This document shows positions 1 through 38,500 of a stretch of 38,500 nucleotides of DNA, one piece after another. The stretch is from Treponema sp. GTDB taxonomy: Bacteria > Spirochaetota > Spirochaetia > Treponematales > Breznakiellaceae. Both the position numbers and the translations under genes were made by a program. The stretch lies in the NCBI GenBank assembly GCA_031268125.1, contig JAIRXT010000151.1, positions 1 to 38,500 of the forward strand. The letters run 5' to 3'. Position 1 is the first letter of the stretch, and each line of letters begins with the position of its first letter. A model generated the notes under the pieces. It did not search any database. It saw only the letters and a program-made list of their open reading frames with translations, and was not told where the DNA came from.

Positions 1-59
1 GCGAAGCGCAACAAACTGCTATGGTACTAACGAATGATTCGGAAGGCTGCTTTAGATGA
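1..59 (+). other. possible 3' end of an upstream gene
   Basis: Two frames are open from the window edge and end just before nrdR. One ends in TAA at 28-30. The other ends in TGA at 57-59 and would overlap the nrdR ATG by the common ATGA arrangement. The coding stretch is too short to tell which is real or to identify a product. No NrdR-box-like palindrome is visible in these 55 bases, so any promoter for the nrd genes probably lies outside the window. Confidence 0.2.
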
Positions 60-517
60 GGTGTCCCCATTGCGGGAATTTTGATGACAAGGTTGTTGAA
101 TCCCGTACTTTAGCCAACGGAGAAGCGATTCGCCGGCGGCGTGAGTGTAATAGCTGCGGTTACCGCTTTACCAGTTACGAGCGCATTGAAGACAAACAGT
201 TCATGGTCATCAAGCGGGACGGCCGCAGGGAGCCTTTTGACCGGCGGAAGATTGAGCGCGGGGTGGAACGGGCCTTGGAAAAGCGGCCCATATCCCCCAT
301 GATGATCGAAAGTTTGGTCAACCAGATCGAAGATCAGGCGGCAATTTTGGGCAGAGTGAACCACGAGATCGGCACGCCGGACATTGGGGATCTGGTGTTG
401 AAAAAACTGGGGGCTTTGGACAGGGTGGCCTATATCCGCTTCGCCTCCGTGTACCAGCATTTCGAGAACCTGGACGAATTCGTCCGGGAAATACAAAAAA
501 TAGGGGAGCATACGTGA
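56..517 (+). CDS. nrdR: transcriptional repressor NrdR
   Basis: This 153-residue protein matches NrdR, the nucleotide-sensing repressor of ribonucleotide reductase genes, over its full usual length. A zinc ribbon is visible at the N terminus (C3, C6, C31, C34), with the typical MRCPHCG start and the RRRREC segment. An ATP-cone domain follows at about residues 49-139 and starts with the VIKRDGRREPFDR motif. The ATG at 56 has a GGAAGG Shine-Dalgarno-like sequence at 41-46. Its stop codon overlaps the nrdD start by 4 bp (GTGA at 514-517), so the two are translationally coupled. In known systems NrdR senses ATP/dATP and binds paired boxes upstream of nrd genes. Being first in the operon suggests it controls its own transcript too, which is inference because no box is visible here. 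Confidence 0.96.
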   Translation: MRCPHCGNFDDKVVESRTLANGEAIRRRRECNSCGYRFTSYERIEDKQFMVIKRDGRREPFDRRKIERGVERALEKRPISPMMIESLVNQIEDQAAILGRVNHEIGTPDIGDLVLKKLGALDRVAYIRFASVYQHFENLDEFVREIQKIGEHT

Positions 518-2586
518 TAAAACAGGTAGTTAAACGCTCAGGGGCCCTTGAAGCCTACGACCGTTTCAAAATATTCAGCGCCGTAAGCCGGGCCTTTGAC
601 GCGGTGGGAAAGACGGCCGCGGGAGGAACCACCGCCCTTTCCCCGGAGGAACAGGACGAGCGGGTAGAGGCCGTAACAAAACAGGTGGAAAGCCTGGCGG
701 AAGATATGATGAGAGGCCGCCATCCCTCCTCTATTCCCGCTATCGAGGAAATTCAGGACCTGGTGGAAACCGCCCTTATCGAAAAGCAGGAAACCGCGGT
801 AGCCAAATCCTATATCCTCTACCGGGCCCGGCACGAGGCCAGACGGGACCTGAAAAAACTGATGCTGGACATCGATTCCACAATGGACGGCTACCTCCGG
901 CAGTCCGACTGGCGGGTCAATGAAAACGCCAACGTGAACTACTCGCTGGGGGGGCTTATCCTCCACAATTCGGGGACCATCACCGCCAACTACTGGCTCA
1001 AGAATATCTATCTCCCGGAGATTGCCGATGCCCACAGGGACGCGGATTTTCATATCCACGACCTTTCCATGTTTTCAGGCTACTGCGCCGGCTGGTCCCT
1101 GCGCCAGCTTATCTCCGAAGGGCTGGGGGGGGTGGCGGACAAGATCACCAGCAAGCCCGCAAAGCACCTTTCCACCCTGATGCAGCAGGCGGTGAATTTT
1201 CAGGGCTGCCTGCAGAACGAATGGGCCGGGGCCCAGGCCTTTAGTTCCTTCGACACCTATATCGCCCCCTTTGTAAAGGCCGACAAGATGAGCGACAAGG
1301 AGGTAAAGCAGTGCCTCCAGAGCTTTGTCTTTGGGGTGAATACCCCCAGCCGCTGGGGCAGCCAGGCGCCCTTTACCAACATCACCCTGGACTGGGTCTG
1401 CCCTGCGGATCTTAAAGATCGAAAAGCCGTAACCGGGGGGCAGGAAACGGAATTCAGCTACGGCGACTGCCAGGCGGAAATGGACCGGGTAAACCGTATC
1501 TTCATCGAGTTGATGCTGGAGGGGGATGCCAACGGCCGGGGTTTCCAGTACCCCATCCCCACGTACAACATAACCAGGGATTTTGACTGGGACAGCGATA
1601 ACGCGGGGCTCCTCTTCGAGATGACCGCCCGCTACGGCACCCCCTATTTCCAGAATTTTATCAACTCCGATCTGAATCCCGAGGACGTCAGGTCCATGTG
1701 CTGCCGCCTGCAGTTGGACAAGCGGGAACTGCGGAAACGGGGGGGCGGCCTCTTCGGCTCCGACGAGCTTACCGGTTCCGTGGGGGTAGTAACCGTCAAC
1801 CTTCCCCGGATCGCCTATCTGGCAAAAGACCGGGGGGATTTCTACCGCCGCCTTGAAAGACTCATGAACCTGGCGAAGGAAAGCCTTATCATCAAGCGCA
1901 AAACCATTACAAAACTGCTGGATGCGGGGCTTTTCCCCTATACCCGGCGCTATTTGAAGAATTTCAACAGCCATTTCAACACGATCGGCTTAGTGGGAAT
2001 GAACGAGGCCCTGCAGAATTTCCTGGGGAAGAACGTGAGCATCGCAACGCCCCAGGGCCGGTCCTTTGCCCTGGAGGTTCTGGGTTTTATGCGGGAGAAG
2101 CTTGCGGATTTCCAGGAGGAAACGGGGGAACTCTTTAACCTGGAGGCCACTCCCGCGGAATCAACCTCCTACCGTCTGGCAAAACACGACAAGGCCCGCT
2201 ATCCGGACATTATCACCGCGGGGACAACGGAGCCCTACTACACCAATTCCACCCAGCTCCCGGTGATGGAGACTGAAGACGTCTTCGACGCGCTGGACCA
2301 GCAGGAGGCCCTGCAAGCTGCCTACACCGGGGGCACGGTGTTTCATGTTTTCCTGGGGGAAGCCATCGAGGACCGGCGGAGCTGCCGGAATCTGGTGCGG
2401 ACCATTGCCCAAAATTACCGGATTCCCTATTACACCATCTCCCCCACCTTTTCGGTATGTCCGGTCCACGGCTACCTGCGGGGGGAACACTTCCACTGCC
2501 CCAAATGCCGGGAAGAACAGGAGGCGGAATTGCAGAATGAAATTAACGCCCTGGAACAGGAGCGGGAATATATTCTAAGGTCATAA
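514..2586 (+). CDS. nrdD: class III (anaerobic) ribonucleotide reductase, large catalytic subunit lacking its glycyl-radical motif
   Basis: This is a cytosolic 690-residue NrdD that reduces ribonucleotides to deoxyribonucleotides without oxygen. An ATP-cone lies at about residues 1-105 (IKQVVKRSGALEAYDRFKI). The barrel carries the FSGYCAGW cysteine, the RSMCCRL finger-loop cysteines and GVVTVNLPR, all like the Thermotoga/archaeal NrdD2 group. The C-terminal zinc site is C649-x2-H652 and C662-x2-C665. In ordinary NrdD the Arg-x-x-Gly-Tyr radical motif follows within a few dozen residues. Here the chain instead ends in a charged helix (REEQEAELQNE...) at S690, and the radical motif is encoded by the next gene. 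The GTG start at 514 has GGGGAG at 503-508 and overlaps nrdR by 4 bp. A frameshift is unlikely because the next gene is in another frame with its own strong ribosome binding site. Confidence 0.95.
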   Translation: MIKQVVKRSGALEAYDRFKIFSAVSRAFDAVGKTAAGGTTALSPEEQDERVEAVTKQVESLAEDMMRGRHPSSIPAIEEIQDLVETALIEKQETAVAKSYILYRARHEARRDLKKLMLDIDSTMDGYLRQSDWRVNENANVNYSLGGLILHNSGTITANYWLKNIYLPEIADAHRDADFHIHDLSMFSGYCAGWSLRQLISEGLGGVADKITSKPAKHLSTLMQQAVNFQGCLQNEWAGAQAFSSFDTYIAPFVKADKMSDKEVKQCLQSFVFGVNTPSRWGSQAPFTNITLDWVCPADLKDRKAVTGGQETEFSYGDCQAEMDRVNRIFIELMLEGDANGRGFQYPIPTYNITRDFDWDSDNAGLLFEMTARYGTPYFQNFINSDLNPEDVRSMCCRLQLDKRELRKRGGGLFGSDELTGSVGVVTVNLPRIAYLAKDRGDFYRRLERLMNLAKESLIIKRKTITKLLDAGLFPYTRRYLKNFNSHFNTIGLVGMNEALQNFLGKNVSIATPQGRSFALEVLGFMREKLADFQEETGELFNLEATPAESTSYRLAKHDKARYPDIITAGTTEPYYTNSTQLPVMETEDVFDALDQQEALQAAYTGGTVFHVFLGEAIEDRRSCRNLVRTIAQNYRIPYYTISPTFSVCPVHGYLRGEHFHCPKCREEQEAELQNEINALEQEREYILRS

Positions 2587-2606
2587 AGACCAACGTTGAA
2601 ACGACT

Positions 2607-2633
2607 CCGGGGGCGGGGAATACCGCCCTGCGG
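2607..2633 (+). other. GC-rich hairpin between the two nrdD pieces
   Basis: A 7-bp stem (GGGGCGG-type arm against CCGCCCT, the last pair G-U) closes a GGAATA loop. Two more GC pairs lie beyond a small internal loop. A short interrupted T run (2639-2646) follows, then the GAGGAG ribosome binding site of the next gene at 2651-2656. It could attenuate transcription, protect the mRNA end, or set the ratio between large and small subunit. It is not a classic terminator because the U tract is short and broken. Confidence 0.5.
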
Positions 2634-2665
2634 GAACAATATTTTTAAACGAGGAGCACAGTAAC

Positions 2666-3178
2666 ATGAGAACCCTTGAACAAGTAGAAAAGGATCTAAC
2701 CCAGGCCAAAGACGCCCTTTCATCGGTAGAAGGCACGCCCGCGGAGGTATACAGCCGTATCGTCGGGTATTACCGCTCGGTACGGAACTGGAACCGGGGT
2801 AAGCGGGAAGAATACGGCGAGCGGCGGCTCTACGATCTTTCCCGGCCGGAACATTCCGGGCGGAATCCGGCGGAAGCAACGGCGGCCGGCGGGGAACCGG
2901 CGGCAGTTACCGTCCCGGCTGCCGGCGCCGGGGGGACCAAAGTCCTCCTGTTCTGGCGCCAGTCCTGTCCTGCCTGCCCATCCGCAAAGGAAGCGGCGGG
3001 CCGGCTGGGAATTCCGGTAGACCTGGTAAACGCCGATACGGAGGCGGGATTTGCAGAAGCCCGGGAGCGGAACGTGCTTGCCACCCCCACGGCCATTTTC
3101 CTTTCGCCGTCGGGTACGGAGATCGGCAGGGCCCGGGATTCCCGGTCCATCGCCGCCTTCGGCAAAACCGTGGTGTAG
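2666..3178 (+). CDS. separate NrdD glycyl-radical subunit fused to a thioredoxin-like domain
   Basis: This 170-residue protein has two parts. Residues 1-57 start with a charged helix (EQVEKDLTQAKDAL), then VYSRIVGYYR with G34 as the expected radical glycine, then VRNWNRGKREEY. That is the C-terminal glycyl-radical segment of NrdD missing from the preceding gene. A 34-residue Ala/Pro/Gly-rich linker (58-91) follows. Residues 92-170 form a thioredoxin-like fold: KVLLFW, a CPAC redox motif (C101, C104) and a cis-Pro motif ATPT (P141). ATG 2666 has GAGGAG at 2651-2656, ideal spacing, so it looks like a genuine gene. I infer that NrdG places the radical on G34, the subunit docks onto the barrel, and the attached redoxin re-reduces the active-site cysteines, as free thioredoxins are thought to do for NrdD2 enzymes. 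Separate expression could also let an oxygen-cleaved radical piece be replaced, as GrcA does for pyruvate formate-lyase. Confidence 0.85.
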   Translation: MRTLEQVEKDLTQAKDALSSVEGTPAEVYSRIVGYYRSVRNWNRGKREEYGERRLYDLSRPEHSGRNPAEATAAGGEPAAVTVPAAGAGGTKVLLFWRQSCPACPSAKEAAGRLGIPVDLVNADTEAGFAEARERNVLATPTAIFLSPSGTEIGRARDSRSIAAFGKTVV

Positions 3179-3189
3179 GGAAAGGCCTT

Positions 3190-3903
3190 ATGGTAAGGCT
3201 GCGTAAAACCAGCCTGGTTGATTACCCCGGCGGGATCGCATCGGTGCTCTTCCTGCCCGGCTGCAACCTTCGCTGCCCCTGGTGCCAAAACCGGGAACTG
3301 GTTCTGCAATCCGTACCGGAGGCCTTCATTCCCCTGGAAGAAGCTCTCGCTCTGATACGGAAACGCCGGAATCTGCTGGACGGGGTAGTTGTTTCCGGGG
3401 GAGAACCAAGCATATACCCCGCGCTGGGGGATCTGATCGCCGAACTACACGGCACCGGGCTTCCGGTAAAGCTTGATACCAACGGTATGAATCCCCGGGT
3501 GTTAAAAAAAATCTGCGGAGAAAAAAATTCCCGGCCCGATTATATCGCCCTGGACCTGAAACTGGCCCCCGGCCGCTACCGGGAGTTGCTGCCTTCCGCC
3601 GGCCCGGAGGAGAAAACCGGGCCGGCCTCTTTTGATCCCGCCGCCGCCCTTACCGAAAGCGCCGCGCTGGTCCGTGCTTCGGGAATTCCCCACGAGTACC
3701 GCAGCCTGGCCCTGCCGGGCGGATACTTCGGCGCCGGGGACGTTGAAGCCCTCTCCCCCCTGGCCGACGGCGGCCCCTGGTATTTCCGCCCTTTTTCACC
3801 GGGAAACTGCCTGGACCCCGCCTGGAATTCCCTCCCCCCCACAGGGGAAAAGGAAACGGCGGCGCTGGCGGAAACGGCGAAACCCCGCCTGCCGCAGACC
3901 TAG
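3190..3903 (+). CDS. nrdG: anaerobic ribonucleotide reductase activating protein (radical SAM)
   Basis: The 237-residue protein has the radical-SAM cluster motif C25-x3-C29-x2-C32 (CNLRCPWC), the SLVDYPG start typical of NrdG-like activases, and the VSGGEPS SAM-binding segment near residue 75. It should use a 4Fe-4S cluster and S-adenosylmethionine to make the glycyl radical on the NrdD system. It starts 11 bp after the radical-subunit gene with GGGAAAGG just upstream, so the four nrd genes form one operon. It is longer than the E. coli enzyme (about 154 residues) and resembles the longer activases found with NrdD2-type reductases. Its substrate here is presumably the small glycyl-radical protein or its complex with the barrel. 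Confidence 0.92.
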   Translation: MVRLRKTSLVDYPGGIASVLFLPGCNLRCPWCQNRELVLQSVPEAFIPLEEALALIRKRRNLLDGVVVSGGEPSIYPALGDLIAELHGTGLPVKLDTNGMNPRVLKKICGEKNSRPDYIALDLKLAPGRYRELLPSAGPEEKTGPASFDPAAALTESAALVRASGIPHEYRSLALPGGYFGAGDVEALSPLADGGPWYFRPFSPGNCLDPAWNSLPPTGEKETAALAETAKPRLPQT

Positions 3904-3927
3904 CGGCCGTACATAAAAAACGGCCGC
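3903..3927 (+). terminator. hairpin just after nrdG, possible terminator
   Basis: A perfect 8-bp inverted repeat (GCGGCCGT at 3903-3910, ACGGCCGC at 3920-3927) with a 9-base A-rich loop begins at the last base of the nrdG stop codon. There is no U tract behind it, so intrinsic termination by this hairpin alone is doubtful. It may protect the mRNA end or work with the larger structure downstream. Confidence 0.5.
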
Positions 3928-3970
3928 CGGGACAGCAATTTCAAATTCAAAAAAAATAGCAGTTCAACCT

Positions 3971-4037
3971 AAAAATGGTCAAAGGTACGGGCTTGTTATG
4001 CAGCATAAAACCGTACCGGCAGCCGTTTGACCATTTT
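3971..4037. terminator. long bidirectional terminator-like inverted repeat
   Basis: AAAAATGGTCAAA (3971-3983) pairs perfectly with 4025-4037, and GGTACGG (3984-3990) pairs with CCGTACC (4011-4017). A smaller TTATG/CATAA stem (3996-4000 with 4004-4008) sits in the loop. An 8-base stretch on one side is unpaired. The T run at 4034-4040 on this strand and the A run at 3971-3975 give a U tract in both directions. It would end the nrd operon. Its right arm is part of a repeat that occurs again at 36012-36035. Confidence 0.6.
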
Positions 4038-4062
4038 TTTACCTTGAAAACCCCTTGATAAG

Positions 4063-4232
4063 CCGGCAATTTTCAGTTTGGGAAGAGATGAAAAGGCGCC
4101 CTGCCCAAAGCCGGGCGGGGTGTCAGGGGGAAAAACGAGGGGAAGGGGTCCCTGTTTTTCCCCCTGACAGGACCCCAAGGAAATTTTACCGGCGCCTTTT
4201 CGTTTTGGAATGGTTAAAATGAGAATTGCCGG
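4063..4232. repeat. nested inverted-repeat element (MITE-like or large structured RNA)
   Basis: Three inverted repeats lie inside one another. The outer arms are 4063-4071 and 4224-4232 (CCGGCAATT/AATTGCCGG). The middle arms are 4091-4100 and 4191-4200 (AAAAGGCGCC/GGCGCCTTTT). The inner arms, 16 bp and perfect, are 4121-4136 and 4154-4169 (TGTCAGGGGGAAAAAC and its complement). All three pairs are centred near 4146, so the whole 170 bp could fold as one long hairpin. No credible coding frame is present. It may be a small non-autonomous mobile element or a regulatory RNA leader before the downstream gene. Confidence 0.6.
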
Positions 4233-4283
4233 GAGGCGACCCATTGCCCAAGGGACGATCTTTTGGGAAAATAGGCTTTAGTT

Positions 4284-5957
4284 ATGCAAAATTCCCGCGC
4301 CGCAAGAGATGTCCCTATGGATCCTCATTACCTGCCCTACCCTTCCGGAAGGCAGGTTATCTACGGCCGCCGGGGCCTGGTTGCCGCATCCCAGCCCCTG
4401 GCGGCCCAGGCGGGGCTCGATATCCTTAAACGGGGGGGCAATGCGTTTGACGCCGCAGTGGCCTGTGCGGCGGCCATGACGGTGCTGGAACCCTGTAGTA
4501 ACGGCCTGGGCGGGGATGCCTTTGCGATTCTCTGGCCGGCGAAGGAGGCCGTGTTGAGGGGGCTCAATTCCTCCGGCCCCGCCCCGGCCTTGATGAGCGG
4601 GGAAAATATCCGGGCCGGGGGTTATACCGCCATGCCCCGCCTGGGTCCCGCCTCCATCACCGTGCCGGGGATCCCCGCGGCCTGGGCGGCCGTCTCTTCA
4701 CGCTACGGACGCATCCCCCTGGACGAAACCCTGGAGGCAGCGGCGGTACTGGCGGAGGAAGGCTACCCTGCCTCCCCCCTCACCGCCCGGGGCTGGAAGC
4801 AGAGCCTGGAAAATTACCTGCAAGAGCGGCAGATTGCCGGCGGAAAGGGGGGCATCAAAGAGGGGCCGGAAGTCTTTGACGGCTGGTTCCGGGTCTTTGC
4901 ATCTGCCGGGGCCCCCGCCGCCGGGGACCTGGTCCGCCTGCCTGCCCTGGCGAAGACAATCCGGGAAATCGGCCGCACGGGGGCGGAATCCTATTACCGG
5001 GGAGAGATCGCCGCCGGCATCGACGCCTATATGAGGCGGATCGGCGGCTTTTTAAGGGCGGAGGATCTGGCGGCTTTCTCCCCCGAATGGGTGGAACCCC
5101 TCGGCGTCAACTACCGGGGTTACGACATCTGGGAAATTCCCCCCAACGGCCAGGGCATGACCGCCCTCATGGCCCTCAACATCCTTGAAAATTTCGACTT
5201 CCCCCAGGGGAAGGATCATCCCGGTACGATCCACAAACAGATAGAATCCCTAAAACTCGCCTTTGCCGATGCCCACGCCCATATCACCGATCCCCGGGTA
5301 ACGCCGGTCGATACGGCGGCCCTCCTCTCCAAGGACTACGCGGAAAAACGGAGCGCCCTGATCGGGGAGGAGGCCGGAGAACCGGTCTGCGGAAAACCGG
5401 AGGCCTCCGGGACGGTGTACCTCTGCGCCGTTGACGGGGAAGGAAACATGGCCTCCTATATCCAGAGCAACTACATGGGCTTCGGTTCCGGCGTAGTCCT
5501 CCCGGAATGGGGAATCGCCTTCCAGAACCGGGGATTCGGCTTTACCCTGGATAAAGGCAGCGTTAAGTACGTCCTCCCCGGCAAGCGACCCTTCCACACC
5601 ATCATCCCCGGCTTCATCACCAGGAACGGGGAAGCCCTGGGGCCCTTCGGCATCATGGGGGGAGCCATGCAGCCCCAGGCCCATTTGCAGGTATTGAGCG
5701 GCCTTATCGACTTCAGCCTGAACCCCCAGGCCGCCCTGGACGCCCCCCGCTGGCAGTGGACGGAGGGAAAGAAGGTCCTCCTGGAACAGGGATTCCCCCG
5801 CCATATCGCCGCTGCCCTGAACCGCCGGGGCCACCAGGTGTCCTTCGAACTTAACGAAGGGAGCTTCGGCCGGGGCCAGATTATCCTCCGGGCCCCCCAG
5901 GGCGGCTATATTGCCGGTACCGAACCCCGGGCCGATGGTTACATAGCGGTATGGTAG
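4284..5957 (+). CDS. gamma-glutamyltransferase family protein (YwrD-like)
   Basis: The 557-residue product is a member of the gamma-glutamyltranspeptidase (Ntn-hydrolase) family. Evidence includes the N-terminal VAASQPLAAQAGLDILKRGGNAFDAAVA and LGGDAF motifs, the predicted autocleavage and nucleophile threonine in SGTVYL (T377 counted from this start), then VDGEGN, FGSGVV and RPFHTIIP. The family cleaves and transfers gamma-glutamyl groups from glutathione-like substrates. No signal peptide is visible, so it is probably cytosolic, like the YwrD branch and unlike periplasmic Ggt. The start is uncertain: ATG 4284 has only a weak TAGG upstream, while ATG 4317 (12 residues shorter) follows AAGAGA and begins nearer the conserved domain. 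It appears monocistronic, lying between the repeat-rich gap and the promoter at 6002. Its true substrate cannot be read from the sequence. Confidence 0.88.
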   Translation: MQNSRAARDVPMDPHYLPYPSGRQVIYGRRGLVAASQPLAAQAGLDILKRGGNAFDAAVACAAAMTVLEPCSNGLGGDAFAILWPAKEAVLRGLNSSGPAPALMSGENIRAGGYTAMPRLGPASITVPGIPAAWAAVSSRYGRIPLDETLEAAAVLAEEGYPASPLTARGWKQSLENYLQERQIAGGKGGIKEGPEVFDGWFRVFASAGAPAAGDLVRLPALAKTIREIGRTGAESYYRGEIAAGIDAYMRRIGGFLRAEDLAAFSPEWVEPLGVNYRGYDIWEIPPNGQGMTALMALNILENFDFPQGKDHPGTIHKQIESLKLAFADAHAHITDPRVTPVDTAALLSKDYAEKRSALIGEEAGEPVCGKPEASGTVYLCAVDGEGNMASYIQSNYMGFGSGVVLPEWGIAFQNRGFGFTLDKGSVKYVLPGKRPFHTIIPGFITRNGEALGPFGIMGGAMQPQAHLQVLSGLIDFSLNPQAALDAPRWQWTEGKKVLLEQGFPRHIAAALNRRGHQVSFELNEGSFGRGQIILRAPQGGYIAGTEPRADGYIAVW

Positions 5958-6001
5958 CTCTATCAAAACCGGCGGGGGCCGGGAGAAGACGGCGCGGGGG
6001 A

Positions 6002-6030
6002 TTGTCCAAAGCGGCGGTTCCGGGTATAAT
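6002..6030 (+). promoter_or_regulatory. sigma-70 promoter for the TPR/greA genes
   Basis: TTGTCC at 6002-6007 and a perfect TATAAT at 6025-6030 are separated by exactly 17 bases. The predicted transcript starts near 6037, about 40 bases before the ATG at 6076. Confidence 0.7.
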
Positions 6031-6075
6031 CCAAAAAGTATATTTTGTATCTCAAGGTGAAAAGATATTCAAGCC

Positions 6076-7017
6076 ATGAGTTCGGAAGATACGGTTGGGG
6101 AACTTATCCAAAAGGCTTATAACAAGCTGGACGCCGCCGATGCGGAGGGCGCCCTGAAGCTTCTTGAAGAAGCTTTGCGGATAGATTTTGACCATCCGGA
6201 GGTAAAAGACGGTCTAAAATGCCTCACCTGGTGGATTGAGCATATCAAAAGGGCCGATGATTTTCGGGAAGCCTACGATAAGGGTGTTTTCATTCTATCC
6301 CAATGGAAGCCCTATTACAGCTTTCTGGATCGTTTTGACCGGCATTTTGATTCCTGCCAATTTGTCATCCGGCGCTATGTCTTTTCCGCCGCCCTGAGAT
6401 ATTTTTCCGGTGCGCTGGAGGACGGGACAAACGAGCACGATCCCTATCTGCTCCTCCTTGTGGGCCGCTGTTACAAGGGGGCCGGGAACTACGGGGAGTC
6501 TTTGAGATATCTGGAGCAGGCCGCCCGGTTTAAGCGGGACGATGCGGAGACTCTTTCGGAACTGGCAGATGTAAACGCCCTGCTGGCGGAAAACCGGGCC
6601 GCCAAGGCGCTGTTCCGGGAGGCTTTTTTTGTCGATCCCCAGAAAATCGACCTGCGATCCATGGAATCGGAGCTGATTATCCGCCTGCGGGACCGGGTAT
6701 TGAGCATGGGCTATGCCGGGCCCGAACTGGCGGAGTGGATCCCCGTATACGGGAACCTGTTCAGGGTGTTTTCGGTTAAAAGGGAATTAAAGCAATCGGA
6801 GTTAAGCAGGCTTAAACAGTCGGTATTCGCCCTGGAAAACGAGATAGGACATGCCGGCGGCGAGCAGAGCCGTCTGCTGAAGCCCCGGCTGATCAACCGT
6901 TATTTCTGGCTGATCGATCATTATGAAAATACCCGTGACGATCCGGGGGTAGTAGAGGATACGATGAGGAAGATCAAAATCATCGATACAACAATTTACG
7001 ATTGGTATATAAGATAA
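6076..7017 (+). CDS. tetratricopeptide-repeat protein of unknown function
   Basis: This is a 313-residue soluble protein with no signal peptide or membrane segment. TPR-like helix pairs are visible at about residues 5-45 (LIQKAYNKLDAADAEGALKLLEEALRI) and 110-190 (GRCYKGAGNYGESLRYLEQAAR, then ADVNALLAENRAAKALFREAF). The C-terminal part (about 240-313) is helical and charged with no motif I recognise. An AAGGTGA sequence at 6054-6060 is rather far (15 bases) from ATG 6076. It is transcribed from the promoter at 6002-6030 and lies 27 bp before the greA start, so both probably share a transcript. TPR proteins are usually scaffolds, and a partnership with the helical N-terminal half of the GreA protein is possible but is inference. 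Confidence 0.8.
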   Translation: MSSEDTVGELIQKAYNKLDAADAEGALKLLEEALRIDFDHPEVKDGLKCLTWWIEHIKRADDFREAYDKGVFILSQWKPYYSFLDRFDRHFDSCQFVIRRYVFSAALRYFSGALEDGTNEHDPYLLLLVGRCYKGAGNYGESLRYLEQAARFKRDDAETLSELADVNALLAENRAAKALFREAFFVDPQKIDLRSMESELIIRLRDRVLSMGYAGPELAEWIPVYGNLFRVFSVKRELKQSELSRLKQSVFALENEIGHAGGEQSRLLKPRLINRYFWLIDHYENTRDDPGVVEDTMRKIKIIDTTIYDWYIR

Positions 7018-7044
7018 GCCTTAGGGGCAAAGAGGAGTTTGGAA

Positions 7045-9756
7045 ATGTCCGATGCTGAAGATGTTGTGGTAGAACTGCCTGCGCTGCTTAAAAATATGCA
7101 GGAAATGCTGAACGAGGAAAAATGGACCAGGGCAACGTTAAGCAACTATTCCGCCGCCCAGTTCAAGGAATTGGACGCGGTCTTAAAGGAATGCCAGGAA
7201 GCTCATCTGTATGAAGAACTAAAGACCCTGTGCGACGAACACCTTGTTCATACCAAAAACAGTATTATTGCGCTGTATATTTCCGGGATGATCGCCCTTT
7301 CCCGGCAGATTATCGACGACTCCGCAATTGTCAACCTGGTAAATATTTTTGTTGATAACCACAAGTGGGCCATTGTCAAATACCTGTGTGAAGGCATTCT
7401 GGACTACGGGGAATCAAAATTCGCCCTTCGTACTCTGGGGGACTGCTACCGGAGCGAGAACAACGAAGAAGACATTTACGGTATCTGGGAACGGCTGGTT
7501 AAGATTGACATTGAAGAAGCGGAACTGGCTAAGTCCCTGGCGGAACATTACGAAAAGCAGGGGGATGCCGCTGCGGCTGTTGATTATTACAAAAAGGCCC
7601 TCCACCGCTACATCAACAAGGGGTCCTACAAGGAAGTCAAGGATATATGGGAAAGGCTCCTGAACTATGTCCCGGAAGATCTGGACTTCTTTCTTAACGT
7701 ACAAAAGAAAATCGCCAAAAACATTGACAAGGAAAAGGCCGGCGTTCTTTTGAAAGACGTGTACGAGATCTGTAAAAAGCGGGACGACATAAGCAACTGT
7801 ATAATGATACTGAAGATTGTTTTGGACTACGATGACCGGGACAACCAGGCCCGCAGGGAAATTACCGAGTGTTACCGTAAAAACTACACCGGCCATAGCC
7901 AGCTGGAAGATTATATCCGGGTTTCCAGCCTTGCCCAGGGCCCCCGTAACGTGCGGGAAGCGATCATCGATTTTGAAAAACACATCGCCTTTGACCGGGG
8001 GAATTTTGTTTATCACCGGACCTGGGGGGTAGGCCGGATTGACAAGGTTCAGGGGGATGACATCGTTATTGATTTCGCAAAAAAACGCGGCCATTCCATG
8101 TCCCTTAAAATGGCGGTAAACGCCCTTCAAACCCTGTCAAAAAACCATATCTGGGTTCTCAAAGCGGTCTGGAAAAAGGAAAAACTCCACGAAAAGGTAA
8201 AAAACGACTATCAGTGGGCCCTGAAAACCGTGATTCGCAGTTTTGACAATTCCTGCGACATCAAACGGATCAAGGCGGAGCTGGTACCCCAGGTTCTCAG
8301 TCCCGGCGAATGGACCGGATGGAGTACCAAAGCCCGGGAGATTCTGAAATCGGACCCGAATTTCGGGGTAAGCCCGGAAAACATAGACCTGTTTACCGTC
8401 AGGGACCGGCCCATCAGCCTGGAAGAAAAACTCTACAACGAGTTCAAGGCTGAAAAAAGTTTCTTTGACCGGGCGGCTACAATCCGGGAATTTGTATCCC
8501 ACAAGGACATTGAACTTGATTCGGAGTATTTTACCGAAATGTTCGGCTATTTTACCGGGTATCTAAAATCCTACAGCCAGGTAACCGAACAAGTGGCGGC
8601 TTCTTACCTCCTGGTAAAAGACATGGCGGGCAAGTACCCCCACCTGGGGACCGGTTTTTCCCTGAACTTCAACGAAATTTTCAACGCCATTGAAGACGTA
8701 CCCTCTCTGTTTCTCAGCCTTAAGGACACCAAACTCAGGGAGACATTCCTCAGCCACGTCAAACTTTTTATTCCCAATTGGGCGGACGTGTATATCAACC
8801 TTTTCCCCTACGTTCTTTCCGCGGGTATTATCCAGCATTTGAAATCCGGCGGTTACGGGGACAAACTTACCGCCATGACCGCCGCCAGTTTTGAAAATTT
8901 CCGGGATTACCGGGAAGCGGCAGTCTGGCTTTTCAAAAATTGCAGCGGCGAAGAGTGGTACCAAAAGGCAAATATCCCCTACGAAAAACAGCTTATTATC
9001 CTTATCCACATACTGGATATAAGTTACCGGGAAATCGAAAACCACCGGGAAACTACCGAAAACCGCAAGATAAACAAACAGGTTTACAATATTCTTTTTG
9101 CCGACGGGACTCTGGACCGGTTTTTTGACGCGGCGGACGGTTATACCATTCTGCGGATCTACACTTTTATCAACGATGTAAAGGACCTTGACCCCGCGGA
9201 AAAAATCAGGCTGCGAAGCAGGATCCTTGAAAAGTTTCCGGACTTTAAATTCCTTGGGGAAGAGGAAAAGAAGGTTACCGTTCTTGGACTTATCGTTACT
9301 ATGGCGAAATACCAGGAAAAGCAAAGGCAGATGGCAAAGATTATCTCGGTGGATGTTCCGGCCAATTCCAAGGAAATTGAGTTCGCCAAGTCTCTGGGGG
9401 ATTTGCGGGAGAACGCCGAGTACAAGGCTGCCCTTGAAAAACAGGCCATCTTAAACGCCACCCTGGCGAAGCTAAACGATGAGATTGAACGGGCCCAGCT
9501 TTTCGATCCTTCCACGGTAAACACCTCCAAGGCCGGGTTCGGTACTACGGTTACCATAAAAAACAATACCAGCGGCCAGGAAGAGAGCTACACGCTGCTG
9601 GGACCCTGGGAGTCCGACCCGGATCACAATATCATTTCTTACCTGTCCCCCTTCGGCGGGACCCTGCTCAACAAGGTGGTGGGAGAACAGTTTGAATTCT
9701 CCGCAAACAATGAAAAAATCTCTTATGTGGTGGAAAAAATAAGCGCCGCCGTTTAG
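7045..9756 (+). CDS. greA: giant transcription elongation factor GreA with a long N-terminal extension
   Basis: The last ~140 residues are GreA-like: a coiled-coil with the SLGDLRENAEYKAALEKQ tip motif (acidic residues equivalent to those that help RNA polymerase cleave backtracked transcript), then a C-terminal FKBP-like domain (GTTVTIKNN... WESDPDHNIISYLSPFGGTLL). The preceding ~760 residues are mainly helical, TPR-like repeats, with a small barrel-like segment near residues 323-370 (VYHRTWGVGRIDKVQGDDIVIDF). Bacterial GreA is normally about 158 residues. Spirochaete GreA proteins of about 900 residues are known to me from Borrelia and Treponema, so this is a lineage trait rather than a chance fusion. 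ATG 7045 is preferred over TTG 7039 because GAGGAG at 7032-7037 is 7 bases before it. The role of the extension is unknown. Confidence 0.9.
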   Translation: MSDAEDVVVELPALLKNMQEMLNEEKWTRATLSNYSAAQFKELDAVLKECQEAHLYEELKTLCDEHLVHTKNSIIALYISGMIALSRQIIDDSAIVNLVNIFVDNHKWAIVKYLCEGILDYGESKFALRTLGDCYRSENNEEDIYGIWERLVKIDIEEAELAKSLAEHYEKQGDAAAAVDYYKKALHRYINKGSYKEVKDIWERLLNYVPEDLDFFLNVQKKIAKNIDKEKAGVLLKDVYEICKKRDDISNCIMILKIVLDYDDRDNQARREITECYRKNYTGHSQLEDYIRVSSLAQGPRNVREAIIDFEKHIAFDRGNFVYHRTWGVGRIDKVQGDDIVIDFAKKRGHSMSLKMAVNALQTLSKNHIWVLKAVWKKEKLHEKVKNDYQWALKTVIRSFDNSCDIKRIKAELVPQVLSPGEWTGWSTKAREILKSDPNFGVSPENIDLFTVRDRPISLEEKLYNEFKAEKSFFDRAATIREFVSHKDIELDSEYFTEMFGYFTGYLKSYSQVTEQVAASYLLVKDMAGKYPHLGTGFSLNFNEIFNAIEDVPSLFLSLKDTKLRETFLSHVKLFIPNWADVYINLFPYVLSAGIIQHLKSGGYGDKLTAMTAASFENFRDYREAAVWLFKNCSGEEWYQKANIPYEKQLIILIHILDISYREIENHRETTENRKINKQVYNILFADGTLDRFFDAADGYTILRIYTFINDVKDLDPAEKIRLRSRILEKFPDFKFLGEEEKKVTVLGLIVTMAKYQEKQRQMAKIISVDVPANSKEIEFAKSLGDLRENAEYKAALEKQAILNATLAKLNDEIERAQLFDPSTVNTSKAGFGTTVTIKNNTSGQEESYTLLGPWESDPDHNIISYLSPFGGTLLNKVVGEQFEFSANNEKISYVVEKISAAV

Positions 9757-9794
9757 AATTTGTCATAACACTGGGTAGTACAGGATATGTAAGA

Positions 9795-12008
9795 ATGTGG
9801 ATAAAATGGCCAAAAACAACGGTTCTGTTGTTTCTTATACTCGCCGGGGGGAACGTTTTTGGGCAGCAGCGTCCCCCCATCGATCTGGTACTGCTTCTGG
9901 ATACGTCTTCTGGTATGAGCGGTTACTACAGCCAAGTTAACCACTACCTTACCGGTTCATTTTTAAGCGATAATTTGCAGTTGGGTGATACTTTTCATCT
10001 TATCGCCTTTTCGGACAAACCCCGGATGGAGATTGCCCGCCGTGTTGAAAGTCAGGGGGACCTGGAGACCATCATCGGCCGTATGCTGCTGATGTACCCG
10101 CTGGAACCTCAGGCGGATATTCCCGCCGCCCTTTCTTTTGCGAAAACCTACACGGAAAATTTGAACCCTTCCCGGCAGCGGAAAATCGTTGTCCTGAGCC
10201 TTGGAGGGGGGACCGAGTCCTTCCCGCGTCTACTGGAAGAATCCCGGTTGCGAATGGGCGGCATTGGTCTTGAGCATATAAACCCTGCGGAACTTCCCCC
10301 TGCCCGTCCTGCCGCCCCTATAACAAGCCCCAGAACAGAGCCCCAGCCGGTGCCTCCAATTCCCCGGACGGAACCTCAACCGGCGTCTCCAGCCCCCAGG
10401 CAGGAGCCCCAGCCGGCGTCTCCTCCAGTCCCTAGGCAGGAACCTCAGCCGGCATCGCCAAGCCCCCGGACGGAACCCCAGCCGGCGTCCCCGCCACCAG
10501 CCTCCAGAACAGAGCCTCAGCCGGTATCCCCTCCAGTCGTCCCTAGGCAGGAACCCCAACCGGTGCCTCCAACTCCCAGGACGGAACTTCTGCCGACGTT
10601 TCCACCATCAGGCCCCAGGCCAATTCCCCGGCCGGTGTCTCCAGCCCCCACGGAACCTCAGCCGGCATCGCCAAGCCCCCAGCCGGCGTCCCCGCCGCCA
10701 GCCCCCAGGACAGAGCCTCAGCCGGTATCCCCTCCAGTCGTCCCTAGGCAGGAACCTCAGCCGGCATCGCCAAGCCCCAGGACGGAACCCCAGCCGGCGT
10801 CCCCGCCGCCAAGCCCCGGAACAGAGCCCCAGCCGGTATCCCCTCCAGTCCCTAGGCAGGAGCCTCAGCAGGTGCCTCCAGCTCCCAGGGCGGAACTTCT
10901 GCCGGCGTTTCCACCATCAGGTCCCCGGCCGATACCCCGGCCGGTGTCCCCAGTCCCCACAGAGCCTCAGCGGGCATCGCCAAGCCCCGGAACGGAGCCC
11001 CAGCCGGTGCCTCCAGCCCCCACGGAACCTCAGCCATCAGCTTTACCGCCAAACCCCGGAACAGCGCCTTCGGCCCCAGCAGCAAGCCCCAGGACGGAGC
11101 CTCAGCCGGTGCCTCCCAGACCGGAGCCGGAATTACTCCCAATCCCCGAACCGGCCTCAAATCCTGAATTCGAGTCTCCGCCGCCCGGACCGGAACCGTC
11201 GGCGGTTTCCGAATCCCCTCAGGCCTCTGAACCTGAGCCGCCGCGGGAATCCGTGACGGTTCCGCCCTCCCCCGTAACTCCGCGAACCGTTCCCCAAAGG
11301 GCCGGAAGACTTATACATGCGGACGGAGACAGGATAATTATTTTTATCTGTTTGGGACTCCTGGGTTTTGTGCTACTGGGCCTGGCGGCGTTCTTTGTAG
11401 TCCGCCGTCTCCACAAATCCCCCAACAGGGCGGTAGCCAAGGCGGCGCAAAACCACTCCGCCGGTTCTCCGGGTAAAACCCCTCAGAAGAATCCTCGAAT
11501 TCAGGCAAAAAAACCTCCCCGGAACACTGTTCCCGTTACCGCGGAACAGCCGCCCCCACGGACAGAGGAACCCTACCGGCCGCCCCGCAGGGAAAATCCC
11601 TATACGGACAAACCCGTTCAAAAACTCGAATACGGTTCACCTTTCATGATCAAGCTCTTCGTGGCGGATCAGAACACCCTTATCGGCAAACGGAATACCC
11701 ACCTGGTAAAGCCCGGTTTTACCTATACGGTGGGGGGCGGCAAATCGGATTTCCTCATCTTCCTGGTTCCCGTCCCCCCAAATCTGGGAGAACTGAAATA
11801 CGAAACATCGGGCTGTACGTTTTATCCCCGCAAGCCGGTCTACTTTCCCGATACCGGCAGCAACCCCGTGCATGACTGTATCGGGAAGACCATCAGGATT
11901 ATGTCGGACAAGGGTTATGAGCTTTTCATACGGCTGGAACTGCACGAGGATCCCCTGGTGGAACTGAACCAGCTTATGCTGTCTATCAATATTCCAAATT
12001 TATCCTAA
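9795..12008 (+). CDS. membrane-anchored von Willebrand factor A protein with a Pro-rich repeat tract
   Basis: The 737-residue protein starts with a signal peptide (residues 1-24, cleavage near VFGQQ). A VWA domain follows at about 28-165, with the metal-site segment LLDTSSGMS, a variant of the usual DxSxS. Residues ~168-500 are low-complexity Pro/Glu/Gln/Ser repeats built from units like PRTEPQPASP and PRQEPQPVSPPV. A transmembrane helix lies at about 512-535 (IIIFICLGLLGFVLLGLAAFFVV), followed by a basic linker and a C-terminal domain of about 140 residues (from YGSPFMIKLFVADQN) that I do not recognise. The predicted layout puts VWA and stalk in the periplasm and the last domain in the cytoplasm. 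It follows greA by 38 bp on the same strand. It could be a periplasm-spanning adhesion or cell-wall scaffold, but no function can be assigned. Confidence 0.82.
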   Translation: MWIKWPKTTVLLFLILAGGNVFGQQRPPIDLVLLLDTSSGMSGYYSQVNHYLTGSFLSDNLQLGDTFHLIAFSDKPRMEIARRVESQGDLETIIGRMLLMYPLEPQADIPAALSFAKTYTENLNPSRQRKIVVLSLGGGTESFPRLLEESRLRMGGIGLEHINPAELPPARPAAPITSPRTEPQPVPPIPRTEPQPASPAPRQEPQPASPPVPRQEPQPASPSPRTEPQPASPPPASRTEPQPVSPPVVPRQEPQPVPPTPRTELLPTFPPSGPRPIPRPVSPAPTEPQPASPSPQPASPPPAPRTEPQPVSPPVVPRQEPQPASPSPRTEPQPASPPPSPGTEPQPVSPPVPRQEPQQVPPAPRAELLPAFPPSGPRPIPRPVSPVPTEPQRASPSPGTEPQPVPPAPTEPQPSALPPNPGTAPSAPAASPRTEPQPVPPRPEPELLPIPEPASNPEFESPPPGPEPSAVSESPQASEPEPPRESVTVPPSPVTPRTVPQRAGRLIHADGDRIIIFICLGLLGFVLLGLAAFFVVRRLHKSPNRAVAKAAQNHSAGSPGKTPQKNPRIQAKKPPRNTVPVTAEQPPPRTEEPYRPPRRENPYTDKPVQKLEYGSPFMIKLFVADQNTLIGKRNTHLVKPGFTYTVGGGKSDFLIFLVPVPPNLGELKYETSGCTFYPRKPVYFPDTGSNPVHDCIGKTIRIMSDKGYELFIRLELHEDPLVELNQLMLSINIPNLS
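10310..11290 (+). repeat. in-frame Pro/Glu/Gln-rich repeat region
   Basis: Degenerate repeats of about 30-45 bases encode Pro-Arg-Thr/Gln-Glu-Pro-Gln-Pro units. One 45-base block is identical at 10511-10555 and 10712-10756, an offset of 201 bases or 67 codons. A shorter relative lies near 10830. The phase is kept throughout, so copy-number changes would preserve the reading frame. Confidence 0.85.
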
Positions 12009-12040
12009 GGAAGCGCCGGTTTATCCGCAGCCCCCCTAAC

Positions 12041-12205
12041 CTAAACTTGACCCACAATTAAGCCCGGTTCTTTGCCGTTACGGCGAAGAACCGGGTGGTC
12101 AAATATCAAACGTAACACTTTGTAGATATCTCTTCCCTACGATAAAGCTAAATTTGACCCGTATCGTGTACCCGGCCCCGGCGGAACATTGTGGATCAAG
12201 TTTAG
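12041..12205. repeat. small element with 18-bp terminal inverted repeats
   Basis: CTAAACTTGACCCACAAT at 12041-12058 matches the reverse complement of 12188-12205 at 17 of 18 positions. A third, degenerate copy of the first 13 bases (CTAAATTTGACCC) is at 12149-12161 in direct orientation. The 165-bp interval lies between convergent genes, has no coding frame and holds the hairpin at 12063-12095. The arrangement resembles a MITE or a decayed insertion-sequence end pair. No target-site duplication is clear. Confidence 0.55.
12063..12095. terminator. hairpin between convergent genes, possible terminator
   Basis: A 15-bp stem with one T-G pair (CCCGGTTCTTTGCCG at 12063-12077, complement at 12081-12095) closes a 3-base TTA loop. 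Both flanking genes point toward it. No T run follows on either strand, so it may work as a roadblock or processing site, or be part of the surrounding element. Confidence 0.5.
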
Positions 12206-12208
12206 CCC

Positions 12209-14786
<2,578 letters not shown>

Positions 14787-14931
14787 TCAAAATTTCATGC
14801 CAAGATAGAAGCTTGGGCGGGGAACTATTCAAGCGATTGATTGACAATTTTGGGAGTGTGCCAGGGGCGACCAGTTCCCCTTGGAGAGAGGGGGCCTCCC
14901 TTTAATAAATTTCTGCTTGGCCATGCCCCGG

Positions 14932-16392
14932 CTAAAACGTATACTTCAACCGGGCTTGGATAAAACCGTTGTCCCGGTATTGGCCGAACTGCCCGCCCCG
15001 GTCCCCGGCAAAGAATCCGCCAGCCAGTCCCACCGTTACATCGTCCTCTGTCCAGCTTAACACCGGCATGATCAGGCAGTCCCTGTCTTCAACACCCCAT
15101 ATTGCCGCGGCGCTCACCTCAAGCCGGTCCATCAGGAATCTCTTCAGCAGCTTCACCGTTATCCGGGTGGAACTGGGATCGGATCCTGCCTCAATGTCCG
15201 GCAGGGGGTTCTTCCCTATCTCACCGTGCCGCAGGGTTATGGTTTCGGCGGCCTGAAGATTCAGGTTAACACCCCATACAAGATCCCGGTCAAAGCCAAG
15301 GGACCACAGGATGCGGGGATTGTACACTGCGCCGTCATTACCGGCCAAATCCCCGGTAAGATTTGCCGCCAGTTCTGCCCGCACGTTAAAACCGGCCACG
15401 ACCTGCGCGTAATCAAACCCGATCTGGTGATAGGGATTGTAGGCAATCTTCGGCGGGACCAGAAGCCCCAGGGCGGCGTCAACGTCAGCCTGGGATGCGG
15501 CAGCGGCAAGTATCGGGGCCGCCTCCGCAATACTTGCCAAAGTCCCTGCCGTAGAGACCGCCGGGGTAGTCAGGCGGCCGTAGTAATACTGCGCTCCCAG
15601 ATCCGCGCCGCCGATGCTGGTAGTAAAGCGCAGCCCCCCCTGGGCGTAGGCAAGGGTCGATGTATCGGGATAAGCAATAAGGCCGGGCAGTCTCTGCGAA
15701 AGGACTGCGGCGGCGTACTGCCGTTGGGACGGATTGGTCAGGCCCACGATCCGCCCTGCAAGCTGCCCCGGCAAAGCCGTTGTTTGAGCCGGGGCCCAGC
15801 GTCCGGCCGCGGCAAAGCGGGCGGGTTCAAAATTGGGAACAAAAACTCCTTCCAGTTTAGAGAAGGACCCGAAATTCCAGGCAAGGCGGACCAGGGGGCG
15901 GGCAATTTTCTGCGCCATGCCGTCGCTTAAGCCGTCAACCAGCAGGCTCAGGTCCGAAAAATCAAGGGGATTGATCACGTCCAGCGGTCCCATGCTGTCG
16001 GCCTTTCCCCAGGCCAGTTTTCGCAGCCCTCCCTCAACGTCGAAGTCCCCAAGGTAAAGGTGAAGGTACGCCTCGTCTATCGTTACCGGCGATCTATCGG
16101 GGCTGATATTCAAATTGATAACTCCCATAGCGCGGACATTCTCCGCGCTCAAGTTAAGTTTGCCGGAAAATACATTTCCAAGCTGCACGGAATCCGCTCC
16201 ATTCCCAAAATCGTCAATAAAACCCTTTAGTACCGCCCCCGCCTCTCCCTGTAGTAAAACAAAGGGAACAAAAGAAGAGCCGGGATGTTCGGTTTCCTCA
16301 TCACCAAAGCCGAAGTCCTGCGCGCCAAGCAGCGATACCGGCAGCAGAAAACAAATCAGGGCAAAACGCTTCATCACAATCAACCGATTCAC
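14932..16392 (-). CDS. outer-membrane beta-barrel protein of the RND/LolA-like operon
   Basis: The 486-residue protein has a signal peptide (MKRFALICFLLPVSLLGAQ after six leader residues), many alternating amphipathic strands (for example VRMAL-type stretches such as FNVRAELAANLTG) and a C-terminal phenylalanine (QARLKYTF), as in outer-membrane barrels inserted by BamA. The GTG start at 16392 overlaps the LolA-like gene by 4 bp and has GGGAGG just upstream. An ATG at 16374 is a weaker alternative. It is the last gene of a three-gene operon with an RND/MMPL transporter and a LolA-like carrier, so it is likely the outer-membrane exit or acceptor of that export path. The substrate is unknown. 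I do not recognise a closer family with certainty; a DUF1302-like protein is possible. Confidence 0.75.
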   Translation of the reverse strand: MNRLIVMKRFALICFLLPVSLLGAQDFGFGDEETEHPGSSFVPFVLLQGEAGAVLKGFIDDFGNGADSVQLGNVFSGKLNLSAENVRAMGVINLNISPDRSPVTIDEAYLHLYLGDFDVEGGLRKLAWGKADSMGPLDVINPLDFSDLSLLVDGLSDGMAQKIARPLVRLAWNFGSFSKLEGVFVPNFEPARFAAAGRWAPAQTTALPGQLAGRIVGLTNPSQRQYAAAVLSQRLPGLIAYPDTSTLAYAQGGLRFTTSIGGADLGAQYYYGRLTTPAVSTAGTLASIAEAAPILAAAASQADVDAALGLLVPPKIAYNPYHQIGFDYAQVVAGFNVRAELAANLTGDLAGNDGAVYNPRILWSLGFDRDLVWGVNLNLQAAETITLRHGEIGKNPLPDIEAGSDPSSTRITVKLLKRFLMDRLEVSAAAIWGVEDRDCLIMPVLSWTEDDVTVGLAGGFFAGDRGGQFGQYRDNGFIQARLKYTF

Positions 16393-17195
16393 CGCGCCCT
16401 CCCGGTCTCAAGATAGGCTGTCGTAAATACCCCATCCGGTATCGAATCGCCGTACTTAATAATGTCCGTATAAATGGTGGTGTACGTTCCGGCCGCCAGG
16501 GTGCTTACCTTTATTTCCGCCGGCGTAAGATAGCCCTGCACGTCATGGAAACCGGAGGATTCCATTGTCTTAACCAGAGTCCCCCGGCGGTCGTACATTT
16601 CGATCTTGTAGTTTACCAATGCCGCCTTGTCGATCCACAGGATCATCTTCCCGTACTGGTAGGACGAATCTTTCGGGATCGATTGGATGACATAACAGGG
16701 AGCGCCGCCGTACTGTTCTTCCCGCAGCAGCGTATGGGTGTCCTCGCCGGGCTTTCTGCTCTGGGCGCTCAGGTCGTCGTAAGACATATCGGTACCCATA
16801 AAGCCGCTGCTCCCTTCGGAAGCGGCAATGCGCCGGACTTTTCCCAAACCGGGCAGATAGATCCACTGGTCCTTATTACCGGCGGCCTTTTCCAGGGTAA
16901 GAAACCGGGTCCCCTTCACCGACGCGGGCTGCTGGAACACGATCATCAGGCGGTCGTTTCCCTGCGCGTCGTCTTTAGAATACTGGTCGATAACCCGCTC
17001 GGAGACGGATCCGTTTTTGGAGGTAATCACCATGCGGGAACGGGAAGATACGGTTGCCGCGTCAATCCTATCGCGGGAAGCCTGGACAATGGAAGCGGCA
17101 TCCTGAGCCGAAGCGCTCTGGGCGGATAGACTCTGGACGCATACCAAGGCGGCGCAGAACACCGCCGGTAAAACAAGCATTGTAAATCGTTTCAT
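16389..17195 (-). CDS. LolA-like outer-membrane lipoprotein-sorting protein
   Basis: The product of about 268 residues has a signal peptide (MKRFTMLVLPAVFCAALVCVQSLSAQ) and a LolA/LolB-like half-barrel body: RMVITSKNGSVSERVIDQYSK, RLMIVFQQPASVKGTRFLTLEK, QWIYLPGLGKVRRI, FMGTDMSYDDL. These motifs mark the family found beside MMPL/RND exporters, thought to carry a lipidic cargo through the periplasm. ATG 17195 with AAGGAG 7 bases upstream is preferred over the TTG at 17210. It is 21 bp after the RND gene and overlaps the barrel gene by 4 bp. The cargo is not shown by the sequence. Confidence 0.85.
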   Translation of the reverse strand: MKRFTMLVLPAVFCAALVCVQSLSAQSASAQDAASIVQASRDRIDAATVSSRSRMVITSKNGSVSERVIDQYSKDDAQGNDRLMIVFQQPASVKGTRFLTLEKAAGNKDQWIYLPGLGKVRRIAASEGSSGFMGTDMSYDDLSAQSRKPGEDTHTLLREEQYGGAPCYVIQSIPKDSSYQYGKMILWIDKAALVNYKIEMYDRRGTLVKTMESSGFHDVQGYLTPAEIKVSTLAAGTYTTIYTDIIKYGDSIPDGVFTTAYLETGRAR

Positions 17196-17216
17196 TTGTT
17201 TCTCCTTCAAAAAACC

Positions 17217-19826
17217 TCAGCGCAACGCGCCGGTTTGTCCATAGATAAACTTTGGTTTCATCATCCCAAGCAGCACCGGAATCACCGTAAGGCTTATCAG
17301 CGCGCTGGTGAACATCGTAAGGGTCATAAGCAGCCCCAGGCTGGCAAGAATAACAAAGCGGGAAAGGGCCAGCACCGCAAAACCTGCGCCCACGGAAACA
17401 GCGTTGATGATGATCGCCTTGCCGGACGTGGCAAAGGTCCGGCGAAGAAAATCGCCGCCCGCCAAATATTCCCGTTTATACGCGTCAATAAAATGAATGG
17501 CGTAATCAATGCCTATCCCTACGGAAACACTCGCCACCAGCGAAGTCCCCAGGTTAAGTTTTATTCCCAGAAAACCCATCACCGCAAAATTGATAAGGAT
17601 CGAAATGAAAAGGGGAAGAATCCCCACAAGCCCCGCGGTCAAAGACCGGTTGGAAAGGGCGATGATGGTAAAAACCATAAGGACAGAGACCGCCACAGAA
17701 ATAATTTGGGACTCAACCACCAGGGCGCTGAGGGAACTATCCACCAGAGCGGGCCCTCCAATACGCACTCTTACCGTGTCCGGAAAATTGGCGTCAACGT
17801 AATCGTTTATCTGCGCCAGCACAGCTTTTGTCTCTGCATCTCCGGTGGTCCTGACCTGCACTGTCGTCCGGATCGCCGTGGGTTCCAGGGCGTCGTTGGC
17901 GTAATCGCCTGTACTGCCGGAAAGCAGAACCAGGTAATTGGACACCAGGGTTGACAACTCCGCGTTCTCCGTTTTTCCGTAACGGGCCGGGTCGGCGGGG
18001 ATCTCGTAATAGGCGGCCCCCTCGTAGTTTGTCAGCCGTTTCGCCGCCCGCACCATATCCGCTGCGCTCATGTTGGGATTTTCCGCCGCCCTGTCAAGCA
18101 AAGCCATATCAATAGTTTGAGGGAAAAAATCCCGTATCGCAGGCGGCACCCCCCCGGCGTGAGACACAACGTTCCTGTCATTCACCGGTTCGTCAAAGCC
18201 GAAATCCCCAAAACCAAAATCATCACCCGGATCCTCGTTCACCCGTGTTACGCCGCGGATACCGCCGGGACTTTCGTCAATATTAAACACCTGGTTTGTC
18301 CGCTTCACCAGATCGGTAAATCCCATGACCTTGCCGACACCGGAAACCCGGCCTTGCAGATAGTTCTGTAAACCGTCCACCGCGGTCAGCACCTCCGGCA
18401 TGAGCAGGGCAGCCGAATCATCGGCCTCCACTACCACATTTATCACTTTTGATCCGCCGAATTTTTCACGGATAAAAACGTCGGACTGCCTTACGTCGGT
18501 ATTGTTCTTGAAGTATTCGACATACACATTGTCTATGACGAGCTTCGACAGGCCGTAAACGGAAACCGCCGCTGCCAGGCAGGTTGTAATAAGTACCATC
18601 CCTTTTTTCCGCGCCGTTCCCAGGAGGGCGCCGGTCAGGGATTCATTTAGGGAATCTGTGCCCCCGGCAGAATTTTCCGCCTGGTTTTTCATAGGTTTGG
18701 GCCCGCGGAGGATCAGCAGTGCGGGTATCAGTGTTACCGCCACAAGGAAACTGGCAACAACGCCGAAGCTCGAAAAATAGCCGAACTCCCGGATCGGCGG
18801 CACCGCGGTAAAACAAAACGAAACAAAACCGGCAAAGGTGGTAAGGGCGGCAAGCATCACGGGCTTCCCGATTTTGCGCAGCAGCGCAAAAACCAGTTCC
18901 CGGTGTTCCTCATCCGAAAAGGGAAAATCCCGTTTACCCAGGTCTTCCATATAGTGGGTAATAACATGGATACCGTAGGCGCTTCCCACGGCCACGAGAA
19001 TAACGGGCAGCACGGTGGAAAGGATCGATAATTTAACGCCAAAAAGCGGCATCGCCCCGATTGACCATATCACCGCGATAAGGACGGTAATAAGCGGCAG
19101 CAGCACCGCGGTCAAACGGCGGAATGAGAAAAAAAGGACCGCCAGAACCACAAGGACCACCAGCGGGATAAGATAGACAAGATCATCCGCGGTAGCTTCA
19201 TTGATGGTAGAACTTATCACCGGAAGGCCCGCCACATAGACCTTCGCTATATCGTCAAACATTTCATGGGCGCCGCCGCGGATAGTGCGGAAGGTGTCCG
19301 TTACCAGCTTGCTGCCCGCATCTTCGTTTTCAATCTTCAGCGGAATAAGAATCTGTGTGGAGCTAAAGTCGTCGGAGACAAGGGAACGGTCATACATTTC
19401 CCAGGAACGGAGCCTTCCCCGGAGCGCGGCAATTTCTTCCGGCGTCCCGGTAAAATCACCGGGCACAAGATTTTCCACCACGATGGAATCACCGGAAGCA
19501 GTAATATAATCCGTATCCATAATGGAACTGATATTCCCCGTAATTTCACATTCGTTTTCGATAAACGCAGTGTATTCTTTGATTCTTTTAAGAAATACCG
19601 GATCAAAGATGGTTTTGTATCTGTGTTCCAGCCCCACAAGGATAAAAAGAGAACTGCCAAAGGTATCGTCAATTTCTTCGGACACCAGCAGCGCCGGATC
19701 ATCGGCCGGTACAAAACGAATATTGTTATTGTTCATTTCCGCCTTTGGCAGTTGAAATCCAAAGAAAACGGTAATCGCCGCAATAACCGCCGCAATCAAA
19801 ACAGGATACCTAAAAAACCTCCGCAT
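17217..19826 (-). CDS. RND/MMPL-family transporter with sterol-sensing-like repeats
   Basis: The 869-residue inner-membrane protein shows the two-fold RND layout: one N-terminal helix (residues ~8-24), a large periplasmic loop, a cluster of about five helices (~215-375; LVYLIPLVVLVVLAVLFFSFRRL, VILVAVGSAYGIHVITHY), another helix (~405-425), a second periplasmic loop, and a final cluster (~715-860; SVSVGIGIDYAIHFIDAYKREY). The GxGxDYAIHF and GSAYGIHV segments are characteristic of the MMPL/SSD branch rather than AcrB-type pumps. ATG 19826 is preceded by GAGGAGG. It heads an operon with the LolA-like and barrel genes and is divergent from a TetR regulator. I infer energy-driven export of a lipid or hydrophobic compound to the outer membrane. 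Confidence 0.88.
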   Translation of the reverse strand: MRRFFRYPVLIAAVIAAITVFFGFQLPKAEMNNNNIRFVPADDPALLVSEEIDDTFGSSLFILVGLEHRYKTIFDPVFLKRIKEYTAFIENECEITGNISSIMDTDYITASGDSIVVENLVPGDFTGTPEEIAALRGRLRSWEMYDRSLVSDDFSSTQILIPLKIENEDAGSKLVTDTFRTIRGGAHEMFDDIAKVYVAGLPVISSTINEATADDLVYLIPLVVLVVLAVLFFSFRRLTAVLLPLITVLIAVIWSIGAMPLFGVKLSILSTVLPVILVAVGSAYGIHVITHYMEDLGKRDFPFSDEEHRELVFALLRKIGKPVMLAALTTFAGFVSFCFTAVPPIREFGYFSSFGVVASFLVAVTLIPALLILRGPKPMKNQAENSAGGTDSLNESLTGALLGTARKKGMVLITTCLAAAVSVYGLSKLVIDNVYVEYFKNNTDVRQSDVFIREKFGGSKVINVVVEADDSAALLMPEVLTAVDGLQNYLQGRVSGVGKVMGFTDLVKRTNQVFNIDESPGGIRGVTRVNEDPGDDFGFGDFGFDEPVNDRNVVSHAGGVPPAIRDFFPQTIDMALLDRAAENPNMSAADMVRAAKRLTNYEGAAYYEIPADPARYGKTENAELSTLVSNYLVLLSGSTGDYANDALEPTAIRTTVQVRTTGDAETKAVLAQINDYVDANFPDTVRVRIGGPALVDSSLSALVVESQIISVAVSVLMVFTIIALSNRSLTAGLVGILPLFISILINFAVMGFLGIKLNLGTSLVASVSVGIGIDYAIHFIDAYKREYLAGGDFLRRTFATSGKAIIINAVSVGAGFAVLALSRFVILASLGLLMTLTMFTSALISLTVIPVLLGMMKPKFIYGQTGALR

Positions 19827-19865
19827 GCAGCCTCCTCATTACTCTTGATACTTACCACAAATATA

Positions 19866-19957
19866 ATTATACTAGAATTGAAGGATAACACCGGAACGGG
19901 CAGTTTAATTTACATTATAGCTTGTCAATGTAAAGTTTTTTACAATTTTCCGTAAAA
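19866..19957. promoter_or_regulatory. divergent control region between the RND operon and the TetR gene
   Basis: A 24-base imperfect palindrome at 19910-19933 has perfect 7-bp arms (TTACATT/AATGTAA), and a second inverted repeat TTTTAC/GTAAAA lies at 19937-19942 and 19952-19957. AATGTAAAG occurs twice (19927-19935 and 19956-19964). These are plausible TetR-family operators. On the minus strand TTGACA (19928-19923) and a TATAAT (19871-19866) are present but not in standard spacing to each other, so exact promoters are not resolved. Confidence 0.5.
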
Positions 19958-19991
19958 TGTAAAGGCGCCGCGTACGACAGGATATTTTTTT

Positions 19992-20582
19992 ATGGAAAAC
20001 ACGAAAAAAACAAACCAAGCGCCAAAAAAGGAAAACCGGAAAACCAAACATACCCGGCAGGCCATCAGGGACAGTCTTATTGAGCTTATGGGAACACAAC
20101 CTGTTACCTGTATCACCATCAAGGAGATATGCGCCCTTGCCGGCATAAGCCGGCCTACATTCTACGCCCATTACCGGGATCAGTACGATCTGCTCAAAAC
20201 TATCGAAGATGAAATATCCGTATATTTTGAAAATGTTATTTTTGCCGATAAAGCGGAAGAGCACACCAAGCGGGAAATCAGGCAGAAAACCGAAGAAGCG
20301 TTACGGTATATCGAAAACAACAGTAATTCTATTCAGGTGCTCATCAGCGAAAACGCCGATGCAGGTTTCCGGAAAAGGTTTTTCCGCCGCTTTACCGAAT
20401 ACGTCCGGCATGCGGCAAAAAACTACCTTGAAAATAATGCGGTCCCGGAAATAAGTGAACTGTACTCCGTTTTTACCGTCCAGGGACTTATAGCCCTGGT
20501 GCAGCACTGGCTCAAAAACGGCATGAATCCCCCAAAAAAGGAACTGGCCGCCATAATTACGGAATTGATATGGACACATTAG
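19992..20582 (+). CDS. TetR/AcrR-family transcriptional regulator
   Basis: The 196-residue protein has an N-terminal TetR helix-turn-helix at about residues 22-65 (TRQAIRDSLIELMG... ITIKEICALAGISRPTFYAHYRDQYDLLKTI). The ligand/dimer domain (~70-196) carries a TetR-like C-terminal signature (RYIENNSNSIQVLISENAD, FTVQGLIALVQHWLKNG). ATG 19992 has an ACAGGA sequence about 9 bases upstream. It is divergent from the RND/LolA/barrel operon across 165 bp of palindrome-rich DNA, so it most likely represses that operon and itself. The inducer is unknown. It is less likely to regulate the convergent rha genes, which share only its terminator. Confidence 0.88.
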   Translation: MENTKKTNQAPKKENRKTKHTRQAIRDSLIELMGTQPVTCITIKEICALAGISRPTFYAHYRDQYDLLKTIEDEISVYFENVIFADKAEEHTKREIRQKTEEALRYIENNSNSIQVLISENADAGFRKRFFRRFTEYVRHAAKNYLENNAVPEISELYSVFTVQGLIALVQHWLKNGMNPPKKELAAIITELIWTH

Positions 20583-20586
20583 CGGA

Positions 20587-20619
20587 AGTTGTCCGATAAC
20601 TAAAAGTTATCGGACAACT
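20587..20619. terminator. perfect 15-bp hairpin between convergent TetR and rhaD genes
   Basis: AGTTGTCCGATAACT at 20587-20601 pairs perfectly with 20605-20619 across an AAA loop. It begins 4 bases after the TetR stop and ends at the base before the rhaD stop codon. A T-rich tract is lacking, but the position and perfect symmetry suit a shared bidirectional terminator. Confidence 0.65.
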
Positions 20620-21426
20620 CTAATCCAGAAAATCCTTCCGGTAATCAAGGCCGAAGGTCTCCGCCACCGCCTTAAGCTCGCTGTCGGTGATTGACTGAAG
20701 AATCTTACTGTTCATTATCTTGATGTAAATTTCCGCGGCCTTTTCCACGGTTTCAATAAGGCCGAAGGCTTCGTCAAGGCTTGCACCGGCGGCAAAGATG
20801 CCGTGCTGGGCCCAGATGCAGATCCGGTATTCCTTCATCTTTTCCGCCGTGGCCTGTCCGATTTCATCGTTGCCGCAGAGCATCCAGGGGAGTACCCCCA
20901 CCCCTTCGGGAAACACGACGATACATTCGGTAATCATCCGCCACAGGGTCCGGGTAAAGCTGCGGTCATCAAGGCTGTGGATAAAGGTCATGGCCAGCGT
21001 ATTGGCGGCATGGCAGTGGGTTACCACCCGGTGATTCTTGTCCTGCCGGAGCCGCACGATATGACTGCACAGGTGGCTGGACAGTTCCGATGTGGGCCTC
21101 CCCCCGCCGGAAAAACCCCAGAGCAGGGAAGCGCTTTTACCGTCCGGGTTTATTTTGATAATCCCCAGGTTGTGTTCGGGATCGGTTTCAACATTCTTAA
21201 AATAACTCCCCGTCCGGGTAACGGCAAAGATCCTGCCCGCCAGTTCCGATGCGTCAAACTGAAAATTGAAATTCCCCAGGGACACGGTGGTGTCCAGATA
21301 CCTGGCGGCCTCTTCCTGGTCGATGATAAGGCTGATGTTGCCGCCGTTCCGTTCGTTCCAACCCAGGCGGTACATATTGGAACAGGTTTTAATAAGTTCC
21401 CGCATAACGGGGGCCGTGTCGTTCAT
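20620..21426 (-). CDS. rhaD: rhamnulose-1-phosphate aldolase
   Basis: This 268-residue class II aldolase cleaves L-rhamnulose 1-phosphate to dihydroxyacetone phosphate and L-lactaldehyde. Zinc ligands H137, H139 (THCHAAN) and H208 (WAQHGIF) and the catalytic glutamate E114 (TSELSSH) align with the E. coli RhaD residues at 141, 143, 212 and 117, and GNISL and SGGGRPTSEL are conserved. The ATG at 21426 directly abuts the rhaA stop, with AGAGGAG inside the end of rhaA. It is the last gene of the operon. An aldolase for fuculose phosphate is less likely given the length and the rhaA/rhaB neighbours. Confidence 0.94.
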   Translation of the reverse strand: MNDTAPVMRELIKTCSNMYRLGWNERNGGNISLIIDQEEAARYLDTTVSLGNFNFQFDASELAGRIFAVTRTGSYFKNVETDPEHNLGIIKINPDGKSASLLWGFSGGGRPTSELSSHLCSHIVRLRQDKNHRVVTHCHAANTLAMTFIHSLDDRSFTRTLWRMITECIVVFPEGVGVLPWMLCGNDEIGQATAEKMKEYRICIWAQHGIFAAGASLDEAFGLIETVEKAAEIYIKIMNSKILQSITDSELKAVAETFGLDYRKDFLD

Positions 21427-22674
21427 TTAATTTCTCCTCTGTAATACATCGGTCTCGTATTTTTCCACCGCGGAAAACCACCGGTTCCCCGGACAGTTCT
21501 GGCGGCGCAGATATTCATCCCAGACCACCCCGAAGGGCAGAGTTTTAAGTTCCTCCTGCCATACCAGGAGTTGGGTAAAGCGAAAATCGTCCTGCATTTT
21601 TTTAAGTTCCCCGTGGGGCTGGAGCAGCGCGTAGAGCAGGGCCTTCTGCACGGTCCTGGCACCCGCCGCCCAGGCGGCGATACGGTTAATGCCGGCGTCA
21701 AAGTAGTCCAGCCCGATAAGGACCCGCTCCTCCCCATGACAGCGGATAATCTCCTTAGCTATTTCCTTTACTTCGTCCTCGAACAGGGGCACATGGTCGG
21801 AGTCCCAGCGCACCGGCCGGGTAATGTGGAGGGCCGCCTTGTCGAAAAGGGAAAGGACCGAAGATATTTTATCCGACACCAGTTCCGTGGGGTGGTAATG
21901 GCCGTTGTCGAGCAGGGGATAAAGGCCCCGCATGGCGGCGTAGCTTAGATAAAAATCCGCAGTGCCGGCGGTGTAGCTTTCCAGCCCGATGCCGAAGACC
22001 TTGCTTTCCAGCACATCAACGATAAAAGTTTTGTCGTAGGACACTGAAAAAATTTCATCCAGGGAGTCCCGAAGCCGCTCCCGGGGACCCAGCCGGTCGG
22101 CGGGCAGGTCCTTAAGGCCGTCGGGGATCCAGATGTTGTGGAGGCAGGGGCTCCCCTGCTTTTCCCCGATATACGCGGCGATTTTCCGGGTGGCCTTTAC
22201 ATGGCGAATCCAGAAATCCCGGACGGCCCGGTCGGGGTGGGAAAGGGTAAGGCCGGCGGCGGCCATAGGGTGGGAAAAAAGGGTGGGGTTAAAATCTATC
22301 CCGATGCCCCGGACCCGGGCCCAATCCAGCCAAGGATCAAAATGAACGCAGTCCACTTCGTCCCGCTTAATGGGTTTGCCGCTGATGCCGTAGATGGCGT
22401 GGAGGCTGAGCCGCTTTTTCCCGGGAATAAACGAGTAGGTGAATTCCAGGTCCTTGAACAGATCTTCCTTGCAGCGGGCCTTGCCGGGGTAGTTCCCCGT
22501 AACCTGTATGCCCCCGGAAAGGACGCCGGAGGGATTTTCAAAGCCCGTTACATCGTCCCCCTGCCAGCAGTGGAGGGACAGGGGAATTGCGGCACAGCGG
22601 GTCAGAGCGTCTTCCGTATCCACCCCCCAGTTTTGGTACTCAAGTTTTGCCTGGTTATAGGCTGTATTTTCCAT
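21427..22674 (-). CDS. rhaA: L-rhamnose isomerase
   Basis: The 415-residue enzyme converts L-rhamnose to L-rhamnulose. It shows the RhaA family landmarks: WGVDTEDAL, PLSLHCWQGDDVTGFE, the metal and substrate residues in LHNIWIPDG, ESKVFGIGLESYTAGT, DNGHYHPTE, ALHITRPVRWDSDHV and LDYFDAGINRIAAW. Its length is typical. It begins 15 bp downstream of rhaB and runs directly into rhaD. With rhaB and rhaD it forms a complete path from L-rhamnose to DHAP and lactaldehyde. No rhamnose transporter, mutarotase or RhaR/RhaS-type regulator is nearby. Confidence 0.95.
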   Translation of the reverse strand: MENTAYNQAKLEYQNWGVDTEDALTRCAAIPLSLHCWQGDDVTGFENPSGVLSGGIQVTGNYPGKARCKEDLFKDLEFTYSFIPGKKRLSLHAIYGISGKPIKRDEVDCVHFDPWLDWARVRGIGIDFNPTLFSHPMAAAGLTLSHPDRAVRDFWIRHVKATRKIAAYIGEKQGSPCLHNIWIPDGLKDLPADRLGPRERLRDSLDEIFSVSYDKTFIVDVLESKVFGIGLESYTAGTADFYLSYAAMRGLYPLLDNGHYHPTELVSDKISSVLSLFDKAALHITRPVRWDSDHVPLFEDEVKEIAKEIIRCHGEERVLIGLDYFDAGINRIAAWAAGARTVQKALLYALLQPHGELKKMQDDFRFTQLLVWQEELKTLPFGVVWDEYLRRQNCPGNRWFSAVEKYETDVLQRRN

Positions 22675-22689
22675 TGCCTTCTCCGTCCG

Positions 22690-24051
22690 TCAAAGTTTTA
22701 TTACCGTTTCCGCACATCCCCGCCGGGGCCGCCCTTCCCCCGCGTAGCGCATCTGCAAAAGAATGTTCCCGATGGCGGTTGCCTCGGCAGGTCCCGCGTG
22801 AACTTCTTTGCCGGTACAGCGGGCGGTAAGTTCGTTAAGGTAGCCGTCCTTACTGCCCCCGCCGATGATCGATATGGCCGGGTACTTCCGCCCGGTTATA
22901 TGCTCAAGATCATCCACAGCCTTTTTATAGCTTGAAGCAAGGCTTATATAAATACAATAGGCCAGATCGCCGGGACTTTCCGGGACCCGGCCGCCCCGGT
23001 ATTCGTCCTTAATTTCGCTTATCATGGAACCGGGGCTCAGGAACCGGGGGAGGTTGACATCAACGGGCCGGAAGTCTTCGGCTGCGGCGGCCCTGGCAAG
23101 GGATTCCAGTTCCGCAAAACTATAGGCATCCCCCAGTTCATGCCGGGTCTGCTGGAGGATCCACAGGCCCATGATGTTTTTCAGGAAACGGACCCGGCCG
23201 TTCAGGGCCCCCTCGTTGGTGTAGCCGGCGTCCCGGGCGGCCTCCGTCAAAATGGGGGAAGACTGGATGCCCAAAAGGCTCCAGGTACCGGAACTGATGT
23301 AAAGTTCCCGCTCATCGACAACGGAAACCGCGGAGGCGGTATCGTGGCTTGCCACCATCAGAACCTCCGCATTGCAGCCCGGCGCCAGTGTTTTATCGAT
23401 AAATCCCGCCGGATACGGGGGCTCCCGGGGAGGATCAAACAGGGCCGGGGGCAGGGCCAGCCGCTCGATGAGGGGACCGGCCCAGGATCGCTGCCGGGCG
23501 TCCAGAAGTCCCGATGTGGAGGCTATCGTATATTCGCTGTTTTTCTTTCCCCTAAAATCCCCGGTCAGGCGGTAGGCAAAGTACTCAGGCAGAAAGAACA
23601 GGGCCGCCGCATCATTCAGCCTTCCGGCCGCCTTGTCTGCCAAAAGCTGGTATACCGTGTTAAAGGGCTGGCGGGCCGTACCGGCGATACGGTAGAGTTC
23701 GTTAAAAGGGACGGAGGTATCGAAAAATGGCGCGGTACGGAGATCGCGGTAGGAATAGGCGGGTTCCAGGGCCTTTAAGCCCTTATCAACAAGAACATAA
23801 TCGACCCCCCAGGTATCAATGCCGATGTACCGGGGGGGCTTCCCCAGCGTAACACAGCGTTTAATGCCCGCGGCAATTTCGGTAAAGAGCCGTTCCGTAT
23901 CCCAGACAAGGGAACCGCCCCGGCGCAGCGGGGCGTTGGTAAAGCGGTGGACTTCCTCCAGGACAAGCTTTTCATCTTCCAGATGCCCCAGGATATGCCT
24001 GCCCCCGGAGGCGCCCATATCGACGGCAAGGTAATAATTTTCGCTTTTCAT
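22690..24051 (-). CDS. rhaB: rhamnulokinase
   Basis: The 453-residue FGGY-family kinase phosphorylates L-rhamnulose at O1 with ATP. It has the N-terminal phosphate-binding segment AVDMGASGGR (D11), GIDTWGVDYVL, ASHDTASAV, YISSGTWSLLG and the adenosine-binding IIGGGSKDGYLNELTA. The ATG at 24051, with GGAGGG immediately upstream, fits the family start; the frame is open for 32 more codons upstream, but those overlap lptG and have no matching homology. It follows lptG by only 32 bp on the same strand, which ties the rha genes to the upstream operon unless a promoter hides inside lptG. A short CAAGG/CCTTG inverted repeat lies in the gap. Confidence 0.94.
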   Translation of the reverse strand: MKSENYYLAVDMGASGGRHILGHLEDEKLVLEEVHRFTNAPLRRGGSLVWDTERLFTEIAAGIKRCVTLGKPPRYIGIDTWGVDYVLVDKGLKALEPAYSYRDLRTAPFFDTSVPFNELYRIAGTARQPFNTVYQLLADKAAGRLNDAAALFFLPEYFAYRLTGDFRGKKNSEYTIASTSGLLDARQRSWAGPLIERLALPPALFDPPREPPYPAGFIDKTLAPGCNAEVLMVASHDTASAVSVVDERELYISSGTWSLLGIQSSPILTEAARDAGYTNEGALNGRVRFLKNIMGLWILQQTRHELGDAYSFAELESLARAAAAEDFRPVDVNLPRFLSPGSMISEIKDEYRGGRVPESPGDLAYCIYISLASSYKKAVDDLEHITGRKYPAISIIGGGSKDGYLNELTARCTGKEVHAGPAEATAIGNILLQMRYAGEGRPRRGCAETVIKL

Positions 24052-24083
24052 TGCACCCTCCAAGGACGGAACGGCCTTGATTA

Positions 24084-25151
24084 TCAGGTCTTCGCACTGC
24101 CCAGCAGTACAAGTCCAATGATAATAAAGATTCCCACCGGAAACCATGCCCCCGCCAGAGGGGGAATATAGCCCAAACGGGCCAGCATCATGGAGATCAT
24201 CTCCATGACATAGAAGATCACCGCTGCGGAAAGGCTTGCCAAGAGACTCATCAGGAGGATGTTTTTCTTAAAACGGCCCCCCATCGAAATGGAAAGCACC
24301 ATTACCACCAGGCTTGCGGTGGGAAAAGAAAAACGATGGTAGTAATTCGCCAGAACCTGGATGGTCGGCAGCCCTGCGGTTCTAAGGTCCTCCACCAAGA
24401 GCCAGGCATCCCGGACGCGGAGTTCCTCCACATCCACGGAATTGCGGCGGAAGGTGTCGGGATGCTCCCGGTATATATCGGTCTCCTCCAGGAGCCGGGC
24501 CCGCAGCATATCTCCTTCCCATTCGTAAATTATCGGGGTAGAAAGAAGCCAGTATTCACCGGTCCAAACGGCCCGGGGAGAGCGGACCAGGGAAATAAAG
24601 GCCCCGGCGGAGTCCTGTTCCACGATGCTTATACCGTTAAGTATCAGCCCCTGGTAATCAAAATAATCAACAGAATAGACCAGATCCCCTCCCCTGGTCT
24701 TGACAACTACATCGGCGCTGCTTGCCTGCCGGTCCTCCTGGTGCAGATAATGCCGGGAAAGGGAATTTTTCAGCGCCAGAGTGGGAATGACCGCGGTATC
24801 ATCAAAAAAGAAGGCAAAAACCGAGGCAAAAATGCCCAGAACCACCAGGGACAGGGTAAAACGCCCAAAGGGGATACCGGAAATCAATATCGAGGTAAGC
24901 TCGTTCCGGGCATAAAGATCCCCCAGGGTATAGGCGGACGCGAAAAGAAGGGAAATTGGCAGGGCATAGGAAAAACATTTGGGCAGGTAATAAAGGCTTA
25001 TCCGCAGTATTTCCAGAACGGGTACCTGGTAGCTCAAATAGCGGAAGATATTGGCAAACAGATCGATAAGGACAAGAAGCAGCATAAACATGGAGATGGC
25101 AACAACAAAGATGGGAAAAAACTGCTTAAGCAGGTATCTGTCCAGAATCAT
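24084..25151 (-). CDS. lptG: LptG-like lipid-export permease (YjgP/YjgQ family)
   Basis: This is a 355-residue inner-membrane protein with the family plan of two or three N-terminal helices (FFPIFVVAISMFMLLLVLIDLF; LPKCFSYALPISLLFASAYTLGDLYARNELTSILISGIPF), a periplasmic beta-jellyroll in the middle, and three C-terminal helices. The DLYARNELTSILISGI segment is the LptF/G signature. It overlaps lptF by 4 bp (ATGA), so it is the second half of the LptFG pair. In Gram-negative bacteria LptFG with LptB extracts LPS. Many treponemes lack classical LPS, so the cargo could be another glycolipid. The assignment as F versus G is by position. Confidence 0.85.
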   Translation of the reverse strand: MILDRYLLKQFFPIFVVAISMFMLLLVLIDLFANIFRYLSYQVPVLEILRISLYYLPKCFSYALPISLLFASAYTLGDLYARNELTSILISGIPFGRFTLSLVVLGIFASVFAFFFDDTAVIPTLALKNSLSRHYLHQEDRQASSADVVVKTRGGDLVYSVDYFDYQGLILNGISIVEQDSAGAFISLVRSPRAVWTGEYWLLSTPIIYEWEGDMLRARLLEETDIYREHPDTFRRNSVDVEELRVRDAWLLVEDLRTAGLPTIQVLANYYHRFSFPTASLVVMVLSISMGGRFKKNILLMSLLASLSAAVIFYVMEMISMMLARLGYIPPLAGAWFPVGIFIIIGLVLLGSAKT

Positions 25152-26416
25152 TTGCGAATCCTGACAATGCTAAGGATAACCCCCGCCGTAACGGCCAGGA
25201 TATTGGGAGTCCACATGGACCAAAAGGGGGAAAAACCCAGACGAATCCCCACCGTCTGCCCCCCTAATAGCAGGGCCCAGTACAGGACGGCGATGATAAG
25301 GCCCAGGATAAATCCCACGGTTTGTCCGCTCTTTTTTGTCATAAGTCCCAGGGCAACAGAAAGAAACACAAATGAAAACGCCCCCAGGGGAATGGAAAAT
25401 TTCCTGTAGTATTCCAAAAGGTAATACAACAGGGAACGGTCCTGCCGTATGGCCCGGTATTCCAAAATCTCCCGCTGCAGCTCCGCAAACTGGGAGGTCC
25501 GGCGGTTCCAGCTTTCGTTGTCCGGCCCCAAACGCAGGGTCCTTTCGGCCTCCAGGGCACGGAGGCCTATCTGGTTCAGCCGTTCTTCCAAAAGGCGGTT
25601 CAGGGCGGCCCGTTTCCCCCGTATTTCCGCCAGGACATCGGTGGAACTCATTTCCTTGGGAGTAATCGAAGAAACCGTCTGAATAAGATCTTCCTGGGGA
25701 ACCCAGTAGCGGAGAAAGGAGCTGGAAGCATAATCGTAATCGTAACGGGCCATTTCCTTTGAAGACTGGATAAAGGCCGCATTCAGATCCAGACTCAGCC
25801 CCTCACTGCCCCAGTCCCGCAGTCTCGCGTTCTTCGCCAGTATTACCCGCCGTTCCCCGTCCCCCGTCCGGTCCAGAATCAGAACATTCCCGATGGCGCC
25901 CCCTTCCACTTCTCCCGTTACGATGATCGTATCTTTGAAACGTTTAACCGAATTGGCCTCCAGTTCCAGGGCCGGGGTAGAAACCAGGATAGTACGGTGC
26001 AGCTTATTGAACTGTATGGTCCCCGCGGGGAGGAGCACATCGTTGGTCAGAAACGAAAAGATTGAAATAATGATCCCCACCACGAGGGCGGGAAGATAGA
26101 TGGTCCGGTATGAAAGCCCCGATGAGAGCATGACAAGAATTTCATTATCGCTGGACATACGGCCCACGGTCATCAGAGTGCCCACCATAGAGGCGAACGG
26201 GGCAGAAAGGGCAACCACCGAGGGCAGTGCATAGAGGACCAGCAGCGCAACCTGGCCGAAGGGCACCCGTTTGGTAAGAATTTCCTGAGCCAGAAGGAGA
26301 ATCTGATTGACAAAAAAGATAAAGAAAAAAAACAAAAAGGAAACAAAAAAAGAAAAAAGCGCTTCGGTAACGATGTAGCGGAACAGAGTCCAGGAAACGG
26401 AACGGGAATGATTCAT
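25148..26416 (-). CDS. lptF: LptF-like lipid-export permease (YjgP/YjgQ family)
   Basis: The 422-residue protein has N-terminal helices (LFSFFVSFLFFFFIFFVNQILLLAQEIL; ALLVLYALPSVVALSAPFASMVGTLMTVGRMSSDNEILVMLSSGLSY), where GRMSSDNEILVMLSSG is the LptF/G signature. The central periplasmic domain includes a long helical insert (about residues 250-310), and three helices end the protein. It is somewhat longer than E. coli LptF (366) because of that insert. ATG 26416 has a GGAG sequence 6 bases upstream. It lies 48 bp after dut and overlaps lptG. The ATPase LptB is not in this window. Confidence 0.85.
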   Translation of the reverse strand: MNHSRSVSWTLFRYIVTEALFSFFVSFLFFFFIFFVNQILLLAQEILTKRVPFGQVALLVLYALPSVVALSAPFASMVGTLMTVGRMSSDNEILVMLSSGLSYRTIYLPALVVGIIISIFSFLTNDVLLPAGTIQFNKLHRTILVSTPALELEANSVKRFKDTIIVTGEVEGGAIGNVLILDRTGDGERRVILAKNARLRDWGSEGLSLDLNAAFIQSSKEMARYDYDYASSSFLRYWVPQEDLIQTVSSITPKEMSSTDVLAEIRGKRAALNRLLEERLNQIGLRALEAERTLRLGPDNESWNRRTSQFAELQREILEYRAIRQDRSLLYYLLEYYRKFSIPLGAFSFVFLSVALGLMTKKSGQTVGFILGLIIAVLYWALLLGGQTVGIRLGFSPFWSMWTPNILAVTAGVILSIVRIRK

Positions 26417-26464
26417 GTGCAGCTCCGGCCCGCCTTTGGCAAAAAACGTTCTACCGGCTCCTAT

Positions 26465-26911
26465 TCAGCGTCCGGTAGAGCCGAAACCGCCGCCGCCCCG
26501 CTCCGTCCCGTCCAGCCTCTCCGCATCCTCAAGCGCCGCCTGAACCACCGGGGAAAAGACCAGTTGGGCAATCCGGTCCCCGTTCTCTATCGAACAGGGA
26601 CCGGAACCGAGATTAACCAGAATAACCTTGAGTTCCCCCCGGTAATCGGAATCGATGGTTCCCGGGGAATTGAGTACCGTGAGCCCCGATGCGGCGGCAA
26701 GTCCCGAGCGGGGCCGTACCTGGGCTTCATAACCGGCCGGAATTTCCAGCATAAGCCCCGTGGGAATCATCACACGCCCCAGGGGGGGAACGGTAAGGGT
26801 TTCCGGCAGCCGGGCGCGCAGATCCATCCCCGCCGCCCCCGGGCTCTCGTAGCGCGGGAGGGGAAGCGACGGGTCCTGTCTGCGGACCCTGACAACCGGC
26901 ATTCTATCCAT
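26465..26911 (-). CDS. dut: deoxyuridine 5'-triphosphate nucleotidohydrolase
   Basis: This 148-residue trimeric dUTPase hydrolyses dUTP to dUMP and pyrophosphate, keeping uracil out of DNA and supplying dTMP synthesis. All five motifs are visible: AAGMDLRA, RPRSGLA, GTIDSDYRGE with the catalytic Asp, RIAQLVF, and the C-terminal arm RGGGGFGSTG. The start lies 2 bp after the pnp stop, so it is co-transcribed with pnp. The length is normal. Confidence 0.96.
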   Translation of the reverse strand: MDRMPVVRVRRQDPSLPLPRYESPGAAGMDLRARLPETLTVPPLGRVMIPTGLMLEIPAGYEAQVRPRSGLAAASGLTVLNSPGTIDSDYRGELKVILVNLGSGPCSIENGDRIAQLVFSPVVQAALEDAERLDGTERGGGGFGSTGR

Positions 26912-26913
26912 AC

Positions 26914-29070
26914 CTAGAAACGGCGGCCGCAGCGGGGCCGCTCATCACGTTTATCCCCATGCTCCGCAGGAGCGCCGTCGGGATCGATGGCGTCAATATA
27001 GGAAAGGTTAAGGCGGCCCATCTTGTCGACTTCCAACAACTTAACAGGAATCTCCTGCCCTTCCTTGACCACATCGGTTACCTGGGCGATCCGCTGGCGG
27101 GAAAGTTTGCTGATATGCACCAAGCCTTCCTTACCGGGCAAAATCTCCACAAAGGCGCCAAAGTCCATGATCCGCTTGACCACACCGTTATAGACACGGC
27201 CGGTCTCCGGGTCCGAGACAATTCCCTGGACCGCCGCCTTGGCTTCCTCCGCGTCCCGGGCGTTTTTCCCGTAAATGGTTACGGTCCCGTCGTTTTCGGT
27301 ATTGATCGTAACACTGTACTGTTCGCAGAGGGCCTTGACGTTCTTGCCGCCGGGACCGATAAGGGCCCCTATTTTGTCCACCTCGATCTTCATCGTAACA
27401 ATCTTGGGGGCGAATTCGCTGATGGAAGCCGCCGGCTTGTTGAGGGTCCGGTTCATGATCGAAAGGATGTGAAGCCTCCCCCGCTTGGCCTGGTCCAGGG
27501 CCTTCCGCATAATCTCCGGGCTTACTCCGGCGATTTTAATGTCCATTTGGAAACCGGTGATCCCGTTTTCGGTCCCGGCAACCTTAAAGTCCATGTCTCC
27601 CAGGTGATCTTCCTCACCCAGAATATCTGAAAGCACCGCGTAGCGGCTGCCGGGCTGGTTGCTTTCGGTGATAAGGCCCATAGCGATCCCCGCCACCGGC
27701 TTTATCATGGGCACCCCGGCATGAAGCATGGCAAGGGTTCCCCCGCAGACCGTCGCCATAGAGGACGAACCGTTGGATTCCATGACCTCCGAGACCACCC
27801 GGACAGTGTAGGGGAATTCCTCTTTGCCGGGAACCATAGCCTCCAGGGAACGGCGGGCCAGGTTGCCGTGGCCGATCTCCCGGCGTCCGGTCCCCATACG
27901 TCCTACCTCTCCCACCGAATAGGGGGGGAAATTGTAATGAAGGATGAAATTCTCCCGCTTGTCCCCGTCAATATCATCGAAGATCTGCTCGTCAAACACG
28001 GTCCCCAGGGTCGTTACCACTAGGGCCTGGGTCTCACCGCGGGTAAACAGGGCCGAACCGTGGGTCCGGGGCAGAATTCCCACTTCGCAGCTAATGTCCC
28101 GGATATCTTCGGTCCCGCGGCCGTCCACACGCCGGCCCTTATCCAGGATGGAAGAACGGAGAATAGCGTATTCCATCTCCTCAAAAAGGGCGTTAAAGAG
28201 CTTTTTCTGGCTTTCATCCGCAAGCTGGGCGGCATATTCCGCCGCAAGGCCGGACTTTACCTTACCGATAGCCTCGCGGCGCTCCTGCTTTCCCTTGAGG
28301 AAACAGGCTTTTTCCAGTTCCGGGTAGGCGGCGGCACGGATAGCATCGGCATGTTCAAGGCTATAATCCGGCAGGATCAGGGGCAGTTTGGGCTTCCCCG
28401 CCAGTTCCCGCAGCTTTTCCTGGAGGGCGCAGAACTCTATGATCACCTGGTGGGCCTTTTCCAGGGCCTCCACCATCAGGTCCTCGCTTACTTCTTTGGC
28501 CCCGCCTTCCACCATCGTGATGCCGTCTTTCGTACCGGCTACCATGATCTCCAGCGTCGAGCGTTCAATGTCCTGATAGCTGGGATTTACCACCAAAAGA
28601 CCGTCTACCTGACAGATCCGCACCCCTGCGATGGGGCCGTTAAACGGAATGTCCGAGATATGGACCGCCGCGGAACTGGCGATAATGGCCAAGATGTCCG
28701 GGGGGTTTATCTGATCGGCGGAAAGCGTGGTGGGAACCACTTGGATTTCCCGGCCGAAGGCCTTGTCGAAGAGGGGCCGCATAGGCCGGTCGATGAGCCT
28801 GGATACCAGGATTTCCTTGTCCTTGGGACGGCCTTCCCGCTTGATAAAGCCGCCGGGAATCTTCCCCGCGGCATAGTATTTTTCGTTATAATCAACCGTC
28901 AGGGGCACATAGTCCAGCCCCTCTACAGCTTCACTTGAAGAACAAACGGTCGCAATAACCGCCGAACCCGCATATTGGGCAAAAACAGCGCCGTTTGCCT
29001 GCTTTGCTATCCTGCCGGTTTCCAGGATAAGATCCTTTCCGCCGATTTGTAATGTTACCTGTTGTGTCAT
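26914..29070 (-). CDS. pnp: polyribonucleotide nucleotidyltransferase
   Basis: The 718-residue PNPase degrades RNA 3' to 5' with phosphate. It has two RNase PH domains (LDYVPLTVDYNEKYYAAGKIPGGFIKREGRP in the first; GEVGRMGTGRREIGHGNLARRSLEAMVP in the second), a KH domain (VDKIGALIGPGGKNVKALCEQ) and an S1 domain (GRVYNGVVKRIMDFGAFVEILPGKEGLVHISKLS). Its ATG follows the rpsO TAA with no gap. No clear ribosome binding site precedes it, which suggests re-initiation after rpsO. The rpsO-pnp order is the classic bacterial arrangement. Confidence 0.97.
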   Translation of the reverse strand: MTQQVTLQIGGKDLILETGRIAKQANGAVFAQYAGSAVIATVCSSSEAVEGLDYVPLTVDYNEKYYAAGKIPGGFIKREGRPKDKEILVSRLIDRPMRPLFDKAFGREIQVVPTTLSADQINPPDILAIIASSAAVHISDIPFNGPIAGVRICQVDGLLVVNPSYQDIERSTLEIMVAGTKDGITMVEGGAKEVSEDLMVEALEKAHQVIIEFCALQEKLRELAGKPKLPLILPDYSLEHADAIRAAAYPELEKACFLKGKQERREAIGKVKSGLAAEYAAQLADESQKKLFNALFEEMEYAILRSSILDKGRRVDGRGTEDIRDISCEVGILPRTHGSALFTRGETQALVVTTLGTVFDEQIFDDIDGDKRENFILHYNFPPYSVGEVGRMGTGRREIGHGNLARRSLEAMVPGKEEFPYTVRVVSEVMESNGSSSMATVCGGTLAMLHAGVPMIKPVAGIAMGLITESNQPGSRYAVLSDILGEEDHLGDMDFKVAGTENGITGFQMDIKIAGVSPEIMRKALDQAKRGRLHILSIMNRTLNKPAASISEFAPKIVTMKIEVDKIGALIGPGGKNVKALCEQYSVTINTENDGTVTIYGKNARDAEEAKAAVQGIVSDPETGRVYNGVVKRIMDFGAFVEILPGKEGLVHISKLSRQRIAQVTDVVKEGQEIPVKLLEVDKMGRLNLSYIDAIDPDGAPAEHGDKRDERPRCGRRF

Positions 29071-29340
29071 TTATTTACGCAGACCCAGATCCTTGATAAG
29101 AGAACGGTAGTTCTCCAGGTTGACCCGCTGGATATACTTCAAAAGCCTCCTGCGTTTTCCAACCAGAATAAGCAGACCCCGCTGACTGGACTTATCCTTC
29201 TTGAACTGCCTGCAATGCTCCGTAAGATGGTTGATCCGTCCGGTAAGCAGGGCAATCTGGACCTCCGTGGCGCCTGAATCCTTTTCGGATTTCCCATACT
29301 TGGAAACAACGGACGCCGATTCTTCTTTGCTTAAAGCCAT
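29071..29340 (-). CDS. rpsO: 30S ribosomal protein S15
   Basis: This 89-residue protein matches S15 throughout (FGKSEKDSGATEVQIALLTGRINHLTEH-like core, KKDKSSQRGLLILVGKRRRLLKYIQ). S15 binds 16S rRNA early in assembly of the small subunit. The frame is open 12 codons further upstream, but the ATG at 29340 has AGGAG 8 bases before it and gives the normal family length. Confidence 0.97.
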   Translation of the reverse strand: MALSKEESASVVSKYGKSEKDSGATEVQIALLTGRINHLTEHCRQFKKDKSSQRGLLILVGKRRRLLKYIQRVNLENYRSLIKDLGLRK

Positions 29341-29353
29341 ATATATTACTCTC

Positions 29354-30142
29354 CTATTGGGAACTGCATAACTCAACGGCTAGTACGTTGAGGTCGGGGG
29401 GAGCCAGGAACAAGCGCCCGGAATCCAGGGTGACGACCGTCTCCCGCCCTGCCGGGGAACCGGCCGTATAGACCCTGGCGGCATAGCGCCCACCGGGGGG
29501 CAGGACCCGCCCTTCTTTCCCCAGGTCATAGAAACAAGCTTCCCCGGTTTTCTCCGGCTCCGGAGTTTCCAGATCCACCCGGAAGGGACGGCCCAGCAGG
29601 GCCGCCGCCCCGGCCAAATCCCCGGCCAGCAGGGCCTGCCGTATACGGCTTGAACTAACCGGCGCATCCCCCTCCCGCAACTGGCTTACCAGTTCGGTAT
29701 GGGTTCCAAAGGGCGCCGCCATATCCCGAATAGCCCGGGCGTCCGTATCCAGGCGGTAACCGCAGCGGAAACCATCACCTAATACCAGATAGGCAACCCG
29801 TTCAAGCCCTATACGAGTAACAAACTCTCCGCCAGTAATTTTACTAATATTCCCGGAAAAGTCAATAAGTACCACAAAACCGGCGCCCAGCGCCTCCAGG
29901 GTCTGAAGTTTTTGGGAGAGGCTGTAAATGTCTCCGGGATACTGTTCCGGGCAGAGAATCCTGCGGGGATTCTGAATAAACGTGATAAGCCCCCCCAGGG
30001 CCCCGTGTTCACCGGCGTAGTTCCGAATCTTTTCGATGAGCTTCTGATGCCCCCGGTGTACGCCGTCAAAGACCCCAATGCTCAGGGCCAGAGGTTGGGA
30101 AAATTCCGCCCGGATAAAACTATCCCAGTCAAAGACCTGCAC
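29354..30142 (-). CDS. ribF: RibF-type FAD synthetase with a degenerate flavokinase half
   Basis: The 262-residue protein has the FMN adenylyltransferase domain of RibF: SIGVFDGVHRGHQKLI (nucleotide-binding HxGH-like site), then LVLGDGFRCGYR and SSSRIRQALLAGDLAGAAALLGRPF. In bifunctional RibF (about 300-320 residues) a riboflavin kinase domain follows with a GxxxGRxLGxPTAN motif. Here the remaining ~80 residues lack that motif and the PTF-like motif; only VLPPGGRYAARVY resembles part of the kinase fold. I infer it makes FAD from FMN but may not phosphorylate riboflavin. GTG 30142 is preferred, with AGGAGGG just upstream and a 14-bp overlap with truB, over longer in-frame starts such as ATG 30178. 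Confidence 0.85.
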   Translation of the reverse strand: MQVFDWDSFIRAEFSQPLALSIGVFDGVHRGHQKLIEKIRNYAGEHGALGGLITFIQNPRRILCPEQYPGDIYSLSQKLQTLEALGAGFVVLIDFSGNISKITGGEFVTRIGLERVAYLVLGDGFRCGYRLDTDARAIRDMAAPFGTHTELVSQLREGDAPVSSSRIRQALLAGDLAGAAALLGRPFRVDLETPEPEKTGEACFYDLGKEGRVLPPGGRYAARVYTAGSPAGRETVVTLDSGRLFLAPPDLNVLAVELCSSQ

Positions 30143-31121
30143 GGGTCCCTCCTGTCCCGCAGTCCCCGGCGTAAACATAGCCGTAGTTCCAGCGCCCGTC
30201 CGCGGCCCGTTCCACGATACCGGCAAAACGATCCCCCGCGAAAACCGCCGCCGGGGCGCCTTCGCCGCAGAGCGCCCCCTCCGGAATCAGACCGGCCAGC
30301 AGGGAATCCAGCGGGCGGCCGTGAATCATGGGAAGCAGGACATCCGCCCCCGCTTCAAGGCGGGGGATTCCCAGGGCTTCAAACAGAGTCCGGTCCACGG
30401 GCCGCAGGGCCTCCCGATAAGCCCGGCTGACCCCTTCGCCCCCGGCGGCTTCCGGGCAAAGGGCGGCCTCCACGGAGAAGCCCGCCACCGCCAGCCTCCG
30501 CAGCTCCGCAAGGTGGGCCCGGGAACCGCAGGCCAGGGCAAGATCCCGGGCCAGAGAACGGATATAGGCGCCGCCGGAACAGCGAACGAGGATCCGGGCC
30601 AGCGGGGGCTCCCAGGAAACCAGGCGGAGTTCGTAGATCGTAACCGGCCGGGCCTTCATTTCCGGCTTCTCCCCGGCCCGGGCCAGTTCCGAAGCACGGC
30701 GGCCGTCCAGGTGAATCGCCGAATAGAGGGGCGGCGTCTGGAGAATGTTCCCCCGGAACCGGGGCAGAACTTCTTCAAACTGCTGCCGGGACGGAACGGG
30801 CCCCCGGGCGGCCGCGCTGCCCTCCGGGTCCAGGGTATCGGTTTCCGTGCCAAAGAAGATCGCCGCCAGGTAGGTTTTATCACAGTGGGAAATCCAGGGG
30901 CTTAACCGGGTTGCCCGCCCTGCCAGGACAATGAGCAAACCGGAGGCAAATTTATCCAGCGTCCCCGTATGGCCCACCTTGCCGGTCCCCAGGGCCTTTT
31001 TCACCGCCCATAAGGCTTCAAAAGAGGTTTGACCGGGGCTTTTATCCAGCAGCAGGAAGCCTGAAATTTCAGGACGGAGGGAAGAACCGGCCTCCCCGCC
31101 TCCGGGGACCGTTGTCTTCAT
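30129..31121 (-). CDS. truB: tRNA pseudouridine-55 synthase
   Basis: The 330-residue enzyme converts U55 of the tRNA T-loop to pseudouridine. It has the GFLLLDKSPGQTSF start, the catalytic motif GHTGTLDKFASGLL (D56), the KTYLAAIFFGTETDTLD motif and RCSGGAYIRSLARDLA. The ATG overlaps the rbfA stop by 4 bp, and the C-terminal end overlaps ribF by 14 bp. The C-terminal part is the usual PUA-like region, here Ala/Gly/Pro-rich. Confidence 0.95.
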   Translation of the reverse strand: MKTTVPGGGEAGSSLRPEISGFLLLDKSPGQTSFEALWAVKKALGTGKVGHTGTLDKFASGLLIVLAGRATRLSPWISHCDKTYLAAIFFGTETDTLDPEGSAAARGPVPSRQQFEEVLPRFRGNILQTPPLYSAIHLDGRRASELARAGEKPEMKARPVTIYELRLVSWEPPLARILVRCSGGAYIRSLARDLALACGSRAHLAELRRLAVAGFSVEAALCPEAAGGEGVSRAYREALRPVDRTLFEALGIPRLEAGADVLLPMIHGRPLDSLLAGLIPEGALCGEGAPAAVFAGDRFAGIVERAADGRWNYGYVYAGDCGTGGTRAGL

Positions 31122-31498
31122 CCGGCCGTATCGTCCCCGGAAACCCCGCCGCCCCCGGTGAGTTGTTCAATTTTTTTTACCAGATCGAAACCTTCCCGAA
31201 TCCCCGCATCCGCGTGAAAACGGAGGCGGGGCATCTTACGGATCCGCATAAAGGAGGCAAGCTCGGTCTGGATAAACCCGGCGGCGTTTTGCAGTCCTTC
31301 CACGGCCCTGGCAAGGCTGCCGTGTTCCCGGACATTGGAAACATACACATCCGCAAAGGCCAGGTCCCGGGAAACCCGGACCCGGGTAATGGACAGCAGG
31401 AAATGAACCCGCGGGTCTTTGATCCTGCCTTCAAGAATAAGGGCGCCGATCTTTTGCTGTATCTGGCGCCCTATGCGCTCTGTTCTAAATTCTCCCAT
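31118..31498 (-). CDS. rbfA: ribosome-binding factor A
   Basis: The 126-residue protein carries the KH-like RbfA fold: FRTERIGRQIQQKIGALILEGRIKDPRV, then LLSITRVRVSRDLAFADVYVSN and ASFMRIRKMPRLRFHAD. It helps mature the 5' end of 16S rRNA and is needed in cold adaptation in model bacteria. It starts 23 bp after infB with only a weak ribosome binding site and overlaps truB by 4 bp, matching the standard infB-rbfA-truB order. Confidence 0.95.
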   Translation of the reverse strand: MGEFRTERIGRQIQQKIGALILEGRIKDPRVHFLLSITRVRVSRDLAFADVYVSNVREHGSLARAVEGLQNAAGFIQTELASFMRIRKMPRLRFHADAGIREGFDLVKKIEQLTGGGGVSGDDTAG

Positions 31499-31524
31499 TG
31501 CCGCTTATTCCGTGGGGAGGGGAA

Positions 31525-34236
31525 CTATTCCCCCCCCTTCGATGCGGAAGACAGCTTCCGCGCCACTTCCACAATCTCCAAAATTTCCAGTTGATCACCC
31601 ACTTTAATATCGTGGTAATCCTCAATGCCGATACCGCACTCGTAACCGGCGGCCACTTCCCGGGCATCGTCTTTGAAACGTTTAAGGCTGGAGAGCTTAC
31701 CCCGGTGGATCACCGTGTCCTCCCGGATAACATTCACGCTGCAGGAACGCTTAACCGTACCGGTAAGAACATAGCACCCGGCGATGGTCCCCACCCGGGG
31801 AACAGAAAAGGTATTCCGCACCTCCACCGTGGCAATAACATCTTCCCGGGTAATGGGTTTAAGCATCCCCTCCATTGCCTGCTGTATCTCGTCCACCGCC
31901 TTGTAGATCACATTGTAGCGGCGGATATCTACTTTTTCCTGATCCGCCAGGGTCTTTGCCTTGGGGACCGGCCTTACATTAAAGCCGATGATAATGGCGT
32001 TGCTGGCAATGGCCAGGTCCACATCCCCTTCGTTGATGGCGCCGGGCAGAGCCTGGATCACGTGGAGCCGAACCTCTCCGGTGGAAAGTTTTTCCAGACT
32101 GGAGCGCAGGGCCTCGGCAGAACCCTGAACGTCGGACTTGATAATAACCTTGAGTTCCTGAATGGCCCCGTCGCTGATGGTCTCCCGCAAATTGTCCAGG
32201 GTTATTTTCTTGACGTTTTTGGCGTCCTCAAACCGCTTTAGTTCCTGCCGCTTGCTGGAAAAACCACGGGCAATCTTTTCATCGTCCACAACCTGCAGCG
32301 GGTCCCCGGCGTTGGGAATCCCCTCAAAACCCAGGACCTCAATGGGCATAGAGGGGCCGGCCTTCTCCAGCTTTTCCCCCTTGTCGTTGAATATGGCCCG
32401 CACCTTGCCGGGCCACACCCCGGCCACAAAGGAGTCCCCTACCGCAAGGGTCCCCTTTTCCACCAGAACCGTAGCCACAATGCCGCGGCCGTGGTCGATT
32501 CGGGATTCCAGCACCTTGCCTTCGGCGCTGCGGTCGTAGTTGGCCTTCAGCTCCAGTATATCCGCCTGCACGAGTATCGCCTCGATAAGCTTATCAATAC
32601 CCTTTTTTTGCAGGGCCGAAAGCTCGACAAATATGGTCTGCCCGCCCCAGTCCTCCGGCATAAGCCCCAGTTCTGAAAGCTGGCTTTTTACCCGGTCGGG
32701 GTTTGCCTCCGGCTTGTCAATCTTGTTTACCGCCACAATGATGGGGACATCCGCCTCCTTGGCGTGGTTAATCGCCTCCACCGTCTGGGGCATGACCCCG
32801 TCGTCGGCGGCCACCACCAGAACCACAATGTCCGTTACCTGGGCGCCCCTGGCCCTCATACGGGTAAAAGCCTCGTGGCCGGGGGTATCCAGAAACGTAA
32901 TGCTGCCCTGCCCGGCGCTGACCATATAAGCGCCGATATGCTGGGTAATGCCCCCAAATTCGCCGGACACCACATCGGTACTGCGGATGGCGTCCAGCAG
33001 CTTTGTCTTACCGTGATCGACATGGCCCATCACCGTTACCACCGGCGGCCGGGGCAGGAGTTTTGCCCCCGCGTCGGAGATGGTTTCTATCTGGGTCTCG
33101 TCGTACAGGCTGATGATCTTCACGTCGGTGCCGTATTCACCGGCCAGGATAGCCGCCGTATCCGCGTCTATCTGCTGGTTGATGGTAACCATCATCCCCA
33201 TGCTCATGAGTTTATGGATCAGCTCCGATGCCTTTAGATTCATCTTGCGGGCCAGTTCGGAAACCGACACGCCTTCCATAATTTCGATAGACTTCGGCAC
33301 CGGGTTGGCGATATGGGTGATCTTTTTCTTGGTCTGGAGGAGCTTCTCCTCCATTTCCAGTTCTTTTTCTTTCCGGTTGTAAACCGGCTTCTTTGCCTTA
33401 AAGGTCCGCTTAACTGCGGTCTTGCCCTCCGGCAGGGGGCCGGCGGCAGGGGCGCCGGGACGTCCGGGTCCGCCGGGGCGCGGCCCGCTAAAGGGCGGCC
33501 GGCCGAAACCGCCGGGACGGGGGCCCTGCCCCGGGGGGCCGAAGCGCCCACCGCCGGGACGGGGACCGGAAAAACCCTGCCCCGGAGGGCCGAAGCGCCC
33601 GCCGGAACCACCGGGACCGCCCGGCCCGGGGCGGCCTACGGGACGGCCCCCTACCCTGCCGGCGGCCCCCGCAGGACGGCCGGCAAAAGGAGCCCCGCCG
33701 CGGTTCCCATCGTCCCGGCGGCCCACGGGACGGCCCCCTACCCTGCCGGCGGCCCCCGCAGGACGCGCCGTTATCGAAAAGCCTTCGGTCCGTTCAGGCG
33801 GACGCTGGGGGCGGCGCTCCCCGGCGCCGGGATTGGTGGAAGTTCTGGCGGGCCCGGCCTTAAACGGCCCGCCTCTGTCGCTTTTAACCGCATCGTTTTT
33901 GACCACAGGGGGGGCGGCAGTTTTGACGGGCCTTTCGTCCTGTACCGGGACTTCGGCGGGGACCGGGACAGGCTTCGGCTCTTCCGCAACACCGTTTTCC
34001 GGCGGAGGCTTGACCGCGGCGGCCGGATGAGCGGCCACTACTACCTTCGGCTGAGGCTTTCTGCCCGCATTAAGCCCCTGGGGTTTCTTTTTCAGCACGA
34101 TAACCTTGCGCGGGGGTGTTTCCGGTCCGGCGTTCTGCCGTTCCCCCCCGCCGTTTCGTGAAGCCTCCCCCTCGTTCTGGGTACGCTTAATAAGTTCCGC
34201 CTTAGGTTTCCGGGTGTTTTCTATTTCCTCAGCCAT
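31525..34236 (-). CDS. infB: translation initiation factor IF-2
   Basis: The 903-residue GTPase recruits initiator tRNA to the small ribosomal subunit. The first ~290 residues are low-complexity, Arg/Gly/Pro-rich sequence ([28 protein letters not shown]). The IF2-N domain follows ([25 protein letters not shown]). The G domain begins near residue 398 with GHVDHGKT, then DTPGHEAF and NKID. IF2 domains II-IV complete the C-terminal half. ATG 34236 has AAAGGTGG close upstream. The length is normal for long-form bacterial IF-2; the RGG/GPPG-like N-terminus is more extreme than usual and probably disordered. Confidence 0.96.
33638..33764 (-). repeat. 40-bp perfect direct repeat within infB
   Basis: The 40 bases at 33638-33677 recur exactly at 33725-33764, 87 bases (29 codons) apart and in the same phase. 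They encode duplicated [15 protein letters not shown]-type units of the disordered IF-2 N-terminus. Slippage or recombination between copies would keep the frame. Confidence 0.9.
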
Positions 34237-34287
34237 ATTCCACCTTTATTTATGTTCCCTTACGGCCCGCCTTATGGACAAGCCGGT

Positions 34288-35766
34288 TCATTCCTCATCT
34301 TCTTCGTATTCAAAACTCAAACCAATACCGCAATTGGGGCAGACCGTCATATCCACGGTGATCTTGGCCCCGCACTCAGGACATTCGTATTCTTCAAGCC
34401 CGGCCTCCTCTTCTTCGGAAACACCGGCGGCATCCTCTTCCTGTTCGGCCGCGGCATCTTCTTCTTCCTCGACAATTTCCACATTTTCTTCGATAAGTTT
34501 ACGCAGCACGTCGAATTGTTCCGCCCCGACCTCTTTGAATTCCTCAAGCTGGGCCGGAGTAAGGGCAAGAAAATCTTCGATGAACTCCACATTACCCGCT
34601 TTAAGGGCTTCAACCACGTCCGCCCTGACGCCGGGAAGCTCGGCAATACGGGAAAATTCCTCCCCGTACTCGTCGGCGTCCCCAAAAAGTTCGGAAACCG
34701 CCCGCCGGGATTCGGCAGCAATATCCATCTCCGCAAATTGGGCGTCGGTCTTTACATCGATATTCCAGTCCACTAGGCGGTTGGCAAGCCGGACGTTAAG
34801 CCCCTGTTTGCCGATAGCCAGGGAAAGCTGGGAATCGTTGACCACCGCCAGGGCCTGGTGCTTCCCCTCGTCCAGGATGATCACATCCCGTACCTCCGCG
34901 GGGGACAGTGCGTTCTTGATAAACCGCCGGGGGTCCGGGTCATATTTCAAAATATCGATCTTTTCCCCTTCCAGCTCCCGGATAACCGCCTGAATCCGCA
35001 CCCCTTTAAGGCCCACACAGGCCCCCACCGGGTCCACATCCTCCCGGTTGGAATAAACCGCCAGCTTGGTACGGTAGCCCGGCTCCCGGACAATCTTGTG
35101 GATCTCCACCGTTTTGTCGTAGACCTCCGGTACTTCCAGCTCAAAAATGGCCCGGACAAAATCCGTATGAGTCCGGGAAAGAATCACCTGGAACCCCGAC
35201 GCCGTCTTGTTGACCTCCGTAATCAGGGCCTTGATGCGGTCGTTGACATGGTAGGTCTCCCGGGGGGATTGAAATTTTTTGGGAAGTATCCCCTCGATCT
35301 TGCCCAAGTCCACGTAAATGGTGCCATTCCGCTCCCGCTGGTAGTAGCCAATGATAATTTCCCCCGCCTTGTCCCGGAATTCCGAGAAGAGGGTGTCCTT
35401 TTGTATCGCCCGAATGGACTGATGGGCGGTCTGTTTGGCGCTCTGGACCGCAACACGGTCAAAATCCTTGGGGTCCACCTCGATAAGGATCTCGTCCCCC
35501 ACCTCCGCCTCCGGGTTCAGTTCCCGGGCGTCTTCAATATCAATTTCCGAAACCGGGTCGTAAACACCTTCAACAATCTGCTTTTGGGCATAGATAGAAA
35601 CCTCCCGGTTGTCATCGCTAAAACGGACAATGGCGTTATCGGCATTGCCAAAGCGGCGCTTATAGGCGGCTATGAGGGTATTTTCTATGGTTTTGAGGAT
35701 AAGCTCCTCTGATATTCCCCGATCCTGACTGATCTGACGGATCGCATCGGACATATCGGTTGCCAC
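34288..35766 (-). CDS. nusA: transcription factor NusA with an added C-terminal zinc ribbon
   Basis: The 492-residue protein has the NusA N-terminal RNA-polymerase-binding domain (AIRQISQDRGISEELILKTIENTLIAAYKRRFG), an S1 domain (~130-200), two KH domains (VGACVGLKGVRIQAVIREL; LAIGKQGLNVRLANRL), and a helix-hairpin-helix region (AELPGVRADVVEALKAG). A Glu-rich linker then leads to a zinc ribbon at C462, C465, C476, C479 (C-x2-C-x10-C-x2-C). That ribbon is not part of standard NusA. GTG 35766 is chosen because GGGAGGT lies 7 bases upstream; ATG 35754 is too far from it. It is the first gene of a long operon; no rimP precedes it. NusA controls pausing, termination and antitermination. Confidence 0.94.
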   Translation of the reverse strand: MATDMSDAIRQISQDRGISEELILKTIENTLIAAYKRRFGNADNAIVRFSDDNREVSIYAQKQIVEGVYDPVSEIDIEDARELNPEAEVGDEILIEVDPKDFDRVAVQSAKQTAHQSIRAIQKDTLFSEFRDKAGEIIIGYYQRERNGTIYVDLGKIEGILPKKFQSPRETYHVNDRIKALITEVNKTASGFQVILSRTHTDFVRAIFELEVPEVYDKTVEIHKIVREPGYRTKLAVYSNREDVDPVGACVGLKGVRIQAVIRELEGEKIDILKYDPDPRRFIKNALSPAEVRDVIILDEGKHQALAVVNDSQLSLAIGKQGLNVRLANRLVDWNIDVKTDAQFAEMDIAAESRRAVSELFGDADEYGEEFSRIAELPGVRADVVEALKAGNVEFIEDFLALTPAQLEEFKEVGAEQFDVLRKLIEENVEIVEEEEDAAAEQEEDAAGVSEEEEAGLEEYECPECGAKITVDMTVCPNCGIGLSFEYEEDEE

Positions 35767-35784
35767 TCTGGTACCTCCCAACAT

Positions 35785-35815
35785 AAAAAAAGGGCCGTTT
35801 GAAACGCCCTTTTTT
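35785..35815 (-). promoter_or_regulatory. terminator-like attenuator hairpin in the nusA leader
   Basis: On the minus strand a stem of A6-GGG, then CGTT with one bulged base opposite, and a 3-base loop runs into seven T residues (35791-35785). The T run ends 4 bases before the GGGAGGT ribosome binding site of nusA (35780-35774). It therefore lies between the promoter at 35842-35870 and the gene and would stop transcription before nusA unless bypassed. The symmetric A and T runs would also let it terminate in the opposite direction. Confidence 0.7.
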
Positions 35816-35841
35816 GTTATGGAATCTCAACTGTCGCTGTT

Positions 35842-35870
35842 ACTGTAAAGAAAACTGATGATCATGTCAA
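35842..35870 (-). promoter_or_regulatory. sigma-70 promoter of the nusA operon
   Basis: On the minus strand a perfect TTGACA (35870-35865) and TACAGT (35847-35842, 4 of 6 consensus) are 17 bases apart. Transcription should start near 35835, giving a leader of about 68 bases that contains the hairpin at 35785-35815. Confidence 0.65.
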
Positions 35871-36110
35871 GCGGGTTCAGCAATTCCGAATTCAAAATTC
35901 CAAGTCCGAAAAGAGCCGTAAAAAATCATTGGCTTTCCTGCCGGCCGGACCCCATCTGCTTGTTTCGCCGCTCTTTTCGCCATTATCCCATCGTGAATTA
36001 CCTTAAGCCAGGGGGTTTTCAAGGTAAAAAATGGTAAACCGGCCCCGTTCCATACTGAAGGGGAGCGGTCAAACAGCAAACCGGTAAAATACGGCGCACC
36101 GGCGCTAAAT
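35871..36110. other. gene-free stretch upstream of nusA with a dispersed-repeat copy
   Basis: No convincing coding frame is seen between the nusA promoter and the ABC permease end. The region holds AT-rich AATTC-type sequence (35881-35900), a palindromic GCCGGCCGG segment near 35940, and the repeat copy at 36012-36035. No clear terminator for the ABC operon was found. Confidence 0.5.
36012..36035. repeat. dispersed repeat copy, shared with 4030-4054
   Basis: The 24 bases at 36012-36035 (GGGGTTTTCAAGGTAAAAAA then TGGT) match the reverse complement of 4030-4054, differing only by one A in the A run, and similarity continues weakly on both sides (CTTA before, AAAC-CGG after). Both copies lie in gene-free DNA, 32 kb apart. 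Confidence 0.65.
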
Positions 36111-36773
36111 TCAGGTATGATCCGCCCAGCGCCACCAGGCAAGGGAAGCCAAGAGCCCCCCAACGCCCATAACAGCCAGCATCACTATGTCAACCGGCTG
36201 CAGCGAATTTTCCTCCATCACGTACATGAGCGGAATAGCCCAGGGGATATACCGGGTAAAAGGCAGCCCGCTGCTGTCAATATTAACATACAGAATCACC
36301 GCAACCGAAACGGCAACAGGCAGAAAGTAGCCGCGGCTGCAGAGGCTTAAAAAGAATACCGGCATGCAAAGCGCCAGCAGCATGACCGTCAAAATACCCT
36401 GCCGGGCAAGATCCTGCGCAGCAGCTTCCCATGTACCCGTAATTACACAGGACAGAATAAAGTTACCGGCAGACAATATCAAAACACCCGCAGCAAGGGC
36501 AATAACCTTCGCAAAAACGACCGTTGACCGGGCCGCGGGAAACACCAATAATTCTGTCGAAGTCTTATGAACAAACTCCCAGCCGAATATCCATGCCGCA
36601 ATGATACTGAAACAAAAACTGCCCTCTATGTACAGCACATGCAGGGGAGAAAAACCAGGACCCAGAATCATGGACGGGGTAAAAATCGCAAAAACAAGCA
36701 GCGTTACCAGCGCTATTTTCGCCCTGAAAAATTTCACAAGCTCCACCCGTATACAAGCGTATAATGCGTTCAC
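36111..36773 (-). CDS. ABC-2 type transporter permease
   Basis: The 220-residue integral membrane protein has about six hydrophobic helices (IALVTLLVFAIFTPSMIL; FCFSIIAAWIFGWEF; VIALAAGVLILSAGNFIL; LTVMLLALCMPVFFLSLC; LPVAVSVAVILYVNI; VDIVMLAVMGVGGLLASLAWW). The plan and the FGWEFVHKTSTELLVFPAARS segment fit permeases of the bacitracin/lantibiotic-immunity type. Its start overlaps the end of the ATPase gene by 4 bp, so the two form one transporter. The substrate is unknown; peptide-antibiotic self-defence or lipid flipping are typical for the class. Confidence 0.85.
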   Translation of the reverse strand: MNALYACIRVELVKFFRAKIALVTLLVFAIFTPSMILGPGFSPLHVLYIEGSFCFSIIAAWIFGWEFVHKTSTELLVFPAARSTVVFAKVIALAAGVLILSAGNFILSCVITGTWEAAAQDLARQGILTVMLLALCMPVFFLSLCSRGYFLPVAVSVAVILYVNIDSSGLPFTRYIPWAIPLMYVMEENSLQPVDIVMLAVMGVGGLLASLAWWRWADHT

Positions 36774-37687
36774 TGTACTCCCCCTACGATTCTTAAAAAA
36801 TACCCTTCAAGGTCTTCTTCTTCCGTCTTTAACATGGTTAAGGAATGCCCGCTCTGTACCAGCAAAGCCGCTATTATTTCCGGTTTTGCCGCGGTTTTAC
36901 CGGTTACCACCAGGGCTTCTTTATCCGCGGAATACGATACCTCGTACCCCTTTTGTTCCAGCAAAAGGCGGGTATCCTCAAGGCCGCAGGTTTTTACCAG
37001 AAGCCGTTTTTGACTAAGTTCCTCAAGGCGGCTTGTTTGAATTTCCTGCAATATCCGTCCCTGATGGATAATCCCAATCCGGTCTGCAAGCCGGGAAATT
37101 TCGCTAAGGATATGGCTTGAAATAAACACAGTAACACCGTCATTCCGCGCCATGTCCAGGAGCAGCTGCCGGATTTCAACTATCCCGGCGGGGTCGAGCC
37201 CGTTTGACGGTTCATCCAACACAAGAATTTGCGGGTGATGTATGAACGCCTTGGCAAGCCCTAACCGCTGGACATTACCCAGCGACAGGGCCTTTGCCTT
37301 CCGGTCCCGGAACGGCGTCAGCCGCAGTTTTTCTATTACGCCGTTTACGGCCTTTGCATCATTTATCCTATGCATACGCCGGACAATCTCAAGGTTTTCG
37401 GCCACGGTCAAATCAGGATAGGCGCGGGCCGTTTCCACAAGACAACCGGCCTGTTCCCACAGCCGGTAATTCCCGGCATGGACCTTCTGGCCGTTGATAT
37501 ACGCCGCCCCGGTATCCGGTTTTATCATGGCCAGCAGCATCCGTATGGTAGTTGTTTTCCCCGCGCCGTTCAAACCCAAAAAGCCGTATATCTCCCCGCC
37601 CTTAATACTAAGGGAAACAGCTTCAACAGCCCGGACTTTACCGTAACGTTTCCCCAGCTTTTCAGTAATAATAACATCTGCCGCCAT
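36770..37687 (-). CDS. ABC transporter ATP-binding protein (BcrA-like)
   Basis: The 305-residue ATPase has Walker A GLNGAGKT (38-45), signature LSLGNVQRLGLAKA in place of LSGGQ (the SLG variant is common in BcrA-type ATPases), Walker B ILVLDEPSNGLDPAG and the switch histidine in FISSHILSE. The C-terminal ~90 residues form the usual accessory domain of this subfamily. ATG 37687 has GGTGGAG 8 bases upstream. It couples with the permease downstream. An AT-rich stretch with TATATATA lies about 20 bases before the start, but no clean -35 partner was found. Confidence 0.92.
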   Translation of the reverse strand: MAADVIITEKLGKRYGKVRAVEAVSLSIKGGEIYGFLGLNGAGKTTTIRMLLAMIKPDTGAAYINGQKVHAGNYRLWEQAGCLVETARAYPDLTVAENLEIVRRMHRINDAKAVNGVIEKLRLTPFRDRKAKALSLGNVQRLGLAKAFIHHPQILVLDEPSNGLDPAGIVEIRQLLLDMARNDGVTVFISSHILSEISRLADRIGIIHQGRILQEIQTSRLEELSQKRLLVKTCGLEDTRLLLEQKGYEVSYSADKEALVVTGKTAAKPEIIAALLVQSGHSLTMLKTEEEDLEGYFLRIVGGVQ

Positions 37688-37767
37688 TGTTTTATCTCCA
37701 CCTATATATATGTTCTAAAATGCTAAACTGCCAGAGTACATTCAAACATCCCCAAGATTCAAGTCCA

Positions 37768-38500
37768 TTATTTTAGCTTTCGTATCGTTCCTAACCCGCC
37801 CCGGTTAAATTGTACATTCGGGTTTCCGCGGTACCTAATACTGCCAACGCCGCCAATACCCGCCGCTAAATTATCCACGGCCCAAACGTGTGCCCTGCCA
37901 ACGCCGCCGATATCAACAAAAACATTATTTGTACTAAATTCCCTGCCGTTAAACAGGCCGGCCCCGGAAATATTAATCAGTGCGGTTTTACTGCTTCCGG
38001 TTAATGCTACTTTCCCCGCCCCATAAACATTAACAGAAAGATACTCGCATTCTATATTACCGGATACTTCTCCGGCCCCGGATATTTCTATTGAAAATGA
38101 CGGAACAGTTATAGCATCGATTATTTCAACCTTTCCATTGCTGTCAATTGAAATACCCGATATGTCAGGGCTGTAAATATCAATAATAAAATCATGCCTC
38201 ATTTTTGTCGTTTTCTCAATATTTAATACGTTGTTAATTACATTAGTTTCAACATACCGGTTTAAATTTGAGTTAATCGCAACACTCAAACGGTTTTCTT
38301 TACCCGAATGGATACGAACTATGCTTTTCCCCTCAGAACCATAATGATTTGAAAAAGCTCCGGTTATTTGTATCTTTTCAAAGTCCGGCACAATTCTATC
38401 AAAGGTTTCCATCTTTCCCAGGCCATACCCTTTGCCGGAGGCGCAAGAAATACAGATCGCAAAAACGACACCCATAAAAACCGCATCAAACAAAAAAACC
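37768..38500 (-). CDS. DUF2807-type surface lipoprotein (5' end outside the window)
   Basis: At least 241 residues are seen. The start of the signal peptide probably lies beyond 38500, because the frame is open to the edge and the only in-window starts (TTG 38493, ATG 38475) lack a basic n-region. A lipobox-like AICISCAS suggests a lipoprotein anchored at that cysteine. The body is a parallel beta-helix/'head GIN' type domain: FEKIQITGAFSNHY at the start, then strand repeats FSIEISGAGEVSG, LSVNVYGAGKVAL, ALINISGAGLFNG, VFVDIGGVGRAHV and AAGIGGVGSI. This family is of unknown function, often on the cell surface. The gene is less GC-rich than its neighbours. It precedes the ABC transporter with an 80-bp gap. 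Confidence 0.8.
   Translation of the reverse strand, partial: VFLFDAVFMGVVFAICISCASGKGYGLGKMETFDRIVPDFEKIQITGAFSNHYGSEGKSIVRIHSGKENRLSVAINSNLNRYVETNVINNVLNIEKTTKMRHDFIIDIYSPDISGISIDSNGKVEIIDAITVPSFSIEISGAGEVSGNIECEYLSVNVYGAGKVALTGSSKTALINISGAGLFNGREFSTNNVFVDIGGVGRAHVWAVDNLAAGIGGVGSIRYRGNPNVQFNRGGLGTIRKLK

Follow-up and report, generated by a model that had tools for sequence, protein, structure and literature searches.

The promoter, leader and terminator of nusA

The analysed DNA, hereafter the window, is a stretch of 38,500 nucleotides from a Treponema sp. in which nusA (34288..35766, minus strand; TIGR01953 at 422 bits) begins with a GTG at 35766, a start that is kept in relatives. This GTG, and not an in-frame ATG at 35784, was taken as the conserved start because relatives show ATT at the latter position. 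The initial annotation had described a promoter followed by a leader of about 68 bases, and the minus strand bears this out. A sigma-70 type promoter, TTGACA-N17-TACAGT (35842..35870), carries its -35 hexamer at 35870-35865 and, after a 17-nt spacer, its -10 hexamer at 35847-35842; it scored 10 of 12 in the scan and its hexamers are kept in relatives. Judging from the -10 position, transcription likely starts at about 35836-35834, which would give a nusA 5′ leader spanning 35767..35835 (~69 nt, minus strand). A conserved block, GACAG, starts at this predicted site (~35835).

The leader contains an intrinsic terminator (35785..35815, minus strand), composed of an A6-GGGC...GCCC hairpin (35815-35792) and seven T (35791-35785), and identified by sequence, folding, compensatory changes and a covariance model. 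A hairpin and seven-U tract ahead of the nusA Shine-Dalgarno had been annotated initially, and both sequence and folding agree with that reading; the gap between the last T and the Shine-Dalgarno GGGAGG (35774..35779, minus strand), whose bases are for the most part paired in the fold predicted for the read-through RNA, amounts to five bases. The terminator alone folded at -12.1 kcal/mol, with 0 out of 200 shuffles as good, and the terminator together with the 5′ part folded at -13.5 kcal/mol (2 out of 200 shuffles). Our first terminator scan missed this hairpin because its loop limit was 8. Other identities of the element were rejected. No ATG with a Shine-Dalgarno lies 5′ of the hairpin, as a leader peptide would have, and there is no fixed reading frame across the leaders since the length of the A-run differs between relatives. 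A terminator of the upstream ABC genes was ruled out by the conserved promoter that separates the hairpin from them, and a dispersed repeat by the hairpin core, which occurs only once in the 2.2 Mb genome.

Behind nusA, the genes infB, rbfA, truB, ribF, rpsO and pnp (26914..34236) are tightly packed on the same strand. Because of this tight order, co-control of IF-2, RbfA, TruB, RibF, S15 and PNPase would be expected, as had been proposed for IF-2, S15 and PNPase, and the genes through pnp likely follow nusA expression. Control had also been extended to the rhamnose genes; we found no evidence for it. These genes lie ~12 kb further on, beyond dut, lptF and lptG, and a promoter-like site is located at 29865 within the cluster. 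This site, TTGACT-N16-TAAAAT (29865-29838, minus strand), is located inside ribF, upstream of rpsO-pnp, and may uncouple rpsO-pnp from the nusA leader. At the C-terminal end of NusA (34288-34400, minus strand), an acidic stretch is followed by a zinc-ribbon-like CPECG...CPNCG motif, which is also present in locus L097 and gave weak NCBIfam ribbon matches.

Conservation of the leader and its position relative to rimP

NusA was found in 57 out of 59 related genomes, yielding 80 named loci, mostly from termite-gut Treponema MAGs, plus Breznakiella homolactica and Gracilinema. The same-genus loci with upstream sequence numbered five (L003-L006 and L008; a sixth contig, L007, starts within the hairpin), and all five kept the promoter hexamers, their spacing, the 5′ block GACAGTTGAGATTCC, the hairpin and the T7. 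TTGACA and TAnnnT were invariant in the same-genus leaders and the spacer was variable. Identities of the leader versus the four-fold degenerate sites of nusA were 0.83/0.75, 0.85/0.74, 0.85/0.71, 0.80/0.65 and 0.75/0.58 in the five relatives, while the 100 bp upstream of the promoter could not be aligned among them (0.41-0.48 in a forced global alignment). Since the leader is conserved and the DNA upstream of the promoter is unrelated, the promoter-leader module appears to travel with nusA. As judged from these comparisons, the match of the leader to an attenuator layout is not due to chance. L008 (genome G004) has another GC-rich palindrome, ACCGGTTTTCCGGCCTGAACCGG, ~60 nt before nusA, where it separates the leader from the ribosome binding site of this gene.

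Across the termite-gut Treponema family, the same module was present at 77 loci, 70 before rimP-nusA and 7 before nusA. The cultured relative Breznakiella homolactica RmG30 (L043) also carries the leader. TTGACA was found in 77/77 and the exact GGGC/GCCC in 22/77, the remainder showing GGGTC, GAGTC or GGAGTC variants; over 42 leaders, the stem was maintained by compensatory changes. A covariance model built from 42 leaders (R2) matched the window at 35783-35838 (E 2.2e-8) and 34 of the 59 genomes, nearly always once each and at the rimP/nusA operon in 33 of the 34. Apart from hits to this hairpin on the opposite strand, the model strayed from the operon at a single site in G051 and at an additional one in G052. 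Over 296 Spirochaetes genomes, the R2 matches were essentially confined to this family (stricter filters lose weak matches), so the sequence form of the leader seems to be family-specific. Related promoter-terminator leaders also stand before rimP in other families of the order. Locus L092, which also carries the leader before rimP, has another strong hairpin resembling a terminator, CCGCGG...CCGCGG-T6, behind rimP and 27 nt before nusA.

Most other genera have rimP directly preceding nusA, with the promoter, 5′ block, A-run, hairpin and T run of the module located before rimP. In the genus of the window, rimP is gone from the nusA operon and the leader remains at nusA. Genomes G001, G002 and G005 carry rimP on another contig behind another gene (in G001, dihydroorotase/allantoinase-like by reading the sequence), without a leader, and keep the leader at nusA. 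The same applies to G003, with a leaderless rimP ~9 kb upstream of nusA, and the order in G004 is rimP, leader, nusA. No rimP was detected in a genome of another genus (G012, 95% complete), whose leader is at nusA; rimP was likewise not found in the window's own genome, an assembly that is only 77% complete. As read from gene order, the leader module is older than its present position at nusA. Its staying at nusA where rimP left points to nusA, or infB behind it, as the gene served, and not to rimP.

Predicted pairing between the 5′ end of the leader and its own terminator

Folding and family-wide complementarity predicted that the RNA carries at its 5′ end an antiterminator strand, GTTGAGATTCC (35821..35831, minus strand), whose alternative partner would be GGGCGTTTCAAAC, the terminator 5′ arm and loop (35797..35809, minus strand). 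When window transcripts were cut before the complete 3′ arm, 35821-35831 folded onto 35809-35797 at -5.8 kcal/mol. This antiterminator is weak compared with the terminator (-5.8 vs -13.5 kcal/mol), and 19 out of 200 shuffles folded as well. The 5′ block folded onto the terminator 5′ arm and loop of similarly cut transcripts in most leaders; in the same-genus locus L005, this folding gave no antiterminator pairing. In the folds of the main group, 11 bp form between GUCGAAGAUUC and GGGUC(G)UUCGGC. Elsewhere, the paired strands differ by lineage and yet match, as in UUCGGAA/UUCCGAA (L062), GUCUGAA/UUCAGAC (L087), GUUUGAG/CUCAGAC (L037) and GUCUAA/UUAGAC (L061). The antiterminator strands are separated by an additional stem-loop, in which GATTC is often repeated, in L012, L049, L055, L056 and L068, as well as in L070, L093, L103 and L109.

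The correspondence was measured by comparing each 13-nt 5′ core with its own and with swapped hairpins, correcting for base composition. This corrected test was adopted because earlier ones were partly driven by composition: the first swap test and a full-segment tree-paired test were confounded by it, and the full-segment controls were also significant. With 55 representatives (<90% NusA identity), the cores scored -0.97 with their own hairpins vs -0.02 with swapped ones (z -8.1), and smaller representative sets gave z -5.7 (35) and z -4.3 (21). The controls, in which cores or hairpins were reversed or the untranscribed promoter spacer was used, ranged from +0.8 to -2.0. Among tree-paired sisters, the own hairpin was better in 21 out of 27 cases (p 0.003), compared to 16 out of 27 in the reversed control. 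Covariation of the two strands in a rigid alignment did not rise above shuffles, a test that is uninformative here since bulges shift the register. In other families of the order, the promoter and terminator were present and the own-versus-swapped pairing was not significant. Altogether, the lineage-by-lineage complementarity between the 5′ end and the terminator implies an antiterminator, the 5′ end of the leader having apparently co-evolved to pair with its own terminator in this family.

The rimP-leader class and proposed control of the nusA operon

The element resembles the rimP-leader attenuator (Naville and Gautheret 2010, PMC2965389; Rfam RF01770), with which it shares the operon, the GGGC...GCCC stem and the U run. 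In that class, the 5′ UTR of the operon contains an intrinsic terminator, formed by a GGGc(...)gCCC stem and a U stretch behind it, at 4-130 nt from the start of the gene. The window terminator lies in the 5′ UTR of an operon in which rimP is not the first gene (35815-35785), has GGGC...GCCC and U7, and is located 18 nt before nusA. This distance was 18-64 nt at the nusA loci and 61-252 nt at the rimP loci, a few of which go beyond the published 4-130. Unlike the published leaders, the window element stands before nusA without rimP. The short rimP-leader was also reported without a visible antiterminator, which is a reported property and not a requirement of the class, whereas one is predicted here; an upstream tandem antiterminator was described in some Gammaproteobacteria (PMC2965389). 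The E. coli rimP leader reads GGGCTTTAGGCCCTTTTTTTATGTCTTGGGGG and the window leader GGGCGTTTCAAACGGCCCTTTTTTTATGTTGGGAGG, and both contain GGGC...GGCCCTTTTTTTATGT. In E. coli K-12 (L144 500-620), the upstream terminator contains AAAGCCC, the complement of GGGCTTT in the rimP-leader stem; pairing of the two could possibly constitute an antiterminator of a different build.

The RF01770 model (47-bit gathering score) gave no match at the window leader, and its relaxed-threshold matches were all off-site. None of 36 genomes scored over the cut-off, nor did more than 1 of 14 control genomes, and from this control count we consider the model narrow. At gathering and relaxed thresholds, Rfam returned no family for the leader, the best weak match being STnc320 (24.4 bits vs a cut-off of 50). 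Other bacteria offer precedents at the same operon. B. subtilis controls entry into the nusA operon by NusA-stimulated intrinsic termination in its own 5′ leader, a feedback that experiments there have attributed to NusA (PMC12288461, citing Mondal 2016), an arrangement similar to the leader terminator before the operon here, for which NusA stimulation is proposed. In S. agalactiae, RNA-seq showed termination at an intrinsic terminator 31 nt after the start of gbs0413-gbs0418, and NusA feedback was proposed (PMC4448216). These are the same genes, although rimP comes first there and the distance is 31 nt, against ~50 nt in the window, counted up to the last U of the tract. Judged by the shared operon, the stem and these precedents, the element is a rimP-leader-type attenuator in a new setting, the spirochete form of the published one. 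Conservation, the order promoter-hairpin-U tract-ribosome binding site and the unbiased genome searches thus support the attenuator reading of the initial annotation, to which two points are added: the membership in a known, very widespread attenuator class and a 5′ strand that would compete with the terminator.

We consider it probable that this attenuator sets the entry of RNA polymerase into nusA-infB-rbfA-truB-ribF-rpsO-pnp, with NusA as the likeliest effector. In the proposed mechanism, the RNA would start near 35835 and its first 15 or so bases, GACAGUUGAGAUUCC, would pair with GGGCGUUUCAAAC, the 5′ arm and loop of the terminator about to form, and delay the latter. When the 3′ arm GCCC emerges, the stabler GGGC/GCCC hairpin would displace the antiterminator and, with the U7, end a short RNA of ~50 nt, while a polymerase that has passed the U tract first would go on to make nusA mRNA. 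By analogy with other bacteria, NusA would slow the polymerase and stabilise hairpins in the exit channel, giving the terminator time to form. Since NusA would favour the terminator, high NusA levels would lead to more termination and less NusA. More tentatively, and at somewhat less than an even chance, we propose that termite-gut Treponema and relatives possess a two-state RNA switch devoted to nusA, in which a co-evolving 5′ antiterminator strand is present, NusA sets the balance and the arrangement persisted after rimP left.

A strong promoter followed by a constantly leaky terminator could simply scale expression and shield nusA from upstream read-through, and the window terminator is indeed far more stable than the antiterminator; the upstream genes differ among relatives, so that insulation would be useful. 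Such a pair, however, gives no reason for a 5′ strand to co-evolve with the hairpin, nor for order-wide persistence at one operon only, and we regard a fixed attenuator as unlikely. A small RNA of ~50 nt acting in trans as the main product would account for the conserved 5′ end plus terminator, which is an sRNA layout, and for the 5′ block being conserved within the genus. Nevertheless, between genera this block changes in step with its hairpin, as would suit a cis role better than fixed targets, and the element is always found before rimP/nusA, making a trans-acting RNA extremely improbable. Control of translation, with an extended hairpin hiding the nusA Shine-Dalgarno in the full-length RNA, would agree with the predicted pairing of GGGA with UUCC (35824-35821) in the window, L003 and L006. 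This pairing is weaker or absent in L005 and L008, and in 70/77 loci the hairpin is 61-252 nt from the start codon; translational control is very unlikely as the main mode, and Shine-Dalgarno pairing would possibly be a second layer, at most an added one in this genus.

As for the effector, the operon encodes several RNA-binding proteins, and a switch could respond in trans to RimP, IF-2, S15 or a ribosome-assembly signal; feedback by RimP was also considered for the rimP-leader (PMC2965389). The leader nevertheless remains at nusA when rimP moves, as it does in G012 without a detectable rimP. It is also too short to hold a known ribosomal-protein or metabolite site, and Rfam gave no match. 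An effector other than NusA is thus distinctly unlikely, even more so than the unregulated attenuator. Attenuation of nusA in B. subtilis reportedly needs no antiterminator, unlike the co-evolving one predicted here. Weak terminators are also said to be the main targets of NusA in that species, and the window hairpin with its U7 is stronger than those, which counts against NusA. NusA itself is still most likely the effector of the leader; in the rimP-leader literature it is the favoured one, with evidence from E. coli (PMC2965389). Autoregulation of NusA via the leader is plausible, on the basis of the published precedents and of the leader staying with nusA.

The rimP-leader has been called the most ubiquitous predicted attenuator, and, except in a handful of model species, the gene that it serves and its mode of switching have been left open. 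Lineages whose leader still stands at nusA although rimP is gone constitute a natural experiment that identifies this gene, and the co-evolving 5′ strand offers a simple mutational handle on the switch mechanism. If the proposed reading is true, it would extend NusA feedback to the spirochetes.
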